This document shows, in pieces, positions 1 through 64,000 of a stretch of DNA of 64,000 nt (the first letter of the stretch is position 1; every line of letters begins with the position of its first letter). The DNA comes from Parasphingorhabdus sp. SCSIO 66989 (lineage in GTDB: Bacteria; Pseudomonadota; Alphaproteobacteria; Sphingomonadales; Sphingomonadaceae). Where the stretch lies: the NCBI RefSeq assembly GCF_032852305.1, contig NZ_CP136594.1, positions 1,277,501 to 1,341,500 of the forward strand, read 5' to 3'. Position numbers and translations under genes: made by a program. The notes below the pieces were generated by a model. The model ran no database searches. It was not told the origin of the DNA and was given only the letters and a program-made list of their open reading frames with translations.

Positions 1-1206
1 CAGGATCGGCGCCTGAACGCCTTTGGCCACATCCGATGGATAGGGCGAGGAGCGGGCAAATTGCGGGCTGGTGGTAAAGCCGATCTGGTTGTTGACGATA
101 AAATGGATGCAGCCGCCGGTATTATAGCCGCGTACCCCGGAAAAGCTGAGGCACTCCCATACAATGCCTTGCCCGGCAAAGGCGGCATCGCCGTGAAGCA
201 GAACCGGCAGCACTTCATCATTATTGTCGATATTGTCGCGCTCCACCTGCTGCGCGCGGACCTTGCCGAGAACCACCGGGTTCACCGCCTCAAGGTGCGA
301 CGGGTTGGGGACCAGCGACATATGTACTGAAATACCGTCAAATTCCCGGTCGGTGGAGGTGCCGAGGTGATATTTCACATCGCCTGAACCGCCAACATCA
401 TCGGGGTTGGCACTGCCGCCGGAGAATTCGTGGAAGATGACACGATAAGGCTTGGCCATCACATTGGCGAGGACGTTGAGGCGGCCACGATGCGGCATGC
501 CATAGACAATCTCACGCACGCCATATTGGCTACCATATTTGATCACCGCTTCAAGCGCCGGGACCATGGACTCGCCGCCATCAAGCCCGAAGCGCTTGGT
601 GCCGACATATTTCTTGCCGAGGAAATTCTCGAACTGCTCGGCCTCGATTACCTTGGAGAGGATCGCTTTTTTGCCCTCAGGCGTAAACTCGATGCCCTTG
701 TCTTCGCCTTCCATCCGCTCCTGAAAGAAGCGGCGCTCCTCAATGTCGGAGATGTGCATATATTCCAGGCCGACATTGCCGCAATAATTGGCGCGCAAGG
801 TCGCGATCAGCTGATTGACCGTGGCTTTTTCAAAGCCCATCACTCCGCCGAGATAGACAGGGCGGTCAAGTTCATCGGGCTTGAAGCCATGATACTCCGG
901 TGTCAGATCGGCTGGCAGTTCGATCTTGGAAAGGCCCAGCGGGTCGAGATTGGCGCCCAGATGCCCCCGCACGCGATAGGTGCGGATCAGCATCATCGCA
1001 CGAATGGATTTTTCTGCCTCATAGGCGAGATCGGCTGATGCGATGGTATCACCAGCCTTTTTGGCAGATGCCTTGACCATCGCCTCCATCTGCGTCGGGT
1101 CGAGCGCGGATGTCAGATCATCGTCAATATCCAGTGGCCAATGGCTTCGTTCCCAGCTCGGGCCGGGTTCGGGTTCCTGGGTGCCATTCCATTCAAAATC
1201 GGTCAT
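1..1206 (-). CDS. sucA: 2-oxoglutarate dehydrogenase E1 component, N-terminal part (cut by window edge)
   Basis: Thiamine-diphosphate-dependent E1 subunit of the 2-oxoglutarate dehydrogenase complex in the TCA cycle. The first about 402 residues lie in the window; the rest lies off the left edge. The protein starts MTDFEWNGTQEPGPSWERSH. Further in it carries LGLSKIELP, KKYVGTKRFGLDGGES, GMPHRGRLNVLANV, GDAAFAGQG and VNNQIGFTT, all typical of the E1 family, including part of the ThDP-binding region. The ATG at 1206 has AGGACGAGAAG just upstream. It lies downstream of sucD on the same strand, as in many alphaproteobacterial TCA clusters. The identification is firm; the extent is limited only by the window. 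Confidence 0.96.
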   Translation of the reverse strand, partial: MTDFEWNGTQEPEPGPSWERSHWPLDIDDDLTSALDPTQMEAMVKASAKKAGDTIASADLAYEAEKSIRAMMLIRTYRVRGHLGANLDPLGLSKIELPADLTPEYHGFKPDELDRPVYLGGVMGFEKATVNQLIATLRANYCGNVGLEYMHISDIEERRFFQERMEGEDKGIEFTPEGKKAILSKVIEAEQFENFLGKKYVGTKRFGLDGGESMVPALEAVIKYGSQYGVREIVYGMPHRGRLNVLANVMAKPYRVIFHEFSGGSANPDDVGGSGDVKYHLGTSTDREFDGISVHMSLVPNPSHLEAVNPVVLGKVRAQQVERDNIDNNDEVLPVLLHGDAAFAGQGIVWECLSFSGVRGYNTGGCIHFIVNNQIGFTTSPQFARSSPYPSDVAKGVQAPIL

Positions 1207-1222
1207 CTTCTCGTCCTGCTTT

Positions 1223-1399
1223 CCTCTCCCTTTAAGAGAGAGGGATACGAAGACTTAGGCGCGAAGCGTCTTAGTCGTAGTCGGATGAGGGTGTGCCGTG
1301 TTTGATAAATCGAACACCCTCATCCAAGTTCGCCTAAGCCACCTACGCTAAAGCTACGGCGGCCCAGGCTCCCTATCCTTCTCCCTCAAGGGGAGAAGG
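1223..1399. repeat. Intergenic inverted-repeat element between sucD and sucA
   Basis: This stretch fills nearly all of the sucD-sucA gap. Its ends are two related hairpins, CCTCTCCCTTTAAGAGAGAG on the left and CCTTCTCCCTCAAGGGGAGA on the right. Inside are another inverted repeat (GATGAGGGTG ... CACCCTCATC) and a GACTTAG ... TTAGTCG motif. The same architecture and motif recur near 26033, 29925 and 42769. I read it as a dispersed, non-coding, MITE-like or REP-like element. A role in mRNA processing between sucD and sucA is possible but not shown. Confidence 0.7.
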
Positions 1400-1407
1400 A
1401 ATGATCG

Positions 1408-2298
1408 TTACACCGTCTCTTTCAGCAGCGCGTCGAGCGTTGTGCCGAGCTCGGACGGGCTGGGCGAAACGCGGATACCCGCAGCTTCCATCGCAGCGAT
1501 CTTGTCTTCTGCGCCGCCTTTGCCGCCGGAGACGATGGCACCGGCGTGACCCATGCGACGGCCCGGAGGTGCGGTGCGGCCGGCGATAAAGCCGACGGTT
1601 GGCTTGGAACGGCCTGCCTTGGCTTCGTCGGCAAGGAATTGCGCGGCTTCTTCTTCGGCGCTGCCGCCGATCTCGCCGATCATGATGATCGACTTGGTGT
1701 CGTCATCAGCAAGGAACAGCTCGAGCACGTCGATAAAGTTGGTGCCATTGACCGGGTCACCGCCAATGCCGACAGCCGTCGTCTGGCCGAGGCCGACCGC
1801 CGTGGTCTGGTGCACCGCTTCATAGGTGAGCGTACCCGAGCGCGAGACAACGCCGACAGAGCCTTTTTTGAAGATCGAACCGGGCATAATGCCGATCTTG
1901 CACTCGTCAGGGGTGAGTACACCGGGGCAGTTGGGGCCGATCAGCCGCGACTTGCTGCCCTGCAGCGCGCGCTTGACGCGGACCATATCGAGCACCGGAA
2001 TACCCTCGGTAATCGCCACGATCAGCGGGATTTCCGCATCAATGGCTTCCAGGATCGAGTCCGCAGCAAAGGGCGGCGGCACATAGATGACCGAAGCATC
2101 GGCACCAGTCGCATCACGGGCTTCGGCAACAGTGTCATAATTGGGCAGGCCCAAATGCTCGGTGCCGCCCTTGCCGGGGGTCACACCCGCAACCATCTGC
2201 GTGCCATAAGCCAGCGCCTGTTCGGTGTGGAAGGTGCCGGTATTGCCGGTCATCCCCTGGGTGATGACTTTGGTGTCTTTATTTACGAGAATGGACAT
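1408..2298 (-). CDS. sucD: Succinyl-CoA synthetase (ADP-forming) alpha subunit
   Basis: Substrate-level phosphorylation step of the TCA cycle: succinyl-CoA + ADP/GDP + Pi to succinate + CoA + ATP/GTP. At 296 residues it has the usual length. The CoA-binding Rossmann part opens with [20 protein letters not shown] and VTPGKGG. The ligase half contains [10 protein letters not shown] and [10 protein letters not shown], whose histidine is the phosphorylated residue. The partner beta subunit sucC, usually directly upstream, is absent here. Two short unknown genes and mdh occupy that place instead. sucA follows downstream. Confidence 0.97.
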
Positions 2299-2309
2299 CT
2301 GCGAGTTCC

Positions 2310-2582
2310 TTAATTCAGTTCTCTAAAGTGCAAAAACAAGACTGTAGCGAGCCAGCCGAGTACAAGAAAAACGATTGAAATGATTGCCATTACAGGAATG
2401 AATGGATGCGGTTCTTGCGGGCCAAAAATTGCAAGGGATGACAGCACCAATAGCGTAACGCCTCCCGTAATATTAACCCGCCTTACCGTGCCGTGAATAC
2501 TGGCGATGATCACTGGTCCGGCTCCTATGCAAAAAAGTGCAATCAAGAACAGCCAACCGTCCATAGCTATTTGGTCAAACAC
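2310..2582 (-). CDS. Small predicted membrane protein of unknown function
   Basis: A 90-residue protein with three hydrophobic stretches: about residues 8-27 ([20 protein letters not shown]), 37-52 and 60-84. The tail is short and charged (FRELN). I do not recognise a family. The start is a GTG at 2582; an in-frame ATG at 2564 is an alternative, and neither has a clear ribosome binding site. It lies 11 bp upstream of sucD on the same strand and may be cotranscribed. AT content is higher than in sucD and mdh, which suggests an inserted accessory gene. Confidence 0.6.
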
Positions 2583-2604
2583 AGGTCCGACCTAAGCAAT
2601 CAAA

Positions 2605-4536
<1,932 letters not shown>

Positions 4537-5103
4537 CTAACTGTTATGGCCAGTTTTTAGTCTTGGGAAGCGGATCTCCAAGCGATCAACCGCGCGCAAT
4601 ATGCGATTGAAACAGGTGCGGTAATAATCCTCCGACAGTCCCAGTGGATCGTGCAAATGCGGCACATGGATGACGCTGCCCAATAATGCGCGCGGCGGGA
4701 TGGAGAGGTTGGGCAGATTGGCAATGCGGTTGAGCTGTCGCACCTCCATCGCCAGTAGCAGATCACCCGGCAGGGCGTGAAAGCGGGTATCCTGCGCGCG
4801 ATGCCAAGTCAGATCGACACCATAATCATCAAGCGCAACTTTTTGCGCCGTCTCATCCGCGGGTGCGCCTGCCTCGGCGGCGACCCCGAAAGAAGCGGCG
4901 TTCATCCCGCGTTTGCTGCACAAGACTTCAGCAAAGGCGCTGCGGCTGACATTGGCATGGCAGACAAAGACCAGGCGGCGCACATCTTCGGCTTTGGTCG
5001 AGAGGCCATGGCCGAGTATGGCCGCCTGCGGATAGGATAGCGCGAGTCGGGCCAGCCCATGCAAGTTGCCGAAATTGCGCGCTATTTTCTCGCCAATTGG
5101 CAT
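4537..5103 (-). CDS. Low-molecular-weight protein-tyrosine-phosphatase-like protein
   Basis: 188 residues. After an N-terminal extension of about 40 residues comes the phosphate-binding loop VCHANVSRSA, which fits the CX5R(S/T) signature of LMW phosphatases (CHANVSR). The general-acid motif is DPLGLSEDYYRTC near the C-terminus. Members act on phosphotyrosine or related phosphomonoesters, often in polysaccharide control; the substrate here is unknown. The gene directly abuts zapE (stop at 5104), so both are probably on one mRNA. The N-terminal extension is longer than in the usual 150-residue family members. Confidence 0.8.
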   Translation of the reverse strand: MPIGEKIARNFGNLHGLARLALSYPQAAILGHGLSTKAEDVRRLVFVCHANVSRSAFAEVLCSKRGMNAASFGVAAEAGAPADETAQKVALDDYGVDLTWHRAQDTRFHALPGDLLLAMEVRQLNRIANLPNLSIPPRALLGSVIHVPHLHDPLGLSEDYYRTCFNRILRAVDRLEIRFPRLKTGHNS

Positions 5104-6249
5104 TTATGCCGCTTCGCTTTCCGCAGCCTCTCGCGAGCCATGGCCGAGAGCCAGATACTCATCCGAGCGCATTTCCATCAGGCGTGAGACCGTGCGCTCA
5201 AATTCAAACTTGCCATCGCCCTCAAGATAAAGCTGGTCGGGCTCAGTCGCGGCGCTGGCGAACAGCTTGACCCGCTGCTCGTACAGCGCATCGATCAGAG
5301 TGACGAAACGCGCCGCCTCATTACGGTTCTGCGGCCCCAGTTGCGGGATACCTACAATCAAGACCGTATGGTAATGCCGTGCGATACACAGATAATCCGC
5401 CGCGCCGCGCGGTTCTCCACACAGCCGTTTGAACGAGAAAACCGCGACGCCTTTCAGTGACTTCGGTACATGCAAGGTTCGCCCGCCGGGTATCTCCAGC
5501 GTGGCCGACTTTACCTTGTCGGCATCTTCAGGCGAATAGTCGGTGAGGCGAAAAAACGTCTCGCGCATGGCATCTGTGGCCACATCATCGGCCGGGCTGT
5601 GCCAGCTTTTGCTGCCGGCCATGCGGTCCATGCGATAATCGGTCGGGCCATTTAAGGACAGCACCTCAAGCCGGTCATGCAGCAAAGCGATAAAGGGCAG
5701 GAAATGCTCACGGTTGAGGCCATCCTTATAGAGATCATCGGGAGGTCGGTTGGATGTAGTGACTACGGTCACCCCCGCCTCGATCAGCGCGGTGAAAAGC
5801 CGCGACATGATCATCGCATCAGCGCTGTTATTGACCACCATTTCGTCGAATGCGATCAGCCGCCATTCATCTGCCAGCTGCTGGGCCACCGGCACAATCG
5901 GGTCGCCTTCCGCCTTTTTGCGCTGCTCCTTTATGCGGCCATGAATTTCCTGCATAAACTCATGAAAATGCACCCGGCGTTTGCGCTCTATATGGAGCGC
6001 ATCATAAAACAGGTCCATCAGCATGGATTTGCCACGCCCGACACCGCCCCACATATAAATGCCGCGCGGTGTATCGGGCTTTTTGCCGAAAAAGCGCCAC
6101 AGTACAGAACCACGCGGCGGCACCGCTTCCAGCTCGCTTTGCAGGCGATTGAGCGCGCTTACGGTGCGCTGCTGGTCAGGGTCAGGTCGTAACTCGCCAT
6201 CAGCAAGCATTTTGGCATAATGCTGCTCAACGCTATGGATCACGGTCAT
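5104..6249 (-). CDS. zapE: Cell division protein ZapE / AFG1-like ATPase
   Basis: P-loop ATPase of the AFG1/ZapE family, linked to FtsZ-ring regulation in bacteria. The 381-residue length is usual. The Walker A motif lies in GIYMWGGVGRGKSMLMDLFY and Walker B in RLIAFDEMVV. The family segment RRVHFHEFMQEIH and a TTSNRPPDDLYKDGLNRE stretch are also present. Its ATG overlaps the stop of the upstream thioesterase gene by 4 bp, indicating coupling. Location is cytoplasmic or membrane-associated at the division site, from family knowledge. Confidence 0.95.
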   Translation of the reverse strand: MTVIHSVEQHYAKMLADGELRPDPDQQRTVSALNRLQSELEAVPPRGSVLWRFFGKKPDTPRGIYMWGGVGRGKSMLMDLFYDALHIERKRRVHFHEFMQEIHGRIKEQRKKAEGDPIVPVAQQLADEWRLIAFDEMVVNNSADAMIMSRLFTALIEAGVTVVTTSNRPPDDLYKDGLNREHFLPFIALLHDRLEVLSLNGPTDYRMDRMAGSKSWHSPADDVATDAMRETFFRLTDYSPEDADKVKSATLEIPGGRTLHVPKSLKGVAVFSFKRLCGEPRGAADYLCIARHYHTVLIVGIPQLGPQNRNEAARFVTLIDALYEQRVKLFASAATEPDQLYLEGDGKFEFERTVSRLMEMRSDEYLALGHGSREAAESEAA

Positions 6250-6749
6250 GCCTTTTGTGGGGCCTTGGCGTAGCGGCCCTTTTTGATGATCGCTGAGAAG
6301 CTGGCGGCCTTACTGTCCTCCTCGCCCTGAACCACGACCCCGTTCATAAACAACATGCTGCCGGTCTCGCGGACAACTTCGACGCGCGCTTCCAAAGGCG
6401 CATCCATACGCGCCGGACCAACAAAATAGGTTTGCATCTCGACCGTGACCGATGGCCCAGCCTGTCCGATCTTGAGAGCCCGCATCGCGCCGAACAGAGC
6501 GCAATCGATAAAGCCCATCATCGTGCCGCCATGCACCACATCCTGCAGATTGCGGTGCCGCTTTTGCGGAAACATGCGCACCCGCGCCAGCGTATCCGGG
6601 AAACCATCGCCGCCAACACGCTTGTGCATCACGCCCAGAAAGGCGTTGTAATTGTCCTTGTCTCTTGGCGTCCAGGTGCTCCATCCGGGCTGATCCGGCA
6701 CAGGCTCACTGATGAACCAGACATCATCAACAGCGATGGACTCGCCCAT
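6246..6749 (-). CDS. PaaI-family hotdog thioesterase
   Basis: 167 residues with the single hotdog-fold pattern of PaaI-like acyl-CoA thioesterases: VVHGGTMMGFIDCALFGAM (the HGG helix start), then TVEMQTYFVGPAR and LEARVEVVRETGSMLFMNGVV. Such enzymes hydrolyse acyl-CoA or phenylacetyl-CoA-type thioesters; the substrate cannot be told from sequence. It lies between sdhB (19 bp upstream) and zapE (4-bp overlap), so the three genes probably form one transcript. Confidence 0.88.
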   Translation of the reverse strand: MGESIAVDDVWFISEPVPDQPGWSTWTPRDKDNYNAFLGVMHKRVGGDGFPDTLARVRMFPQKRHRNLQDVVHGGTMMGFIDCALFGAMRALKIGQAGPSVTVEMQTYFVGPARMDAPLEARVEVVRETGSMLFMNGVVVQGEEDSKAASFSAIIKKGRYAKAPQKA

Positions 6750-6768
6750 TGCGCATCCCCCGCCGCAA

Positions 6769-7554
6769 TCAGATATGCCGCTCGGCTACCATCTTCTTGG
6801 TTTCGGCAATCGCCTTGGCCGGCGAGAGGCCCTTGGGGCAGACATTGGCGCAGTTCATGATGGTGTGGCAGCGATAGAGACGGAAAGGGTCTTCCAACTC
6901 ATCAAGCCGCTCACCGGTCATTTCATCGCGGCTGTCGGCAAGCCAGCGATAGGCTTGCAGCAGGATCGCCGGGCCGAGGAACTTGTCTGAATTCCACCAA
7001 TAGCTGGGGCAACTGGTTGAACAGCAGGCGCAGAGGATACACTCATACAGGCCGTCCAGCTTCTCGCGGTCTTCGGGGCTTTGCAGCCGTTCCTTGCCCG
7101 AAGGCTCAGGAGTCATCGTCTGCAGCCATGGCTTGATCGAGGCATACTGCGCATAGAAATGGGTGAAGTCCGGCACCAGATCCTTGATCACATCCATATG
7201 CGGCAGCGGGGTGATGCGCACCTCGCCTTTGCAGTCCTCAATCGCAGTGGTGCAGGCCAGGCCATTGCGACCATTGATGTTCATCGCACAGGAGCCACAA
7301 ATGCCCTCGCGGCAGGAGCGGCGGAAAGTCAGCGTCGAATCCTGATCGCTCTTCATCTTGATCAGCGCGTCGAGTACCATCGGGCCGCATTCATCAAGGT
7401 CGATATCAAATTTGTCATAGCGCGGATTCTCCCCGCTATCGGGATCATAGCGATAGACTTTGAAGGTCTTCACATTCTTGCCATCGCCACCAGCGGCATG
7501 AGCCTTGCCCTTACCGGAAATCTTGCTGTTTTTGGGCAATGTGAAGGTCGCCAT
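6769..7554 (-). CDS. sdhB: Succinate dehydrogenase iron-sulfur subunit
   Basis: Iron-sulfur subunit of respiratory complex II, 261 residues. All three cluster sites are visible: [2Fe-2S] in [21 protein letters not shown], [4Fe-4S] in [16 protein letters not shown], and [3Fe-4S] from [15 protein letters not shown]. The final segment [16 protein letters not shown] is typical. The usual upstream genes sdhC, sdhD and sdhA are not next to it: the next upstream gene is an unrelated ATP-grasp gene about 170 bp away. The gene therefore leads its own transcript with the thioesterase and zapE. Confidence 0.97.
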
Positions 7555-7725
7555 AGTGATCCCTTTATTCGGCTGGGCGGCATGGGGTTATGCCGCTTTT
7601 CGTCCATCGCTTGATAAAAGCTGGAGGCTATCTAAGCCGGATTTTGTCGCTTTTCCAGCCTAAACTGGCCTTTGCGATGATGGTTTCTCTCTATCCCGTC
7701 ACATCGCCGTTACGGCCTAAGCGCT

Positions 7726-8730
7726 CTATACTAAGCCCTGTCGGCGCAGGCTTTCGGCAATGATGGTTTCGATAAGCTGTTCCTGGCTCCATCCGGCGCG
7801 CTCGACCGATTTGCCGAACACCTTTTTAGACCAGAGATTGCAGTTGAGGTTGAGCTCAAGGAAATTCAATGTTCCGCTGGCTTCATCAAAGCGGAATTCA
7901 TAGCGGCCATAATCGAAAGGCAGGAATTCCTGTGCCAGATTCATGGTGTGCCGGGCAATCGGCTCGATAAAATCCGGGTTCTCGAAATTCACCAGCTGGT
8001 ACTTATGCGCCCGCTCGACCAGATCGCGCTTCTCCCAATAGGTGCGCAGATGCTCCGGGTCGGCCTGTTCAAACAGCATCATCGGCATGATGACGGGCTG
8101 GTCATCAATGGTGATCACCGGCACCTCGACATCGCTGCCATTGAGGAACGGTTCGACAATCGCATCATGCCCTTCTGCATGGATATTGGCGACCGCTTGT
8201 TTGACGCCGGCCCAATCGCCAGCATCCTGCACGCCCCAACTCGCCGAGGACGCATTGGGCTTGATCACCATCCGCTCCGCCATCGGGCAAAGCGCTTCTT
8301 CCACCGGACCGCCATGGCGATAGATCGCCCAGTCTGCGGTCGGAATACCGCGATTGCGTGCGACCAGTTTGCTGAGATGCTTGTCATCAGAAAGACCGCG
8401 CAGGATCGGGCTGGCCCCCAGATAGGGCAGGCCGATACGCTGGCACAGCAGGGGCAAAAACATCTCGCTGTTCACAAAACCGCCGCGATTGAGCAGCGGG
8501 AAGAGGAAATCCGCCTCGGGCTTTTCAAACAGGGCATCATAGCTGTTGGCGAGGGACAGCTTGGGGAACAGCCCTTCGAGAATCGTGCGGACTTCATGAT
8601 GATAGACCGCATGATTGCCGTCTTCTTCATGCAGGCTGCCATCGCCCAAGGCATGTTTGGCGATAAACAGCAATCGCAGGCGCTCGCGCACCTCAGACGG
8701 AATCTGCAAAGGCTCGGGATACTGGTTCAT
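7726..8730 (-). CDS. ATP-grasp ligase of the D-Ala-D-Ala ligase type, pathway unknown
   Basis: 334 residues. Central ATP-grasp features are visible: ERMVIKPNASSASWGVQ (phosphate loop region), DAIVEPFLNGSDVEVPVI, and the metal-binding end YEFRFDEASGTLNFLELNLN with E and N ligands. The family makes amide bonds through an acyl phosphate. The fold resembles D-alanine-D-alanine ligase, but flanking residues and context do not fit peptidoglycan synthesis. The ATG at 8730 is chosen over a TTG at 8751 because AGAGAAAG lies at proper distance. It is transcribed divergently from the PLP-fold gene at 8947, and the 216-bp gap probably holds both promoters. Confidence 0.78.
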   Translation of the reverse strand: MNQYPEPLQIPSEVRERLRLLFIAKHALGDGSLHEEDGNHAVYHHEVRTILEGLFPKLSLANSYDALFEKPEADFLFPLLNRGGFVNSEMFLPLLCQRIGLPYLGASPILRGLSDDKHLSKLVARNRGIPTADWAIYRHGGPVEEALCPMAERMVIKPNASSASWGVQDAGDWAGVKQAVANIHAEGHDAIVEPFLNGSDVEVPVITIDDQPVIMPMMLFEQADPEHLRTYWEKRDLVERAHKYQLVNFENPDFIEPIARHTMNLAQEFLPFDYGRYEFRFDEASGTLNFLELNLNCNLWSKKVFGKSVERAGWSQEQLIETIIAESLRRQGLV

Positions 8731-8946
8731 GCGAGTCTTTCTCTGCCACAAGGATGGAGACCAGGGAGAAATCGCGTTCTAATTTTACTGCGACCTATTT
8801 TTGTCTGCTTTAGCCCGTTTTCAACAAAGTGCAATTTGTCATCACCGGTTCATCACAAAAGACTATCGCGATAAGCGTAGAAGATTGTTTCGCATGCGTG
8901 CCTTCTTCGATAAGGCATAGAAAAGCGCGCAAAAGGGTAGGTCGCT

Positions 8947-10404
8947 ATGGAGCCACTGGCATATCTGCTGACACAGGGCGGAGATGAGCGGATTACGCTT
9001 GACCCCGAAACCGGCACCAATCGCTATTATGCAACCCCTTATCCACGCGATACCGTCGCTTATGCGTCCTCGACTGCTAATGATATCAGCAATGATGCCT
9101 GGGCCCATCTGCAAGCAAACTGGCCAGACTTGACCGTGGACAGTGCGCTGGATGGAGCGGGCTATGCCGAGGCGCTGGATGCAATCCGGTCCCGGCTTTT
9201 ACAGGCCTATGATCTTGATGCGGATAGTCAGGTCATCTTCGCCGCTTCGGGCACTGATCTGGAATATATCGCCCTTCTGGCTGCGGCCGGTGATGCAGGG
9301 CAGCCGGTGCACAATATATTGCTCGGCGCCGATGAGGTCGGCAGTGGTTGTATCTACAGCGCCCAGGGGCAGTATTTCGCGGCGCAGACTTCGCTAGGAA
9401 TAGCCAGCGTCAAAGGCGAGCCGGTGGAAGGTTTGCCGCCCGTAACGCTGAGTGAGATTCCGGTGCGCGATAGCTTCGGTATGGCGCATGACAGTATCAC
9501 CATCACCAGCACCATGCGCGACATGATCACATTGGCGTTGCAGCGCGGCCAGAAGCCATTGCTGCATGTGGTGCATGGCTCAAAGACCGGGCTTATCCTG
9601 CCTGATCTGAATGAGGTTGACGCTTTACGTGCCGAATATGGCGACCGGATCGCCTTTGTGGTTGATGCCTGTCAGGCGCGTATCACCAGTTCGGCGCTCA
9701 GGGCCTATCTTGAGCGCGATATGCTGGTGCTGCTGACCGGCTCGAAATTTATGGGCGGCCCACCGTTTAACGGTTTTGCGATTGTCCCGGGGGGATTGAT
9801 GCGCAAAGCGGCGGCATTGCCGCTAGGCTATCAGTGCATTTTCCGCCGTGCGGAATGGCCTGCGCAATGGCCGGGACGCGATGCCCTGCCTGACAGCGGC
9901 AATCTGGGGCTTATTCTGAGATTATCTGCTTCGATCTTCGAGCTGGAGCGGTTCCAGCAAATCGCCATGGAGGACATCACCCGCATTGTCCGTGTATTCC
10001 AGAAAGCCACAGCGGCCTTGGTTGAGCAGATTGGCGGTTGTTCTGTTCTTCCATATGCGCCCGATCATCAGCTTGATGCCATCACCCATCCAATTGAGAT
10101 GCAGACTTTGGTGACGTTCGACCTGAACCGGGATCATAAGGGCGAGCGGATGTGCTTTGCCACTGCTGCGGCGATCCACAAACAGCTTATGGATCATGGT
10201 GTGCGTCTCGGCCAGCCGGTCCGCTGTCGCAGCATCGCCAGCGGCGACTATGCTGGGACGCTGCGTATCGGGTTGTCCATGCCGCAAATGGTGCATCTGG
10301 CGAAACTCGATGATGCTGCACTCGCAGAAACGCTGGCGGGCGATATGGAAAGCATCGCCAAGGCCTATCATCAGGTGACCCGGGAACCGATGGCGGCGGT
10401 TTAG
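8947..10404 (+). CDS. PLP-dependent aminotransferase-fold enzyme (class V-like), function unknown
   Basis: 485 residues with the layout of fold-type-I PLP enzymes. VIFAASGTDLEYIALLAA matches the phosphate-cup helix start, VVDACQARI holds the PLP-binding Asp and a following Gln, and LLTGSKFMGGPPFNG holds the probable Schiff-base Lys. The cofactor loop thus resembles cysteine desulfurase and class V enzymes, but the protein is longer and I do not recognise a named family. The start has AGGGTAGG upstream. It is divergent from an ATP-grasp ligase, suggesting one small-molecule pathway (inference). A palindromic repeat follows its stop. Confidence 0.7.
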   Translation: MEPLAYLLTQGGDERITLDPETGTNRYYATPYPRDTVAYASSTANDISNDAWAHLQANWPDLTVDSALDGAGYAEALDAIRSRLLQAYDLDADSQVIFAASGTDLEYIALLAAAGDAGQPVHNILLGADEVGSGCIYSAQGQYFAAQTSLGIASVKGEPVEGLPPVTLSEIPVRDSFGMAHDSITITSTMRDMITLALQRGQKPLLHVVHGSKTGLILPDLNEVDALRAEYGDRIAFVVDACQARITSSALRAYLERDMLVLLTGSKFMGGPPFNGFAIVPGGLMRKAAALPLGYQCIFRRAEWPAQWPGRDALPDSGNLGLILRLSASIFELERFQQIAMEDITRIVRVFQKATAALVEQIGGCSVLPYAPDHQLDAITHPIEMQTLVTFDLNRDHKGERMCFATAAAIHKQLMDHGVRLGQPVRCRSIASGDYAGTLRIGLSMPQMVHLAKLDDAALAETLAGDMESIAKAYHQVTREPMAAV

Positions 10405-10436
10405 CATAGAGCTAACCCGATTTAGCCAACAGCATT

Positions 10437-10510
10437 CCGTTCGTGTCGAGCGTAGTCGAGACACAGCTTAGCGCGAGCTAAGGCCTCTCGACTACGCTCG
10501 AGGCGAACGG
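10437..10510. repeat. Palindromic repeat between convergent genes
   Basis: Imperfect inverted repeat with outer arms CCGTTCG...GTCGAGCGTAGTCGAGAC and CTCGACTACGCTCGAGGCG...CGG, and an inner hairpin CTTAGC/GCTAAG. It lies between the converging PLP-fold gene and rne. The GTCGAGCGTAGTCGAGA-type unit is a familiar dispersed palindrome in sphingomonads. It could act as a bidirectional terminator because it sits exactly in the convergent gap, but it has no T-run. Confidence 0.65.
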
Positions 10511-10528
10511 CGTAAAAATCACCCTTGA

Positions 10529-13189
10529 TCAGTTACCGAATGTCCGCTGCCACCAGCCCTTTTTGGGCTTTTCGTCACCGGCACTTTCTGCGCTGTCACC
10601 ATTGCGGTCATTGGCCGCTTCCTGCGGTGCCGCTTCATCAGCACTTTCCTTGGCAGCAGCCTTGCGCGGTTTCTTTGCTGTGCTTGGCTTTTCTTCAGCA
10701 TCGGCAGACTTGGCTGCGCTGGTGCGAGCTTTGCGCGGTTTGCTAGCCTTGGGTTTATCGTCTGCTTCGATAGCGTCCGGCTCAGCATTTTCAGCGCCAG
10801 CTTCTTCAGCCCTTTTCTCCGCAGCGGTTTTGCGCTTACGACGTTTGGGCTTCTCTTCGGTATCGGCCTCAGGGGCTTCTACTGATGTACTGTCATCAGT
10901 ATCATCTGCTTTTGCAGCCTCGGATTTGCGACGTCGTGTGCGTTTCTTTGGCTTTTCCTCAGCGTCGCTATCTTCAGCAGTGTCCGCTTCGGACTGTTCT
11001 GTCGCTTCGCCCTCGTTAACTGCTTCATCATCACTCTTACGACGACGGCTGCGACGTTTGCGCTTCGGCTTCTCGTCTTTGACTTCGCCTTCATCATCCG
11101 CATTTTCTGCAGGAGCGTCTGAGTCAGCCGGTGAAGCTTCGTCTTGCTGATCATCGCGTTTATCGCGATTTTCACCGCCACGCTTGCCGCGACGACGGCG
11201 GCGACGTTTGCGCTTGGGTCGATCCTCGTCTTCCTCGCGGTTTTCGACGGTCTGCTCTTCTTCCTCTTCCTCGACCGGATCGATAATCGGGGCATAGTCT
11301 ACGGTAACAGTTGGCTTGGGACCGCTGACCTCAACGGTCATTTTCGCGCCTTCAATATCATCCGTGGGCAAGACCTCGATTGTTACGCCATAGCGTTCTT
11401 CGATCTCGCCAATGCCTGCACGCTTATGGTTGAGGACATAGATGCTGGCTTCCTGGCTGGTGCGTAGGACCAGTTGCGAGCCTTTGCCTTTGGCCGCTTC
11501 TTCCTCGAGCAGGCGCAGTGCCGCAAGACCAGAGGATGATGCGGTACGGACAAAACCGGTGCCGTCACAATGCGGGCAAACACGGGTTGAGGCTTCCAGC
11601 ACGCCGGTGCGCAGGCGCTGTCGGCTCATCTCCAGCAGGCCGAAGCCCGATATGCGGCCCACCTGAATGCGCGCGCGGTCGGATTTCAGCGCATCGCGCA
11701 TTGCCTTTTCGACTTTGCGGATATTGCCGCTGCGCTCCATGTCGATAAAGTCGATGACCACCAGCCCGGCCATATCGCGCAGGCGCAACTGGCGGGCAAT
11801 CTCGCGCGCGGCTTCCAAATTGGTGTTGACCGCAGTCGCCTCAATACCGTGTTCACGCGTCGAGCGGCCCGAGTTGATGTCGATCGAGACCAGTGCCTCG
11901 GTCGGGTTGATCACCAGATAGCCGCCGGATTTGAGCTGTACCATCGGCTCATACATGGCGTTGAGCTGATCCTCGGCACCATAGCGCTGGAATAGCGGGA
12001 TCGGATCGGCATAATGCTTCACCCGCCGCGCATGGCTGGGCATCAGCAGCTTCATAAAGTCCTTGGCGGCGCGATAGCCGTCATCGCCCTCGACCATCAC
12101 CTCTTCAATCTCACGATTATAGATATCGCGGATCGCGCGTTTGATCAGGTCGCTATCGCTGTGAATTTGTGCCGGGGCAGACGCCTTGAGGGTGTTCTCA
12201 CGAATCCCGTCCCAGAGGCGGGCGAGATAATCAAAGTCACGCTTGATCTCGGTCTTGGTGCGCGACAGGCCTGCGGTCCGAACGATACAGCCCATGCTGC
12301 TCGGCAGGTTGAGTTCGGCGATAATGCCTTTAAGGCGCTTGCGGTCACCGGCGCTGGAGATTTTGCGGCTGATACCGCCGCCATGGGCGCTGTTCGGCAT
12401 CAATACGCAATAGCGTCCGGCGAGCGAGAGATAGGTGCTGAGCGCCGCGCCTTTATTGCCGCGCTCTTCCTTCATCACCTGCACCAGAACAACCTGGCGG
12501 CGATGGATTACATCCTGAATCTTGTAGCGGCGACGCAGCGCCATGCGCTTGCTGCGCACTTCATCGCTGGCGCGGGCTGCGCCTTTGCCGCGACGATTGC
12601 CACGACGCGAGCGACCACCGCGACGGCGTTTCTTGCCGCCCTCGGCTTTGTCGCCTTCGCTATCGTCTTCGCCCTTGGCTTCGGCTTCTTCGTCCGATGA
12701 TTCGCCATCTGCGTCATCATCATCGTCGTCGGGCAGTTCAGGCGCTTCCGGCTCGCTCAGCTTTTCTTCGGCCTTTTCATCGAGCATGCCATGATCTTCG
12801 GCTAGCTCATCAGCAAAGGCACGGCTGTAATCGCCGTCATCATCCTCGCCGGTTTCGCCGCGTTCTTCCTCGGCGGCGCGCAGAGCGGCTTCTTCAGCAG
12901 CATGCTCTGCCTCTTCCGCCAGCAGCTTGTCCTTGTCTTCCTTGGGGATCTGATAATAGTCCGGGTGGATCTCGGAAAAGGCAAGGAAGCCATGGCGATT
13001 GCCGCCATAATCTACAAAAGCTGCCTGTAGTGAAGGCTCTACCCGGGTAACTTTGGCAAGATAGATATTGCCTTTGATTTGCTTGTGTTCTGCCGACTCA
13101 AAGTCGAATTCTTCAATGCGGTTTCCCTTGGTTACCGCCACCCGGGTTTCTTCCTGGTGGCGCGCATCGATCAGCATACGCGTGGTCAT
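10529..13189 (-). CDS. rne: Ribonuclease E/G
   Basis: Essential endoribonuclease for mRNA decay and rRNA/tRNA processing, about 886 residues. The start is set at the ATG giving MTTRMLIDARHQEETRVAV. The S1 domain (KGNIYLAKVTRVEPSLQAAF) is split by an acidic then basic insert of about 150 residues. Catalytic acidic residues sit in EALVSIDINSGRST and GLVVIDFIDM, and the zinc-link is CPHCDGTG. The C-terminal 300 residues are low-complexity, with alternating K/R-rich (KRKRRRRRRGKRG) and D/E/A-rich blocks, as expected for the degradosome scaffold. It ends in KPKKGWWQRTFGN. Confidence 0.95.
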   Translation of the reverse strand: MTTRMLIDARHQEETRVAVTKGNRIEEFDFESAEHKQIKGNIYLAKVTRVEPSLQAAFVDYGGNRHGFLAFSEIHPDYYQIPKEDKDKLLAEEAEHAAEEAALRAAEEERGETGEDDDGDYSRAFADELAEDHGMLDEKAEEKLSEPEAPELPDDDDDDADGESSDEEAEAKGEDDSEGDKAEGGKKRRRGGRSRRGNRRGKGAARASDEVRSKRMALRRRYKIQDVIHRRQVVLVQVMKEERGNKGAALSTYLSLAGRYCVLMPNSAHGGGISRKISSAGDRKRLKGIIAELNLPSSMGCIVRTAGLSRTKTEIKRDFDYLARLWDGIRENTLKASAPAQIHSDSDLIKRAIRDIYNREIEEVMVEGDDGYRAAKDFMKLLMPSHARRVKHYADPIPLFQRYGAEDQLNAMYEPMVQLKSGGYLVINPTEALVSIDINSGRSTREHGIEATAVNTNLEAAREIARQLRLRDMAGLVVIDFIDMERSGNIRKVEKAMRDALKSDRARIQVGRISGFGLLEMSRQRLRTGVLEASTRVCPHCDGTGFVRTASSSGLAALRLLEEEAAKGKGSQLVLRTSQEASIYVLNHKRAGIGEIEERYGVTIEVLPTDDIEGAKMTVEVSGPKPTVTVDYAPIIDPVEEEEEEQTVENREEDEDRPKRKRRRRRRGKRGGENRDKRDDQQDEASPADSDAPAENADDEGEVKDEKPKRKRRSRRRKSDDEAVNEGEATEQSEADTAEDSDAEEKPKKRTRRRKSEAAKADDTDDSTSVEAPEADTEEKPKRRKRKTAAEKRAEEAGAENAEPDAIEADDKPKASKPRKARTSAAKSADAEEKPSTAKKPRKAAAKESADEAAPQEAANDRNGDSAESAGDEKPKKGWWQRTFGN

Positions 13190-13730
13190 GATAATGTCTC
13201 CACATCGCGTGCAAGGGCGTGATCGCCCGGTTTGCATGCAATGCTCTGTCTGGATGATCCGGCAGACGCAGGTCTGCGATCGGCCGGGATATGGTTTGAA
13301 AATCTACGGCTCGTAAGAGTCGCCATTGTGTGTCTGATTGAACATCGGTTCCCGGCATTGTGCCATTGTGCCCAAGCGCAATTGCTGTCGCGGCCTTGTT
13401 AAAGCGCGATTGCAAGCGTGGAACGGGAAGGGACATTCAACATCAACCTGTTTGGCCCGGTTGAACCAACCGGGATATTGCCGTGAGAGCGCCTATTGCT
13501 TTGATAGTAAAGCTCATCTCTCACTGGGGAGGGGCTAGCACTCCCAAGCCGCCGTCGCAACAAAAATACAAGGTTTCGGTCTTTTGCTGTCTGAACGTGC
13601 ATCAATGCGTCCGATCCGGTCGGACAAACCCTAAAATATGGTTAACAGCCCGATAACCTTAATCATTTAGTTTCTGTTATTAAAACTTCGTTAACGCCGT
13701 TTTCACCGTGTTTCGGGTGAAGGACTCAAA
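13190..13730. other. Divergent intergenic region of rne and the amidase gene
   Basis: 541 bp without a convincing gene. The half next to rne should be its long 5' leader, which in other bacteria is autoregulated by RNase E. A small inverted repeat GCAGACGCAGGTCTGC lies at about 13262-13277. The half next to the amidase is AT-rich (13630-13700) and probably holds that promoter. No riboswitch or sRNA motif was recognised. Confidence 0.45.
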
Positions 13731-14990
13731 GTGAAAATGGACTGGACCAGCGCCGTAAAGTTGCGCCATAATGGATATATTATGGTGATTGTGACGGCAT
13801 TGCTGGCATTGCTGACACCGGGGCTGGCGCATGGTGGTGAAGTAGAGCATGTCTCGCTTCAAGGCGACAGGCTAACCATTCGTTTTGACGATGTTGTCCA
13901 GGATGCGCGCAGCTTCAGCCTGAGCGGTCCTGATCGCATTGCCATTGATGTGCGCGGCGCGACCACAGACCAGAAGCGCTATTCCGGCCGTGATACCGTC
14001 CGCACCATTCGCGCCGCACAATATCAGCCGGACACCGCCAGAATCGTGCTTGATCTCGATGCGCCTATGGCGGTTCAATCAGGCTATTTTTCCTCCAATG
14101 GTCGGCAACTGCATCTTTCATTGGCACGCAGTGGCAGTCTTGGCGGCAATGCTGGCAAGTTTGCAGGACCGAAATCATTTACGCCGCCAGCCGGATTCGC
14201 CACGCGACCGGTTCGCAAACCCTATAGCGTGAAGGTCGATCTGCCAGCGACAAAGTCGCAAATAGGTCTGCCTGAGGTGCGCGGACCGCGCTCAGGCGAT
14301 CGCCCCCTGGTGGTGATCGATGCGGGGCACGGTGGCCACGATCCCGGTGCGATCAGCCCGCATGATGGCAAACGCGAAAAGGACATTACGCTGGCAATTG
14401 CGCGCTCCATTCGCGATCGACTGCTGGAAACCGGGCGCTTTCGCGTTGCCCTGACCCGCGATACCGACAAGTTCCTCGTGCTGGGAGAGCGCTACAGCAT
14501 CGCCCGCCGATTGGATGCCGATCTGTTCATCTCGATCCACGCGGACGCCGCCGGTAATGAGGAGGCGCGGGGGGCAACAGTCTATACCCTGTCCGAGGTT
14601 GCGTCTGACCGCGAGGCCGAGAAACTGGCGGCGCGTGAGAACAAAGCCGACATTATCAGAGGTCTTGATTTGCGTCGGACACCCGAGAGCATCAGCCCGA
14701 TCCTGATCGACCTGCGCCAGCGCGAGACGATGAATCTATCGGCTGACTTCGCCAAATTGCTGTTGCGCGAGGGGCAGGGCAAAATTCGCTTCCGCTCGCA
14801 CTCGCATCGCTTCGCATCGTTCGTGGTGCTTAAGGCGCCTGACGTTCCCTCGATTCTGCTGGAAACCGGCTACCTCACCAATGCAGATGATGTGAAGCTG
14901 CTGGCATCCAAGGCTGGCCGCACCCAGATCGCGGACTCAGTGGCGGGCGCGGTGCGGGTGTATTTTGCGCGGCAATTGGCGATGCGTTGA
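13731..14990 (+). CDS. amiC: N-acetylmuramoyl-L-alanine amidase (AmiC type, AMIN domain)
   Basis: Periplasmic zinc amidase that removes peptide stems from glycan strands during daughter-cell separation. 419 residues: signal peptide (VIVTALLALLTPGLAHGGE), AMIN domain at about 40-125 (LTIRFDDVVQDARSFSLSGP), linker, then Amidase_3 domain. Zinc and catalytic residues are visible in VVIDAGHGGHDPGAIS (His), EKDITLAIAR (Glu), LFISIHADAAGNEEARG (His) and SILLETGYLTN (Glu). The start is GTG at 13731; ATG at 13737 is two codons later. The PBP1A gene follows 101 bp downstream on the same strand. Confidence 0.93.
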   Translation: MKMDWTSAVKLRHNGYIMVIVTALLALLTPGLAHGGEVEHVSLQGDRLTIRFDDVVQDARSFSLSGPDRIAIDVRGATTDQKRYSGRDTVRTIRAAQYQPDTARIVLDLDAPMAVQSGYFSSNGRQLHLSLARSGSLGGNAGKFAGPKSFTPPAGFATRPVRKPYSVKVDLPATKSQIGLPEVRGPRSGDRPLVVIDAGHGGHDPGAISPHDGKREKDITLAIARSIRDRLLETGRFRVALTRDTDKFLVLGERYSIARRLDADLFISIHADAAGNEEARGATVYTLSEVASDREAEKLAARENKADIIRGLDLRRTPESISPILIDLRQRETMNLSADFAKLLLREGQGKIRFRSHSHRFASFVVLKAPDVPSILLETGYLTNADDVKLLASKAGRTQIADSVAGAVRVYFARQLAMR

Positions 14991-15091
14991 TACGCCATCC
15001 GCTCGCGCACCGAATATCTATCCCCATATTTGTTTCGCTTTGGCGGCATTCGTGCTGGAACTGTTCAGATTGGCTGTGCTAACCGGCGCGC

Positions 15092-17644
15092 ATGAGTGAG
15101 ACTGAAACATCTGCGCCCGAGCAAGGTGCCGAAAGCAGCAGCGATTATGGCTATCGCATGGAGCGCCAGGCAGGCGGCTTTGGCGCACGCTTGCGCAGCC
15201 TCTGGAGCCGTCGCCTGATCCGCTGGGCGGTCTATCTGCTCATCCTGCTACTGGTGGCCTGGGCCGCATTCTGGGCGATCTTTGCGCGTGACCTGCCTTC
15301 GGTGGAAAAGCTGCTCGATTACGAGCCCGCAGTGCCGACCATGGTGCGCGGCGTGGATGGTGAAATCGTCAACAGCTTCGCCCGGCAGCGTCGGGTGCAA
15401 TTGCAGTATACCGATTTTCCCGAGCCACTAATCAACGCCTTCCTCTCGGCCGAGGACAAGACGTTCTTTGAGCATGGCGGACTCGATTATCCAGGCGTTG
15501 CCGGTGCGGTCATCGATTATATCAGTAAGCTGGGCAGTGACGAGCGCGCAAAAGGCGGTTCCACGATCACGCAACAGGTCGCCAAGAACCTGCTGCTTGA
15601 TGATGAATATGCCGTCACCCGGAAAATCCGTGAGGCTATTCTGGCTTACCGCATTGAAGAGAGCCTGAGCAAAGAAGAGATTCTGGAGCTCTATCTCAAC
15701 GAGATTTTTCTTGGCCGCAATGCCTATGGCGTGCAGGCGGCGGCGCAGGCCTATTTCCAGAAGGATGTCGATCAGCTGACACTTTCGGAATCGGCATATC
15801 TGTCGATCCTGCCCAAGGCGCCGGCCAATTATCGCCCGGAAACCAATGCGGAGCGTGCCGTGGCGCGGCGCAACTGGGTGTTGGGGCAGATGAATGAGAA
15901 TGGCTGGATAACCGAGGCGGAAATGCGCGCGGCACAGGCTGAACCCCTGGGCACCAAGAGACGTCGCGGCACCAACTATGCGCGCATGGGCGGCTATTTT
16001 ATGGAAGAGGTTCGTCGCCAGCTTATTGATCGCTATGGCGAGAATTCGGACGATGGCGAGAACCCCTATTCGGTCTATGGTGGCGGGCTATGGGTCCGTA
16101 CTTCGCTCGATCCAAAGATCCAGGAAGCGACCACCAAGGCGCTGCGCGATGGCATGATGCGTTATGATCGCGGACGCGGCTGGACCGGGCCGATCAACAC
16201 CATTGAGATGGAAGAGAATTGGGCCAGCGTATTGGCCTCTACCAATATCTCGATCAACTATAAGGATTGGCGCATTGCTGTGGTGGTTGAAAAGCAAGGC
16301 CGCACCGCGACCATCGGCTTTACGGATGGCGAAACCGGGTCGCTACCCTCAGGCTATGCCAGCATGGCAAAGCGCGGCGGTGGTTCTGCCTTTAACGCGA
16401 TGAAGCCGGGTGACATTATCACTGTCTCACCCGCCGGGGCCAACAATGTCTATCGCCTACGCAGCGTGCCAGAGGTCTCAGGCGGCATGGTGGTGGAAAG
16501 CCCGCATGGCGGCGGTCGCATTCTGGCAATGCAGGGCGGGTTTGACAGCGGCATAAGTTCATTCAATCGTGCCACTCAGGCCGAGCGGCAACCGGGATCG
16601 ACGATCAAGCCCTTTGTTTATGCCACGGCGCTCGACAATGGTATGACCCCGGCGACGACTATTGTCGACGACACCTTTTGCGCAGGCAGCAAATGCTTCC
16701 GCAACTTTGGTGGTGCGCGGGGTGCGGGTTCGCAGACCATGCGCTGGGGGCTGGAGCAATCGCGTAACCTGATGACCGTGCGCGCGGCTAATGACTCCGG
16801 CATTCGCAATGTGGTCAAGACGATCAGCGATATGGGCATTGGCGAGCATGAGCCGCATCTCGCTACCGCGCTGGGTTCAGGCGAAACCACGGTGGAGAAG
16901 ATAACCAACGCCTATGCGATGCTGGTCAATCATGGCCGCGAGCTGACGCCAACGGTGATTGACTATGTGCAGGATCGCAATGGCAAGGTGATTTTCCGCG
17001 CTGACAATCGCAATTGCGATGGTTGTCAGATGGAAGAATATGACGGCAAACCGATGCCGCGCCTCAGACCAACCGGCAAGCAGGCGATGAACCCACTGAC
17101 CGCATTCCAAATGGTGCACATTCTGCAAGGTGTGGTGCAACGCGGCACTGCGCAAAATTTGCGTAGTCTCGGTCGTCCGGTCTTTGGCAAAACCGGCACT
17201 ACCAGCGGCCCGAAAGACGTTTGGTTTGTCGGCGGCACGCCGGACCTTATCGCCGGGGTTTATCTCGGCTTTGATCAGCCGCGCAATATGGGCGGCTATG
17301 CGCAGGGCGGCACCGTCGCAGCGCCGATTTTCAAGCAGATGGCAGAAGCGGTATTCCCTGACATGCCGGTGCGGCAGTTTATCGCGCCGCGTGGTATCCG
17401 GATGGTGCGGATTGAACGGCGCACAGGAAAGCGCGTTTTTGGCGGCTGGCCGAGCGGTGCCCCCAAATCAGCGATCATCTGGGAGGCGTTCAAGCCCGAG
17501 ACGGAACCGCGCCGTTCGGTGCGGGCCGAAGAGGTCGCCCAGGTCACTCGTCCCGCTGCGACCAGGACCCGGCAACGGGCAACCCGCGCTGCGCGACCGC
17601 GCAATGACAATGATTTCCTCGAGCAGCAGGGCGGCATATACTAG
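15092..17644 (+). CDS. mrcA: Penicillin-binding protein 1A (bifunctional transglycosylase/transpeptidase)
   Basis: Class A PBP, 850 residues: cytoplasmic tail, one membrane segment (WAVYLLILLLVAWAAFWAIF), glycosyltransferase domain with catalytic Glu in LSAEDKTFFEHGGLDYPG, plus GGSTITQQVAKNLLL and EILELYLNEIFLGRNAYG. An inserted OB-like region follows, then the transpeptidase domain with QPGSTIKPFVYA (SxxK), EQSRNLM (SxN) and FGKTGTT (KTG). It polymerises and cross-links peptidoglycan in the periplasm. Order amidase-PBP1A-prfB is shared with other sphingomonads (recalled). Confidence 0.96.
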   Translation: MSETETSAPEQGAESSSDYGYRMERQAGGFGARLRSLWSRRLIRWAVYLLILLLVAWAAFWAIFARDLPSVEKLLDYEPAVPTMVRGVDGEIVNSFARQRRVQLQYTDFPEPLINAFLSAEDKTFFEHGGLDYPGVAGAVIDYISKLGSDERAKGGSTITQQVAKNLLLDDEYAVTRKIREAILAYRIEESLSKEEILELYLNEIFLGRNAYGVQAAAQAYFQKDVDQLTLSESAYLSILPKAPANYRPETNAERAVARRNWVLGQMNENGWITEAEMRAAQAEPLGTKRRRGTNYARMGGYFMEEVRRQLIDRYGENSDDGENPYSVYGGGLWVRTSLDPKIQEATTKALRDGMMRYDRGRGWTGPINTIEMEENWASVLASTNISINYKDWRIAVVVEKQGRTATIGFTDGETGSLPSGYASMAKRGGGSAFNAMKPGDIITVSPAGANNVYRLRSVPEVSGGMVVESPHGGGRILAMQGGFDSGISSFNRATQAERQPGSTIKPFVYATALDNGMTPATTIVDDTFCAGSKCFRNFGGARGAGSQTMRWGLEQSRNLMTVRAANDSGIRNVVKTISDMGIGEHEPHLATALGSGETTVEKITNAYAMLVNHGRELTPTVIDYVQDRNGKVIFRADNRNCDGCQMEEYDGKPMPRLRPTGKQAMNPLTAFQMVHILQGVVQRGTAQNLRSLGRPVFGKTGTTSGPKDVWFVGGTPDLIAGVYLGFDQPRNMGGYAQGGTVAAPIFKQMAEAVFPDMPVRQFIAPRGIRMVRIERRTGKRVFGGWPSGAPKSAIIWEAFKPETEPRRSVRAEEVAQVTRPAATRTRQRATRAARPRNDNDFLEQQGGIY

Positions 17645-17738
17645 CCGCTGCTGCCGCGAGCTGGTCCTCGCTGCACACAGCCGCTTTACAAAAGTGGTAA
17701 AATCCCTAAGCGCATAGCGATAAACAGGAGATTATCAT

Positions 17739-18866
17739 ATGCGTGCCGAGGGGCAGGCCCATGTTGAAAAGATAAATGCCGCTTTGGCGCTGGTCCGCAA
17801 ATTTCTCGATTGGGACAAGGCGCTGCGCCGTCTGGATGAATTGAACGCCAGGGTGGAAGACCCGACGCTCTGGGATGATCCCAAAGCGGCCGAAGAGGTT
17901 ATGCGCGAGCGGCGGCGGCTCGATGGCGCGATTTCGACGGTGAATGAAATCAGCCAGGAAGTGGCCGATGCGGTGGAATTTGTCGAAATGGGCGAGGCCG
18001 AGGATGATGAAGAGGTCATCGCCGAGGGTCTGGCGACGTTGGCCAAGCTGGAAGAGCGTGCCGAGAAAGACAAGATTGAGGCGTTGCTGGCGGGCGAGGC
18101 CGATGGCAATGACACCTATCTCGAAATCCATGCCGGCGCTGGCGGCACCGAGAGTCAGGACTGGGCCGAGATGCTGCTGCGTATGTATCAGCGCTGGGCC
18201 GAGCAGCGCGGCTATAAGGTTTCCATGGTGGAGTATCAGGCTGGGGATCAGGCGGGCATCAAATCGGCAACGCTGCTGCTGAAGGGCGAAAATGCCTATG
18301 GCTATGCCAAGACCGAGAGTGGTGTGCACCGGCTGGTGCGCATCTCACCCTATGACAGCGCAGCCAAGCGGCATACCAGCTTTTCCAGCGTCTGGGTCTA
18401 TCCGGTGATCGACGATAATATCGATATTGCGATCAATGAAAGTGACCTGAAAATCGACACCTATCGCGCATCGGGCGCGGGCGGCCAGCACGTTAACACC
18501 ACCGATAGCGCGGTGCGCATCACGCACATTCCGTCCGGCATCGTGGTCGCCAGCCAGAATGACCGTTCGCAACACAAAAACCGTGCCGAGGCGATGTCGA
18601 TGCTCAAGGCGCGGCTTTATGAAGAGGAACTGCGCAAACGCGAAGAAGCAGCGATGGATGAACATGCCAGCAAGTCTGAAATTGGCTGGGGCAGCCAGAT
18701 CCGTTCCTATGTGCTGCAACCCTATCAGATGGTAAAAGACCTGCGCACTGGCGTGACTTCCTCGGCGCCATCTGACGTGCTTGATGGCGCGCTCGATCCA
18801 TTTATGGCCGCTGCACTATCTCAACGGGTAACCGGTGAGAAGGTGGATGTGGAGGATGTCGACTAG
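17739..18866 (+). CDS. prfB: Peptide chain release factor 2
   Basis: Class I release factor for UAA/UGA codons, 375 residues. The catalytic GGQ is in GAGGQHVNTTDSAVRITH. The stop-recognition tripeptide, SPF in E. coli, reads SPY here (LVRISPYDSAAKRHTSF), a form I recall from other alphaproteobacteria. There is no in-frame UGA near codon 26, so the autoregulatory +1 frameshift of E. coli prfB is absent. AACAGGAG lies upstream of the ATG. The next gene starts on the base after the stop codon. Confidence 0.96.
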   Translation: MRAEGQAHVEKINAALALVRKFLDWDKALRRLDELNARVEDPTLWDDPKAAEEVMRERRRLDGAISTVNEISQEVADAVEFVEMGEAEDDEEVIAEGLATLAKLEERAEKDKIEALLAGEADGNDTYLEIHAGAGGTESQDWAEMLLRMYQRWAEQRGYKVSMVEYQAGDQAGIKSATLLLKGENAYGYAKTESGVHRLVRISPYDSAAKRHTSFSSVWVYPVIDDNIDIAINESDLKIDTYRASGAGGQHVNTTDSAVRITHIPSGIVVASQNDRSQHKNRAEAMSMLKARLYEEELRKREEAAMDEHASKSEIGWGSQIRSYVLQPYQMVKDLRTGVTSSAPSDVLDGALDPFMAAALSQRVTGEKVDVEDVD

Positions 18867-19604
18867 ATGCGGGCAATCGGCCTTCTTTCCGCACTATCGT
18901 TGCTGGCGCTAGCCGCCTGCAAGCCTGTAGCGCTGGATGAGGACCGGCCGGAAGATGCGCGCGCTTTTCCGCGGGCTGAGCGAGAGGTGCCGGAAGTTGT
19001 CGGCAACCAGTTCTCGACCGAAGCCGCGCGCGATAATCGGCATGAAGCCGAAACAGTGATGGACCTGGCCGGGATCGTCGAAGGCATGACTGTTGCCGAT
19101 ATCGGTGCGGGTGAGGGCTATTATACCGTGCGTCTGGCTGAAAAAGTCGGCACAACTGGCAGGGTGCTGGCGCAGGATATTGATGGTGACGCACTGGCAC
19201 GGCTGGGCCAGCGTGTGTCGCGCGACAGGCTAGACAATGTCTCGATAAAGCCCGGCGCGATTGCTGACCCGCGCCTGCCCGCCAACAGCTTTGACCGCAT
19301 CTTTCTGGTGCATATGTACCATGAGGTGACCGAGCCCTATGCCTTTATCTGGCGCATGCACGATGCTCTGCGCGAGAATGGCCAGATTATTGTCGTCGAT
19401 GTCGACCGCCCTAATGGCCGCCATGGCATTTCGCCGAAGCAGCTTTTTTGCGAATTTGAGGCGGTGGGCTTTGAGCTGACCGAGTTTGCTCTGCGCCCGG
19501 ATATTCAAGGCTATTTTGCCCGCTTCGTGCCCGCCGGTCCCAAGCCGGAGCCTGAAGCTGTCAAAGGTTGCAATGTCTCGGGAAAGCGGCGCGAAACCGA
19601 ATAG
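18867..19604 (+). CDS. SAM-dependent methyltransferase with lipoprotein signal
   Basis: 245 residues. The N-terminus is a lipoprotein signal (LLSALSLLALAACKP, lipobox LAAC). After a linker comes a class I methyltransferase: motif I VADIGAGEGYYTVRLAE, acidic AQDIDGD and post-II FDRIFLVHMYHEVTEPY. Such exported methyltransferase-like proteins are known in proteobacteria, but their substrate is not known to me. SAM is not expected in the periplasm, so the fold may have another role. It is directly adjacent to prfB and probably cotranscribed. Confidence 0.8.
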   Translation: MRAIGLLSALSLLALAACKPVALDEDRPEDARAFPRAEREVPEVVGNQFSTEAARDNRHEAETVMDLAGIVEGMTVADIGAGEGYYTVRLAEKVGTTGRVLAQDIDGDALARLGQRVSRDRLDNVSIKPGAIADPRLPANSFDRIFLVHMYHEVTEPYAFIWRMHDALRENGQIIVVDVDRPNGRHGISPKQLFCEFEAVGFELTEFALRPDIQGYFARFVPAGPKPEPEAVKGCNVSGKRRETE

Positions 19605-19719
19605 TAGCACTTGCCGCTGCGACCCGCCTTGGCTTAACCGTTGATTAAAAGGCGATTTTTTGACGCGATTTTTTGCGTAACATCTCCTATAGACGCTCGG
19701 ATAAGCATGGGGAGCAGCA

Positions 19720-21126
19720 TTGGTGTTTAAGGGTCTCAAGCCGATACAATATAATGGTCGCGAAGTCTGGCCGCTAATCGAGGGTGGCAAGGGTGTTTCC
19801 GCCACCAATCATGCCAGTTCCGGTGCATGGGCTGCAGCAGGCGGCATAGGCACCGTATCCGCCGTGAATGCCGATAGCTATGATGAAGACGGTAATGTCA
19901 TCCCGCAGGTCTATAATGGCCGCAAGCGTGAGGAACGGCATGACGAGTTGATCCGCTATGCGATTGACGGCGCGGTTGAACAGGTGCGCCGCGCCTATGA
20001 TATGGCCAGCGGCAAGGGCGCGATTAACATCAATGTGCTATGGGAAATGGGCGGCGCGCAGGATGTGCTGCACGGCGTATTGGAACGCACCAAGGGCATG
20101 GTGGCCGGAGTGACTTGTGGTGCGGGTATGCCTTACAAGCTGTCAGAAATCGCAGCGCAATATCAGGTAAACTATCTGCCGATTATCTCCTCGGCACGTG
20201 CCTTCCGCGCTCTATGGAAGCGCGCCTACCACAAGGTCTCCGAACTGATGGCGGCGGTGGTCTATGAGGATCCATGGCTCGCCGGTGGGCATAACGGCCT
20301 TTCCAATGCGGAAGACCCGAAACAGCCACAAGACCCCTATCCGCGTGTCAAGCTGCTGCGAGAAACCATGCGCGATCAGGGTATCAGCGATGATGTGCCG
20401 ATCATCATGGCGGGCGGTGTCTGGTATCTGCGCGACTGGGAAGACTGGATCGATAATCCCGAGCTGGGCCAGATCGCTTTCCAGTTCGGCACACGGCCCC
20501 TGCTGACCAAGGAAAGCCCGATCCCTGATGTCTGGAAAGACGAGTTGACCAAGATCGAGGAAGGTGATGTGCTGCTGCACAAGTTCAGCCCGACCGGTTT
20601 TTATTCCAGCGCAGTGCGCAATGAATTTCTGCGCTCGCTGGAAGCGCGCTCCGAGCGGCAGATACCTTTTTCGACCGAGATGGCAGGCGAGCATACCGCA
20701 CAGTTGGATGTTGGCGTAAAGGGCAAGAATTTCTGGGTCGCGCCACGCGATCTGGAGCGCGCAAGACAATGGGATGCGCAGGGCTTTACCACCGCGCTTA
20801 AGACGCCTGACAATACGGTTGTTTTCGTCACCCCTGAAGAGCGCACCACCATCCGCAAGGATCAGGCCGATTGCATGGGTTGTCTGTCGCATTGCGGTTT
20901 TTCCTCGTGGAAAGACCATGACAATTTCAGCACCGGCCGCCTCGCCGACCCGCGTAGCTTCTGTATCCAGAAATCGCTGCAGGACATCGCCCATGGCGGC
21001 GATGTGCATCAGAATCTGATGTTCGCCGGACACTCGGCCTATGAATTTGGCCGCGATCCTTTCTACTCCAACGGTTTCGTGCCGACGGTGAAGCAACTGG
21101 TAGACCGGATACTGACCGGGGACTGA
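19720..21126 (+). CDS. NAD(P)H-dependent flavin oxidoreductase / nitronate monooxygenase-like protein
   Basis: 468 residues of the FMN TIM-barrel family that includes nitronate monooxygenase and 2-nitropropane dioxygenase-like enzymes. Visible are the barrel start PLIEGGKGVSATNHASSGAW, GVTCGAGMPYK and VPIIMAGGVWYLRDW. A C-terminal extension has several cysteines (DCMGCLSHCGFSS) that may bind metal. The start is TTG at 19720, placed after GGGGAG; GTG at 19723 is an alternative. The substrate is unknown. The following GNAT gene overlaps its stop by one base. Confidence 0.8.
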   Translation: MVFKGLKPIQYNGREVWPLIEGGKGVSATNHASSGAWAAAGGIGTVSAVNADSYDEDGNVIPQVYNGRKREERHDELIRYAIDGAVEQVRRAYDMASGKGAININVLWEMGGAQDVLHGVLERTKGMVAGVTCGAGMPYKLSEIAAQYQVNYLPIISSARAFRALWKRAYHKVSELMAAVVYEDPWLAGGHNGLSNAEDPKQPQDPYPRVKLLRETMRDQGISDDVPIIMAGGVWYLRDWEDWIDNPELGQIAFQFGTRPLLTKESPIPDVWKDELTKIEEGDVLLHKFSPTGFYSSAVRNEFLRSLEARSERQIPFSTEMAGEHTAQLDVGVKGKNFWVAPRDLERARQWDAQGFTTALKTPDNTVVFVTPEERTTIRKDQADCMGCLSHCGFSSWKDHDNFSTGRLADPRSFCIQKSLQDIAHGGDVHQNLMFAGHSAYEFGRDPFYSNGFVPTVKQLVDRILTGD

Positions 21127-21584
21127 TGCGTCAGATTCGCGAAGATGATGTAACCAGCCCTGCCGTGACAGAATTGCTGGAGCTGCATCTGGCCGAGATG
21201 GAAGGGTTCTCGCCGCCAAATTCGGTCCATGCGCTCAATGCGGCTGCGCTCAAAGTGCCAGGCATTACCGTCTATGCCGCCTGGGATAATGGTGGTCTTA
21301 GCGGCGTTGGCGCGTTAAGGCAGGTGGACGATAAGCATGGCGAGATCAAGTCAATGCGCACCCATCCCGATTATCTGCGGCGCGGCGTTGCTGCGGATAT
21401 TCTCGAGCATATTATCGGCATTGCCAGAGAACGCGGCTATATGGAGCTGAGCCTCGAAACCGGATCAGGCGCGGTGTTTGAACCGGCACTGGCGCTCTAT
21501 CGCAAGCGCGGTTTTGAGAATGGGCCAGTTTTCGGAGATTATGCGCAGACCGACTTCAACCAGTTTCTGCATCTGATGCTTTAG
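21126..21584 (+). CDS. GNAT-family N-acetyltransferase
   Basis: 152 residues with the acetyl-CoA-binding motif A: GEIKSMRTHPDYLRRGVAADILEHIIGIA, with the R/Q-x-x-G-x-G/A-type loop LRRGVA. This is followed by a LSLETGSGAVFEPALALYRKRGF stretch typical of PhnO/ElaA-like small acetyltransferases. The acceptor is unknown. It is translationally coupled to the flavin oxidoreductase gene (TGATG). Confidence 0.9.
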   Translation: MRQIREDDVTSPAVTELLELHLAEMEGFSPPNSVHALNAAALKVPGITVYAAWDNGGLSGVGALRQVDDKHGEIKSMRTHPDYLRRGVAADILEHIIGIARERGYMELSLETGSGAVFEPALALYRKRGFENGPVFGDYAQTDFNQFLHLML

Positions 21585-21606
21585 AATATCCTGTCTGCTA
21601 TTAGGT

Positions 21607-21689
21607 CGTCATTGCGAGGAGCGAAGCGACGCGGCAATCCAGAGCAGGTGCGTATTGCCCTGGATTGCTTCGCTACGCTCGCAATGACG
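21607..21689. repeat. Palindromic intergenic repeat (CGTCATTGCGAG family)
   Basis: Inverted repeat with arms starting CGTCATTGCGAGGAGCGAAG and ending CTACGCTCGCAATGACG, and inner GGCAATCCAGA / TGGATTGC. A second copy of the same family occupies 31344-31446. This palindrome type is widespread in bacterial intergenic DNA (recalled). Here it sits between convergent GNAT and amt genes and may fold as a terminator-like hairpin. Confidence 0.8.
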
Positions 21690-21702
21690 AGACGATAGTG
21701 AT

Positions 21703-23055
21703 TTAATCCAGTTCCCAAGCCCGCTCGCCATGCTGGGTCAGGTCCAGCCCCTCGCGTTCATCGTCTTTGGAGACACGCATCGGCAGGACCATGCTGAGGG
21801 CAAAACCGATAATCAGCGTGCCGATAATCGACCATAGCGCTACCGCGCCTATGGCAATGGCCTGAATAACAAGCTGGCCGATCATGCCAACGCCTTCCAC
21901 ATAACCAACACCGTTGAACATGGCGCTGGTGAATATCGCGACCAATAAGCTGCCCAGTATCCCGCCAACACCGTGAACAGCGAACACGTCCAGCGAGTCA
22001 TCAATAGCGAAGACATTCTTCACCAGCCCAATGGCGTGATAGCAGACGAGCGCAGCAAGCAGGCCGATGATGATCGCCGCTCCCGGGGAAACATAACCCG
22101 CTGCCGGCGTAATGGTGGCAAGGCCTGCAATCGCGCCGGTGGCAAAACCGATGGCGGTGGGCTTTCCAACCTTGATCCGTTCAATCAGCAGCCACACCAA
22201 GGCTGCAACGCTGGCGGCGATATGGGTGTTGATGATTGCAGCGGCGGCATCATCGCCTGCGCCGAATGACGAACCGCCATTAAAGCCAAACCAGCCGACC
22301 CAGAGTAATCCGGCTCCGGCGACGGTCAGAGCCGGGCTATGCGGTACGTGCAGCTTGTGCGGCCATTCCAACCGCTTGCCCAGCATCATCGCGGCCACCA
22401 GCGCGGATACACCGGCGGTGGTATGCACGACGATCCCACCTGCAAAATCCAGCACGCCCATAGCGGCGAGCCAGCCACCGCCCCAGATCCAGTGTGCGAC
22501 CGGCGCATAGACGATCAGGCTCCACAGGGCACAAAAAGCGATGACCCAGCCAAAGCGCGCGCGTTCGACCCAGGCCCCGACCATCAGCGCCGGGGTGATG
22601 ATCGCAAACGTCATTTGAAACAGCACAAAGCTGCTTTCCGGTATCGTCAGCCCCTCGCGGATATTGCCCAGACTGATCAGCATCCAGGCATTGCCCGCGC
22701 CGATAATGCCGTTGCTCACACTGCCAAAGGCGAGGGTATAGCCGACGACCACCCAGAGCAGAGAGACAATCGCGGCAATCGCACCGCATTGTAGCAGCAC
22801 CGAGAGAAAGTGCCTCGCCCGAACCAGTCCGCCATAGAACAGTGCCAGACCGGGCAAAGTCATCAGCAGGACAAGTGCGCTGGCCGCCAATATCCAGGCG
22901 GTGTCGCCGCCGTTGCTGGGGTCGATCAGCTGGGGGTCAATTGCCTGCTGGGCGAGGGCATTGCCCGTCCATAACAGCCCGAATATGGCAGTCAGTGACT
23001 CAGCGATTCGCCGCGCACACTGTCTCCATGGCCGCGCGCCTTTTCCCGCTTTCAT
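21703..23055 (-). CDS. amt: Ammonium transporter
   Basis: Amt/MEP/Rh channel importing ammonium, about 450 residues with a signal sequence (LTAIFGLLWTGNALAQQ) and about 11 membrane helices. Pore residues are present: the Asp of VLDFAGGIVVHTTAG, the first twin histidine in the same motif, and the second in FAVHGVGGILGSL. The start at 23055 is preferred over upstream ATGs because GGGGGCAGGA lies at good distance. glnK, often cotranscribed with amt, is not adjacent in this window. Confidence 0.95.
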   Translation of the reverse strand: MKAGKGARPWRQCARRIAESLTAIFGLLWTGNALAQQAIDPQLIDPSNGGDTAWILAASALVLLMTLPGLALFYGGLVRARHFLSVLLQCGAIAAIVSLLWVVVGYTLAFGSVSNGIIGAGNAWMLISLGNIREGLTIPESSFVLFQMTFAIITPALMVGAWVERARFGWVIAFCALWSLIVYAPVAHWIWGGGWLAAMGVLDFAGGIVVHTTAGVSALVAAMMLGKRLEWPHKLHVPHSPALTVAGAGLLWVGWFGFNGGSSFGAGDDAAAAIINTHIAASVAALVWLLIERIKVGKPTAIGFATGAIAGLATITPAAGYVSPGAAIIIGLLAALVCYHAIGLVKNVFAIDDSLDVFAVHGVGGILGSLLVAIFTSAMFNGVGYVEGVGMIGQLVIQAIAIGAVALWSIIGTLIIGFALSMVLPMRVSKDDEREGLDLTQHGERAWELD

Positions 23056-23183
23056 GACCGATCCTGCCCCCATAGACCCTGTGTTCCTGCAATAGGTTTT
23101 TCTCATGGATACAGCCATGACAGGATTTTGCCAAAACATGGTTAACGCGATGTGATGGGCAGGCGCATTTCCAACGCGCTTGG

Positions 23184-24299
23184 TTAGTTTCGCGGCGCTT
23201 GCGGTTGATCGTAAATGATCGAGAAATGCGTCTCATCGCTGATATCGAGCCGATAGCCTTGCGGGTTTTTCTGCAACGCATGGAGAAAGGCGATAATGCT
23301 GGCATCATCATCCGGCTCACAGATCCCGCCAGGGGCAATCGCGATATGGGTGAGCTGTTCCGCGTCATTGTAATGCCGGGTGCGCGCCGCGCAGTCGGGT
23401 GGCGTTTTGTCGTCAAATAGGGGCAAATCCCAATATAGCCCGGCACCATCATTCAGAACCGACATCAGGCGCAACGCGTCCCCAACCCATTGATAGCGCG
23501 TATTGGCCCATTGGCAGCAGCTTACCCGCCCGGTGACGGCAATGGTCTTGCTTTCAGGATCGGGAAAAACCTCAAAGCCGGACAGTTGATCCTCAATGTC
23601 CGCTGCCGCAAATCGTTTCGTTTCCGGCCTATAGAGAAAATAGCGATAGCCCATATTGGGACCGGCTGAAGTGGCATTCCATAATTGCAGATCGGGATAG
23701 CCATCAAAGTCAATATCCATCAGCCGTAACGCGTGCTCAAGGCTACCGCTCCAGATATTGCCTGCGACAGCGACCTCCTGAACGGCCTTGCCATTTTCGA
23801 TAAACGCCAGCCGCTCCAGCCCCGCCATAAGGTCGCGTTCGCCCAATCGTCCGGACAAAGTGAAGGTGCGGCGTGGACCATAATTTGGTGCATGGCAGGT
23901 GATGCTGAAACGGGTTTCGCCCCTGTCGGGTTGGCTGCACACCAGCAGCTCTTTTGACTGTAATTCCTGTGTGCGCAGGGCATAGCTGGATTCAATACAT
24001 CCAATTTGTTGCGTTTGCTCCTCCAGACTGAGGCAGGGGATATCATCGCGTTCCTGCAACCATTGCCGCTGGCTGGCGACAATCTCGCGGCGCAGATGGC
24101 GATTATTGGAAAGCAGGGCGCGATAGGCCTGTGACAGGGTGCGGTCGACAGCGGCAAGCTTCTCATCAGAACAGATCAGTTTTTCCTGCGGACTGGTCGC
24201 CCTGTTGCAGTCAAAACTCGGGTTGCTCTGTGCGCTGGCCATGCCGGGAAGGCTGCACAGCGTCAGCACAGCAACAACAGCAAGAAACGCTATGCGCAT
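23184..24299 (-). CDS. LprI-like (DUF1311) exported protein with C-terminal VCBS/XAC2610-like region
   Basis: 371 residues. Signal peptide MRIAFLAVVAVLTLCSLPGM. Residues about 25-105 match the lysozyme-inhibitor LprI-type domain: FDCNRATSPQEKLIC, DRTLSQAYRALL, QRQWLQERDDIPC, QQIGCIESSYALRTQEL, with four conserved Cys. The C-terminal half contains LRLMDIDFDGYPDLQLW and FLYRPETKRF, as in XAC2610-type proteins. A role in lysozyme resistance is family-based inference. The start at 24299 is chosen because the signal peptide begins there. Confidence 0.8.
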   Translation of the reverse strand: MRIAFLAVVAVLTLCSLPGMASAQSNPSFDCNRATSPQEKLICSDEKLAAVDRTLSQAYRALLSNNRHLRREIVASQRQWLQERDDIPCLSLEEQTQQIGCIESSYALRTQELQSKELLVCSQPDRGETRFSITCHAPNYGPRRTFTLSGRLGERDLMAGLERLAFIENGKAVQEVAVAGNIWSGSLEHALRLMDIDFDGYPDLQLWNATSAGPNMGYRYFLYRPETKRFAAADIEDQLSGFEVFPDPESKTIAVTGRVSCCQWANTRYQWVGDALRLMSVLNDGAGLYWDLPLFDDKTPPDCAARTRHYNDAEQLTHIAIAPGGICEPDDDASIIAFLHALQKNPQGYRLDISDETHFSIIYDQPQAPRN

Positions 24300-24334
24300 G
24301 ACTTTATACTCTTTTGGAAAAGGCAGAATAATCC

Positions 24335-25318
24335 TCAGGCCCAACCGTCGAGCACCTGATCGGGCGGGCGATGGCCGTCTGACCATATCTGGATATTGGC
24401 GACCACGCGCATGCCCGAGGCCTCGCGCCCCTCAAAGGTCGCGCTGCCGAGGTGGGGCATCAAGACCGTATTATTGACTTCCAAAAGCCGCGGATTGACC
24501 GCCGGTTCATGGGTATAGACGTCGAGTCCGGCACCGCCAATTTTGCCCTGTTCCAGTGCCGTGATCAGCGCCTCTTCATCGATAAGCTCGCCGCGCGACG
24601 TATTGATCAGATAAGCATCAGGCCGCATTGAAGTGATCCGGTCTGCATTGATCATCTCATGCGTTTCATCATTATGTGGGCAGTGGAGCGAGAGAATATC
24701 GCTGGCGGCGATCAACGTATCGAGATCAGGTTCATAGCTGGCACCCAGCATTTGCTCCAGGCTCTCGGGCAGACGTCTGCGATTATGATAGCGGATATTG
24801 AGGCCAAAGGCGCGCGCCCGATGCGCTACTGCCTGGCCAATCCGCCCCATGCCGATAATGCCCAAGGTCTTGCCGCCAATACGATGGCCGAGCATGCCTG
24901 AGGGCGACCAGCCCTGCCATTCGCCCGCGCGCAGCAGCTTGGAGCCCTCGCTCAGCCGCCTCGGCACACCGAGAATCAGGGCCATGGTCATATCGGCGGT
25001 GTCATCGGTGAATACGCCCGGCGTATTGGTGATCAGCACATTGGCCGCGCGCGCCGCTTTCAGGTCGATATGATCAACGCCCGCACCGAAATTGGCGATC
25101 AATTTGGTCCGCATATCATCGCCGGCGAAGAGCGCCGCGTTGATATCATCGGTGACGGTGGGCACCAGCACATCGCAGTTGCGCATCGCATCGGCCAGCG
25201 CCGCTGCATCCATCGGGGTGTCGTCGCTATTGGTCTCGACATCGAACAATTCCGCCATGCGCGCCTCGACAGCGGGGGCGAGGCGGCGGGTGATGATGAC
25301 CTTGGGCGTGTTCGACAT
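24335..25318 (-). CDS. D-2-hydroxyacid dehydrogenase (glyoxylate/hydroxypyruvate reductase type)
   Basis: NAD(P)H-dependent reductase of 2-oxo acids, about 327 residues. The Rossmann motif is GIIGMGRIGQAVAHRARAFG. Catalytic residues sit in NTSRGELID (Arg), DVYTHEPAVN (Glu) and LMPHLGSAT (His). Sequence features resemble the GyaR/GRHPR group rather than formate or phosphoglycerate dehydrogenases; the exact substrate is not certain. The start MSNTPKVIITRR is preferred to an upstream in-frame codon. Confidence 0.88.
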   Translation of the reverse strand: MSNTPKVIITRRLAPAVEARMAELFDVETNSDDTPMDAAALADAMRNCDVLVPTVTDDINAALFAGDDMRTKLIANFGAGVDHIDLKAARAANVLITNTPGVFTDDTADMTMALILGVPRRLSEGSKLLRAGEWQGWSPSGMLGHRIGGKTLGIIGMGRIGQAVAHRARAFGLNIRYHNRRRLPESLEQMLGASYEPDLDTLIAASDILSLHCPHNDETHEMINADRITSMRPDAYLINTSRGELIDEEALITALEQGKIGGAGLDVYTHEPAVNPRLLEVNNTVLMPHLGSATFEGREASGMRVVANIQIWSDGHRPPDQVLDGWA

Positions 25319-25434
25319 GATTAGATGCTTCGCCCGAACCCCGGCAAAGGTCAAGCCTGATGCTTGATTTGCGATGGGGATGGCTGATAGGCAAAAGGCG
25401 AGCTATGATTAAAAACTATGGCAGCTGGCACGCT

Positions 25435-25998
25435 ATGATATCCCAAAAAACCGTCAGGGCTGAGCCTGTCGAAGCCCGTCTCTCAGTATGGCACCAAGCC
25501 GATAAGCGCCCTTCGACAAGCTCAGGGCTAACGGTTTTGTTGGCGCTTTTGTGCCTTACTCTGGGCCTAACCATCCCGTCCACCGCCGCAGCACAATCCA
25601 GCGAAACACCCTATTGGGCCTCGATCGACCAGGATGTCGCCCGCACCCGCACCGGCCCCAGCACTGAATACAAGATTATGTGGGTCTATCAGCGCAAGAA
25701 TCTGCCGGTAAAGGTGATCAAGCGTTATCAGGCATGGCGCCAGATTGAGGACCCGGATGGTACACAGGGCTGGATGCACTCGCGCCTGCTAACTCGCACC
25801 CGAACTGCCATGGTCATCGGAGAAATCCGCCCTATGCGTAATGCCCCCAGCAGCGAGGCAGAGATAGCGTGGCGACTGGAACCGGGCGTGGTTGGCAAGC
25901 TGGGCGAATGCACCGAAAGCGGCTGGTGCGGCTTTGATGTGAACGGGCGTACGGGTTTTGTGCGGGCGGAGCATGTGTTCGGGGCCGGGGAGCCGTAA
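25435..25998 (+). CDS. Exported SH3-like domain protein
   Basis: About 187 residues. Bacterial SH3 domains: DVARTRTGPSTEYKIMWVYQ with ARTGPS, VKVIKRYQAWRQIEDPDGTQGWMHSRLL, then a second unit RNAPSSEAEIAWRLEPGVVGKLGEC...GWCGF. This is the DUF1058-type arrangement, probably binding cell wall in the periplasm. The region ahead of the hydrophobic signal core (LTVLLALLCLTLGLTIPSTAAAQ) is encoded by a dispersed palindromic repeat (RAEPVEA ... RPSTSSG). A start inside or before the repeat is therefore uncertain; ATG at 25435 is chosen. Confidence 0.8.
   Translation: MISQKTVRAEPVEARLSVWHQADKRPSTSSGLTVLLALLCLTLGLTIPSTAAAQSSETPYWASIDQDVARTRTGPSTEYKIMWVYQRKNLPVKVIKRYQAWRQIEDPDGTQGWMHSRLLTRTRTAMVIGEIRPMRNAPSSEAEIAWRLEPGVVGKLGECTESGWCGFDVNGRTGFVRAEHVFGAGEP
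25447..25538. repeat. Palindromic repeat inside the 5' end of the SH3-protein gene
   Basis: Inverted repeat with arms AAAACCGTCAGGGCTGAGCC... and ...AGCTCAGGGCTAACGGTTTT, and inner TGTCGAAG / CTTCGACA. It is the common proteobacterial TTCGACAAGCTCAGG-type unit; another half-copy lies at about 37614-37632. Translated in frame it gives RAEPVEA and RPSTSSG, peptides often seen where such repeats enter coding sequence. Confidence 0.8.
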
Positions 25999-26032
25999 TC
26001 CTCATTCGCGCGGAGACACGGAGCCGCGGAGG

Positions 26033-26127
26033 ATCAAGAAACTTCTCCCCTCCCCTTGAGGGAGGGGCAGCGAGACTTAGCGCCGTAAGGCGGTTAGTCG
26101 CAGCGGAGAGGGGTATGCCACTTGCGC
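26033..26127 (+). repeat. 95-bp double-hairpin intergenic repeat, left copy
   Basis: Hairpin 1 is CCCCTCCCCTTGAGGGAGGG; hairpin 2 is GACTTAGCGCC / GGCGGTTAGTC; the end is GGGGTATGCCACTTGCGC. A roughly 90% identical copy lies in opposite orientation at 29925-30018 (estimated by eye). Related elements occur at 1223-1399 and 42769-42918. Confidence 0.8.
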
Positions 26128-26282
26128 TGTGCCTGTGGAATGCTCTTCCTTTAGTCTCGGTTTCTCGCCCTTCGTCTGCCTGCAAGGCAGGCGCTCAGGA
26201 TAAACTACGGACGCGAAGGAGCGAAGAGCGCGAAGGGATTACACCAAGATCATCGCAATGCGCCAACCCCTGCAAAGAGTAC

Positions 26283-26440
26283 GATGGGATGACACCCCGT
26301 CACCCTTTGGTCATATCTTATAAATACCCACTAAAACATTGAATAAATGGACTTAGATAAGCGCCGTCAGTGTATCAGGGCAGCATGATATGTATACGCC
26401 AAAATCGGAGCACAGCATCAACAGATAAGACAGAGGGAGG
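26283..26440 (+). repeat. Diverged inverted repeat, left copy
   Basis: Its reverse complement aligns by eye with 28448-28600 over about 150 bp. Shared blocks include TCTTATCTGTTGAT, ATTTTGGCGTAT, GTCCAT.TATTCAATG and AGGGTGAC, in the same order and with similar spacing. Identity is visibly below that of the outer 95-bp pair, so the duplication is older. The two copies bracket the nuclease-like gene and the IS5 element. Confidence 0.6.
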
Positions 26441-26613
26441 CAATGATGGCAGCACCTCTGGATAGGTGACAGTGAGGGAACCTATTTGGGGACATTTGCA
26501 ACCGTCACGATAACTCCGATCATTCATAGATGACTATTTTTACAATATTAAATATAGTTATCTTGGAAAAGTACTATAAATACTACGCATTAGAACTCTC
26601 ATGATCTGATTTT

Positions 26614-27259
26614 ATGAAAAAGGCTAATCGTATGGATATCTCAAGCCGCATTAAAAAAGAAATGTCTGAAGGCATAGTTCGTGCTATATTTGAAGATGCG
26701 GGTTACAGAGTTATCGATTCAGGTATTGAAAAGTTCATCCGTGAAATATCGGTATTGACTATCAATGAATATAAATCCCTAAACTATCCTGATCCTATGA
26801 ACTCCTTGCCAGATTTTATCATAATGGATAGAGATCAAAAAAGAGAAACATCTCGTTGAAGTAAAGTTTAGGAAAAAATTTGATAAAGGTGTGTTTGATT
26901 GTGTGAGCCGGCAGGTTGAAATATTTGGCGATTTAGTCCTTGTAGTTATATACGGTGATGCGCCAGATCCAAAGGGGAAAGGTAGCAAATTCCCGTCTCG
27001 ATATATCAGATGTTGTAGGTTACGAAAAATCAATGGTGAGAATGGCGATGGGGATAAATCATGTGTTGAGGCTGAGTTACGGTCCGCCAAGAATGATTAT
27101 AAATGGAAAAGTCTAGAAGACGCCATGTCAGGAGAAAGAGATAGCTTGTGGTGGTCGCTGCTTCCTTTGCAAGAAAAATTCTCGCAACTAAGCGAGCAAA
27201 AGGAAAAGAATGGCATCTCACAAGCTATTGAGGCAATAAGTGGTTTGTTAAATAATTGA
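26614..27259 (+). pseudogene. PD-(D/E)XK nuclease-like gene broken (or slipped) at an A6 tract
   Basis: Two frames join into one protein of about 215 residues if one A is added to the A6 tract at 26837-26842. The first frame runs MKKANRMDISSRIKKEMSEG to MNSLPDFIIMDRDQ, and the second continues KKEKHLVEVKFRKKFDKGVF to SGLLNN. The joined part shows PDFII then HLVEVKFR about a dozen residues later, plus an N-terminal helix EGIVRAIFEDAGYRV: the layout of a PD-(D/E)XK nuclease. The DNA is much more AT-rich than its neighbours, which suggests transfer. The change may be a mutation, a sequencing error or transcriptional slippage. No partner gene is intact beside it. Confidence 0.65.
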
Positions 27260-27318
27260 TCGTCGATTTTCCAAAAGCCCTAAGCTCGATAATTACAATA
27301 TTTACGGTGATAATTTTC

Positions 27319-28255
27319 TAAGAGCCTGATCCGAAAGTTATTGAACAATACCAGCCATTTGTGATTCACACCTGCTTTGCGAAGAGTAGGAGTGAAGCAT
27401 GGCATGGACTGGTATTGCCCGGGCTGAGCATAGCCGGGAAGGTTTGCGATATCCATCGGATATGACGGATAGGGAGTGGATGTTGCTGGAGCCGTTCATT
27501 CCCCCGGCGAGGCGTGGTGGTCGGCCGCGGACGGCGGATATGCGCGAGGTGGTCAATGCGCTGCTCTATATTGCCTCTGCCGGATGTGCATGGAGGTTGC
27601 TGCCCAAGTGTTTTCCGCCAGTGTCGACGGTACGGCGCTATTTCTACGCATGGCGGGACACTGGCCTGTTCGATACGCTCAACATGGTGCTGGTGATGAA
27701 CCTGCGCGAGATCGAGGGGCGCGAAGCCTCGCCCAGTGCTGGCGTGATCGACAGCCAGAGCGTGAAAACCACCGAGAGCGGTGGAATATCGGGTTATGAC
27801 GCGGGCAAGAAGGTGAAAGGCAGGAAGCGGCACATCATAACCGACACATGCGGGTTCCTGATCTTCGTCCTCGTCCACAGTGCCGATATTCAAGACCGTG
27901 ACGGGGCTGTCGATGTGCTGGCGGCAACTCGCCACCGCTTCCCCTGGTTGCGACACGTCTTTGCTGACGGAGGATATGCAGGGCAAAAACTGGGGGTTAC
28001 GTTGGCTGGCATGGGGGCGTGGACCATGGAAATCATCAAGCGCTCCGATCACACCAAGGGCTTTCAAGCCCTGCCACGCCGATGGGTCGTCGAACGCACC
28101 TTCGCATGGCTAGGGCGATGCCGACGCCTCGCCAAAGACTGGGAAACATCCATCGAAAGCTCAACCGCATGGGCGCTCATCGCTTCCATCCGTATGATTA
28201 TACGAAGAACCGCAAAATACTGTTATGCTTGAGATACTTTCGAATCAGGCTCTAA
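27319..28255 (+). mobile_element. IS5-family insertion sequence (IS1031-like) with TAA target duplication
   Basis: The element proper is 27322-28252, 931 bp. Terminal inverted repeats are GAGCCTGATCCGAAAGT on the left and, reading inward from the right end, GAGCCTGATTCGAAAGT. It is flanked by TAA at 27319-27321 and 28253-28255, as expected for the IS1031-type branch of IS5, which targets TNA. One transposase gene fills it. Intact ends plus duplication indicate a recent or undisturbed insertion. Confidence 0.92.
27399..28232 (+). CDS. IS5-family transposase (DDE)
   Basis: 277 residues, uninterrupted. N-terminal DUF4096-type region: YPSDMTDREWMLLEPFIPPA, GGRPRTADMREVVNALLYIA, YFYAWRDTGLF. Catalytic triad: Asp in GVIDSQSVKTTE, Asp in HVFADGGYAGQKL, and Glu in WVVERTFAWLGRCRRLAKDWE. 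Length and motifs match IS1031-like transposases. The ATG at 27399 is the first good start after the left terminal repeat. Confidence 0.95.
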   Translation: MAWTGIARAEHSREGLRYPSDMTDREWMLLEPFIPPARRGGRPRTADMREVVNALLYIASAGCAWRLLPKCFPPVSTVRRYFYAWRDTGLFDTLNMVLVMNLREIEGREASPSAGVIDSQSVKTTESGGISGYDAGKKVKGRKRHIITDTCGFLIFVLVHSADIQDRDGAVDVLAATRHRFPWLRHVFADGGYAGQKLGVTLAGMGAWTMEIIKRSDHTKGFQALPRRWVVERTFAWLGRCRRLAKDWETSIESSTAWALIASIRMIIRRTAKYCYA

Positions 28256-28447
28256 GTCCCCGAATTACCCGAAAGACCTGCGGCTTTCCCCTTCGCGCAC
28301 TTCATAATCTTCGCGACCTTCGCGTGAAATATTTGGCTCGGTGCGAACCCAACACCTGACCAAACGGCCCCGACCATCGCCAAGCACAGCCATCCGATCC
28401 GGGTCAAAAACATCAGCTCCAAGCCGATGTCCTACATCCCATCCGCC

Positions 28448-28600
28448 TGCTATCATCGCTGAGGCTCTTTCTTATCTGTTGATCCTGTGTTTTGATTTTG
28501 GCGTATATGTGTCGCCTTGTCCTGATGCGTAGTGGCTGTCGCATATGTCCATCTATTCAATGGCTTAATGGGCAGATAGCGGGTGGTCCAACAGGGTGAC
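28448..28600 (-). repeat. Diverged inverted repeat, right copy
   Basis: Partner of 26283-26440 in opposite orientation; see that entry for the shared blocks. Together they form the inner bracket around the nuclease-like gene and the IS element. Confidence 0.6.
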
Positions 28601-28674
28601 ACGGTGTCACCTTGTGTCACTTTTGGTTGGATTTGGTGCGCTGAGGTACAATTACGGTGGAGAGGAAGGCTCAG

Positions 28675-28751
28675 GGGTAATTCGGGGACAGTTTCTTGGG
28701 CAATGCGCTCAATCGCGACCGGAGCTAGCAAAACCTGTCCCCGAATTACCC
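28675..28751. repeat. 75-bp palindromic mobile repeat, copy A
   Basis: Perfect terminal inverted repeats GGGTAATTCGGGGACAG and CTGTCCCCGAATTACCC, with a core GGGCAATGCGC...GCGACCGGAGCTAGCAAAA. Copy B at 29773-29847 is nearly identical. GGTAATTCGGGGACAG units are known from REP-type elements linked to RAYT transposases (recalled), but no RAYT gene is in this window. The element ends one base before the stop of the DJ-1 gene. Confidence 0.85.
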
Positions 28752-28752
28752 A

Positions 28753-29607
28753 TTAATCTCCACGCCCGGCGATAATCAGCATCGCCTTATTGGCGACTTC
28801 GGCTCCCGCATTCTGGTTCTGCCCGGTGACGAAGCGCTTTTCCGCATCGATCACCACATGATTGGCGAAGATATCGATAAAGGCGGTGCGCGATTCAAAT
28901 TCGACGCCCGCTTTGCGCAACTCGGTTTCCGGGTGATAGGGGGTAAGGCCAATGCCGAGCTGCTCGACCTGTTTGTCGGTGACGCCGGTCATGGCGCGGC
29001 CGCTGATCAGCAGATTGCCCTGACTGTCCTCAGCTTTCACAAAACCGAGCGGGCCATGGCATACGCCGGACAGCACCGGCTGGTGCGCGGCATAATAGGC
29101 ATCACTGATAAGCCGGGCGAGCGCAGAAGACTCGGCGAAATCATAGGCCGCGCCCCATCCGCCAGCGAGGAAGATGATGTCATATTGCGACACATCGACC
29201 TGTTCCAACGGGATCGATTGCGCCACTTTTTGCTGGAATTCTTCGTCCTTCAGATAGCGCTCATCGGCTTTGCTTTTGATGAAATAGTAGAAACTTGAAG
29301 GGTCAATCGGGATTTCGCCGCCAGCGATGCTGGCAATATCGACCTGCATTCCGCCTTCCAGGAATTCATAATAGGGCTCGGTCATCTCCGAGCCGAACAC
29401 GCCGGTCGGGTCGCCATCGGTCTCGCCCGGTTTGTTCAATATGGCATGGCTGGTGGTAATGATCAGCGCGCGTTTGCCGACCAGCGAGACCTCTTCACCC
29501 TGATAATCGGGGTGGAGACCGGCGGCATTGAGTAAAGATGGCAGGGTGATAAGCAAGATGCCGGTTAACGCCGCGACGACACCAGCGCCGATGACAATTT
29601 TCCGCAT
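28753..29607 (-). CDS. DJ-1/PfpI family protein, membrane-anchored or exported
   Basis: 284 residues. An N-terminal hydrophobic segment (IVIGAGVVAALTGILLITLPSLL) acts as signal or anchor. The DJ-1/PfpI domain shows ALIITTSHAILNKPGETDGD, FGSEMTEPYYEFLEGG with the conserved Glu, YDIIFLAGGWGAAYDF, and the nucleophile elbow LSGVCHGPLGF with Cys-His. Relatives include Hsp31-type glyoxalase III or deglycase-like proteins. The function here is unknown. It is flanked on both sides by copies of the same 75-bp palindrome. Confidence 0.86.
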   Translation of the reverse strand: MRKIVIGAGVVAALTGILLITLPSLLNAAGLHPDYQGEEVSLVGKRALIITTSHAILNKPGETDGDPTGVFGSEMTEPYYEFLEGGMQVDIASIAGGEIPIDPSSFYYFIKSKADERYLKDEEFQQKVAQSIPLEQVDVSQYDIIFLAGGWGAAYDFAESSALARLISDAYYAAHQPVLSGVCHGPLGFVKAEDSQGNLLISGRAMTGVTDKQVEQLGIGLTPYHPETELRKAGVEFESRTAFIDIFANHVVIDAEKRFVTGQNQNAGAEVANKAMLIIAGRGD

Positions 29608-29772
29608 ATATCTATCCCGTTTTTGGTCAGTTACAGCGTTGCAACCGGCTTCAAGCAGGCAGGTCTATATCATGCACTTACAGGGATGATATGCGGGGAA
29701 TTGTCGCATACTGTGTCAGGAATTGCACTGACAGTTCACCAAACTCCTGAATTATCGAGAGGAAGACGCAGG

Positions 29773-29847
29773 GGTAATTCGGGGACAGTTTCATGGGCAA
29801 TGCGCACAAACGCGACCGGAGCTAGCAAAAACTGTCCCCGAATTACC
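29773..29847. repeat. 75-bp palindromic mobile repeat, copy B
   Basis: Terminal repeats GGTAATTCGGGGACAG / CTGTCCCCGAATTACC with the same core as copy A, differing at a few positions (TTTCATGGGC against TTTCTTGGGC). Similarity continues about 15 bp to the left (AGAGGAAG.C.CAGG). The two copies lie just outside both ends of the DJ-1 gene in the same orientation. Confidence 0.85.
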
Positions 29848-29924
29848 ATCTCTTCGCGGTCCTTCGCTGCTTCGCGACCTTCGCGAGAAACAGAGGTCGA
29901 GGGAAGAGCTATCCGCAAGCTCCT

Positions 29925-30018
29925 GCGCAAGTGGCATACCCCACCCCGCTGCGACTAACCACCTTGCGGCGCTAAGTCTCGTTGCCCCTCCCTCAAGGGG
30001 AGGGGAGGAGTTTTCTCC
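29925..30018 (-). repeat. 95-bp double-hairpin intergenic repeat, right copy
   Basis: Inverted partner of 26033-26127, about 90% identical by eye: GCGCAAGTGGCATACCCC at the left, then GCGACTAACCACC...GGCGCTAAGTC, then CCCTCCCTCAAGGGGAGGGG. With its partner it brackets a 3.8-kb patch holding the nuclease-like gene, the IS and the DJ-1 gene. Confidence 0.8.
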
Positions 30019-30104
30019 GCATCTCCGCATCTCCGCGTGATGCTATTGCCCTCCCGTTTGCGGGAGGGGTTGGAGTGAGCCTATTTAGCTGGCGCAGCGG
30101 GCGC

Positions 30105-31301
30105 TCAGACGAGCTCGACCGCCACCGCCGTAGCCTCGCCGCCGCCGATGCACAGGCTGGCGACGCCGCGTTTCAGGCCGCGCGTTTCAAGCGCTCCGAG
30201 CAATGTGGTGATGATCCGCGTGCCGCTGGCGCCGATGGGGTGACCGAGGGCCGTGCCGCCGCCATTGACGTTGATCTTCTCATGCGGGATGCCGATGTCC
30301 TGCATCGCGAACATGGTGACGCAGGCAAAGGCCTCGTTCACTTCCCAGAGGTCAACATCATCTGTGCTCCAACCGGTCTGCTCGAGCAACTTGTTGATCG
30401 CGCCGACCGGGGCGATGGTGAATTCTGCTGGCTCCTGTGCATGAGCGGCATAGCCGATAATCTTCGCCACCGGGGTCTGGCCATTGGCCTCGGCCTTGCT
30501 TTGGCGCGTCAGCACTAGCGCCGCGGCACCGTCCGAGATTGAGCTGGAGGTGGCGGCGGTAATCGTGCCGTCCTTGGCAAAGGCCGGGCGTAGGCTGGGG
30601 ATTTTGTCCGGGCGACCGCGGCCGGGACCTTCATCGGTGTCCACCGTCTGCTCGCCTTTGCGGGTAGCATAGGTGACCGGGGTGAGTTCCTTGGCGAAGG
30701 CACCGCTTTCAATTGCGGCATTGGCGCGGCGCAGCGACTCGATGGAATAATCATCCTGCGCCTCGCGGGTCAGTTGATATTTGTCGGCCATATCCTGCGC
30801 AAAAGTGCCCATGGCGCGGCCTTCTTCATAGGCGTCTTCCAGACCATCGAGGAACATATGGTCATAGGCGGTGTCATGGCCGATGCGCGCGCCGGAACGG
30901 TGCTTTTTCATGAGGTACGGCGCGTTGGTCATGCTCTCCATGCCGCCGGTGACGACGGTGTCGACACTGCCAACGGCAATCGCCTCGGTGCCCATAATCA
31001 CCGTCTGCATGCCCGAGCCGCAGACCTTGTTGACCGTGGTTGCTTGTACCGATTTCGGCAGACCCGCCTTGATCCCCGCCTGACGCGCCGGGGCCTGACC
31101 CAGACCGGCCGGGAGAACACAGCCCATATAGATGCGGTCGACATCCTCGCCCTTCACATCGGCGCGCTCGACAGCGGCCTTGACGGCGGTAGCACCGAGA
31201 TCGGTGGCGCTGACATCGGCCAACGCGCCCTGCATCGCGCCCATCGGCGTGCGGGCATAGGAGAGGATAACAACGGGGTCTTGTTCGGAAAATGCTGCCA
31301 T
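30105..31301 (-). CDS. Acetyl-CoA C-acetyltransferase (thiolase II type)
   Basis: About 398 residues. Catalytic Cys in TTVNKVCGSGMQTVIMG, His in NGGGTALGHPIGASGTRII, and the second active-site Cys in ASLCIGGGEATAVAVEL. It condenses or cleaves acetoacetyl-CoA. The start MAAFSEQDPVVILSYARTPM has AAAGGACATTCCCC upstream; a longer in-frame start is not convincing. It is divergent from the ivd operon, and leucine breakdown yields acetoacetate, so a shared catabolic role is plausible. Confidence 0.94.
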   Translation of the reverse strand: MAAFSEQDPVVILSYARTPMGAMQGALADVSATDLGATAVKAAVERADVKGEDVDRIYMGCVLPAGLGQAPARQAGIKAGLPKSVQATTVNKVCGSGMQTVIMGTEAIAVGSVDTVVTGGMESMTNAPYLMKKHRSGARIGHDTAYDHMFLDGLEDAYEEGRAMGTFAQDMADKYQLTREAQDDYSIESLRRANAAIESGAFAKELTPVTYATRKGEQTVDTDEGPGRGRPDKIPSLRPAFAKDGTITAATSSSISDGAAALVLTRQSKAEANGQTPVAKIIGYAAHAQEPAEFTIAPVGAINKLLEQTGWSTDDVDLWEVNEAFACVTMFAMQDIGIPHEKINVNGGGTALGHPIGASGTRIITTLLGALETRGLKRGVASLCIGGGEATAVAVELV

Positions 31302-31607
31302 GGGGAATGTCCTTTTTGTCTCGAACTGTTGGTCTTGTATAAACGTCATTGCGAGCGAAGCGAGCCACAGGCGACCGAAGGTCAACCAATCCAGTGCGTC
31401 TTGGGCTACTCTGGATTGCCGCGTCGCTACGCTCCTCGCAATGACGACCTAGCCACTGGTAATAATGACTAAGTCGCTCACGGGAAATATATGCCTTAGT
31501 AGTAGGCCTGCGCAATCCAGATTCCAAAGAAAATACCCTTGGCGAGCGCGAAATAATCTTTCACAAGCGCAAAAAATGAATGCAACGCTTCCCCAGGAGA
31601 GAATGAC
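31302..31607. other. Divergent intergenic region of thiolase and ivd genes
   Basis: 306 bp holding the palindromic repeat at 31344-31446 and, to its right, the probable ivd promoter region. The ivd start has AGGAGAGAATGAC directly upstream. No operator was identified with confidence. Confidence 0.5.
31344..31446. repeat. Palindromic intergenic repeat (CGTCATTGCGAG family), second copy
   Basis: Arms CGTCATTGCGAGCGAAGCGA and CGCTACGCTCCTCGCAATGA(CG), with inner CAATCCAG / CTGGATTG. Same family as 21607-21689 but with a longer loop. Confidence 0.8.
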
Positions 31608-32789
31608 ATGAGTGCCTATCCCGATTTTGATTTTCAGCTGGGCGAAATGGCTGATCAGATTCGCGATACCACGCGGCGTTTTGCGACCGACAAGATCGAG
31701 CCGATTGCGGCCAAGGTAGACGCCGAAGACTGGTTCCCGCGCGACGAGCTATGGACCCAAATGGGTGAGTTGGGGCTGCATGGCATTACGGTGCCGGAAG
31801 AAGATGGCGGGCTGGGACTTGGTTATCTCGAGCATGTCGTGGCGGTCGAAGAAGTCAGCCGCGCCAGTGCGTCCATTGGCCTCAGCTATGGCGCGCACTC
31901 CAACCTCTGCATCAATCAGATTGCCCGTTGGGGCAATGCCGAACAGAAAGAGAAATACCTCCCCGGTTTGGTCAGCGGCGAGCATGTCGGTTCGCTAGCC
32001 ATGTCGGAGGCCAATGCCGGGTCCGATGTCGTCTCGATGAAATTGAAGGCCGAGGCGGTGCCAAGGGGAAATCGCACCGGCTATATCCTCAACGGCACCA
32101 AATTCTGGATCACCAACGCGCCCTATGCCGACACGCTGGTGGTCTATGCCAAGACCGATCCGGGCGAAGGTTCGCGCGGCATCACCGCATTCCTGATCGA
32201 AAAGGATATGCCCGGCTTTTCCATCGGCCAGAAGATCGAAAAGGTCGGCATGCGCGGCTCGCCCACGGCAGAGCTGGTGTTCAATGACTGCGAAGTGCCC
32301 GAAGAAAACGTCATGGGTCCGGTCGGCGGCGGCGTCGGGGTGCTGATGAGTGGCCTCGACTATGAGCGCGTGGTGCTCGCCGGGCTGCAACTCGGCGTTA
32401 TGCAGGCCTGCCTCGATTGCGTCGTCCCCTATGTCCGCGAGCGTCAGCAATTCGGCAAGCCTATCGGCTCGTTCCAGCTGATCCAGGCCAAGGTCGCCGA
32501 TATGTATGTCGCGCTGAATTCTGCGCGTGCCTATGTCTATGCCGTTGCCAAGGCGTGCGATGCGGGCAACACCACGCGCTTCGATGCGGCAGGCGCGATC
32601 CTGCTCGCCAGCGAAAGCGCATTCAAGGTTGCAGGCGAAGCGGTGCAGGCGCTGGGCGGCGCGGGCTATACCACCGATTGGCCGGTCGAGCGGTATATGA
32701 GGGACGCCAAGCTGCTCGATATCGGCGCGGGGACAAATGAAATCCGCCGGATGCTGATCGGGCGGGAATTGATCGGGGCGGCGGGTTGA
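31608..32789 (+). CDS. ivd: Isovaleryl-CoA dehydrogenase (acyl-CoA dehydrogenase family)
   Basis: FAD-dependent acyl-CoA dehydrogenase, 393 residues. Typical signatures are GSLAMSEANAGSDVVSM, ILNGTKFWITNAPYADTLVV, QQFGKPIGSFQLIQAKVADM and the C-terminal RDAKLLDIGAGTNEIRRMLI. The assignment to isovaleryl-CoA (leucine degradation) rests on sequence character and on clustering with both methylcrotonoyl-CoA carboxylase subunits just downstream. It is the first gene of the leftover leucine operon; the next gene overlaps its stop by 4 bases. Confidence 0.9.
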   Translation: MSAYPDFDFQLGEMADQIRDTTRRFATDKIEPIAAKVDAEDWFPRDELWTQMGELGLHGITVPEEDGGLGLGYLEHVVAVEEVSRASASIGLSYGAHSNLCINQIARWGNAEQKEKYLPGLVSGEHVGSLAMSEANAGSDVVSMKLKAEAVPRGNRTGYILNGTKFWITNAPYADTLVVYAKTDPGEGSRGITAFLIEKDMPGFSIGQKIEKVGMRGSPTAELVFNDCEVPEENVMGPVGGGVGVLMSGLDYERVVLAGLQLGVMQACLDCVVPYVRERQQFGKPIGSFQLIQAKVADMYVALNSARAYVYAVAKACDAGNTTRFDAAGAILLASESAFKVAGEAVQALGGAGYTTDWPVERYMRDAKLLDIGAGTNEIRRMLIGRELIGAAG

Positions 32790-33172
32790 GTAACTTTGGA
32801 ACAACTTTCAAAAGCTGGCTAAGTGAGCAACTCTCTGTTCCAATCCCTGAGGATATCGAGGCTTTCTCGATAAACCTATACGAGCTTGGCGAACCTAACG
32901 CCAAATTCGGCGTCGAAATCATCGGTGCTGGGTCGTTTAATGCTTCTAACGAAGACTGGGCGTGCGATGAGGTTTGGCAGCCAGAAACACGCGGAATAGA
33001 GATACCCGTGGGCTTTTCCGGATCAGATTGGCAAACCTGTCTACATCGTGTGAAGGCTCTGTTGCTCGATCTGATCGTTTCTGATGAGCCGTTAGTCGCT
33101 GTTATCAAGGGCTCGCGAGGCCTAGGCTTGGGCTTTGTCGATGGAGACCTCGAAATCATATGGCAATTATAG
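32786..33172 (+). CDS. Unknown protein inserted in the leucine-catabolism operon
   Basis: 128 residues starting at a TTG that overlaps the ivd stop (TTGA). No family is recognised. Features: acidic, one cysteine pair (WACDEVW and TCLHRV), a C-terminal segment GSRGLGLGFVDGDLEIIWQL. Codon use is visibly less GC-rich than in ivd and mccB. It ends 8 bp before mccB. The tight packing favours real translation; the function is open and it may be a recent insertion. Confidence 0.62.
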   Translation: MSNFGTTFKSWLSEQLSVPIPEDIEAFSINLYELGEPNAKFGVEIIGAGSFNASNEDWACDEVWQPETRGIEIPVGFSGSDWQTCLHRVKALLLDLIVSDEPLVAVIKGSRGLGLGFVDGDLEIIWQL

Positions 33173-33180
33173 TTTAGAGA

Positions 33181-34788
33181 ATGAAAATGATCGCACCCGT
33201 TTTGACATCGAAACTCGATTTCGAAAGCCCCGAAGCCAAAGCCAATGCGGCGCATAATCGGGAACTAGTAGAGGAATTACGCGGCAAGGTTGCGGTGGCG
33301 GCTTTGGGGGGCTCCGAGGGCAGTCGGGAACGGCATGTGTCGCGCGGCAAGCTGCTGCCACGTGAGCGGGTGGAACGGTTACTTGATCCCGGCTCGCCTT
33401 TTCTCGAGGTTGGCCAGCTCGCCGCCAATGGGCTGTATGACGATGCGGTGCCGGGCGCTGGGCTGATCTGCGGCATTGGCCGCGTTTCCGGGCGGCAGGT
33501 GATGATCGTCTGCAATGACGCCACGGTGAAAGGCGGCACTTACTATCCGCTGACAGTGAAGAAGCATCTGCGGGCGCAGGAGATTGCCGAGCAGAACCAT
33601 CTGCCGTGCATCTATCTGGTCGATAGCGGCGGCGCCAATCTGCCGCATCAGGATGAGGTCTTCCCCGATCGCGAGCATTTCGGTCGTATCTTCTTCAACC
33701 AGGCGAATATGTCGGCGAAACAGATCCCGCAAATCGCCTGCGTCATGGGCAGCTGCACCGCTGGTGGCGCCTATGTGCCCGCCATGTCCGACGAGACGGT
33801 GATTGTCCGCAATCAGGGCACTATTTTCCTCGGCGGTCCGCCGCTGGTGAAGGCAGCGACCGGCGAGGAGATCAGCGCCGAGGATCTGGGCGGCGGAGAT
33901 CTGCATGGCCGCAAATCGGGTGTCGTCGATCATGTCGCCGAGAATGACGAGCATGCGCTGACCATTGTCCGCGATATCGTCTCGCACCTGCCGCAGAGCC
34001 GCGAGCCGGACATTGATCTCTATGAACCGCGCCCGCCCAAATATGACGCCGAGGAGCTCTACGGTATTCTGCCCGAAGATGTTCGCGCGCCCTATGATGT
34101 GAAGGAAATCATCGCGCGGCTGGTCGATGGCAGCGAATTTCACGAATTCAAGGCGCTTTATGGCAGCTCGCTGGTCTGCGGTTTCGCCCATATCTGGGGC
34201 ATGCCGGTGGCGATCCTCGCCAATAACGGCATTTTGTTCAGCGAGAGCGCACAAAAGGGCGCGCATTTTATCGAACTCGCCTGCCAGCGGCGTATCCCGC
34301 TATTGTTCCTGCAGAATATCTCGGGCTTTATGGTCGGCGGCAAATATGAGGCGGAGGGCATCGCCAAACATGGCGCCAAGCTGGTCACCGCTGTCGCCAC
34401 CGCCAGCGTGCCGAAAATCACGGTGCTGATCGGCGGCAGCTTCGGTGCAGGCAATTACGGCATGTGCGGCCGCGCCTACAGCCCACGTTTCCTGTTCTCC
34501 TGGCCCAATAGCCGCATCTCGGTGATGGGCGGCGAACAGGCGGCCAGCGTCCTCGCCACCGTCCACCGTGATGCCGATAGCTGGACCGAGGAAGAGGCTG
34601 AGGCGTTCAAGGCGCCGATCCGCCAGAAATATGAGGATGAAGGCAACCCCTATTACGCCACTGCGCGGCTGTGGGATGACGGTATTATCGATCCGGCCCA
34701 GACGCGAGATGTGTTGGGCTTGGCCTTCGCCGCGACGTTGAATGCGCCAGTAGAGGAGGCGCCTCGATTTGGGGTGTTCCGGATGTGA
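33181..34788 (+). CDS. mccB: Methylcrotonoyl-CoA carboxylase, carboxyltransferase (beta) subunit
   Basis: Carboxyltransferase subunit that carboxylates 3-methylcrotonoyl-CoA in leucine degradation, 535 residues. Signatures are [81 protein letters not shown] and [15 protein letters not shown]. These match MCC beta rather than propionyl-CoA carboxylase beta. The 3' end meets the first of two long repeats, which starts 2 bp after the stop. Confidence 0.95.
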
Positions 34789-34789
34789 G

Positions 34790-34984
34790 AAATCCTCCCC
34801 GGAACGGGGAGGGGACCCATGCGCAGCATGGGGGAGGGGCACCCTCGACATGATAATATGGTGAGAAAATGCGCTATACGGTGAGGCAATTTAGCAAAAT
34901 GGGATGTGTTGGAAGCGACGCAATATCCGGCCTGTGCCCCTCCACCATGCTACGCATGGTCCCCCTCCCCCTAGGGGGAGGATC
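34790..34984. repeat. 195-bp repeat, left copy, ending in the DUF559 ribosome binding site
   Basis: Starts AAATCCTCCCCGGAACGGGG two bases after the mccB stop and ends GGGGGAGGATC immediately before the ATG of the DUF559 gene. Each end is a hairpin (CCTCCCC...GGGGAGG), and the two ends are inverted copies of one another (GGACC.ATGCG.AGCATGG). The interior carries ATGCG.TAT and AAATGGGATGT.. blocks shared with the right copy. Confidence 0.85.
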
Positions 34985-35419
34985 ATGATTAACGGTCCTC
35001 GCGATACGGTAAAACGCGCTCGCAAATTGCGTAGCGAAATGAGCCTGCCGGAGACTATCTTATGGCGCGAGTTGCGCAAGCGGCCCGGTGGCTTCAAATA
35101 TCGGCGGCAGCATCCGGCCGGGCAGTATGTGCTGGACTTTTATTGCGCGGCTGCAAAACTCGCAATCGAGATAGATGGTCAGGCTCATAATAGCGAACGG
35201 GCAGCGCAAACCGATGCGCGGCGGAGCGAATTTCTGCGTTCACAGCATGTGGCGGTTTTGCGGGTTCCGGCAAAAGCAGTGCTCGAGAATTTGGAAGGTG
35301 CGGTTATGCGGATCGTGGAAGTGTGTAAAGATAGGGTCGAGAGGTTGAGCAAGCTAAATCCTCCCCGGAACGGGGAGGGGACCCATCCGCAGGATGGGGG
35401 AGGGGCGCCTTCGACATGA
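34985..35419 (+). CDS. DUF559 (Vsr-like) endonuclease-domain protein
   Basis: 144 residues. The DUF559 domain shows RSEMSLPETILWRELRKRP, FKYRRQHPAGQYVLDFYC and KLAIEIDGQAHNSERAAQTD, with the Asp of DFYC and Glu/Asp of IEIDGQ as likely metal ligands of a PD-(D/E)XK-type fold related to very-short-patch-repair nucleases. The last about 21 residues (NPPRNGEGTHPQDGGG...) are encoded by the following repeat copy. The gene sits between mccB and mccA and has no metabolic link to them. The start ATG is set by GGGGGAGG seven bases upstream. Confidence 0.88.
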   Translation: MINGPRDTVKRARKLRSEMSLPETILWRELRKRPGGFKYRRQHPAGQYVLDFYCAAAKLAIEIDGQAHNSERAAQTDARRSEFLRSQHVAVLRVPAKAVLENLEGAVMRIVEVCKDRVERLSKLNPPRNGEGTHPQDGGGAPST

Positions 35420-35552
35420 ACAAGATGATGCAAAGGAGTGCGATATCTTACGATAAAGGTTGCGAGATGGGATGTAATCGAAACACAGCAATATGTGGCC
35501 TGTGCCCCTCCACCGTCTTCGACGGTCCCCCTCCCCGTGTCGGGGAGGAACT
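35356..35552. repeat. 195-bp repeat, right copy, ending in the mccA ribosome binding site
   Basis: Second copy of the element at 34790-34984, same orientation and nearly the same length. It begins AAATCCTCCCCGGAACGGGG inside the DUF559 reading frame and ends CGGGGAGGAACT just before the mccA ATG. Shared blocks include GGGGAGGGGACCCAT, GGGGGAGGGGC, CGACATGA, GATGGGATGT/AATGGGATGT, GCAATAT and GGCCTGTGCCCCTCCACC. Confidence 0.85.
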
Positions 35553-37481
35553 ATGATCCAGTCCCTCCTCATCGCCAATCGCGGCGAGATTGCCTGCCGT
35601 ATCATCCGTACCGCGCGCGATATGGGTATCCGCACTGTTGCGGTCTATTCCGATGCTGATGCCAAGGCGCTGCATGTGCGTCAGGCGGATGAAGCGGTAC
35701 ATATCGGGCCGTCTCCGGCGGCGGAATCCTATTTGGTGGGTGAGAAGATCATCGCCGCCGCCAAGGAGACCGGGGCCGACGCGATCCATCCGGGCTATGG
35801 TTTCCTTTCGGAAAATGCCGATTTTGCGCAAGACGTGATCGATGCCGGGCTGATCTGGGTCGGGCCGAAGCCGGAATCGATCCGCGCCATGGGTCTGAAG
35901 GATGCTGCGAAGAAGCTGATGGATGAGGCCGGTGTGCCGACCACGCCGGGCTATCTGGGCGATAATCAGGACCCTGATCATCTCGCCAGCGAGGCCGAGC
36001 GCATCGGTTATCCGGTGCTGATCAAAGCGGTTGCGGGTGGCGGCGGCAAGGGTATGCGCAAGGTGGATGCGGCGACGGATTTTGCCGATGCGCTGACCAG
36101 CTGCAAGCGCGAGGCGATGGCGAGTTTTGGCAATGATGTCTGCCTGATCGAGAAATGGATCGAGAGCCCGCGCCATATCGAGGTGCAGATTTTCGGTGAT
36201 AGCCATGGCAATGTCGTTCACCTGTTTGAGCGCGATTGCTCGCTGCAACGCCGCCATCAAAAGGTCATTGAAGAAGCGCCAGCCCCCGGCATGGACGAGG
36301 CCACCCGCGAGACCGTCTGCGGCGCAGCTGTGCGTGCGGCGCAAGCGGTGAACTATGAAGGCGCGGGCACGATCGAGTTTATCGCCGACGGCTCGGCAGG
36401 GCTGAGCGCCGACAAAATCTGGTTTATGGAGATGAACACCCGGTTGCAGGTTGAGCATCCGGTGACCGAGGAGATTACCGGGGTTGATCTGGTAGAATGG
36501 CAGCTGCGTGTGGCGTCCAGCGAGGCAATCCCGCTGGTGCAGGACGAGCTGAGTATTAACGGCCATGCGATAGAGGCGCGGCTCTATGCGGAAGACCCGG
36601 CGAGTGGGTTTCTGCCGAGTATTGGGCGGTTGGAGCATCTGGACTTTGGGCCTGCCTATCGCATTGATACCGGCGTGCAGCAAGATGCTGACATATCGCC
36701 ATTTTATGATCCCATGATCGCTAAGGTTATCGCCTTTGGTTCGGATCGCGAAGAAGCCATTGAAGGGCTGTCAGAAGCATTGCAGGCAATTGAGATATGG
36801 CCGGTAAAAACAAATGCGGCCTTTCTCCTGAAGGCCGCCACACATCCCGATTTTGTCGATGCCGAGCTGGATACTGGGTTTATTGAGCGTAACCTAGAGG
36901 CGCTTGTGCCAGTATCAGAAATCAAAGATTCCACCTGGAATGCAGCGGCCAAGTTTGCGCTGGCAGATGGCGATAAAGACCTTGGCTATTTACCGTTAGA
37001 TTTCAGGCTGAATGCGGAACCGGTAAAGCGCGTTACGCTTGGCCATGATGGTGAGACCCGGACGCTGGATATGCTTGATAAGCAGGAAATTCTGATCAGA
37101 TCAGATTTCAGTGGTAAGGACATGGTTCTCTCAGAAGAGTATGGAGAGAATGTCAGCTATACCGCACACATGGATGCTGAACAGATAGTGGTTTTCTCTG
37201 AGGGGCAGGCAGTCGCTTTTGATCGTGCGGTCAGGGGTTCTGGTCAAGGCACTATTTCTGACGGCACCATACTCTCCCCCATGCCCGGCAAAATTATCGC
37301 CGTTGCGGTGGCCGAGGGCGACAGCGTTGCCAAAGGCGACAAGCTGGTGACGCTGGAGGCGATGAAGATGGAGCATACACTGACCGCGCCGTTTGATGGC
37401 AATGTCGCAAGCCTCTCCGCCAGCGAAGGCGCGCAGGTCAGCGAAGGCGTGGCGCTGGTTGAGATTGTTGGGGGTGAGTGA
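35553..37481 (+). CDS. mccA: Methylcrotonoyl-CoA carboxylase, biotin-containing (alpha) subunit
   Basis: 642 residues: biotin carboxylase N-domain (LLIANRGEIACRIIRTARDM), ATP-grasp (KAVAGGGGKGMRKV, FERDCSLQRRHQKVIEEAPA, MEMNTRLQVEHPVTEEITG), linker, and C-terminal biotin carrier with the modified Lys in LEAMKMEHT. It provides carboxybiotin to MccB. The ATG at 35553 is fixed by GGGGAGGA in the repeat upstream. Between about 36700 and 37250 the codons look less GC-rich than on either side. Confidence 0.95.
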   Translation: MIQSLLIANRGEIACRIIRTARDMGIRTVAVYSDADAKALHVRQADEAVHIGPSPAAESYLVGEKIIAAAKETGADAIHPGYGFLSENADFAQDVIDAGLIWVGPKPESIRAMGLKDAAKKLMDEAGVPTTPGYLGDNQDPDHLASEAERIGYPVLIKAVAGGGGKGMRKVDAATDFADALTSCKREAMASFGNDVCLIEKWIESPRHIEVQIFGDSHGNVVHLFERDCSLQRRHQKVIEEAPAPGMDEATRETVCGAAVRAAQAVNYEGAGTIEFIADGSAGLSADKIWFMEMNTRLQVEHPVTEEITGVDLVEWQLRVASSEAIPLVQDELSINGHAIEARLYAEDPASGFLPSIGRLEHLDFGPAYRIDTGVQQDADISPFYDPMIAKVIAFGSDREEAIEGLSEALQAIEIWPVKTNAAFLLKAATHPDFVDAELDTGFIERNLEALVPVSEIKDSTWNAAAKFALADGDKDLGYLPLDFRLNAEPVKRVTLGHDGETRTLDMLDKQEILIRSDFSGKDMVLSEEYGENVSYTAHMDAEQIVVFSEGQAVAFDRAVRGSGQGTISDGTILSPMPGKIIAVAVAEGDSVAKGDKLVTLEAMKMEHTLTAPFDGNVASLSASEGAQVSEGVALVEIVGGE

Positions 37482-37684
37482 ATCTCCTCCCCATTTATGG
37501 GGAGGGGGACCGCCGAAGGTGGTGGAGGGGGCGAAGCCGCAGGCGAGCTTAGCTGCGGTTGTTACCATCGCTCCGCGCCTGGCGGCGCGACCCCTCCGTC
37601 ATCCACCTACGCCCCTTCGACAAGCTCAGGGGCTTCGGCGGATGCCACCTCCCCATTGCTGCGCAACGGTGAGGAGATAGAGTG
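37482..37684. repeat. Third intercistronic inverted-repeat element, ending in a ribosome binding site
   Basis: Starts just after the mccA stop with CTCCTCCCCATTTATGGGGA and closes with CCACCTCCCCATTGC...GGTGAGGAG, a diverged inverted counterpart. Inside are GGACCGCCGAAGGTGGTGGA and the TTCGACAAGCTCAGG unit. Its right end supplies GGTGAGGAG ahead of the next gene, repeating the architecture of the two copies around the DUF559 gene. Its core sequence differs from theirs. Confidence 0.7.
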
Positions 37685-38461
37685 ATGATCGTCCAACTCC
37701 TCACCCACCCGATCTACGCGCCGCTGTTTGCTGCCATTCTCGGCGCGATCTTGGGTAGCTTTATGGGTGCGCTGGTCAGCCGCTGGCCTGCGGGGCGGAG
37801 CGTATTGGCGCCGCGTTCAGCCTGTGACAGCTGCGGCACGCCGCTGCGCTGGTATGAGCTGGTGCCGATTGTCTCGTTTCTCATTCAGCGCGGGAAATGC
37901 CGTTATTGCGGCGCGGCGATTGGCTCGGATGCGCTGGCGATAGAGGTAATTGCGGCAGTGATCGGCGCAGTATCGCTGATTATCATGCCGGGATGGGGCG
38001 GGGTGATGCTTGCGTTTTTCGGCTGGCTGTTGCTGCCGCTGGCCTGGCTCGATATGCGGCATTATTGGTTGCCTGATCCGTTGGTGATTGTGCTCGCGCT
38101 GGGTGGGCTTGGGCTGGGCATGACCGGCCTCTTCCCACCACCGCTTCTCGACAGGATTATCGGCGGCATTGGCGGCTTTGTCGCGCTGGCTGCTGTCAGC
38201 ATAGCCTATCGCGCGCTGCGTGGCCGCGATGGGCTGGGCGGCGGTGATCCCAAGTTGTTTGGTGCCATTGGCCTGTGGCTTGGCTGGCAGATGCTGCCCT
38301 TCCTATTGCTGGCAGCGGCTGGCTTTGGGCTGATCCTGGCGCTGGTGGCGATAATCGGTGGGCGGCAGATCGGCGCGGCGACGCAATTTCCCTTTGGTAC
38401 CTTGCTGGCCATTCCGGCCTGGCTGCTGCTCGCTTTGGGCGGTCCGGCACTCATTGGCTGA
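37685..38461 (+). CDS. pilD: Type IV prepilin peptidase (leader peptidase/N-methyltransferase)
   Basis: 258 residues with about eight membrane helices. The cytoplasmic zinc-type loop has two CxxC pairs (ACDSCGTPLRWYELVP and RGKCRYCGAAIG). The two catalytic aspartates lie in WLDMRHYWLPDPL and GLGGGDPKLFGAIG. It cleaves and methylates type IV pilin or type II secretion pseudopilin precursors. No pilus or secretion genes are adjacent. GTG at 37682 is an alternative start. Confidence 0.88.
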   Translation: MIVQLLTHPIYAPLFAAILGAILGSFMGALVSRWPAGRSVLAPRSACDSCGTPLRWYELVPIVSFLIQRGKCRYCGAAIGSDALAIEVIAAVIGAVSLIIMPGWGGVMLAFFGWLLLPLAWLDMRHYWLPDPLVIVLALGGLGLGMTGLFPPPLLDRIIGGIGGFVALAAVSIAYRALRGRDGLGGGDPKLFGAIGLWLGWQMLPFLLLAAAGFGLILALVAIIGGRQIGAATQFPFGTLLAIPAWLLLALGGPALIG

Positions 38462-38523
38462 AACCCATTTCAAATTGCCACTTTCTTGGTTATGTTGCCT
38501 GAAAATCTATAGGAGCAATGCCA

Positions 38524-39972
38524 ATGGCCACCGCGATTAAACAGGATGACCCCGCCGCACAGATGCATGACGTGCTGGCAAAACAGCGCGCGGATTTCAC
38601 CGCTTCGATGCCCGAGCCGGTATCAGCGCGTATTGATCGGATGGATCGGGCGATTGCCTTGCTGGTCGATCATGCCGATGATTTCGCCAAGGCTGTCAGC
38701 GAGGATTTCGGCCATCGCAGCGAAGAGCAGACGCTGATGACCGATATCGTCCCCAGCATTTCGGCGCTGAAACATGCGAAGAAGCATATCAACAGCTGGT
38801 CGCGCGGCGAGCGGCGCAAGCCGACTTTCCCGCTGGGCCTGCTCGGTGCGAAGGCCGAGGTGAAATATCAGCCCAAGGGCGTGGTTGGCGTGGTGGCGCC
38901 ATGGAACTTCCCGGTCGGCATGGTGATGGTGCCGATGGCGGGCATCTTGGCTGCGGGCAACCGCGCCATGGTCAAGCCGTCGGAATTTACCGAGCGCGTC
39001 TCCGAACTGTTTGTCGAGATTGTCCCGAAATATTTTGCTGAGACCGAAATGGCGGTGTTCACCGGCGGGCCAGAGGTCGGCATGGCGTTCTCCGGGCTGC
39101 CGTTCGATCATATGATTTTCACCGGTGCGACCAGCATCGGCAAGCATATCATGCGCGCGGCATCGGAGAATCTGGTGCCGGTGACACTGGAGCTGGGCGG
39201 CAAATCGCCAACGATTATCGGCCGCAGTGCCGACAAGAAAAAGGCCGCCGAACGTGTCGCTCTGGGCAAGATGATGAACGCCGGCCAAATCTGCCTCGCG
39301 CCCGATTATCTCTATGTCGCCGAGGAACAGGAAGACGAGATGATCGGCGCGGTGAGCCAGTCGGTCAGCGCCATGTATCCGACCTTACTCACCAATGACG
39401 ATTACACCTCGGTGGTCAATGGCCGCAATCATGATCGGCTGCAGGGCTATCTTGATGACGCGAAGGAGAAGGGCGCGGAGCTGATTGAGGTCAATCCGGG
39501 CGATGAGGATTTCTCTAGCTCGAACGGCCATAAAATGCCGCTGACGATCCTGCGCAATGTCAATGACGACATGAAGGTGATGCAGGAGGAGATTTTCGGG
39601 CCCATCCTGCCGGTCAAAACCTATAACACCATCGATGAAGCCATTGATTATGTGAATGAAAATGACCGTCCGCTGGGCCTCTACTATTTTGGCAGCGATA
39701 GCGGTGAGGAAGAGCGGGTTCTAGGCAAGACCATTTCCGGTGGCGTCACGGTCAATGATGTGATCTTCCACAACGCTATGGAAGACCTGCCCTTTGGTGG
39801 CATCGGTCCCTCGGGCATGGGGCATTATCACGGCTATGATGGCTTTAAGGAGTTCAGCCATATGCGCGCTGTCTATAAGCAAGCGAGCATGGATGTCGCG
39901 GGTATGGCCGGGTTCAAGCCGCCTTATGGCAAGAAAACCTGGGCCACAATCAAGCGCGAGCTGAAGAAATAG
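38524..39972 (+). CDS. Aldehyde dehydrogenase, coniferyl-aldehyde dehydrogenase type
   Basis: About 482 residues of the ALDH superfamily. Signatures are VVAPWNFPVGMVMVPMAGIL, MVKPSEFTERVSE, IFTGATSIGKHIMRAA, catalytic Glu in VTLELGGKSP, catalytic Cys in NAGQICLAPDYLYV, and NDVIFHNAMEDLPFGGIGPS. The overall pattern resembles coniferyl aldehyde dehydrogenases, which also act on medium-chain aldehydes; the substrate is not proven. ATG at 38524 lies 8 bases after AGGAG; ATG at 38518 is too close. Confidence 0.88.
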   Translation: MATAIKQDDPAAQMHDVLAKQRADFTASMPEPVSARIDRMDRAIALLVDHADDFAKAVSEDFGHRSEEQTLMTDIVPSISALKHAKKHINSWSRGERRKPTFPLGLLGAKAEVKYQPKGVVGVVAPWNFPVGMVMVPMAGILAAGNRAMVKPSEFTERVSELFVEIVPKYFAETEMAVFTGGPEVGMAFSGLPFDHMIFTGATSIGKHIMRAASENLVPVTLELGGKSPTIIGRSADKKKAAERVALGKMMNAGQICLAPDYLYVAEEQEDEMIGAVSQSVSAMYPTLLTNDDYTSVVNGRNHDRLQGYLDDAKEKGAELIEVNPGDEDFSSSNGHKMPLTILRNVNDDMKVMQEEIFGPILPVKTYNTIDEAIDYVNENDRPLGLYYFGSDSGEEERVLGKTISGGVTVNDVIFHNAMEDLPFGGIGPSGMGHYHGYDGFKEFSHMRAVYKQASMDVAGMAGFKPPYGKKTWATIKRELKK

Positions 39973-40048
39973 GCCGAACGCAAAAGCTGCATTGCAAGTC
40001 GCTTCCGGCTTCGCTATCTGGTTCGGCCTGCCGGATGGTCACACTTAT

Positions 40049-40134
40049 GCGGGTATGGCGGAATTGGTAGACGCGCCGGATTCAAAATCCGGTGTCCCTA
40101 GGACATGTCGGTTCGAGTCCGACTACCCGTACCA
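40049..40134 (+). tRNA. tRNA-Leu (CAA anticodon)
   Basis: 86 nt with encoded CCA. The anticodon loop TTCAAAA is flanked by CCGGA / TCCGG and gives anticodon CAA for UUG codons. A long variable arm (TGTCCCTAGGACA) follows, as in class II tRNAs. The T-arm is GTCGGTTCGAGTCCGAC. Acceptor GCGGGTA pairs with TACCCGT with one G-T pair at the end. Confidence 0.97.
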
Positions 40135-40149
40135 TCTCTAGGCTTTTGC

Positions 40150-41025
40150 TTAAGCGGCCTTCGCTTCCCCATTTATCCGCTGTGTGATCTCGGCGAGCCG
40201 GGTCAGGCTTTGCAATGCCGCGGGCAAGGCGATGGCCGATTCCAGAAACTCGAATGAATAGACGACTATGGAGAAAATCTGTCCGGGCGATGCAGCTGTT
40301 TGCGTTGCGGCGAACCACAGGTTGAAGCCGAGCATCGCAAGCAGCACCGCGAAGATCAGGCCATAAACAATCGCTTCTGTGTCCGAGAGGCGGACATAAT
40401 GCCCGCGCAACAGGGATAAATGGTGCCGAATGGCGCTGCGCTCCCTGCCAGAGAGGATCGCAACCTGCTGCTCGGCCTGGGCATTCATATCATGGTTCAG
40501 GGCGTAGAAGCGTTTGGCGGACAGGGTGTAGATCAATAGCCCAGCCAGCGTTGCGCCGCCCGCTGAGGCTGCCAGAGCGCCGTGAAAGGCGAACAGCACG
40601 CCGAGAGAGACAATGATCTGGACTATAGCGGTGAGCAATATCGGCGCTTCGTCTTCGAGAAACTGGATCAGCTCGTGGCTCATCTCGACCCGTGCATTCA
40701 CCGCGGAGACCGGCTGGTCGCGACCATTCTCTGCCACCGCATCGCCCAACTCGACCGCCATGTTGCCGTAGGCGCGGGTGTCATAGGCCCGCCGCGCCAC
40801 CGCCAGTAGCAGCACCAGCGCCATGGCACTCAGAAGCCAGAAGAAGGACGTCCAGCTATCGCTCAGCAGGCCATCAATCGACATGCCGATGAGCAGCGGC
40901 AGCGTCGCCAGCAGCCCGGTTTCCAGCAGGGTCAGAAACCAGGTGACGCTGATCTGCCGCCAGAAATGCCGCATCAGCGAGCCGATGGACAGCGGCTTGC
41001 CATTCAGCAGACCTTGGCTAGCCAT
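40150..41025 (-). CDS. ABC-transporter-type membrane domain protein without ATPase domain
   Basis: About 291 residues with six predicted membrane helices, e.g. FWLLSAMALVLLLAVA, IVQIIVSLGVLFAFHGALAA and GLIFAVLLAMLGFNLWFAA. The pattern is that of the six-helix exporter membrane domain. It includes the cytoplasmic segment AVNARVEMSHELIQFLEDE that resembles the coupling region, but no Walker motifs follow. It overlaps the end of the sterol-desaturase gene by 8 bp. The start at the ATG (41025) is chosen; a TTG at 41049 is possible. Partner ATPase is not in the window. Confidence 0.72.
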   Translation of the reverse strand: MASQGLLNGKPLSIGSLMRHFWRQISVTWFLTLLETGLLATLPLLIGMSIDGLLSDSWTSFFWLLSAMALVLLLAVARRAYDTRAYGNMAVELGDAVAENGRDQPVSAVNARVEMSHELIQFLEDEAPILLTAIVQIIVSLGVLFAFHGALAASAGGATLAGLLIYTLSAKRFYALNHDMNAQAEQQVAILSGRERSAIRHHLSLLRGHYVRLSDTEAIVYGLIFAVLLAMLGFNLWFAATQTAASPGQIFSIVVYSFEFLESAIALPAALQSLTRLAEITQRINGEAKAA

Positions 41026-41896
41026 TGACGGGGACCTTAGCCGTTTCAACCGCTTTCGGCTGCCATCCCGGCGGGCCGAAAAGATACATCCAGACCTCTT
41101 TGAAGGACTGCGCTTTGGCGATATCGCGGAACAGCTGCGGCCATTCGGAGAACCACACTACCAGCGGATTGACGCGGTCAAAATCGCGTTTCAGGCCATA
41201 GCGCGGGGTTTCTTCCTCGGCCTGATAGGTGCCGAATATCCGGTCCCAGATGATCAATATGCCGCCATAATTCTTGTCGATATATTTATCGTCGCAACCA
41301 TGGTGCACGCGGTGATTGGCGGGCGTATTGAGGAATGTGTCGAGAAAACCGAGCTTGCCGATCATCTCGGTATGAATCCATGTCTGATAACCAAGAATGA
41401 TGATGATCGCGGCAAACACCATCTCTGCCGGAAAGCCGAGCAAGATCATCGGGAAGTGGATGATGGCCGATATAACCCCTTCGAGCGGACCGAAACGCAC
41501 CGCGATGGAAAGGTTCATCTGTCGCGAGGAATGGTGCACCGCATGTTGCGTCCAGAGCAACCGGATTTCATGCGCCAGACGATGCTCCCAATAATAGAGG
41601 AAATCCGCCACAAACAGCGCGAGCGCGAATGTCGAGACAGTATAGGGCAGTGTCCAGCTGATATAGGCCTCGCTGAACAGCACATAGCCTGCATAGAGGA
41701 ACGACATCAGGAATGTTTCGACCAGGATTGTCGGTATCTGGGTCGAAATACTGGCCACGATATCGAGCAGCGTGCGGCCTTTGAATGTGCCGGAAAGCAG
41801 AGACTTTGCGATCTCGATCAGCAACATGACGCCGCCGATCAGAAAGAAAATGCCTTCAAAGGAATCAGCAAATTGTGAGATGGTTTCACCGTTCAT
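41018..41896 (-). CDS. Sterol desaturase / fatty acid hydroxylase family protein
   Basis: 292-residue membrane-bound di-iron protein. Histidine clusters: HRLAHE, QHAVHHSSRQ, and TPANHRVHHGCDDKYIDKNYGG. Several hydrophobic helices precede them. Members hydroxylate or desaturate lipids (carotenoid, sterol or sphingolipid); the substrate is unknown. It is coupled by overlaps to the TetR regulator upstream and the ABC-type membrane protein downstream, so all three likely work on membrane lipid or its export. Confidence 0.9.
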   Translation of the reverse strand: MNGETISQFADSFEGIFFLIGGVMLLIEIAKSLLSGTFKGRTLLDIVASISTQIPTILVETFLMSFLYAGYVLFSEAYISWTLPYTVSTFALALFVADFLYYWEHRLAHEIRLLWTQHAVHHSSRQMNLSIAVRFGPLEGVISAIIHFPMILLGFPAEMVFAAIIIILGYQTWIHTEMIGKLGFLDTFLNTPANHRVHHGCDDKYIDKNYGGILIIWDRIFGTYQAEEETPRYGLKRDFDRVNPLVVWFSEWPQLFRDIAKAQSFKEVWMYLFGPPGWQPKAVETAKVPVNG

Positions 41897-42450
41897 GGCT
41901 TCGCTCCCAAGCCTTTTGTCAGAGTCTGCCAGGCTAGAGTGCTAGCCTGTGTGGGCGTGAGGTCTTGCGCCTTCACCGCCTCCCATGCGGCGTAGAGCAG
42001 ATTGTCATAAGCCTGCGCGATCCATGCTGTTGGTACTGCAGTATCAAACAGCCCTTCGGCTTTTGCTTCATTGATCATGTCGCGCATTTCGCGCTGCTGG
42101 CGTTCCAGTTCCGCGAGGATTTCGGGATGTTCCTCAATCTGTTCACGCATCAGGAAACGATAGCGATCGCCCAGCGGGATCAGCGCTTCCAATGTGCGAC
42201 GCAGCGCTTCGGAATGGGACAGGACATCGGTGCAGGCGGTCTCTGCTGCATCCTCCATTTCCCGCAATGCTGTTTTCCCAAGCGTCAGGATCAGATCGTC
42301 ACGGCCGGAGAAATGGCGGTGCAATGTCGCGCGGCCGACACCTGCGCGCTCGGCAATATCTGCGAGCGAGGCGGCCGGGTTTTCCGACAATAGGGTGAAC
42401 GCAGCCTCGATAAGCGCGGCGGAAGCGGATGGTCGCAGAGAATCAATCAT
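41893..42450 (-). CDS. TetR-family transcriptional regulator
   Basis: About 185 residues. The N-terminal helix-turn-helix is ASLADIAERAGVGRATLHRHFSGRDDLI; the rest is a variable ligand-binding domain. The start at 42450 directly follows the palindromic operator; an in-frame ATG at 42468 would put the operator in the coding sequence. No Shine-Dalgarno precedes either, and a TTGACA at 42486-42481 would place the transcript start close to 42450, so translation may be leaderless. Probably represses its own operon with the sterol-desaturase gene. Confidence 0.88.
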   Translation of the reverse strand: MIDSLRPSASAALIEAAFTLLSENPAASLADIAERAGVGRATLHRHFSGRDDLILTLGKTALREMEDAAETACTDVLSHSEALRRTLEALIPLGDRYRFLMREQIEEHPEILAELERQQREMRDMINEAKAEGLFDTAVPTAWIAQAYDNLLYAAWEAVKAQDLTPTQASTLAWQTLTKGLGAKP

Positions 42451-42467
42451 GAGACATATATGTCTCA
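42450..42467. promoter_or_regulatory. TetR operator, perfect 18-bp palindrome
   Basis: TGAGACATATATGTCTCA is a perfect palindrome abutting the start of the TetR gene. It would overlap the -10 region of a leftward promoter whose -35 is TTGACA (42486-42481) with a spacer of 17-18 bp (the -10 hexamer itself, about CATATA, is weak). Position and symmetry are classic for TetR self-repression. Confidence 0.75.
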
Positions 42468-42556
42468 TTTGAGATTAATATGTCAATATGCTTCTTCTGC
42501 GATCCTCGATACGCACCGATATTGACGCATCCAATATGTTTGGGCATCGCCCGCCC

Positions 42557-42757
42557 ATGATCAATATTGCTCTATCGCTGATGATGCTGGCGGGTTTTGC
42601 GCTCATCATCGGCGCCATCATCATGGTCCGCCGCGATGGCTGGACGCGCAAGCCTTTGCTGATGCTGGTGCTGGCGGGCATCATGTTCGCCAATGTCGCT
42701 ATCTGGGCGGTACCGAATGAACGCGGTGTGGCTCCGGCAGAGGCGGTTGGCGAATGA
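42557..42757 (+). CDS. Small two-helix membrane protein, unknown
   Basis: 66 residues: hydrophobic helix IALSLMMLAGFALIIGAIIM, a basic loop VRRDGWTRKP, second helix LLMLVLAGIMFANVAIWAV and an acidic tail. The positive-inside rule puts the loop in the cytoplasm. It is divergent from the TetR gene. No clear ribosome binding site; ATG at 42536 is an alternative start. Function unknown. Confidence 0.6.
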   Translation: MINIALSLMMLAGFALIIGAIIMVRRDGWTRKPLLMLVLAGIMFANVAIWAVPNERGVAPAEAVGE

Positions 42758-42768
42758 GGAAACCATCT

Positions 42769-42918
42769 CCCCTCCTCTTCAGAGGAGGGGCAGTGAGACT
42801 TAGCGAGCGCAGCGAGCTTTAGTCGCAGCGGGGTGGTGTTGCGGCACGCCTTGAATTTGCCGGCGCGAGCTCACCTGCGGTTCGCCACCACCCCAACCCC
42901 TCCTCTGAAGAGGAGGGG
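42769..42918. repeat. 150-bp intergenic inverted-repeat element
   Basis: Both ends are 22-bp hairpins (CCCCTCCTCTTCAGAGGAGG... and CCCCTCCTCTGAAGAGGAGG...). The left part continues GTGAGACTTAGCG...TTTAGTCGCAGCGGGG, matching the 26033 and 29925 copies. The right part CGCCACCACCCCAAC closes the outer palindrome. It lies between convergent genes. Confidence 0.8.
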
Positions 42919-42936
42919 CTTATGATACCGCGAAGA

Positions 42937-43593
42937 TCACTTAATCGGCGAATCCGGTGCCAAGCGCATATCGAGATAGGTATCGACCGCCGCCATCAGA
43001 TCTTCCATTTCATTTTCAAAGAAATGGTTGGCGCGCGGGATTTGGTCGTGATGGATGGTGATATGCTTTTGCGTGCGCAGCTTGTCGACCAGCTTCTGCA
43101 CTGCTGCGGGTGCGACAATCTGGTCATTGGCGCCGTTGATGATGATGCCCGATGACGGGCAGGGGGCCAGAAAGCTGAAATCATACATATTGGCCGGTGG
43201 CGCGATTGAGATGAAACCGCGAATCTCCGGGCGGCGCATCAGCAATTGCATGCCGATCAGTGCGCCGAAGCTGAAACCGGCAACCCATGTCGTCTCAGCC
43301 TCGGGATGGACGCTCTGCACCCAGTCGAGCGCAGCGGCGGCGTCGGAAAGCTCGCCAATGCCATTGTCAAAACTGCCCTGGCTGCGGCCGACACCACGAA
43401 AATTGAAGCGCAATGTCGCAAAGCCGCGCTTGGAGAAATTGTTATAGAGGTCAAAGGTGATGCGGTCATTCATCGTGCCGCCGCCCTGCGGGTGCGGGTG
43501 CAGGATGATCGCGACCGGCGCGCGGGGGCGTGGGGCGAGGCTGAAACGGCCTTCGAGACGACCCTCGGGGCCGGAAATAATGACTTCAGGCAT
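42937..43593 (-). CDS. Alpha/beta hydrolase
   Basis: 218 residues. Oxyanion region LHPHPQGGGTMNDRI, RFNFRGVGRSQGSFD, nucleophile elbow WVAGFSFGALIGM (Ser), acid GANDQIVAP (Asp) and His in PRANHFFENEM. It belongs to the small dienelactone-hydrolase/YpfH-like group. Substrate unknown. It is divergent from the cysteine desulfurase pair, with which it shares a 155-bp gap. Confidence 0.88.
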   Translation of the reverse strand: MPEVIISGPEGRLEGRFSLAPRPRAPVAIILHPHPQGGGTMNDRITFDLYNNFSKRGFATLRFNFRGVGRSQGSFDNGIGELSDAAAALDWVQSVHPEAETTWVAGFSFGALIGMQLLMRRPEIRGFISIAPPANMYDFSFLAPCPSSGIIINGANDQIVAPAAVQKLVDKLRTQKHITIHHDQIPRANHFFENEMEDLMAAVDTYLDMRLAPDSPIK

Positions 43594-43748
43594 ATCTGCT
43601 TATCCATCCAATACTGGTCACCGCACGGGGCTCGACTGGAGTCGGCAGCGCGCCCGTTTGGCGGGAAGGCACGCCTATACGCAATTGTGCCTGAAAAATG
43701 CAACAAAATGCGTGGCACTCGCTCCAATGTGAAGCTAGATAGCCGATT

Positions 43749-44816
43749 ATGCCCGTTTCGGAACGCCTTTATCTCGACCATGCGGCGACTACGCCGGTGC
43801 TGCCCGCAGCGCGTGAGGCAATGGCGCAGGCTTTAGCGGAGTGGGCGAACCCGTCCTCACCGCATCTGGATGGCCGTGGCGCGCGGCAGGCGCTGGAGGG
43901 GCATCGCCGCCGCCTGAAAGAGCTGCTGCAATGGGATGGCGAGGTGATCTTCACCGGGGGTGCGTCCGAGGCAATAAAGCTGGCGCTGCAGGGCAAGGCT
44001 GAACGGCATATTGTTAGCCCGGTCGAGCATGATGCGGTGCTGCGCCCGGTTCCCGATGCGGTGAAGCTGGCAGTGGATTTGCAGGGTCGGGTGGTGCTGT
44101 CGAGCATCGCCCGGGCGCTGGAAGAGAGCGCGGGGCAGGCGCTGGTGGCGATCCAGAGCGTGAATAATGAAACCGGGGTGATCCAGCCATTGGCGGAGAT
44201 TGGCGAAACGGTGCGCGCGCATGGCGGGATATGGCTGTGCGATTGTTCGCAAAGCGTTGGCAAGCTGCCGCTGCCCGATGCCGATATGATCAGCCTGTCG
44301 GCACACAAATTTGGTGGTCCGCCCGGCGTTGGTGCGCTGCTGGTCAAGGATCTGGCGCTGCTGGAGCCGAGCGGTGGGCAGGAAAAGGGCTATCGCGCGG
44401 GTACAGAGAATCTGCCCGCAGTGGCGTCGATGATTGCCGCGCTGGAGCAACCGACCAACTGGCACCAGCGGATCGAGGATTTGCGCCATCAGTTGGATCG
44501 GCAGATCGAGGCCGCAGGCGGTTTGGTGGTTGCCAAAGACGCGGATCGCCTGCCGACGATTGGCAGCTATCAGATGCCCGGTGTCAGCGCCAATGCCCAG
44601 CTGATCCAGTTTGATCTGGCCGGGGTCGCGGTCTCGGCGGGCAGTGCCTGCTCCTCGGGAACGCTCAAAACCAGCCATGTGCTCCACGCCATGGGCTGGG
44701 ATGACAAAGCCGCCGGCGAGGTGATCCGTGTCAGCTTCGGTCCGGATACCAATCGCTCGGATATCTACCGCTTTGTCGAGATATGGCAGGGCATCGCCGA
44801 GAAAGCCAAAGCATAG
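43749..44816 (+). CDS. Cysteine desulfurase-family protein (first of two)
   Basis: 355-residue class V PLP enzyme. YLDHAATTPVLPAAREAM, GGASEAIKLAL, PVEHDAV, PLP-Lys in MISLSAHKFGGPPGVGALL, and the catalytic Cys loop VSAGSACSSGTLKTSHVL are all present. It mobilises sulfur from cysteine for Fe-S or thiolation. Together with the second copy and the ferredoxin it forms an Fe-S assembly-type cluster. It lacks a scaffold gene nearby. Confidence 0.92.
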   Translation: MPVSERLYLDHAATTPVLPAAREAMAQALAEWANPSSPHLDGRGARQALEGHRRRLKELLQWDGEVIFTGGASEAIKLALQGKAERHIVSPVEHDAVLRPVPDAVKLAVDLQGRVVLSSIARALEESAGQALVAIQSVNNETGVIQPLAEIGETVRAHGGIWLCDCSQSVGKLPLPDADMISLSAHKFGGPPGVGALLVKDLALLEPSGGQEKGYRAGTENLPAVASMIAALEQPTNWHQRIEDLRHQLDRQIEAAGGLVVAKDADRLPTIGSYQMPGVSANAQLIQFDLAGVAVSAGSACSSGTLKTSHVLHAMGWDDKAAGEVIRVSFGPDTNRSDIYRFVEIWQGIAEKAKA

Positions 44817-44975
44817 CAATGTCCTACCTGAGACGGGCAGGCTATAGTGATCCGGCCGCATATTTCCTGTTGGACTTTTGTGTTGGATATACTCCAACAG
44901 CATTCGCAAGAAATGGCACTTTCAAGGGCTTCATAGGTGTGAACTTTGTGAACTTAAGGCTCCTCTCACAAGACC

Positions 44976-46073
44976 ATGGGCATGGCTGATCGCATCTATC
45001 TCGATTATCAGGCAACAACGCCGCTGGCACCTGAAGCGCTGGAGGCGATGCTGCCTTGGCTGAGTGAGAAACACGCCAATCCGCACAGCTCGCACAGCGC
45101 CGGGCGCGAGGCGGCGGCGATGATATCGCTGGCGCGCGACCGGGTGGCGGCACTGATGCCGCCGGGCGGACAGGTGCTGTTCACCGGCGGCGCGACTGAA
45201 GCGATCAATATGGCGGTGCACTCTGTCTGCGGCAGGGATGGGCGTGCGGCCTATAGTGCGATTGAACATGCGGCGGTGATCGATGCGGTGCATGGCCATG
45301 CGGCGCAGGCAGAACATGTGGCGTTGCCGGTGAGGGACGACGGTATTGTCGATCTCCGTCAAGCCGAAGCGTTGATTAGTTCGGGAACCCGCCTCGTAGC
45401 AACGATGCTGATCAACAACGAGATTGGCACCATACAGCCGGTCGCCGAACTGGCCGATATGGCGCATCAGGCAGGTGCGCTGATGCTGTGCGATGCGGTA
45501 CAGGGCTATGGCAGGGTGGATATTCCTCACAACGTCGATTTGGTGGCGATTTCGGCGCATAAAATCCATGGGCCTAAAGGGATAGGCGCATTATGGGTAC
45601 GTGATGGTGTCGAGCTTTCGCCGTTGATATTTGGTGGCGGGCAGGAGCAGGGCGTGCGTTCGGGCACTTTGTCACCGGCGCTCTGTGTCGGTTTCGGCGT
45701 GGCAGCGAAGCTGGCGGCAGAGCGGCGCGAGGAAGATGCAGCGCATGTGAGGCGGCTCGCCGAACTAGCTCGCGAACAGTTTTCCGACTGGATCATAAAC
45801 GGTTCATCCGAGCAGCGTTATCCGGGCAATCTCAATATCCGCAGAGAGGGGCTGGATGTGGCGCGACTGATATCCGAGGTGCGCAGCGTGGCTTTTTCCG
45901 CAGGGTCCGCCTGTGCCAGCGGGTCGGGACGGCCCAGCCATGTGCTGAGCGCATTGGGATTACCGCGTGAGGCGATCACATTATCAATTCGGCTTGGCTT
46001 TGGCCGCTATACCAGCGATGATGAGATCATCCGCGGGGCCGAACTGATCAATGCCGCAGCGGACGCGCAATAA
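44976..46073 (+). CDS. Cysteine desulfurase-family protein (second of two)
   Basis: 365 residues, paralogous to the preceding gene but clearly diverged. YLDYQATTPLAPEALEAML, GGATEAINMAV, IEHAAV, PLP-Lys in VAISAHKIHGPKGIGAL, and the Cys loop FSAGSACASGSGRPSHVLSA are intact. Both copies thus look catalytically competent. Start ATG at 44976 or 44982. It is separated from the first copy by 159 bp of lower GC and followed 30 bp later by the ferredoxin gene. Confidence 0.92.
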   Translation: MGMADRIYLDYQATTPLAPEALEAMLPWLSEKHANPHSSHSAGREAAAMISLARDRVAALMPPGGQVLFTGGATEAINMAVHSVCGRDGRAAYSAIEHAAVIDAVHGHAAQAEHVALPVRDDGIVDLRQAEALISSGTRLVATMLINNEIGTIQPVAELADMAHQAGALMLCDAVQGYGRVDIPHNVDLVAISAHKIHGPKGIGALWVRDGVELSPLIFGGGQEQGVRSGTLSPALCVGFGVAAKLAAERREEDAAHVRRLAELAREQFSDWIINGSSEQRYPGNLNIRREGLDVARLISEVRSVAFSAGSACASGSGRPSHVLSALGLPREAITLSIRLGFGRYTSDDEIIRGAELINAAADAQ

Positions 46074-46103
46074 AGGGCAGAACCCTAAGGTGGGAGCAGA
46101 CAA

Positions 46104-46448
46104 GTGAGCGACACTGTTACGATCCATTTTGTCAGCGCCGATGGCAAGCAGGAGCAGACCGTGACCGGCAAAGTCGGCGACAAGCTGCTCAACCTGGCCC
46201 AGGCGCATGGCGAGCCGCTGGAAGGCACGTGCGAGGGGCAGATGGCATGCTCCACCTGTCATGTCATTCTGCCTAAAGAGGACTTTGCCAAAGTCCCCGA
46301 GGCAAGCGAGCTGGAAGAAGATATGCTTGATCTTGCCAGCGCGGTTACCGCGACCAGCCGCCTGTCCTGCCAGATTGTGCTGACGCCCGAACTGGATGGC
46401 ATGACAGTGCGGATCCCCAATGAAGTGCGCGATATGACCGGTGCCTGA
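46104..46448 (+). CDS. fdx: [2Fe-2S] ferredoxin, adrenodoxin type
   Basis: 114 residues. Cluster ligands fit Cx5CxxC...C: CEGQMACSTCHVILP then TSRLSCQIVL. The EEDMLDLA acidic helix is the partner-recognition region of this family. It supplies electrons for Fe-S assembly or cytochrome P450s; location after two cysteine desulfurases favours the former. A ribosome binding site AAGGTGGGAG precedes the GTG/ATG region. The beta-lactamase gene overlaps its end by 8 bases. Confidence 0.93.
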   Translation: MSDTVTIHFVSADGKQEQTVTGKVGDKLLNLAQAHGEPLEGTCEGQMACSTCHVILPKEDFAKVPEASELEEDMLDLASAVTATSRLSCQIVLTPELDGMTVRIPNEVRDMTGA

Positions 46449-47397
46449 GCGCGGGCCTCTCTGCGGGCGGCGGGAGGTTTTGGGCGGTCTGGGAGCCGGG
46501 CTGGTACTCGCGGGCTGCACGCCTGTTGCCGAGGCTGAAGCGGAACCGGCGTCGCGTCTGGCGATGCAGGCACCCGACCCGGTGCTGACCAAAATCAATG
46601 AGAGCATTGGTGGCCGCATGGGCGTGGCGCTGGTCGATGACCAACTGCGCCTGCTCGCTGGACATCGGATGAATGAGCGCTTTGCCATGTGCTCCACTTT
46701 CAAGGCGCCGCTGGCGGCGGCAGTGCTGGAGATGCCCTCATTCTTCACCGAAGAAAGGGAAGGCATAGAGTCCATATCAGACTGGCTGGCGACCAGCATA
46801 CCGATCTCCGAGGATGACCTTGTCTCCTATGCGCCCGCAGTCGAGCGTGTATTGGCCGAAGAACGCCGGACTATGACGATTCAGCACCTCCTCGAAGCTG
46901 TGGTGCAGATCAGCGACAATGCTGCCGCGAATATCCTGCTACGACATATTGGTGGGCCGGAAGCGATGACCAGATTCTTCCGTTCGCATCGCGATCCGAT
47001 CTCTCGTCTCGACCGCTATGAGCCGGAATTGAACCAGAATATCATCGGCGATCCCCGCGATACCACCTCGCCATCAGCCATGGCGATCCTGATGGCGAGT
47101 CTGTGCTTCAGCGAAATTCCCGATGAAGAAGGCCCAATGATATTGCGCCGCCTGATGGCGGGAACCAAGACAGGCAAAAGCCGCATCCGCGCCGGGCTTC
47201 CGGAAGAATGGGATATCGGCAACAAGACCGGCACCGGCTATCCCGAGGCGCTGGCAGTCAATGACATGGCCTATATCATCACCGATAAGGGCCGCTATTT
47301 CCTCACCATCTATTGCGACCGGCCAACAGCAGATATGGACATGGTGCAAGCGGCTATGGCGAATGTTGCCTGGCATGAGATGGGAAAACTCTACTGA
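46441..47397 (+). CDS. bla: Class A beta-lactamase
   Basis: 318 residues with the full set of class A motifs: STFK (AMCSTFKAPLAAAVLEM), SDN (VVQISDNAAANILL), ExxLN (RYEPELNQ) and KTG (NKTGTGYPEA). It therefore should hydrolyse beta-lactams. The N-terminus GRREVLGGLGAGLVLAGCTP looks like a Tat-type signal with a lipobox (LAGC). The start is a GTG inside the ferredoxin gene, so it is part of that operon rather than a mobile cassette. No transposase or integron site flanks it. Confidence 0.92.
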   Translation: MPERGPLCGRREVLGGLGAGLVLAGCTPVAEAEAEPASRLAMQAPDPVLTKINESIGGRMGVALVDDQLRLLAGHRMNERFAMCSTFKAPLAAAVLEMPSFFTEEREGIESISDWLATSIPISEDDLVSYAPAVERVLAEERRTMTIQHLLEAVVQISDNAAANILLRHIGGPEAMTRFFRSHRDPISRLDRYEPELNQNIIGDPRDTTSPSAMAILMASLCFSEIPDEEGPMILRRLMAGTKTGKSRIRAGLPEEWDIGNKTGTGYPEALAVNDMAYIITDKGRYFLTIYCDRPTADMDMVQAAMANVAWHEMGKLY

Positions 47398-47452
47398 ACA
47401 CTGCCGCAAAGCGATATTGCATTTTCACAAAAGGGACGCCATATGGCCCTTG

Positions 47453-47539
47453 GGAGTCGGGCGGACGTGGTCGTCGCCAACCTGGTCAGGTCCGGAAGGA
47501 AGCAGCCACAACGATTTTTTCTACGGGTCGCTCGGCTCC
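47453..47539 (+). ncRNA. ffs: Signal recognition particle RNA (4.5S)
   Basis: Contains the conserved SRP core CAGGTCCGGAAGGAAGCAGC. The 5' end GGAGTCGGGCG pairs over 11 bases with CGCTCGGCTCC at the 3' end, forming the closing stem. Length about 87 nt fits a small bacterial SRP RNA. In related genomes the gene usually lies next to dnaX; here about 1.3 kb with two genes separates them. Exact ends are inferred from pairing. Confidence 0.94.
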
Positions 47540-47582
47540 TTTACAGCTTTCAGACAGAAATTTGCTTCGCTAGTGTGAGGTA

Positions 47583-48143
47583 ATGGAAAGCAAAAAAGAA
47601 ATATTCTTCAAGCCTTGGCAAACTGCCTTCTCGGATGATGAACTTGCAATCTTGCAAGTGAGTTCGGGGCAGGACTTCATTCAGACGACTAACCGCATGC
47701 CTGATGATAGCTTCGTGCGTTATACACACGGGTTGCTCGACCACAGTATCCCAGAATTACGTATTAAGGCCTTTAGCTATTGCAAAGGGCAAGTCTTCGA
47801 CATCGATTTCGACCAAGTCTCAGCGTACCGCGTATTGGATGAGCATGGTTTGGTGGATATCTGGGAGGCGGGAGAGCGGCCTAACTCTGCATTGTTTAGA
47901 GTGGGCGGGCATCCATGGACAAAAGAATCCGTGCTGAGCTTTGTGATGGAGGGAGTGGATACATCATGGATGATTGCAACCGCATTTCTCTGTGTAGAAG
48001 TGGTTGCCGATTGCTCCCCAATCATAAGCAATGTGGTTGATGTCACCCCTGAGAAAGTCATGATCCCTTCGGTTTCCGGGGCTAATAACAAGCTGTCTAG
48101 TATCATCCCTCCGGGCGCAAAACTTAAGCGGACTCGAGATTGA
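47583..48143 (+). CDS. Unknown protein between ffs and dnaX
   Basis: 186 residues, soluble in appearance, no signal peptide. No family recognised. Segments include QDFIQTTNRMPDDSFVRYTH, LRIKAFSYCKGQVFDIDFD and TEKVMIPS-like VTPEKVMIPSVSG. GAGGTA precedes the ATG. Base composition is lower in GC than both neighbours, pointing to a recent arrival. Confidence 0.6.
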   Translation: MESKKEIFFKPWQTAFSDDELAILQVSSGQDFIQTTNRMPDDSFVRYTHGLLDHSIPELRIKAFSYCKGQVFDIDFDQVSAYRVLDEHGLVDIWEAGERPNSALFRVGGHPWTKESVLSFVMEGVDTSWMIATAFLCVEVVADCSPIISNVVDVTPEKVMIPSVSGANNKLSSIIPPGAKLKRTRD

Positions 48144-48160
48144 TTTCTTGAGGCATTGCT

Positions 48161-48601
48161 TCAAAGGATCCCCAACTCCTCCGCCGCGGCCTCGATATGG
48201 TCGAGTATCTCCTTGAGCGGCAGGATCGTCACGCCGATCAGATCGGGATCATCCAGCATCTGCCGCGCCTGCGTCACTGTGGTGAAGCGCAGGCTCTGCA
48301 CGGACTGGAAATGCGGCGACAGCGTCTTGCCCTGATCCATCGGCGCGAGGATATGCAGTCTGGCGATAACCAGTGCAGGGTCTGGCGCGTGATAGACCAG
48401 TTTCAGCGGCATATGGTGCATCAGATTATGCCCCGCGACATCCAGCCCCAAAGTGGTCAGCCGGTCGAGCACCATGATTTCGGCCAGCTCATTCATCGTC
48501 AATTGTCGTGAATGGCCGGCTTTGGGCGGTTTGCGCAGCGCCACCAGCCCTTTGGAGATCATCTGGTCAATCCGCGCCCGGCTGACCTGCGTAATCTGCA
48601 C
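48161..48601 (-). CDS. MerR-like DNA-binding regulator
   Basis: The visible protein has a winged-helix pattern of the MerR type: VQITQVSRARIDQMISKGLVALRKPP then RQLTMNELAEIMVLDRLTTLGL. The rest has no obvious sensor domain. The GTG at 48601 has no ribosome binding site. The frame stays open and conserved-looking upstream (ISRRYFDTRTAV), and AGGAGAGG lies seven bases before an ATT at 48634-48632. The true start may therefore be that ATT. It is divergent from dnaX across a large perfect inverted repeat. Confidence 0.72.
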   Translation of the reverse strand: MQITQVSRARIDQMISKGLVALRKPPKAGHSRQLTMNELAEIMVLDRLTTLGLDVAGHNLMHHMPLKLVYHAPDPALVIARLHILAPMDQGKTLSPHFQSVQSLRFTTVTQARQMLDDPDLIGVTILPLKEILDHIEAAAEELGIL

Positions 48602-48711
48602 TGCGGTGCGCGTATCAAAATAGCGTCTCGAAATGCCGATACCTCTCCTGCTCGCGCTACTCGTCCGCCAACAAACGTAACACCAAGCGTCACAAATGCA
48701 CCACCATCGGC

Positions 48712-48764
48712 AGCACGGGATAATATACCTCTGACTGTCATTCAGAGGTATATTATCCCGTGCT
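48712..48764. promoter_or_regulatory. 23-bp perfect inverted repeat between the MerR-like gene and dnaX
   Basis: Arms 48712-48734 and 48742-48764 are exact reverse complements, separated by CTGTCAT. Each arm contains GGTATATTATCCC (as read outward), so both strands carry the same TATATTAT -10-like box heading toward their own gene. It may be a twin promoter/operator for a MerR-type factor or a strong RNA hairpin in the dnaX leader. The symmetry is certain; the function is inferred. Confidence 0.7.
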
Positions 48765-48815
48765 AATTTGCAACGGCTATCGACGCGGGCGGTGGGGCAG
48801 GCCTATATTGGGATT

Positions 48816-50644
<1,829 letters not shown>

Positions 50645-50648
<4 letters not shown>

Positions 50649-50983
50649 AGGACATGGAAGAAATGATGAAAGCCGCTCAGGAAGCGGCGCAGAATGTGCA
50701 GAACCAGATGCAGGAAGCGCAGCAGCGGCTCGAAGCGGTCGAGGTTGAGGGCGTTTCCGGCGGCGGCATGGTCAAGGTGAAAGCGACCGCCAAGGGCCGT
50801 ATTTTGAGCGTATCGATCGATGACAGCCTGATCACCCCCGATGACAAGGCGATGCTGGAAGATCTGGTCGCTGCTGCATTTAACGATGCGCGGGCGAAGG
50901 CAGATAAGGCGAGCGAGGAAGAAATGGCGAAAATGTCATCATCGCTGCCATTGCCGCCGGGTTTCAAGATGCCGTTCAGCTGA
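50645..50983 (+). CDS. ybaB: YbaB/EbfC family nucleoid-associated protein
   Basis: 112 residues: MKDMEEMMKAAQEAAQNVQN, then EVEGVSGGGMVKVKATAKGR, ISVSIDDS-like LSVSIDDSLITPDDKAMLEDLVAAAFNDA, ending LPPGFKMPFS, all typical. It is a small dimeric DNA-binding protein, normally linked to dnaX and recR. The GTG start overlaps the dnaX stop (GTGA). Confidence 0.95.
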
Positions 50984-51070
50984 TCCTGTGGGCCTGACCG
51001 GTTGAAGCCAGCCGCGCCAATGCCAATATCTTATGCAAGTAATATCGTAACATAGATTGCATCATATCTT

Positions 51071-53467
51071 ATGAACCAGACTTTCCCTCTTCTTCCGCTG
51101 CGTGATATTGTTGTTTTCCCGCAGATGATTGTTCCGCTGTTCGTCGGTCGCGACAAATCAGTCGCCGCGCTGGAACAGGCCATGGCGGCCAATAAGGAGA
51201 TTTTCCTTGTGTCGCAGCTTGACCCGGCCTGTGACGATCCGGACCAGAATGATCTTTATGATATGGGCGTGGTGGCGACTGTCTTGCAGATGCTGAAACT
51301 GCCCGATGGCACCGTCCGCGTGCTGGTCGAAGGCCAACGCCGCGCCAGCCTTGAAGCGCTGCGCACTGAGGAAAGTGTCTGTTTGGCTGAGGTCAGCCCG
51401 CAAGAGCAGAACAGCGCCAGCGGTACCGAGGTTGCTGCGCTGATGCGCTCGGTTGTCGAGCAGTTTGAGAATTATACCAAGCTCAACAAGAAGATGCCGA
51501 GCGAAACCGCCGTACAACTGTCTGAAATTGACGATGCCGGTGCGCTCGGCGATGCGGTTGCGGCGCATCTCAATATCAAGGTCGCCGACAAGCAATCGCT
51601 GCTGATGGAGCTGGACCCGGTCAAGCGGCTGGAACTGCTGTTCGGATTTATGGAAGGCGAGCTCGGCGTGCTTCAGGTCGAGAAGAAAATCCGCGGTCGC
51701 GTCAAGCGCCAGATGGAAAAGACACAGCGCGAATATTATCTCAATGAGCAATTGAAAGCGATCCAGAGCGAGCTTGGCGATGGTGACGGCGAAGGCGGCG
51801 ATGAGCTGTCTGAACTGGCGCAGAAAATCCGTGAGATGAAGCTTTCCAAGGACGCCAAGACCAAGGCTGAGGCGGAGCTGAAGAAGCTGCGTTCCATGGC
51901 GCCGATGTCAGCCGAAGCCACAGTTGTGCGAAACTATCTTGATGTGCTGCTCGGCCTGCCTTGGGGCAAAAAGTCGCGGCTGAAGAAAGATATCAGCAAG
52001 GCGCAGGAAATCCTTGATGCCGACCATTTCGCGCTGGAAAAGGTCAAGGAACGCATCATCGAATATCTCGCGGTGCAAAGCCGGACCAACAAGTTGAAAG
52101 GCCCGATCCTCTGCCTTGTCGGCCCTCCGGGAGTCGGCAAGACCTCGCTGGGTAAGTCGATTGCCAAGGCGACTGGACGCGAATTTGTCCGTCAGTCACT
52201 CGGCGGTGTGCGCGATGAGGCGGAAATCCGTGGCCATAGGCGGACCTATATCGGCTCGATGCCGGGCAAGATCGTCAATAATCTCAAAAAAGCGGGCACA
52301 TCCAATCCGTTGTTCCTGCTCGACGAGATTGACAAGCTGGGTCAGGATTTCCGGGGTGATCCGGCATCAGCGCTGCTTGAGGTTCTTGATCCCGAACAGA
52401 ATGGCAAGTTTCAGGACCATTATCTTGAGATTGATATTGACCTGTCGGACATCATGTTCGTCACTACGGCCAATTCGCTTAACCTGCCGCAGCCGCTGCT
52501 TGATCGCATGGAGATCATCAGGCTCGAAGGCTATACCGAGGATGAGAAGGTCGAGATTGCCAAGCGCCATCTGGTGGCCAAGCAGATTGAAGCGCATGGC
52601 CTGAAAGAAGGCGAATTCACGCTCGAAGACGACGCCCTGCGCGATCTGATCCGCTATTATACCCGCGAGGCCGGGGTGCGGACGCTGGAGCGTGAGATCG
52701 CCAAGCTGGCGCGCAAATCGCTGCGTAAGATAATCGAAGGCGAGGATGAGAAGGTGGTCATCACCACCGAAAATCTTGCCGACTTCTCCGGTGTGCGCAA
52801 ATTCCGCCATGGTGTCGGCGAGGAAGAGCATCAGATTGGCGGCGTCACCGGGCTGGCCTGGACCGAGGTTGGCGGTGAGTTGCTGACGATTGAGTCGGTC
52901 ACGGTCCCGGGCAAAGGGCAGATCAAAACCACCGGCAAGCTCGGCGAGGTAATGCGGGAGTCGGTTCAAGCGGCGTGGTCCTATGTCAAGGCACGCTCGC
53001 CTTCCTACGGTATCAAACCGGATATCTTTAATCGCAAGGATGTCCATATCCACCTGCCCGAAGGCGCAGTGCCCAAAGATGGGCCGTCTGCCGGCATTGG
53101 TATGGTCACATCGATGGTCTCTACGCTCACCGGAATCCCGGTCCGTAAAGACGTCGCGATGACCGGTGAAGTAACGCTGCGAGGCAGGGTCTTGCCTATT
53201 GGTGGGCTTAAGGAGAAGCTACTTGCGGCATTACGCGGTGGTATTACGACAGTATTAATTCCTGAAGAAAATCAAAAGGATCTGGCGGATATTCCCGACA
53301 ATATCACGCAAGGCTTAAAGATTATTCCCGTGGCCCATGTCGATGCAGTGCTCAGCGAAGCACTTACCGAGACGCTGGAAGCGATTGACTGGACCGAGGC
53401 GGATGAACTGGCAGCACGGCCCGCCGGATTTGCCGCTGACCAGAATGATCCGCAATTGCCGCACTAA
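51071..53467 (+). CDS. lon: ATP-dependent protease La
   Basis: 798 residues: LON N-domain (LPLRDIVVFPQMIVPLFVGR), AAA+ with Walker A VGPPGVGKTSLGKSIA and Walker B PLFLLDEIDKLG, and the proteolytic domain with Ser in PKDGPSAGIGM and Lys in PIGGLKEKLLAALRGG. It degrades misfolded and regulatory proteins. There is no Shine-Dalgarno before the ATG (AGATTGCATCATATCTT). The final 300 bp use less GC-rich codons than the rest. Confidence 0.97.
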   Translation: MNQTFPLLPLRDIVVFPQMIVPLFVGRDKSVAALEQAMAANKEIFLVSQLDPACDDPDQNDLYDMGVVATVLQMLKLPDGTVRVLVEGQRRASLEALRTEESVCLAEVSPQEQNSASGTEVAALMRSVVEQFENYTKLNKKMPSETAVQLSEIDDAGALGDAVAAHLNIKVADKQSLLMELDPVKRLELLFGFMEGELGVLQVEKKIRGRVKRQMEKTQREYYLNEQLKAIQSELGDGDGEGGDELSELAQKIREMKLSKDAKTKAEAELKKLRSMAPMSAEATVVRNYLDVLLGLPWGKKSRLKKDISKAQEILDADHFALEKVKERIIEYLAVQSRTNKLKGPILCLVGPPGVGKTSLGKSIAKATGREFVRQSLGGVRDEAEIRGHRRTYIGSMPGKIVNNLKKAGTSNPLFLLDEIDKLGQDFRGDPASALLEVLDPEQNGKFQDHYLEIDIDLSDIMFVTTANSLNLPQPLLDRMEIIRLEGYTEDEKVEIAKRHLVAKQIEAHGLKEGEFTLEDDALRDLIRYYTREAGVRTLEREIAKLARKSLRKIIEGEDEKVVITTENLADFSGVRKFRHGVGEEEHQIGGVTGLAWTEVGGELLTIESVTVPGKGQIKTTGKLGEVMRESVQAAWSYVKARSPSYGIKPDIFNRKDVHIHLPEGAVPKDGPSAGIGMVTSMVSTLTGIPVRKDVAMTGEVTLRGRVLPIGGLKEKLLAALRGGITTVLIPEENQKDLADIPDNITQGLKIIPVAHVDAVLSEALTETLEAIDWTEADELAARPAGFAADQNDPQLPH

Positions 53468-53619
53468 ATGTAAACTGTGATATACACATGCAACAATAGC
53501 GCAGAAAGTGGCGGAAAAGTGCGGAATTCCCTTTGACAGACATGGGGTAAAGGTGGTTATCAGTCCCATCTGATCCCGCGAATCAGGTAGAAATATCAGC
53601 AAGGGGGGATACCCAGAAT

Positions 53620-53892
53620 ATGAACAAGAATGATCTAATTGGTGCAGTCGCTGATCACAGCGGTCTTAGCAAAAATGACGCTGGCAAAGCTGTTGAAGCT
53701 GTTTTTGATTCCATCACCAGCACGCTCAGCAAAGGCGGCGAAGTCCGTCTGGTTGGTTTCGGTACCTTTTCAGTGACCGAGCGCAAGGCATCAACCGGCC
53801 GTAACCCGCGTACCGGCGAGCCAATGCAAATTGCAGCCTCGACCCAGCCAAAGTTCAAGGCTGGCAAGGGCCTGAAAGACGCCGTCAACTAA
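53620..53892 (+). CDS. hup: DNA-binding protein HU
   Basis: 90 residues, full HU pattern: MNKNDLIGAVADHSGLSKND, VRLVGFGTFSVTERKASTGRNP (beta arm) and the C-terminal FKAGKGLKDAVN. Small dimeric nucleoid protein. AAGGGGGG precedes the start. It lies after lon, as in many alphaproteobacteria, and is followed by two strong terminators. Confidence 0.97.
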   Translation: MNKNDLIGAVADHSGLSKNDAGKAVEAVFDSITSTLSKGGEVRLVGFGTFSVTERKASTGRNPRTGEPMQIAASTQPKFKAGKGLKDAVN

Positions 53893-53898
53893 TAGAGA

Positions 53899-53928
53899 AT
53901 ATGGCTGCCTGCGGGCGGCCATATTTTT
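53899..53928 (+). terminator. Rho-independent terminator of hup
   Basis: Stem ATATGGCTGCC / GGCGGCCATAT (one G-T pair), loop TGCG, followed by TTTTT. It begins seven bases after the hup stop codon. Confidence 0.9.
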
Positions 53929-53945
53929 GCTTCGCGGAAAAAATC

Positions 53946-53975
53946 ATGGGGCAGGAGAAATCCTGCCCCATTTTT
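53946..53975. terminator. Bidirectional terminator between hup and the lipoprotein genes
   Basis: Perfect 11-bp stem ATGGGGCAGGA / TCCTGCCCCAT with a GAAA tetraloop. T-run to the right (ATTTTTATTT) and, on the other strand, ATTTTTTCC, so it can stop transcripts from both sides of this convergent gap. Confidence 0.9.
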
Positions 53976-54024
53976 ATTTGTTCTTTGCCGGCTGGGTGCA
54001 AACTCGGCCCATGTTATTATGCTG

Positions 54025-54981
54025 TTATTGCGCAGGTCCAATCAGAGCCCGCGGGCTCTCCAGCCCTTCGGTCACATTCCATCGGATGACATTGCTGCCA
54101 TTTTCGCGCACCCTGCCTTGGTCGTTATTGTTCGCAAGCACTTCGCCATTGGTGCGGATGGTGAAGGTGCCCGACGGAACCAGCATTGCCTGTTCATCCA
54201 GCCCGCGTCTATATGAGCGATCAAGCTTTGATAGCGTTGCCACCGTCCCGCTACCGCCAAAGGCAGGGGCAATGATTTCATATTTGCCATCCTTAACCGG
54301 GATGATTTGGACAAAAGGCATATTGAGCGCGGTATCGGGGAATTGCGGGAAAAGAAAGCCGCTCGAAACCTGGCCTTCCACCGAGTAATCGACCAGAAAA
54401 ACGTCATCTCCCTGATAGCGGACCGAGTTCCAGCCTTCATAGGCCTCCAGCTTCTGCGCCAGTTTCTCCATGCTTTCGTCATTGCCCGGCACAGCTCCGC
54501 CGAACACCGACGACAACACCTTCAGTCGCTGCTCATGTTCGGCCAGCCTTTCGGCATTGCGACGATCATGTTCGGCGCGTTTCTCGGCCAATTCGGCATC
54601 GGTGCATTCACGGCCTTTGTAACTGTAGCGCGGCGTCGGTGTTTCTACCGTTGCACCTTCGGCAGCCGCGATTGCAGCCTCTGTAGCGGCGTCTGCCGCA
54701 GTCTGTGCTTCTAGAACCCTGTCGTTCTCGCTTATCGGCTCTTCCTCGCCTGTCTCCAGATTGACCCGGCTTTCGCAATAGACGGAATTCGGGTCAAAGG
54801 GACGTGTTCTAGGTTTACGAAATTCCCTTTCTGGCAGCACCAACTGAATCTGCCCGACATAGGCAAAACGATAGCTGCCATCATCATTGAGCGTGAGATC
54901 CGCCTCAAACTCGCCGGGCGTCAGGAAGCAACTGGTGAGCAGCAGGCAGGCTGTAAAGGTCGCGATGATACGGGTCAGCAT
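54025..54981 (-). CDS. Lipoprotein of unknown function (paralog 1)
   Basis: About 318 residues. Lipoprotein signal TRIIATFTACLLLTSCFLTPGEFEADLTL with lipobox LTSC. Middle region is charged and may be coiled (AEKRAEHDRRNAERLAEHEQ). The C-terminal FTIRTNGEVLANNNDQGRVRENGSNVIRW matches the paralog (FTVRTSGTILTNNTEEGPTR). GAGGAAACGCTT precedes the ATG. It is cotranscribed with the paralog 31 bp upstream. No family recognised. Confidence 0.82.
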   Translation of the reverse strand: MLTRIIATFTACLLLTSCFLTPGEFEADLTLNDDGSYRFAYVGQIQLVLPEREFRKPRTRPFDPNSVYCESRVNLETGEEEPISENDRVLEAQTAADAATEAAIAAAEGATVETPTPRYSYKGRECTDAELAEKRAEHDRRNAERLAEHEQRLKVLSSVFGGAVPGNDESMEKLAQKLEAYEGWNSVRYQGDDVFLVDYSVEGQVSSGFLFPQFPDTALNMPFVQIIPVKDGKYEIIAPAFGGSGTVATLSKLDRSYRRGLDEQAMLVPSGTFTIRTNGEVLANNNDQGRVRENGSNVIRWNVTEGLESPRALIGPAQ

Positions 54982-55012
54982 AAGCGTTTCCTCTTCATTA
55001 TCTGGCGCGGGA

Positions 55013-55828
55013 TCAATCCAGCGCAATCAGCGTTTCCGGTGGCTGTGTTGTCGCGGGCGTAATCTCCCAGCGCAGCACCTGCTCACCGTTCTCACGCGTT
55101 GGGCCTTCCTCGGTATTGTTGGTGAGGATGGTACCGCTTGTGCGGACGGTGAATGTGCCGTTGGGCAGAACAGCCGGGGCGGGGGTGCCACCTTTTCCGC
55201 TTTCTCCTGCACCCATGGCAGCCAATGCGCCAAATGTACCCATTCCAGGGCCCTGCTCGCTACCGGCAAAGCCTGGCGCTTCGACGCGTACTTTATTGTC
55301 CTTGCGGGCAATGATGGTCACAAACGGGCTCGCCGCCTGCAGCTTCTCGATCATCGGGAAGGTAAAGCCCTGATCGGCATTGCCGCTGATGCGAAAGTCC
55401 ACATCAAATACGCCCTTGCCCTTATGGCTGATGCTGTTCCATCCCTTTTGCCGCGATACGCGCTCGATAAAATCGTCAATCGCTTCCGGCTTGCTTGGGT
55501 CAATGCCGCCAAGCAGCGTTTTGAACATCTCGGCATCGCGCGCATTTTCGGCAGCCTTGGCGGCTCTCTGTTCCTCTTTTTCTTCTTCGGTGCAGGGGCG
55601 TTCTTCAAATTCGTCATTATAGCATTCGCCCGCAAAGCCTTCGGCATTTTCATGCGCCGCCATGTCGATCAACTGGTTGAAGCCCAGCACCGAAATCTCG
55701 CCCTGATAGCTGAAGGTAAACTGCCCGGATTTGTCGATGCTGAGTTCGGACGTGAATTGGCCCGGTGTCAGTACGCAGCTAGTCAGCATCAATACTGCGC
55801 TCAGTGCAGCGATTACGCGTAGTCCCAT
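55013..55828 (-). CDS. Lipoprotein of unknown function (paralog 2)
   Basis: 271 residues with signal VIAALSAVLMLTSCVLTPGQ, lipobox LTSC. Shares the order CxLTPGxF, WNS(V/I), VD(F/Y), FT(V/I)RT.G and RENG.(N/Q)V(I/L)RW with the neighbour. A Glu/Ala/Lys-rich stretch (CTEEEKEEQRAAKAAENARD) may be helical. It is the first gene of the pair. Function unknown; likely an envelope lipoprotein. Confidence 0.82.
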   Translation of the reverse strand: MGLRVIAALSAVLMLTSCVLTPGQFTSELSIDKSGQFTFSYQGEISVLGFNQLIDMAAHENAEGFAGECYNDEFEERPCTEEEKEEQRAAKAAENARDAEMFKTLLGGIDPSKPEAIDDFIERVSRQKGWNSISHKGKGVFDVDFRISGNADQGFTFPMIEKLQAASPFVTIIARKDNKVRVEAPGFAGSEQGPGMGTFGALAAMGAGESGKGGTPAPAVLPNGTFTVRTSGTILTNNTEEGPTRENGEQVLRWEITPATTQPPETLIALD

Positions 55829-55841
55829 CAGCCTTCTCCCC

Positions 55842-56612
55842 TCACTTCTCTCTGGTGCTCAACACATATAGCGCAATCGCCGCCGCATTGGAGACATTCA
55901 GGCTCTCCATAGCCTCCTCAATCGGTAGATAGGCCTCTATATCGCAATGCGCGGCGACATTAGGGCGCAGGCCTTCGCCCTCTGCGCCCAGTACCAGCGC
56001 CACGGGCCCGGTGCCGACCGCATCGGCATAGGCCTTTTCGCCATGGCCGGTCAGCGCCACCCGCCAATATCCGGCATCGGCCATTTCCTCGAGCGCCCGA
56101 GACAGATTGACCACCCGCACCCAGGGCAGCCGGTCAAGCGCGCCTGAGGCTGCTTTGGCGATGACACCGGATTCCGGCGGCGCATGGCGATCCTGGGTAA
56201 TGATCGCGCCCGCGCCAAAGGCGAGGGCAGACCGAAAGATCGCACCGATATTGCGCGGATCGGTAACCTGGTCGAGGATTACCAGCGGCTTGCCGTCTGC
56301 GCGATCAAGGCATTCGGGCAGGCCGATATCTTCTAGTGGCGCAACCTCGGCCACAACACCCTGATGCGGCGCATCGGGTGGCACCAAAAGCGCCAGATCG
56401 GTGAGCTCGCAATATTGCACCGGCAGTTGCTCGGGAATCTCCAGTTCAGACAGCGCATTGCGCGTGCCCAACAGCTTGCGTACCTCACGTTCCGGATTGG
56501 CCAGCGCCGCCTCTACCGCATGATGTCCCCAAAAACGCGGCGCAACCGCTGATCCGCCGCGGCCACGCTGACGCGATGCCTTTTTCTGCTTTGCCTGCCG
56601 TCCTCTTTTCAT
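55842..56612 (-). CDS. rlmB: 23S rRNA 2'-O-ribose methyltransferase of the RlmB/TrmH family
   Basis: About 256 residues of the SPOUT fold. Motif 1 ILDQVTDPRNIGAIFRSALAFGA, motif 2 ALVLGAEGEGL, motif 3 LPIEEAMESLNVSNAAAIALY. An N-terminal basic tail (KRGRQAKQKKASRQRGRGG) and the L30-like domain GHHAVEAALANPEREV precede them. RlmB methylates G2251 of 23S rRNA; the exact target here is inferred. Start ATG at 56612 gives the basic tail; a longer start is possible. Confidence 0.9.
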   Translation of the reverse strand: MKRGRQAKQKKASRQRGRGGSAVAPRFWGHHAVEAALANPEREVRKLLGTRNALSELEIPEQLPVQYCELTDLALLVPPDAPHQGVVAEVAPLEDIGLPECLDRADGKPLVILDQVTDPRNIGAIFRSALAFGAGAIITQDRHAPPESGVIAKAASGALDRLPWVRVVNLSRALEEMADAGYWRVALTGHGEKAYADAVGTGPVALVLGAEGEGLRPNVAAHCDIEAYLPIEEAMESLNVSNAAAIALYVLSTREK

Positions 56613-56762
56613 GTCATCTGCCCTCGCATATTCATCGGCCAATGCCAATCATTGCGGCGGGTAAATATTTCATCGTCTGAGAGCATTGACATGAGGCGGG
56701 CTTTTCGCCATTGAGCCGCCTCTTGCCGACGCGATCCGTTGCATCAGGAATCGCGCGCCTAT

Positions 56763-56848
56763 GGACAGGTGGCCGAGTGGTTAAAGGCAGCAGACTGTAA
56801 ATCTGCCCGCGTGAGCGTACGCTGGTTCGAATCCAGCCCTGTCCACCA
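56763..56848 (+). tRNA. tRNA-Tyr (GTA anticodon), probable phage attachment site
   Basis: 86 nt with encoded CCA. Anticodon loop CTGTAAA gives GTA; a long variable arm follows. T-arm GCTGGTTCGAATCCAGC; acceptor GGACAGG pairs with CCTGTCC. A tyrosine integrase lies 148 bp downstream on the same strand, so the 3' part of this tRNA is the likely attB/attL identity segment. A matching 3' fragment should occur at the other end of the prophage, outside the window. Confidence 0.97.
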
Positions 56849-56856
56849 ATTCCACT

Positions 56857-56981
56857 TCTCATACAGTCTCATACATTCTCAGCTACCATCTAAAATGCTA
56901 GAGAAACCTTGATTTTTTGTCCCAAGCGGTCTCATATAGTCTCATTGAAGCGCGACTCATTTGTTGGCTCTTTGTTGGCTC
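56857..56981. repeat. Helically phased TCTCATA repeats: candidate integrase arm-type sites
   Basis: TCTCATACA at 56857 and 56867, TCTCA at 56877, then TCTCATATA at 56930 and TCTCATTGA at 56940. All within each group are spaced exactly 10 bp. A second repeat, TTGTTGGCTC, occurs at 56961 and 56972. They lie between the tRNA end and the integrase start, where arm-type binding sites are expected. Confidence 0.65.
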
Positions 56982-56996
56982 TTTTTGGTGACGGAT

Positions 56997-58208
56997 ATGG
57001 CACTGACGGACTTGAAGATCAAAAACGCCAAAGCAGGTGGAAAACCATATCGACGATTATCTGATGGGGGCGGGCTTTATATCGAAGTGAGACCGAGCGG
57101 TCGGAAGACCTGGTTTCTCGCCTATCGCCGCGACGGCAAGCAAATGAAAGTCCGTGGCGGACCATATTCCGAAATGTCTTTGGCCGATGCTCGCTTTTGG
57201 CGTGAGAAGGTCAAAGCTGAAATTCGCGCCGGCAACTATCCCACTTCCGACAAGCCCGATAAAGACAAGCCCTCGTTTGAAACCATCGCCCGCGAGTGGT
57301 TCGAGTTGCAGCAGTCTAAGTGGACCAAACGCTATGCTGATATTGTGATAGGCAGGCTGGAGAATGACCCTTTTCCCCTCTTCGGCGACCGCCCCATTGA
57401 TGAGGTCTCGCATGAAGAGATTTTGTCACTGATAGAGCGAATGGAACAGCGCGAGGTTTATGACCTTTTGCGCAGAACTCTTCGTTATGTCAGCCGTGTA
57501 ATGCGCTATGCGATTGCGACCAAAAGGGCGTCCTATAATCCGGTCCCTGATGTCAATGACGCGCTCAAGCCTAAGCCTAAGACCCAACATTACAGGCAGT
57601 TGAGTCTAAGCGATCTGCCGGACTTCTATGCGAAACTGCGCAAGTCCAATCACAGTGAAACCGTGAAGCTGGCGTTGCAATGGACGATCCTCACTTGGGC
57701 CAGGACATCTGAGACGAGGTTCTTCCGCCCGGAGGAAATTGAAGGCCGCGATACTGACGAACTATTGTGGCGGGTGCCTGCGGATCGCATGAAGATGGGC
57801 AGGGAGCATCTAGTTCCGCTGCCGCGCCAAGCAGGCCCATTGCTGGATCGGATCGAAACCTTGGCGCAAAAGATGGGTAGCCAATGGCAGTTCGCCCAAG
57901 TTCGCAATGCTCTAAAGCCGATTGACGAAAACGTGATGCTCTACTGCTTATACGATCTGGGTTATCTCGGAAAAGCGACCGTCCATGGCTTTAGGGGTAT
58001 GGCGTCCACTTTGGCGAACGAGCAGGTCGATGCGAACGACATGCGCGTTTTCCACGAGGACTGGATTGAGCGCCAATTGGCCCATGTGGAAGAGAACAAG
58101 ATTCGCGGAGCGTATAACGCCGCCGAATACCTTGGGCCTCGTCGTAAGATGATGCAGTGGTGGGCTGATTTCCTTGAGGAGCAGCAGGGTTTCTCTGAGC
58201 TGCTTTAA
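56997..58208 (+). CDS. int: Phage tyrosine integrase (P4 type with DUF4102 domain)
   Basis: About 403 residues. N-terminal arm-binding domain MALTDLKIKNAKAGGKPYRR and DGGGLYIEVRPSGRKTWFLA. Core domain residues: Arg in TWARTSETRFFRPEEI, Lys in KMGREHLVPLP, HxxR in TVHGFRGMASTLANE, and the nucleophile Tyr in RGAYNAAEYLGPRRKMMQWW. It drives site-specific integration at the adjacent tRNA-Tyr. ATG at 56997 is chosen as it opens the conserved MALTD domain. Confidence 0.95.
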   Translation: MALTDLKIKNAKAGGKPYRRLSDGGGLYIEVRPSGRKTWFLAYRRDGKQMKVRGGPYSEMSLADARFWREKVKAEIRAGNYPTSDKPDKDKPSFETIAREWFELQQSKWTKRYADIVIGRLENDPFPLFGDRPIDEVSHEEILSLIERMEQREVYDLLRRTLRYVSRVMRYAIATKRASYNPVPDVNDALKPKPKTQHYRQLSLSDLPDFYAKLRKSNHSETVKLALQWTILTWARTSETRFFRPEEIEGRDTDELLWRVPADRMKMGREHLVPLPRQAGPLLDRIETLAQKMGSQWQFAQVRNALKPIDENVMLYCLYDLGYLGKATVHGFRGMASTLANEQVDANDMRVFHEDWIERQLAHVEENKIRGAYNAAEYLGPRRKMMQWWADFLEEQQGFSELL

Positions 58209-58212
58209 CCCT

Positions 58213-58308
58213 TATTCAAGTTTGTGTGGCCCGCGAAAGCGAGAAAAGGTGAATTTTTCTGACACCCCTTGCCACATATTCAAGTTTTGCGTATTGTTAT
58301 TCAAGTTT
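58213..58308. repeat. Three TATTCAAGTTT direct repeats upstream of alpA
   Basis: Copies at 58213-58223, 58277-58287 and 58298-58308. The second and third are 21 bp apart, two helical turns. They lie in the int-alpA gap, the expected place for a regulator or excisionase binding site. Confidence 0.6.
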
Positions 58309-58328
58309 CACCCGGATAACAATGTGCC

Positions 58329-58556
58329 ATGCCGTATCAGAACGTCTCACATAGCGATCCCAAATGGATGCGCTTGCCCGAAGTGATTGAGGCGACGACT
58401 CTGTCGAAGGCCACAATCTATCGCAAGATGGACGCCGGTATCTTTCCGCAAAGCCATCGGTTGAGGGACATTCGGGCTGTCGTATGGTTTCGGGATGAAG
58501 TCATGAAGTGGAAGCGTGACCAGGTGGTTTCCGAGGGGATCGGAGACCTGCTGTGA
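58329..58556 (+). CDS. AlpA-family phage regulator / excisionase
   Basis: 75 residues with the MerR-like helix-turn-helix of AlpA: MRLPEVIEATTLSKATIYRKMDAGIFPQ and AVVWFRDEVMKWKRD. Such proteins control integrase expression or excision. It ends VSEGIGDLL, one of the shared acidic-leucine tails of this prophage. Its stop overlaps the next GTG start. Confidence 0.9.
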   Translation: MPYQNVSHSDPKWMRLPEVIEATTLSKATIYRKMDAGIFPQSHRLRDIRAVVWFRDEVMKWKRDQVVSEGIGDLL

Positions 58557-59926
58557 CGCGGGCGTATTACAATGAGATCGACCCCCATGCTGCTCAATGG
58601 CTCCGTAACCTCATTGATGCCGGTCTGATCGCTTACGGAGATGTTGATGAGCGTGACATTCGAGACATCAAACCAGTCGAACTTGCAGGCTACACCCAAT
58701 GCCATTTCTTTGCGGGCATCGGAGTCTGGTCCTACGCCTTGCGGCTCGCAGGGTGGCCAGATGAACGACCAGTGTGGACCGGCAGTTGTCCGTGCCAACC
58801 TTTCAGCGGCGCAGGCAAAAGAAAAGGGACTGCTGACGAGCGGCACCTATGGCCATTCTGGCACTATCTCATCGAACAGTGCGAACCTGGTGTCGTCTTT
58901 GCAGAGCAGGTTGCGTCGAAGGACGGACTCGCTTGGCTCGACCTTGTACAAGCTGACCTGGAAGGAACGGGTTACACCTGCGGGCCGTTCGATCTGTGCG
59001 CTGCGGGCTTCGGTGCGCCGCACATCCGCCAAAGAACCTTCCTCGTCGCCCAAGCCCAAAACGCAGATGAGCGGGTGGGTTACAACAACACGCGATTGGA
59101 AAGACAGCGAGGGGATGGCGCTCGAACGACCGGACGGGCGATCACGGATAGACCAGTTGCCGAGGCAGGCGGCGGTGGCAGGTTGGCCGACCTCCTCGGC
59201 GACGGATGGGAAGCGGGGCGGAACGCTGACCCCCAAAATGACGGGGAAGTCCCTGACCCAATCGGTGCAATTCAATCTCGCCGGTTGGCCGACAGTGACG
59301 GCGATGGACGCCAATCGGGGCAAGGGAACGATCAGAGCGCACGACACGGGGATACCGTTACCACAAAGAGCGTCGATGGCGGGTTGGGCCACTCCTCACG
59401 AGAACTCGACCACGGGGCCGGGGACTCAAGGGCGTTCGGGCGGAATGAACATTCAGACGATGACGCAGTTGTCGGGATGGAACACGGCAGCGGCATCGGA
59501 CGGGAATGGGGGCAAGAGACCTCACCCGGATACGTCAATGACAGGCAAACACCCGTCCGGCAGGAAAGTGAACATGGGCTTGGCTTCTCAGGTTCATTTG
59601 GGCTTTCTGAACAAAGAGGAGATGGAGAAGCACGGCCCAGCCCGACTAACGGCTTCTGGCGAGATGCTGACTGGCTCTTCTGCCGGGATGGAAAGTGGAG
59701 GCCAGTTGAGTCCGGCACATTCCCTCTGGTTGATGGGTCTGCCTATCAGTTGGATTCTGGTGGCCCCCTTGAGAGCAAAAACCGGGCGAACCTCCTCAAA
59801 GGCTTCGGTAACGCAATCGTCAGCGAGGTCGCGGCATACTTCATCGCCACATTCCTCGAACACGAGCAGGATGCCGCTTTGGTTAATGGCCGAAGCCATG
59901 ACGATCTGATCGGGGACTTGTTATGA
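58553..59926 (+). CDS. Phage C5-cytosine DNA methyltransferase
   Basis: 457 residues. Motif [20 protein letters not shown], motif [17 protein letters not shown] with catalytic Cys, motif VI as FAEQV, motif [14 protein letters not shown], and motif [18 protein letters not shown]. Between VIII and X lie about 170 low-complexity residues rich in G, D, R and H; in that span a second frame is open. The late part [20 protein letters not shown] is typical of phage-encoded members. It starts at GTG overlapping alpA and ends [11 protein letters not shown]. The target sequence is unknown. Confidence 0.92.
58761..59909 (+). CDS. Overlapping long reading frame inside the methyltransferase gene
   Basis: 382 codons in the other forward frame, wholly inside the methyltransferase gene. 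The frame is open from further upstream; ATG at 58761 is chosen because AGGGTGG precedes it. It reads [35 protein letters not shown] and [10 protein letters not shown]. Then come five units of the form (A/S)GW.T...D ([66 protein letters not shown]), and finally [19 protein letters not shown] recall this same protein pattern from other prophages, which favours true dual coding. Function unknown. Confidence 0.55.
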
Positions 59927-60630
59927 TGAGCGGGATTGACGACCTTCTCGGGACCAAGCCGCAAGAAGAGTCGGTGCGGGAGCGCCGGTTGAACAAACTT
60001 GCCAAGGATCGGGCGATCAAAGCCGCAGGCAGTGGGACTACCTTTGTTGAAATGGGCGCGTTGAAGCGCCCGGTATCAATGAATTTTCTCTCTGAGGTCT
60101 TCAACATGGACCCCAAGACGGTGCGGACCAGGTTGGTGCGGTGTCCCATTTTGGGAATGGCAGGCGGTAATCGCCCGGTTTATGATTTCAAGACTGCTTG
60201 CCAATATCTGCTGCCGCCCAAAATGACGACCGATGAGTTCATTCGGACACTCAACGCCGCCAAACTACCCCCGGAAGTCAACAAGGTGTTCTGGCAGGCT
60301 CAGCGCGAACGGTTGCGGTATTTGAGGGACGCCGGGGAAGTCTGGCACACCACCGATCTGCTCGACCTTCTCGGCCAGGTGAATATGACCTTCAAGGACC
60401 GCATTGATATGTGGGTTGAGGACATACGCGAGATGAAGGGTATCTCCGATGAGAATATCCTGAAAATCGAGCAGATGACCCATGCGCTGAAAAGCGATCT
60501 CTATGAGGCATTGGTCTCCATGCCATCGCAAGGGGAAACCCTTAGCCTGCGTGACAAGGAAGACCCGCTCGCCCCTGAGCAAAGCAAGAATACCGAAATT
60601 GACGAAGGGCAGATCAGCGATGCGCTTTAG
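59923..60630 (+). CDS. Phage terminase small subunit-like protein (DUF1441)
   Basis: 235 residues. An N-terminal [14 protein letters not shown] tag, then a DNA-binding-like part MNFLSEVFNMDPKTVRTRLV resembling the winged helix of Nu1-type small subunits, and a helical remainder. Position directly before the large terminase module and family resemblance support the call. Overlaps the methyltransferase stop (ATGA). Confidence 0.78.
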   Translation: MMSGIDDLLGTKPQEESVRERRLNKLAKDRAIKAAGSGTTFVEMGALKRPVSMNFLSEVFNMDPKTVRTRLVRCPILGMAGGNRPVYDFKTACQYLLPPKMTTDEFIRTLNAAKLPPEVNKVFWQAQRERLRYLRDAGEVWHTTDLLDLLGQVNMTFKDRIDMWVEDIREMKGISDENILKIEQMTHALKSDLYEALVSMPSQGETLSLRDKEDPLAPEQSKNTEIDEGQISDAL

Positions 60631-61051
60631 ACCGGAACAATATGACGCCGTAGCGAAGCGGATTGTCACCAACAACCCGAACATGCTTGTGCCGTGGTTT
60701 CTGATGGCGTCTTACGCCTATTACGAGAAGGACGATCCGTTCCTGACCGACTCCTTCTATGACAAGATGTGCTTAATGCTCATCAAACAGTGGGATCAGA
60801 TCGAACATCGCCACAAAACCTTCATCGATCGAGATGCGCTAGGGGCCGGATCAGCATATCATATCGACTGGTCCCAATTGCCGACGATCATAAAGGACGC
60901 GGCAGACCATCTTACAGCTAAGTACCACTCTTTAGCCACTATCGGTACACCCGCCCCAACCACATTAGACGATCTGCTCGGCGATGTTGCTGAGCCGGAA
61001 ACGATTGATGACCTGCTCGGCGGCAGTGTGAAGATTGACGACTTGCTATGA
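60620..61051 (+). CDS. Phage protein of unknown function with three DDLL motifs
   Basis: 143 residues. MASYAYYEKDDPFLTDSFYDKMCLML resembles the short N-terminal helix pair that precedes NAD-dependent ligase adenylation domains, but no catalytic motif follows. The C-terminal third carries TTLDDLLGD, ETIDDLLGG and KIDDLL as its last residues. It overlaps both neighbours (start inside the terminase small gene, ATGA with the large one), so it belongs to the packaging operon. The start is set at the first ATG after GAAGGG. Confidence 0.7.
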   Translation: MRFRPEQYDAVAKRIVTNNPNMLVPWFLMASYAYYEKDDPFLTDSFYDKMCLMLIKQWDQIEHRHKTFIDRDALGAGSAYHIDWSQLPTIIKDAADHLTAKYHSLATIGTPAPTTLDDLLGDVAEPETIDDLLGGSVKIDDLL

Positions 61052-63165
61052 AACTGCCCGAAGCCAGATTCAGTTCAATGGAGCATATCGTTGCCGCGTC
61101 GGCGGAGAGCGTTCGGCCCCCTGAAAGGCTAAGCGTGGCCGAGGCGTCGCAATATCATATCGTCAATAATCCCGGCTCCCATGTTGGCCCTTTCGATCTC
61201 AACAAAGCCCCATATCTCGTCGAGCCGATGAACGAACTGACGAGCCTTGATCTCAAGGGATTGGTGTTTGTCGGTCCAGCACGTACCGGCAAGTCAGCAA
61301 TGTTCATCAACTGGCTCTGTCATACCGCAATTTGCGATCCTGCCGACATGCTGGTGGTGCATATGACCCAATCGACAGCGAGGGACTGGTCGCAGGCCGA
61401 TCTTGATAAGGCAGTAAGAAACTCACCTGAGTTGCGCAGCCGCATGGTCCCTGGTCGGCAAAATGACAATGTGCATGACAAAGCATTTCTCTCAGGTATG
61501 CGACTGCTCATCAAATGGCCCTCAATCACCGAATTGTCAGGCAAAACAATCCCCCGTCAATTCATCATGGACTATGACCGCATCCCCGACTCTATTGGTG
61601 GTGAGGGTAATGCGTTTGACCTCACCAGGAAGCGCGGGCAGACGTTCAAGAGGCGGGCGATGTGTGCGGTTGAGTCCAGCCCAGGCCGAGAGGTCACTAA
61701 CCCCAAATGGATAGCCTCATCACCGCACGAAGCGCCACCGACGACCGGAATCCTCGACCTCTATAATCGCGGCGACCGACGCCGATGGTATTGGCAATGC
61801 CCGCAATGTCATGAGGCATTTGAACCATCCTTCGACAAATTGGTGTACCCGGATTCACGCGATCACATGGAAGCGGCTGAGCAGGTCGTCATGTGTTGCC
61901 CCCATTGCGGCTACACCATGGAACCAGACCAACAATACGAACTGAACCTCGGCGGTAAATGGATCAAGGACGGTGCCATTTGGTTGCCTGACGGCAGCGT
62001 CGTACCAAAGAGCGGTCACACCATTCGACGTAGCGGGATCGCTTCATTTTGGATGAAGGGGCCAGCCGCAGCCTTCACCACATGGAAAGAACTGGTGGTG
62101 AAGCACCTTGACGCTGTGGAAGCGTGGGAAAAGAACGCGGATGAGGAAGCCTTGCGCACCACAATCAACGTGGACCAAGGTGAGCCTTACATTCCTAAAG
62201 CCCTTGAAGCCGGAAGACTACCAGAAGAACTCGCAGCTCGTGCGCAGCATTGGGGCGGCACACGGACAGAACCAGTTGTTCCCGAAGGTGTGCGCTTCCT
62301 GATTGCTACGGTTGACGTGCAGGCTCGATCATTCGTTGTACAGGTCCATGGTATCGGCGTCGGCGGCGATGTTTGGCTCGTCGATATGTTCAAGATCAGG
62401 AAAAGCAACACTCGTCTCGATGACAATGGCGAGCATATGATCCTTGATCCAGCCGGTTACATTGAGGACTGGTCCACAATAACCGAAATGGTGATCGAGA
62501 AGACTTACCCTCTGGCCGATGACAGCGGGCGCCGGATGCAGGTGAAACTTGTCGGGTGTGACTCTGGCGGTAAGGCCGGTGTGACCGCACGAGCCTATGA
62601 GTTTTGGCGATCATTACGGGACGACGAGATCGGCCGGCAGCATCATAATCGCTTTCAGCTTATCAAGGGTGAGCCTTCACCCAAAGCACCACGTTACCGG
62701 CGTGACTATCCTGACTCCAAGCGCAAAGATCGTAATAGCGGTGCGCGGGGCGATGTACCTGTTGTCTTTCTGAACTCCAACACTCTCAAAGATCAGATCA
62801 GCGGTATGCTCAATCGCTCCGATGCAGCCGGTGGACGGGTGAACTTCCCGATCTGGTATGATGAAAGCGGCAAGCAGGTGGACATATCCTGGCTGTATTC
62901 TCAGCTTACCGCCGAGGTCCGGTCTGACAAGGGGTGGGTATCCAGCAGTGGGAAACGCAATGAAGCGTGGGACTTGCTCTATTACTGTGTCGGCCTTCTG
63001 CTTGATAGCCGGATCGCATTTGAGACGATTGACTGGAACAACCCGCCTGCATGGGCCGCTGAGTGGGACGTGAATACGCTTGTGTTTGAAGCCGAAGACG
63101 GGCCGCGATTCACAGAAACAACGAAGAAACGCGATTTAAGTAAGTTGGGCGAAATACTCGCTTAA
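61048..63165 (+). CDS. Phage terminase large subunit (GpA family)
   Basis: 705 residues. Motor domain with Walker A-like LVFVGPARTGKSAMF and a candidate Walker B RQFIMDYDRI. A zinc-binding insert is present (CPQCHEAFEPS ... CCPHCGYTME). The nuclease domain begins near FLIATVDVQARSFVVQV with further acidic sites in VKLVGCDSGG. It packages DNA into proheads. It starts at an ATGA overlap and is the last of the tightly overlapping early packaging genes. Confidence 0.94.
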   Translation: MKLPEARFSSMEHIVAASAESVRPPERLSVAEASQYHIVNNPGSHVGPFDLNKAPYLVEPMNELTSLDLKGLVFVGPARTGKSAMFINWLCHTAICDPADMLVVHMTQSTARDWSQADLDKAVRNSPELRSRMVPGRQNDNVHDKAFLSGMRLLIKWPSITELSGKTIPRQFIMDYDRIPDSIGGEGNAFDLTRKRGQTFKRRAMCAVESSPGREVTNPKWIASSPHEAPPTTGILDLYNRGDRRRWYWQCPQCHEAFEPSFDKLVYPDSRDHMEAAEQVVMCCPHCGYTMEPDQQYELNLGGKWIKDGAIWLPDGSVVPKSGHTIRRSGIASFWMKGPAAAFTTWKELVVKHLDAVEAWEKNADEEALRTTINVDQGEPYIPKALEAGRLPEELAARAQHWGGTRTEPVVPEGVRFLIATVDVQARSFVVQVHGIGVGGDVWLVDMFKIRKSNTRLDDNGEHMILDPAGYIEDWSTITEMVIEKTYPLADDSGRRMQVKLVGCDSGGKAGVTARAYEFWRSLRDDEIGRQHHNRFQLIKGEPSPKAPRYRRDYPDSKRKDRNSGARGDVPVVFLNSNTLKDQISGMLNRSDAAGGRVNFPIWYDESGKQVDISWLYSQLTAEVRSDKGWVSSSGKRNEAWDLLYYCVGLLLDSRIAFETIDWNNPPAWAAEWDVNTLVFEAEDGPRFTETTKKRDLSKLGEILA

Positions 63166-63225
63166 CGGGTTATTATGATTCACCAAATATAACCTGGTTG
63201 TATTTTGGCAATAAGGAATCGAACC

Positions 63226-63555
63226 ATGGTCAACAAAATCGCAGCTTTTCTCTTTTGGGGCTTTTTCGGTACTATCGGCGTAGTAATCGGTTTGATGTAC
63301 ATTTCGGGCGGACACACCGAGCGTAACCCTCGCTCATGCGAGGAAGGTTGGGATTCTGTTTACGCGGCTGAGCGCGAACATCTCAAGCGGTTGGCCGTTT
63401 ATGGACGCGACGACGATTACGAGCGCACTTCGGAACGAGTTATGAAAAGAGCAAGCGGTGGATGGAACGTCTCACTATTCACAAAAAAGGGGAATAATGT
63501 TTATGCAGTAAAACCCGACTGTTCCGTGTCATTTATCATGTCAAATGAAATATAG
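63226..63555 (+). CDS. Small membrane-anchored phage protein, candidate moron
   Basis: 109 residues: membrane helix IAAFLFWGFFGTIGVVIGLMYI then a soluble, charged part with two Cys (PRSCEEGW and KPDCSVSF). AAGGA precedes the ATG. Unlike its neighbours it has AT-rich non-coding gaps on both sides (60 and 93 bp) and is itself AT-richer. That fits an independently expressed cargo gene. Family not recognised. Confidence 0.65.
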   Translation: MVNKIAAFLFWGFFGTIGVVIGLMYISGGHTERNPRSCEEGWDSVYAAEREHLKRLAVYGRDDDYERTSERVMKRASGGWNVSLFTKKGNNVYAVKPDCSVSFIMSNEI

Positions 63556-63574
63556 ATTCACATTTTATGTGAAT
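63556..63574. terminator. Small perfect inverted repeat after the candidate moron gene
   Basis: ATTCACAT / ATGTGAAT with a 3-base spacer, directly after the stop codon, in AT-rich DNA. It could be a weak terminator or a protein site; there is no clear T-run. Confidence 0.4.
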
Positions 63575-63648
63575 AATACTGATATAAAACAATAGGTTAT
63601 TTCAATATTTAATTGATTCGGTCTGGTCATATTGTATTTTTATGCAAT

Positions 63649-63861
63649 ATGCTTGACGAACAACAACTGCTTGATGAGGCCAAAGCGGCGTACCACCGTC
63701 TCATGATCGGTGAGTCGGTTGTTGAAGTGCGCGATCATTCGGGTGAGAGTATCCGTTACCAGCCCGCGACTGCCCACAAACTTCTTTCCTACATTCGCAG
63801 CATGGAGCCGAATTTCGCGGTTCCAGTTGGTCTCGGTAATGCCCCTTTGAGGTTTCTCTAA
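63649..63861 (+). CDS. gpW-family head-tail joining protein
   Basis: 70 residues: QQLLDEAKAAYHRLMIGESVVEV, RDHSGESIRYQPATAHKLLSYIRSM, the compact pattern of lambda gpW, which completes heads and joins tails. ATG at 63649 is chosen because the domain starts there. Position after the terminase large gene and before the probable portal gene matches lambda order (A-W-B). Confidence 0.85.
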   Translation: MLDEQQLLDEAKAAYHRLMIGESVVEVRDHSGESIRYQPATAHKLLSYIRSMEPNFAVPVGLGNAPLRFL

Positions 63862-64000
63862 TGGGCGCGCCGGTCCAAATTGATGACCTTCTCGGCCTAG
63901 CCGGGGGAGTCGGCTCCGATCCTGCTATCGTCCCGGCAGAAGGAGTCGGCTCTGTAAAATCGGTCGCCGGTGGTGCCTATGATGGCGCTAACCGATTTGA
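63861..64000 (+). CDS. Probable phage portal protein, N-terminus only
   Basis: The first 46 codons lie in the window: MGAPVQIDDLLGLAGGVGSD, a Gly/Val-rich linker, and GGAYDGANRF at the edge. The call rests on lambda-like order (portal follows gpW) and on the AYDGA start resembling lambda portal proteins. It carries the IDDLLG tag at its N-terminus. The start overlaps the gpW stop by one base (TAATG). Confidence 0.55.
   Translation, partial: MGAPVQIDDLLGLAGGVGSDPAIVPAEGVGSVKSVAGGAYDGANRF

Follow-up and report, generated by a model that had tools for sequence, protein, structure and literature searches.

A REPIN-like family of palindromic elements associated with DUF559 nuclease genes in Sphingomonadales

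REP-like palindromes are among the most common repeats of bacterial genomes, and their source outside the RAYT-associated families is unexplained. In REPIN-RAYT systems, short palindromes are paired in inverted orientation and dispersed between genes in tens to hundreds of copies, together with a dedicated HUH transposase gene that is flanked by the same ends; a genome may contain several subfamilies, each with its own enzyme gene. A survey of REPs published in 2013 reported alphaproteobacterial REPs carrying a CGTC tag and lacking a dedicated transposase (PMC3733652). DUF559 proteins, for their part, form a large family without an agreed function, and pairing them with palindromes provides each with a candidate partner.

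Here, we analysed a window of 64,000 nucleotides from the genome of Parasphingorhabdus sp. SCSIO 66989, in which a DUF559 gene is located between an mccB-like and an mccA-like gene and is flanked by repeats of about 195 bp. No report tying DUF559 to palindromic repeats was found in the open-access literature; as subscription papers were mostly outside this search, an earlier description is possible.

The mccB-mccA locus and the anatomy of its repeats

The features of the locus, in coordinates of the window, are the following:

33181..34788, + strand: mccB-like gene, upstream flank of the host operon (open reading frame)
34790..34984, + strand: left REPIN-like element, with a hairpin end, a spacer and a second hairpin end in inverse orientation; delimited from repeats, inverted pairs, DNA fold and BLAST
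34794..34812, no strand: CCTCCCCGGAACGGGGAGG, left-hand outer hairpin of the left element
34964..34981, no strand: CCTCCCCCTAGGGGGAGG, right-hand outer hairpin of the left element
34974..34981, + strand: Shine-Dalgarno sequence of the DUF559 gene, GGGGGAGG, made by the 3' arm of the hairpin, 3 nt 5' of the ATG at 34985
34985..35419, + strand: DUF559 (PF04480) gene for a nuclease of the Vsr/EDxHD fold, 144 aa
35356..35549, + strand: right REPIN-like element, whose first ~61 nt code for the DUF559 C-terminus
35542..35549, + strand: Shine-Dalgarno sequence of mccA, GGGGAGGA, 3 nt 5' of the ATG at 35553
35553..37481, + strand: mccA-like gene, downstream flank of the host operon, with the biotinyl motif EAMKM
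37484..37677, + strand: third REPIN-like element of the type of the left and right ones, degenerate, immediately behind mccA; its loop contains a CCTTCGACAAGCTCAGG palindrome
42763..42921, + strand: REPIN-like element of a second subfamily (CCCCTCCTC)

The sequence-only reading had described two repeats of about 195 bp, in the same orientation, on either side of DUF559 between mccB and mccA, and the copies at 34790-34984 and 35356-35549 bear this out. The left copy does start just past the mccB stop codon (TGA, 34786-34788), with an offset of 1 nt and not 2. As had also been stated, each copy closes with a hairpin and a Shine-Dalgarno sequence before an ATG, that of DUF559 and that of mccA, respectively; the sequence is formed by a G-rich hairpin arm and lies 3 nt from the ATG. 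The right copy does code for the last ~21 residues of DUF559 (LNPPRNGEGTHPQDGGGAPST), the stop codon at 35417-35419 falling within the repeat. In relatives, mccB homologues ending in ...FRM* are found 5' of the mccA homologue. The element at 42763-42921 exhibits 91% identity over 160 nt to a copy adjoining the DUF559 gene of the recN-ligA junction, about 200 kb away.

Each copy of ~195 bp is a complete palindromic element, comprising two inverted hairpin ends and a spacer, and is REPIN-like. An outer hairpin (CCTCCCC-n-GGGGAGG) is followed by a linker, an inner hairpin, an arm of the GGGGAGGGGC type and a spacer of ~90 nt, after which the same parts return in inverse order. Two palindromes in inverted orientation forming one unit are present in this genome as inverted pairs and as full-length copies. 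The repeats at the locus are not chance, as judged from single-strand folding well beyond that of shuffles (left copy, folded as DNA: z = -8.2; right copy, folded as RNA: z = -7.6), from 122 CCTCCCC-n-GGGGAGG hairpins in the genome versus 0 for the reversed-pattern control, and from 67 genomic BLAST matches to the left copy, of which six besides the right copy are near full length, with more occurring as paired halves. A comparison of the repeat with Rfam yielded just two matches, to miRNAs of plants or insects and well under the cut-off, which we took as chance hits on a long palindrome. A plasmid search returned only scattered copies of the hairpin, in plasmids of Sphingomonas, together with a single endonuclease gene.

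The left and right copies match at 94% over their first 64 nt, without gaps, and at 79% in the 3' part; full-length identity is 73% (77% by BLAST). Other pairs of copies in this genome are 52-75% alike, so that the flanking pair is hardly closer than these and does not go back to a single recent composite insertion. A composite transposon with identical direct repeats was ruled out on the same 73%. The cassette had been read as one gene with two direct repeats, but this is not the unit: each direct repeat is itself a complete REPIN-like element, and the common unit elsewhere is a single terminal inverted repeat on each side of DUF559. The locus, with a complete unit on each side of the gene, is a variant of this commoner end-gene-end form.

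With regard to the protein, the domain was assigned to PF04480 with an E value of 2.3e-27 and 95.4 bits (curated cut-off 20.6). The AlphaFold model (pLDDT 87.8) exhibits as its fold neighbours, in order of rank, the DUF559 structure 3hrl, the homing endonuclease I-Bth0305I and PvuRts1I, with Vsr at rank 24. Based on this model, the label "Vsr-like" is fair, a homing endonuclease being the nearer characterised relative. Residues E23, D51, E62, D64, H68 and D77, which are of the catalytic type, are all present and are invariant in 18 homologues. PADLOC gave only weak matches to nuclease domains, and no known transposase was found inside the unit among its open reading frames and by domain search.

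DUF559 genes and flanking palindromes across genomes

Inverted repeats were sought between the two flanks of DUF559 genes, without any sequence model, in 20-kb stretches from 33 relatives and from this genome. In Sphingomonadales, 55 of the 63 DUF559 genes exhibit flanking inverted repeats above the 99th percentile of 756 control positions, the remaining eight having no clear flanking repeats. A score of at least 20 is reached by 78% of the DUF559 genes versus 0.45% of 881 ordinary genes of the same stretches (4/881, one of the four being a DUF559 gene itself), and DUF559 ranks first in 58 of 63 stretches, where 4.5 are expected. The flanking ends align over 20-115 nt and follow one plan, an outward-pointing hairpin end on each side, in several sequence families; hairpin-end, DUF559, inverted hairpin-end is the commonest arrangement in relatives. 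Reversed patterns and ordinary genes served as controls for the G-rich composition. The loci come mostly from the best DUF559 matches, so that weaker or longer DUF559 proteins are under-sampled.

Whether other DUF559 genes carry the repeats had been named as a check, and they do, in relatives as well as in this genome, where all three (at this locus, at recN-ligA and beside rpoZ) are bracketed by hairpins. The ends of the rpoZ copy are diverged; the score of their inverted match, 14.5, falls slightly short of the 99% threshold in the blind test. In a sample across Pseudomonadota, such flanks are present at 18 of the 30 best DUF559 loci, 12 being without clear repeats. The association of DUF559 with palindromes is close to certain.

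The proposal that the repeats supply ribosome sites extends well beyond the window: a repeat-type, G-rich Shine-Dalgarno sequence precedes a plausible start in 31 of 64 DUF559 genes versus 40 of 847 other genes, that is, in about half versus 5%. The use of a repeat arm as ribosome site is therefore a general feature of the units.

Hairpins of two patterns were counted in 81 genomes, DUF559 being scored as present with a match of at least 80 bits. The median is 28 hairpins in the 45 genomes with DUF559 versus 0 in the 36 without (p=5e-13), the latter never exceeding 14. Hairpins and DUF559 correlate with a Spearman coefficient of 0.83 over the 81 genomes, and the relation holds inside the family as well as in the order's other families. 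Nine genomes with DUF559 have fewer than five hairpins of the two patterns.

These counts bear on the idea that the hairpins are RNA-level devices, such as terminators, mRNA stabilisers or ribosome-site carriers, found near any small, recently acquired gene and only incidentally near DUF559. The elements do carry ribosome sites and do fold strongly as RNA; nevertheless, the rarity of such flanking pairs among the 881 other genes and the way in which hairpin counts follow DUF559 across genomes make this explanation highly improbable.

Y1 transposases of the RAYT type occur in 20 of the 81 genomes and are missing from most of the hairpin-rich ones, which disfavours RAYT as the mover; this genome has a single weak Y1_Tnp match, far from the locus. 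The same data weigh on a second alternative, in which DUF559 would be a parasite that lands on, or homes to, existing REP-like elements that owe their movement to another agent. A homing endonuclease among its fold neighbours and the position of the window gene between two complete elements would be in line with this, and the insertion of ISPpu9 in REPs provides a published precedent (PMC8450116). However, genomes without DUF559 are nearly free of hairpins, the usual unit has inverted ends as its own termini, and no other mover is evident, given the distribution of Y1 transposases. We consider the parasite explanation unlikely.

The ends were sorted by their stems into three types (CCTCCCC, CCCTCTCC and CCCCTCC) and compared with a tree of 69 DUF559 domains, 62 of which could be typed; the tree is built on few columns and has weak forks. 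The end type changes 12 times on this tree, versus a mean of 29 with shuffled labels. Ten genomes contain DUF559 genes of different types, and shuffling within genomes gives a mean of 23 changes, with 0 of 300 shuffles reaching 12. The window gene belongs to an 18-row clade, starred on the tree, whose typed members are all of one type. The repeat type tracks the protein tree, not the genome. This shows that gene and ends either travel together or recognise each other, the tree being compatible with both. The match between scattered short copies and the type of the resident DUF559 is a trend only (p=0.08).

Occupied and empty sites

The sequence-only reading had proposed insertion at intercistronic sites and had asked whether DUF559 is fixed between mccB and mccA. 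Junctions in relatives support the former and answer the latter in the negative. The gap between the mccB stop and the mccA start is 764 nt here versus 2 nt in G020, 4 nt in G016 and 15 nt in G014, and the junction has unrelated contents in other relatives. The recN-ligA junction likewise measures ~575 bp with DUF559 in this genome, ~399 bp with another gene in the congener G001 and ~15 bp in the congener G002. Short units also differ: the element at 42763-42921 is absent in G001, and two other sites of this genome have units that are missing in G001/G002. No clear target-site duplication was found at the few empty sites compared, where the flanks have diverged. A genome-contig search with a single DUF559 protein returned five loci.

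In Blastomonas aquatica (L302), an end-DUF559-end unit occupies the mccB-mccA junction. At the same junction in G003 (L160), a left end stands alone, nearly the same over ~59 nt as that of the Blastomonas unit, and a GIY-YIG cassette follows it; G003 has lost the DUF559 gene and the right end. The Blastomonas protein is just 52% identical to that of the window, whereas the closest relatives (67-71%) are found at other sites, in G012 at ivd-mccB and in Erythrobacter HI0063 at a different locus. The mccB-mccA junction may therefore have been entered more than once.

The genome G048 contains three near-identical DUF559 units at three unrelated sites (L084, L085, L086). Outside the hairpins, the units remain similar for another ~39 and ~31 nt, and these extensions include the inverted pair AGCGGAC/GTCCGCT; what moves is therefore not exactly the inverted ends. 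Either the moving unit would be larger than the hairpin ends, or the target would be a specific repeat. A search for empty sites with the joined flanks of these units found occupied sites only.

Such variation also has to be set against a role in repair, in which DUF559 would be a domesticated Vsr-like enzyme acting on hairpin damage or methylated sites, with its genes embedded in repeats for that reason. The Caulobacter DUF559 protein VsrA was linked to cytosine methylation and SOS induction (PMC12907096), and Vsr is detectable among the fold neighbours. In contrast, DUF559 copy number and position differ among congeners, the repeat type follows the protein clade, a single genome has the gene three times, at sites unrelated to one another, and no methyltransferase was observed next to the gene. 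We regard a repair role as quite improbable.

Palindromic elements of Rickettsia are known to be inserted in frame within genes. An element reminiscent of these was observed in the essential gene ligA (L001:2387-2493), where a hairpin element of ~105 bp adds ~35 residues in frame (SPLPFRGGVGGG...PHPNPSPKGEG); it is absent in G002.

Proposed mechanism and comparison with known systems

We regard it as probable, though far from assured, that the elements constitute a REPIN-like family of mobile DNA in which the DUF559 nuclease is the dedicated enzyme, in the role that RAYT plays elsewhere; recognition, cleavage and transposition chemistry are parts of this reading that we infer. The autonomous form would consist of a hairpin-end, the DUF559 gene and an inverted hairpin-end, and the ~195-bp repeats would be the non-autonomous form, with both ends closed on a short spacer. 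At the window locus, DUF559 is bracketed by two complete short forms. The nuclease would recognise the G/C-rich hairpin ends of its own family, probably in folded, single-stranded or cruciform DNA. Cutting would permit copying of the element into new sites, or its excision from them, mainly immediately 3' of stop codons; in this way, the nuclease would move or maintain both the gene-bearing and the short forms. The G-rich arm of the hairpin then acts as a Shine-Dalgarno sequence for the nuclease and for the next gene, so that the operon stays readable. Repeat and protein types would, however, co-vary in the same way if gene and ends merely travelled together.

The units also illustrate how a small element can enter an operon without silencing it, the ribosome site being carried in the hairpin.

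Two other nuclease families were observed beside inverted repeats. Orphan GIY-YIG genes are bracketed by inverted copies of other palindromes at 19 of the 30 best PF01541 loci, a count that has no gene controls of its own. The palindromes at these loci (L160, L161, L187-L216), some of them CGTC-like, include CGTC-REP-like GTCATTCCCGCGAAAGCGGGAATCC, CACCCTGAACTTGTTTCAGGGTC and CCTGAGCTTGTCGAAGG, and a CCTTCGACAAGCTCAGG palindrome of the GIY-YIG-linked kind is nested at 37614-37636 of the window, in the loop of the element behind mccA. The GIY-YIG nuclease is a candidate enzyme for the CGTC REPs. Genes of the GxxExxY family (PDDEXK_3, PF13366; L287-L300) exhibit non-palindromic inverted repeats of the CACGCAAAGACGCTAAGACGCAAAG type at 10 of 14 loci, again without gene controls of their own. 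Eight copies are present in the Parasphingorhabdus genome and none in its two congeners. Beside rpoZ (L002:2381-2457), a 32-nt inverted pair of TTAGTGCACACAAAGCCACGAAGACACTAAG, 13 nt apart, has the look of a short, non-autonomous version of the repeat linked to GxxExxY. The bracketing of both families suggests a broader class of nuclease-linked short elements. A tentative proposal, to which we give somewhat less than an even chance, is that DUF559 nucleases across Pseudomonadota and, in parallel, orphan GIY-YIG and GxxExxY (PDDEXK_3) nucleases move a large and so far undescribed class of short inverted-repeat elements, CGTC REPs included. Such elements would be bacterial mobile DNA driven by nucleases of the restriction or homing type, and not by DDE, HUH, serine or tyrosine transposases.

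Among described systems, Caulobacter VsrA resembles the present case as a DUF559-domain protein, but the work on it concerned mismatch repair and a link of the nuclease to cytosine methylation, with flanking repeats unmentioned in the accessible part of the source (PMC12907096). I-Bth0305I, of the EDxHD family, is also the product of a mobile nuclease gene and has the nearest PDB fold outside DUF559; in contrast, the DUF559 gene is placed between palindromes instead of inside an intron and shows no sign of a single allelic target. MITEs and their parent insertion sequences have terminal inverted repeats common to a gene-bearing form and short non-autonomous copies, as observed here, whereas the present elements exhibit hairpin ends, no known transposase and no clear target-site duplication. 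The CGTC REPs are likewise abundant palindrome pairs in Alphaproteobacteria (PMC3733652), but differ in sequence, and the candidate enzyme of the elements described here is DUF559.

With regard to REPIN-RAYT, the system shares the features given at the outset: inverted-paired, intergenic and dispersed short palindromes in tens to hundreds of copies, an enzyme gene flanked by the same ends and, within one genome, several subfamilies that each have an enzyme gene of their own. The GTAG/CGTC tag is absent from the palindrome ends, which read AAATCCTCCCC...GGGGAGGAT or are of the CCCTCTCCC / CCCCTCCC types. As both the tag and the HUH enzyme are missing, the DUF559 system was not filed as a member of REPIN-RAYT. 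Its enzyme is a Vsr/EDxHD-type PD-(D/E)XK nuclease and not an HUH transposase, its palindromes are longer, and its ends carry ribosome sites.

Follow-up and report, generated by a model that had tools for sequence, protein, structure and literature searches.

Unrelated proteins encoded by a prophage of Parasphingorhabdus sp. SCSIO 66989 carry a common short peptide, (I/L)DDLL(G) or the short C-terminal form xDLL, and the spelling of this tag is predicted by the identity of the phage and not by that of the gene. We consider it probable, judging from comparison of the sequences, that the tag is a docking peptide of the SSB-tail type. The window analysed is a stretch of 64,000 nucleotides (contig NZ_CP136594.1, positions 1,277,501 to 1,341,500), and all coordinates are counted from its first nucleotide.

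The left end of the prophage is a 20 bp att repeat (56829..56848, + strand) at the 3′ end of tRNA-Tyr. A second copy is found at 113093, beyond the window, and the prophage spans 56829 to 113093. Its leading part encodes (using mostly our own simple gene caller) an integrase, AlpA, a C5-methyltransferase, TerS, an Nlig-Ia-like protein, a GpA-type TerL, gpW, a lambda-type portal and a protease. TerL and the order of the head genes are as in members of the Casjensviridae, the isolated phages nearest to the prophage; the best matches of TerL among isolated phages belong to that family, with ~50-56% identity. The module of Prim-Pol primase, PF10991 SSB, DUF2800 exonuclease, VRR-NUC and SNF2 helicase is also as in the Casjensviridae.

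On re-reading the sequence we found all the peptides named by the sequence-only reading, in AlpA, the C5-methyltransferase, TerS, the following protein and the portal. All the features in the window lie on the + strand. The integrase (56961/56997-58208) terminates in GFSELL (58191..58208), where FSELL is a weak form of the tag. AlpA (58329-58556) ends in GIGDLL (58539..58556) and the C5-cytosine methyltransferase (58553-59926) in DDLIGDLL (59909..59926); both had been described as tagged, which holds for the short form GDLL and not for the full IDDLLG. TerS (59923-60630; DUF1441-like, phrog_141) has IDDLLG close to its N-terminus (59935..59952). The next gene (60620-61051) encodes the Nlig-Ia-like protein, for which the likeliest start is 60620 or 60623, giving a length of 142-143 aa and not 182 aa. 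Three copies lie in its tail: LDDLLG (within LDDLLGD, 60965..60982), IDDLLG (within IDDLLGG, 61004..61021) and IDDLL at the extreme C-terminus (61034..61051). In the portal (63861-65561, lambda family) IDDLLG is again near the N-terminus (63879..63896), in the peptide MGAPVQIDDLLG. TerL (61048..63165, GpA type) has no tag; its C-terminal L[GA]xxL[GA] was rejected as a copy, being constant across phages and not following their spelling. The tag-bearing protein ends are predicted to be disordered, and in a model of the Nlig-Ia-like protein the predicted disordered residues 122-142 have pLDDT <50.

The codons that encode the tag differ synonymously between copies (GAT/GAC, CTT/CTG/TTG, CTC/CTA/CTG), and therefore the tag is not a DNA repeat, in agreement with the sequence-only reading. 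Reading further to the right, as had been proposed, revealed additional carriers. These are a head-region protein encoded 3′ of the major capsid gene (68551-68991, ending QGLL), an N6/N4-methyltransferase (87399-88436, minus strand, SIDDLL), a 106-aa protein (89627-89947, minus strand, TGDLL), the primase (102827-105322, minus strand), in which IDDLLG is internal and lies in a linker, a coiled-coil protein (105792-106499, VEDELL) and an SSB of the T7-gp2.5 type (108103-108813, AIDDELL). The carriers are mostly proteins of DNA metabolism (SSB, primase, exonuclease, methyltransferases and integrase), and the major capsid and tail proteins lack the tag. This argues against the suggestion that it mainly marks structural proteins or acts as a signal for packaging into the virion.

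The tag occurs more often than chance would produce. C-terminal [DEG][DE]LL is present in 7 of 74 prophage proteins and in 0 of 440 host proteins, and the N-terminal motif occurs in TerS and the portal of the prophage and again in 0 of 440 host proteins. We also performed a scan that presupposes no motif, in which the C-terminal 5-mers of non-homologous proteins were compared for similarity and the null was taken from positions slightly inward of the same ends. The prophage gave 13 pairs compared to 1.0 expected (z=12). Relatives gave z of 37 (Smarc1), 28 (Chi) and 24 (G296), with others at 18, 16, 15 and 14; low values were obtained for the Loktanella phage (0.1), G299 (0.8), S-ESS1 (0.9) and G303 (1.7). 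In lambda, P22, N4, HK97 and the host z was ~0, while in T4 it was 2.6. In T7 it was 6, and gp2.5/gp4, a known pair with a common acidic tail, was among its four pairs.

The tag is retained in close relatives of the prophage (L034-L043 and L058; TerL 77-82% identical). The motif near the start of TerS is IDDLLG (IADLLG in L040), and in an alignment of six TerS sequences all six residues of IDDLLG are invariant, while the linker up to the conserved core varies in both sequence and length. IDDLLG is likewise kept near the start of the portal. AlpA of the relatives ends in VSDLL, GIGDLL, GLGDLL or LEGLL, the C5-methyltransferase in LIGDLL or LIEDLL, and in related phages the integrase, too, has the local tag at its C-terminus (AIGKLL, RLIG and GLIG). 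The tail of the ligase-like protein has IDDLLG or a close variant once or twice, followed by a final copy ending in LL, so that the aligned relatives have two or three copies. No homologue of the Nlig-Ia-like protein was found in 295 other genomes of the order. Marine viral contigs do encode relatives of it, but these have no tail, and the tail is therefore an add-on. The sequence-only reading had set absence of the motif from homologues in related phages against its own proposal; it is instead present there. Its view that the likeness is best accounted for by a short linear motif recognised by one binding partner appears sound, given the near-invariant motif, the diverging linker, the disordered ends and the concerted spelling described below.

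In more distant phages (TerL 54-62% identity) a search for literal IDDLLG found no match; direct reading of the termini revealed other spellings at the same places. One such phage has IDALIG in both TerS and portal, with AlpA ending in GLIG. Another has FDDLLG in TerS and FEDLLG in the portal, and C-terminal FEELLG, FEDLLG and FADLLG. Among isolated phages the C-terminal spelling is DDLLG in Ruegeria DSS3-P1, DDDI in Rhizobium X2_30, DDDIA or DDVI in Loktanella pCB2051-A, DDLV or DELI in Klebsiella N133, EDLI or EDGLI in Phobos, EDLI in S-ESS1, DDL or DEL in Burkholderia AH2, EDIGL in Stenotrophomonas Suzuki, DLLV or DLLI in Rhodobacter RcCWillis, and DDEL in both Serratia Smarc1 and Xanthomonas FoX4. 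Salmonella phage Chi has (D/E)DEV or DDV on nine proteins, which include RdgC, a PAPS-reductase-like protein and DUF7609. The recurrent carriers are the SSB, the DUF2800 exonuclease, the Prim-Pol primase, the coiled-coil protein, TerS, the methyltransferases and a small protein encoded 3′ of the major capsid gene (the lambda FI position). The TerS tag is N-terminal mainly in phages of alphaproteobacteria, and C-terminal in Chi, N133, S-ESS1 and Smarc1.

The concerted spelling was evaluated in 15 phages, one per clade, with phages and representative tags chosen by hand and p values uncorrected for multiple tests. The similarity of C-terminal tips was 10.2 for different genes of the same phage, compared to 5.5 for the same gene in different phages and a background of 5.6. 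Permutation of phage labels gave uncorrected p=1.5e-4 for SSB against the coiled-coil protein, 0.003 against the FI-position protein, 0.004 against the primase and 0.02 against the exonuclease. The control families TerL, polymerase and VRR-NUC were not significant in the same 15 phages, and SNF2, which is tagged in Phobos, was marginal (0.035). No significant fit to the phage spelling was found for the N-terminus (p=0.14) or C-terminus (p=0.16) of TerS, nor for the N-terminus of the portal (p=0.63). Note that a portal motif of the form hydrophobic-x-x-L-L-G is present at the N-terminus in most of the family, and that IPTLLG stands at the corresponding position of the lambda portal; in lambda the first 20 residues of the portal are cut off by the head protease. 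Because of the lambda sequence and the lack of fit to spelling, the portal copy may be an older portal element with a role of its own.

A further, independent set of 67 SSB loci was drawn mostly from phages other than those in the main comparison. There 17 neighbouring proteins match the SSB tail of their own locus, compared to 1.3 for the internal null and 4.6 when tails were swapped between loci. The matching neighbour is often a gene of ~430 aa, exonuclease-like in size and place. With the SSB of the close relative L034 as sole query the scan gave no match. The number of carriers thus forms a gradient, from two in T7 through few in other SSB-bearing phages to ~ten in the Casjensviridae.

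The prophage SSB matches PF10991 (E=8e-16), to which T7 gp2.5 is a weak match. A high-confidence model of the L034 orthologue matches Enc34 ORF6 (5ODJ, 5ODL) and T7 gp2.5 (1JE5), and from its family we infer that the prophage protein binds single-stranded DNA. Its C-terminal tail is acidic and disordered, and the tip of the tail is hydrophobic. Two papers (PMC12593628, PMC5686142) describe binding of the acidic tails of T7 gp4 to basic patches on the polymerase gp5, implicate the tail of gp2.5 in contacting both the polymerase and the helicase, and report crystal structures of Enc34 SSB, gp2.5 and two DUF2815 proteins in which the C-terminus contacts neighbouring molecules. For Enc34 SSB it lies in a groove in the β-sheet of the neighbour (PMC5686142).

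The tip of the SSB tail is common to ~ten unrelated phage proteins, comprising exonuclease-side and replication proteins, methyltransferases, integrase, excisionase, TerS, the head-region protein and the ligase-like protein. By analogy with these precedents, the simplest account is that each could be captured by the same receptor as the SSB tip, a receptor that is presumably encoded by the phage. The carriers would thereby be gathered where phage DNA is replicated, recombined, modified and packaged. Against this reading, a free carboxylate cannot be strictly required, unlike in E. coli SSB-Ct, since some copies are N-terminal or internal.

Our most specific guess, offered tentatively and at somewhat less than even chance, is that the receptor is the groove of the SSB itself. 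We favour it because the tagged Casjensviridae genomes that we read encode an SSB, while the polymerases are of two unrelated kinds, family A (Chi, N133 and others) and phrog_1252 (the prophage, AH2, FoX4 and others), and because tag distance weakly follows SSB distance (Mantel test, r=0.22, p=0.03) and does not correlate with polymerase distance. The effect disappears once TerL distance is controlled, and so the correlation is not proof of the SSB groove. In AlphaFold2 models the SSB tail was left undocked. We give roughly one chance in four to another phage protein as the receptor. The phage DNA polymerase is an unlikely receptor. The basic patches of T7 gp5 that hold acidic tails are a precedent, with the gp4 tails on gp5 and the gp2.5 tail acting with the polymerase (PMC12593628, PMC5686142), and the polymerase of the prophage and of most relatives is itself untagged. 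However, the tagged phages use two unrelated polymerases, the near-identical tags of Smarc1 and FoX4 are paired with different ones, and tag distance does not track polymerase distance. A host protein, such as a replication, polar or chaperone hub, is distinctly improbable. Spellings do differ between phages of different hosts, but they also differ among phages of related hosts (DDLLG in Ruegeria, DDDI/DDVI in Loktanella and DLLV in Rhodobacter), the spelling is common to the phage's own SSB tail, and the enterobacterial phages lambda, P22 and HK97 have nothing similar.

Two further readings dispense with docking. The tag could be a shared degron or anti-degron that sets when a protease clears early phage proteins, as its mostly extreme C-terminal position and hydrophobic last residue might suggest. 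We regard this as very improbable. Copies are also found near N-termini, within a linker and in tandem, the tag is present on SSB tails, a family with a known role in interactions, and a phage-specific acidic spelling is unexpected for a host protease signal. It is scarcely credible that generic acidic tails of DNA-binding proteins, a DNA repeat or the overlap of stop and start codons with ribosome-binding sites alone explain the likeness. Acidic tails are common, and several tags are indeed encoded where two genes overlap (GGAGACCTGCTGTGA in the case of AlpA). Yet the null of the scan was drawn from the same tails, and swapping tails between loci cuts the matches from 17 to 4.6. The synonymous codon differences together with the N-terminal copies exclude a DNA repeat, a TerS binding site and a stop-start overlap. 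A β-clamp motif was also excluded from its consensus, which has Gln at position 1 and an L-F/L-L core, since the aligned tags begin with I, L, F, V or an acidic residue.

The proposed docking through a tail of the SSB type has a close parallel in T7, where unrelated replication proteins of one phage, gp2.5 (ADEDGDF) and gp4 (SNDTDF), both end in a disordered acidic stretch whose last residue is hydrophobic, and gp2.5 and the prophage SSB are of one structural family. In Chi, N133, DSS3-P1 and X2_30 the SSB and primase-helicase have a common tip, as in T7; the primase copy of the prophage is internal. By contrast, T7 has two carriers, compared to ~ten here that include proteins of packaging, modification and integration, its last residue is Phe where here it is L, V, I, G or A, and N-terminal, internal and tandem copies and phage-dependent spelling are found only here. 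The E. coli SSB tip (DDDIPF) is likewise a flexible tail in which acidic residues precede a hydrophobic tip. However, E. coli has one carrier and many readers where there are many carriers here, no tag here ends in PF, and the free carboxylate is not strictly needed by the tag. PCNA and β-clamp peptides are short, hydrophobic and found at the termini of unrelated enzymes acting on DNA, methyltransferases and ligases among them; the tag differs in being acidic, without Gln and mostly without an aromatic residue. Enc34 SSB (ORF6, PDB 5ODJ/5ODL) is of the same family as the prophage SSB and comes from a related phage lineage, but the passages of PMC5686142 consulted make no mention of its tail tip on other phage proteins.

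An acidic tail on the replication proteins of one phage is thus a known kind of element, from T7. What appears to be new is how many and how varied the carriers are, that each phage has its own spelling, and that copies also occur N-terminally, internally and in tandem; full-text literature searches, with thin coverage of subscription journals, found no earlier description of the tag. Since the spelling differs from phage to phage, the tag could serve to predict from sequence alone that DUF2800, DUF7609, DUF7443 and the coiled-coil protein belong to this machinery, and it brings the question of the receptor within direct test in isolated phages. We entertain, with some reserve, the broader possibility that one phage-specific terminal peptide and one phage-encoded receptor link replication, recombination, modification, integration and packaging, co-evolving as a unit in each phage. 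If true, this would widen the acidic-tail idea of T7 from two replisome proteins to much of the DNA machinery, including packaging, and would provide a physical route for coupling replication to packaging and for holding enzymes on the phage's own DNA.

The prophage is bordered by a 20-bp direct repeat located at the 3′ end of a tRNA-Tyr gene, and extends from 56829 to 113112 of the extended sequence, a length of ~56.3 kb. Two small genes flank that of the large terminase subunit. The product of 60620-61051, lying between TerS and TerL, contains the Nlig-Ia domain (i.e. the N-terminal domain of NAD-dependent ligase) and lacks the ligase core. Small Nlig-Ia proteins of this kind form a family that occurs in many phages, where several members are labelled 'putative NAD-dependent DNA ligase' or 'terminase small subunit'. 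Between TerL and gpW, 63205-63555 encodes a small predicted membrane protein of 116 aa that has no family match; a similar small gene is found at the same place in a relative, G297.

Two of the tagged proteins share a further segment. The early coiled-coil protein (105792-106499 of the extended sequence) and the head-region protein in the lambda FI position (68551-68991) have in common a HeH/LEM-like segment (..RSTAIKAI..), and both match phrog_29632.

We note that in several phages a second acidic element, of the approximate form F(D/E)D(L/V)DD, is common to the SSB and the DUF2800 exonuclease, with spellings such as FDDLDD and FEDFDD. It lies directly past the fold in the SSB, and at the C-terminus in the exonuclease. 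In one of the loci compared, L004, it is borne by both the SSB (10304-11014) and the exonuclease (9042-10301). In the structure model of the SSB this element is predicted with fair confidence, in contrast to the tag.

Among the Casjensviridae compared, the same slot of the replication module is occupied by one of two unrelated replicative DNA polymerases, either family A or phrog_1252, which has B-like sequence motifs.

PF10991 (Enc34_ssDNA-bd) matches gp2.5 of phage T7 (W15, 9266-9721) with E=3.4e-5, which is below the curated cut-off. At the level of sequence, this match is a link for a relation already known from structures.

Follow-up and report, generated by a model that had tools for sequence, protein, structure and literature searches.

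Overlapping reading frames of a widespread phage gene may encode the catalytic and recognition halves of one cytosine-5 DNA methyltransferase

In the 64,000-nucleotide stretch of Parasphingorhabdus DNA analyzed here, referred to as the window, a prophage C5-methyltransferase gene is overlapped on the same strand by a second long open frame in +1, and comparison with homologous loci indicates that this second frame is a real gene. We refer to the methyltransferase frame (frame 0) as alpha and to the +1-frame protein as beta. The locus probably specifies a two-subunit DNA (cytosine-5) methyltransferase whose subunits would be read from overlapping frames of one gene. In the arrangement we propose, alpha would supply the catalytic core with motifs I-VIII, plus a C-terminal motif X helix, and beta would have a separate start, at an ATG inside the gene that is preceded by a Shine-Dalgarno site. 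Beta would begin with a helix-hairpin, continue with an array of GWPTP modules, and close with a segment resembling motif IX. Because of these parts, beta would correspond to the small domain of the enzyme, the one that faces the DNA. For phages and prophages at large, we consider it a reasonable bet that this widespread gene encodes complementary halves in its two frames, one for catalysis and one forming an exchangeable array of recognition cassettes.

The last 7 kb of the window form the left end of a prophage (Table 1), for which a tRNA-Tyr gene (56763-56848) is the integration site. The 20-nt 3' end of this tRNA is repeated downstream in the same genome, which gives a prophage of about 56 kb, and the two copies are in keeping with attL and attR. 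Neighboring prophage genes repeatedly carry a short (I)(D/G)DLL(G) motif at their ends (58541-58556, 59896-59926, 59923-59950, and 60962-61051), with the AlpA-type regulator ending in EGIGDLL, alpha in HDDLIGDLL, and the ORF that follows the small terminase subunit in TLDDLLG..TIDDLLG..KIDDLL; the motif is also found at the start of the small terminase subunit.

Table 1. Features of the prophage end and of the two overlapping frames (window positions)
Feature	Position	Strand	Basis or remark
attL (last 20 nt of tRNA-Tyr)	56829..56848	+	direct repeat at G000:C1:1390593-1390612
Prophage integrase	56961..58208	+	PF22022, PF13356, PF00589
AlpA-type regulator	58329-58556		
Alpha, C5-methyltransferase frame, GTG start, 457 aa	58553..59926	+	PF00145, phrog_363
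GGAG Shine-Dalgarno-like site, 6 nt ahead of ATG 58647	58637..58640	+	
Beta, +1-frame protein, 420 aa from ATG 58647	58647..59909	+	open frame, homologue conservation, substitution phase, PHROGs 1008/31772
Alpha motif I (FFAGIG)	58706..58723	+	
Alpha motif IV (PCQPF, catalytic Cys)	58790..58804	+	invariant in A2
Alpha motif VI (AEQV)	58901..58912	+	
Beta N-terminal beta-hairpin	58947..59015	+	AF2; invariant residues
Alpha motif VIII (RQRTF)	59027..59041	+	
Beta module 1, proposed target-recognition cassette	59073..59180	+	module family common to many loci
Alpha low-complexity, predicted disordered part over beta modules	59126..59770	+	AF2 pLDDT 30-50; substitution phase
Beta module 2	59181..59282	+	such module families in other loci
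Beta module 3	59283..59381	+	such module families in other loci
Beta module 4	59382..59474	+	such module families in other loci
Beta module 5	59475..59630	+	near match in locus L169
Beta motif-IX-like segment	59703..59753	+	hhalign to RLAPAFSEWMMGWPAGW of single-chain methyltransferases
Alpha motif X (GNAI)	59807..59818	+	frame 0 to core in nearly all resolved overlapped loci
Terminase small subunit	59923-60630		
ORF, reads as large terminase subunit	61048-63165		own sequence and position

Residues 75-185 of alpha match PF00145 (E 1.6e-14), a profile match to HhaI was obtained at E 2.7e-14, and motifs I, IV (PCQ), VI, and VIII were all located, which identifies a C5 DNA methyltransferase core. 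Sequence matches to HhaI and HaeIII were limited to this core, and no motif IX or target-recognition domain was recognizable in the chain that carries it, the region in question being of low complexity and predicted to be disordered. The AF2 model of alpha comprises only the core, with a pLDDT of about 90, and a C-terminal helix; residues 192-420 mostly score below 50. The C-terminal block of 24 residues is conserved in the alpha frame.

Within residues 1-135 of alpha (58553-58960), the motifs run in the order II-III (YYNEIDP...GDVDER), I (CHFFAGIG), and IV (PCQPFS), such that motif I is shifted behind II-III relative to HhaI or to gp70 of phage ShiLan. Hhalign placed alpha residues 3-35 on motif II-III of single-chain methyltransferases and skipped the motif I block. 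This order differs from the natural circular permutation in which motifs IX-X come first (PMC5944983).

On the same DNA, the +1 frame is open from 58629 to 59909, or 426 codons, so the first-pass annotation, which had reported a methyltransferase frame of 457 codons and a +1 frame open for more than 380 codons, was correct about both frames and understated the length of the second. The likely start of beta is ATG 58647, with ATG 58641 as a possible alternative. The +2 frame is closed throughout, its longest open run being 49 codons. Codon permutation of the window sequence alone gave a mean +1 run of 233 codons (p = 0.008), which makes the observed run only moderately unusual, so a comparison across the family was needed to decide whether the frame is a gene or an untranslated by-product of composition and methyltransferase conservation. 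This by-product explanation is favored by the window-only p value, by the high G+C, and by the apparent conservation that a conserved core lends to any frame overlapping it.

We gathered 160 viral loci, half of them retrieved through the methyltransferase frame, which kept this half free of selection for the second frame. Over methyltransferase residues ~40-400, the +1 frames of 141 distinct loci contained two stop codons in all, while the +2 frames of the same loci contained thousands. Stops are therefore not scattered through the second frame of the homologues, which had been named as the outcome that would speak against the gene, and the overlap is conserved as had been presumed. Since stops are missing over exactly the start-to-stop span of beta in these 141 loci, this result is difficult to reconcile with a by-product of composition. 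The longest +1 run was 344 codons compared to 162 expected from synonymous-codon permutation of the same 141 loci, and the +2 frame had no such excess. The ATG of beta together with a Shine-Dalgarno-like site was present in 69 of 97 loci, compared to 14.7 +/- 3.7 expected from synonymous resampling, an enrichment that composition would not produce. In single-chain homologues of similar or higher G+C, which served as a control, +1 stops were not depleted (143 vs. 159.5 expected), so homologues of equal G+C lack the pattern, and the +1 frame is also open in the L164-like group, whose median G+C is 0.53.

Synonymous constraint, the other check suggested on first pass, was strong. The alignments underlying the conservation statistics are of good quality for the core but only approximate for the modules. 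The entropy at alpha third positions was about 1.5 bits before the overlap, 0.5-1.0 within it, 0.28 near the C-terminus of beta, and 1.6 past the beta stop. Among 67 close pairs, the share of substitutions falling at alpha position 3 was 76% before and 61% after the overlap; within it, the share was 52% for the core, 23% for the modules, and 31% for the C-terminal part, a positional pattern that again argues against a by-product. In the module region of these pairs, 52% of substitutions were at alpha position 1, corresponding to position 3 in beta, and changes that were nonsynonymous in the methyltransferase and synonymous in the alternative frame numbered 2252, compared to 815 for the reverse. 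The choice of Asp codon in the overlap was likewise polarized by site, one site using GAT at a frequency of 1.00 and another site of the same genes at 0.02. The stop, start, and codon-choice results are independent of the module alignment.

Taken together, the comparisons across homologues reveal selection on both frames, as in a dual-coding gene, and show beta to be conserved, under selection at the protein level, and furnished with start signals of its own. A translated protein accounts for the +1-frame data, whereas neither a by-product of composition nor a signal at the DNA or RNA level does, and beta is most likely translated. At the level of the family, the by-product explanation is already refuted, and we regard it as hardly credible.

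The substitution data also bear on the direction in which one frame shapes the other. On either side of the overlap, evolution of the methyltransferase frame is that of an ordinary gene, and within the catalytic core the two frames are both constrained. Because substitutions in the repeat region fall mostly at third positions of beta, the second frame dominates there, and the direction of shaping in this region, as judged from the substitution pattern, is that of beta upon alpha. The earlier suspicion that one frame had shaped the other thus proved well founded, with the low-complexity part of the methyltransferase as the part that was shaped. The overlapping beta would explain the "disordered" low-complexity stretch of alpha, a member of a common phage methyltransferase family.

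The peptides quoted on first pass as ordered features of the +1 frame were found in beta, the five (A/S)GWxT units standing at the first positions of the five modules (Table 1). The N-terminal part of beta, which a helix and hairpin conclude, is conserved; residues G103, L106, T110, W111, K112, and T116 in the hairpin region are invariant, and the family shares a conserved end, QLNPAHSRWLMGLPxxW. With a mean pLDDT of 52.7, the AF2 model of beta is poor and confident only in this helix and hairpin, and a Foldseek search with this model, which was too poor for the purpose, returned nothing significant. A sequence search of the PDB with the beta profile returned chance matches only, and beta has no family in Pfam or NCBIfam; PF00145 does not match it. 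Beta is matched by PHROGs 1008 and 31772, where it is filed as DNA methyltransferase. These two families, phage K1G ORF30, and Xanthomonas phage PhiXhv-5 bear out the first-pass statement that similar peptides are annotated elsewhere. K1G ORF30, labeled "Mte8-like", is a homologue of beta and is annotated as nested in the methylase gene (ORF31/ORF30). Such annotation of the overlap, as for K1G ORF30 and PhiXhv-5, has been case by case; the PHROG and K1G annotations give "DNA methyltransferase" or no role, and the meaning of the overlap is not stated. Our literature searches on this overlap found no paper describing such an arrangement.

A search for the modules, in which a consensus served purely as a probe, led to phages of Mycobacterium, Streptomyces, Arthrobacter, Propionibacterium, and Rhodococcus. 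In gp70 of Mycobacterium phage ShiLan and gp68 of Mycobacterium phage Hamulus, one chain runs from the core through LLPTPxAxDG modules and RLAPAFSEWMMGWPAGW to the motif X segment IIGNGVVPQQA. These actinophage enzymes have modules homologous to those of beta and an EWMMGWPAGW motif IX, yet all their parts lie in one frame without a conserved +1 frame. Their modules and motif IX are fused to the core between motifs VIII and X, the interval in which target-recognition domains belong. The beta profile aligned to the module and motif IX part of these single-chain methyltransferases (95.5% probability, E 1.6e-8) and the alpha profile to their core (99.2%, E 9.5e-20), and PF00145 covers one single-chain member almost end to end. 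These profile alignments show beta to be homologous to the module and motif IX region of single-chain methyltransferases. By the position inferred from these relatives, the five modules of beta would lie between the equivalents of motifs VIII and IX, on a chain separate from the core. Since the relatives carry modules and motif IX in one chain with the core, beta is most simply read as the recognition half of the enzyme, an identity that the first-pass annotation had not proposed.

Beta could instead be a real protein with a separate task and not a target-recognition subunit at all; it might, for instance, bind restriction enzymes of the host or regulate alpha. It is strongly basic (mean pI 9.9), as many nucleic-acid-binding proteins are, and the conserved C-terminal block of alpha could by itself be a small recognition element. 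However, this would leave the in-frame fusion of modules and motif IX to the core in actinophages without a reason, and alpha has no motif IX, and we consider a separate task unlikely. We infer, in keeping with beta as the recognition half, that both proteins are made, that they bind each other, and that beta sets the specificity.

Four architecture classes emerged among the homologues when the modules, motif IX, and motif X were each assigned a frame with the core as reference. In the first, modules and motif IX are in +1 and motif X is in frame 0; the fully resolved loci of this class number 240, and the L164-like group is among them. By eye, the same class is seen in epsilon15, N15, K1G, LASTA, and the T4-like phage Delraymugoa. 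In the second class, found in Streptomyces phage Darolandstone and its relatives, only the modules are in +1, and motifs IX and X are both in frame 0. The third is a split gene pair with modules, motif IX, and motif X all in +1 (Arthrobacter phage Andrew gp43/gp44), and the fourth has everything in one frame, as in ShiLan. The split or overlapping part is nearly always in +1 relative to the core.

This geometry raises the question of whether alpha core and beta modules become a single fusion enzyme through programmed frameshifting, given that a +1 shift past motif VIII would restore the single-chain order of core, modules, and motif IX. Such a shift would have no use for the conserved ATG and Shine-Dalgarno site of beta, which lie far upstream of motif VIII, nor for the constraint on beta through the core, which a late frameshift does not need, and motif X is again in frame 0. 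We consider a frameshift fusion very improbable and retain two separately initiated subunits as the preferred reading.

Several loci deviated in other ways. In L424, L434, L435, and L436, modules and motif IX were scored as +2 to the core, because of an indel or because their architecture is genuinely shifted. Judging by its sequence, the methyltransferase of L252 (Propionibacterium phage B22 gp50, 1-1980) carries an intein-like insert right ahead of the catalytic Cys (CFVAGTSVLTHDGLRPIEDVQVGD ... VVHNC). In L131, a stretch resembling an HNH endonuclease (CETCGTLFQRK...CEFCGSPSSLVIHHVDEDWTNN) follows the motif IX block in the beta frame, ahead of the usual C-terminus, and both overlapping ORFs are longer.

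The overlap is present in 80 bacterial genome loci, 15 plasmid records, and hundreds of phage contigs and records. When the 80 genome loci were searched for a standalone beta, beta was always in the +1 frame wherever a core was recognized, and most loci lacking a recognized core still had an overlapping ORF of about 400 codons; because of these residual overlapping ORFs, we do not claim a freed copy of beta.

We next consider the modules as arrays. In total, 159 arrays contained 403 modules, with GWPTP modules measuring about 38 residues (30-45) and arrays holding 1-5 modules, mostly 1-4 and usually 2-3; the window locus has 5. The same module families were found at differing positions within these arrays. 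Of 704 pairs of loci that share a module at an identity of at least 80%, 497 were pairs in which each locus also had a module lacking a counterpart in the other, and in 300 the shared module was at a different position. Comparing module identity with core identity as a sign of recombination told us little, since the alpha core varies too little for this purpose, and the array comparison was used in its place. Mosaic arrays of this kind would be expected if specificity elements were exchangeable, as in the multispecific Bacillus phage methyltransferases. In our proposal, each module would be one target-recognition cassette, and several modules would allow several sequences to be methylated and thereby escape from several host restriction enzymes, again as with the Bacillus phage enzymes; the equation of one module with one specificity is the more speculative part.

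The nearest precedent is M.EcoHK31I (YGGCCR), whose beta ORF reportedly overlaps its alpha gene in a different frame as well. This enzyme requires two polypeptides, a large one with motifs I-VIII and X and a small one with motif IX (PMC3404938), and when likened by published motif layout, the partition of motifs between alpha and beta is the same here. The predicted target-recognition domain of M.EcoHK31I is placed in the large subunit (PMC3404938), whereas here recognition would reside in beta, in the form of an array of exchangeable modules. M.AquI is split such that one polypeptide holds the core and the other the distal part of the variable region with motif IX (PMC3404938), motif X being in the small subunit, a form shared by Arthrobacter phage Andrew gp43/gp44. 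In contrast with M.AquI, motif X here stays in alpha, in frame 0 with the core.

In the phage orphan enzymes of SPR, SPbeta, phi3T, and H2, the interval from motif VIII to motif IX houses several modules for target recognition. Multispecific phage C5-methyltransferases are one chain in one frame, whereas the array described here occupies a second, overlapping frame. The multispecific Bacillus phage methyltransferases are the subject of Wilke 1988 and other papers cited in PMC8936443. Against this background, the new element suggested by our comparisons is a two-polypeptide C5-methyltransferase whose putative recognition subunit is a cassette array in an overlapping frame.

Long same-strand dual-coding genes have rarely been proven in DNA phages, and the present overlap exceeds 1.2 kb. 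Both frames seem to contribute to a single enzyme, which links overprinting directly to the evolution of protein subunits. For annotation, it would mean that two PHROG families and many phage entries labeled "DNA methyltransferase" either are the second subunit or lack it, and recoding the synonymous codons of the annotated methyltransferase frame during cloning would destroy beta. If the proposal is true, specificity would evolve by the shuffling of modules, with the catalytic frame left with a disordered linker over that region, and the four architectures (overlapping, partly overlapping, split, and single chain) would record the taking apart or re-joining of an enzyme. It also yields a testable prediction for how phages may alter their methylation specificity to escape restriction.
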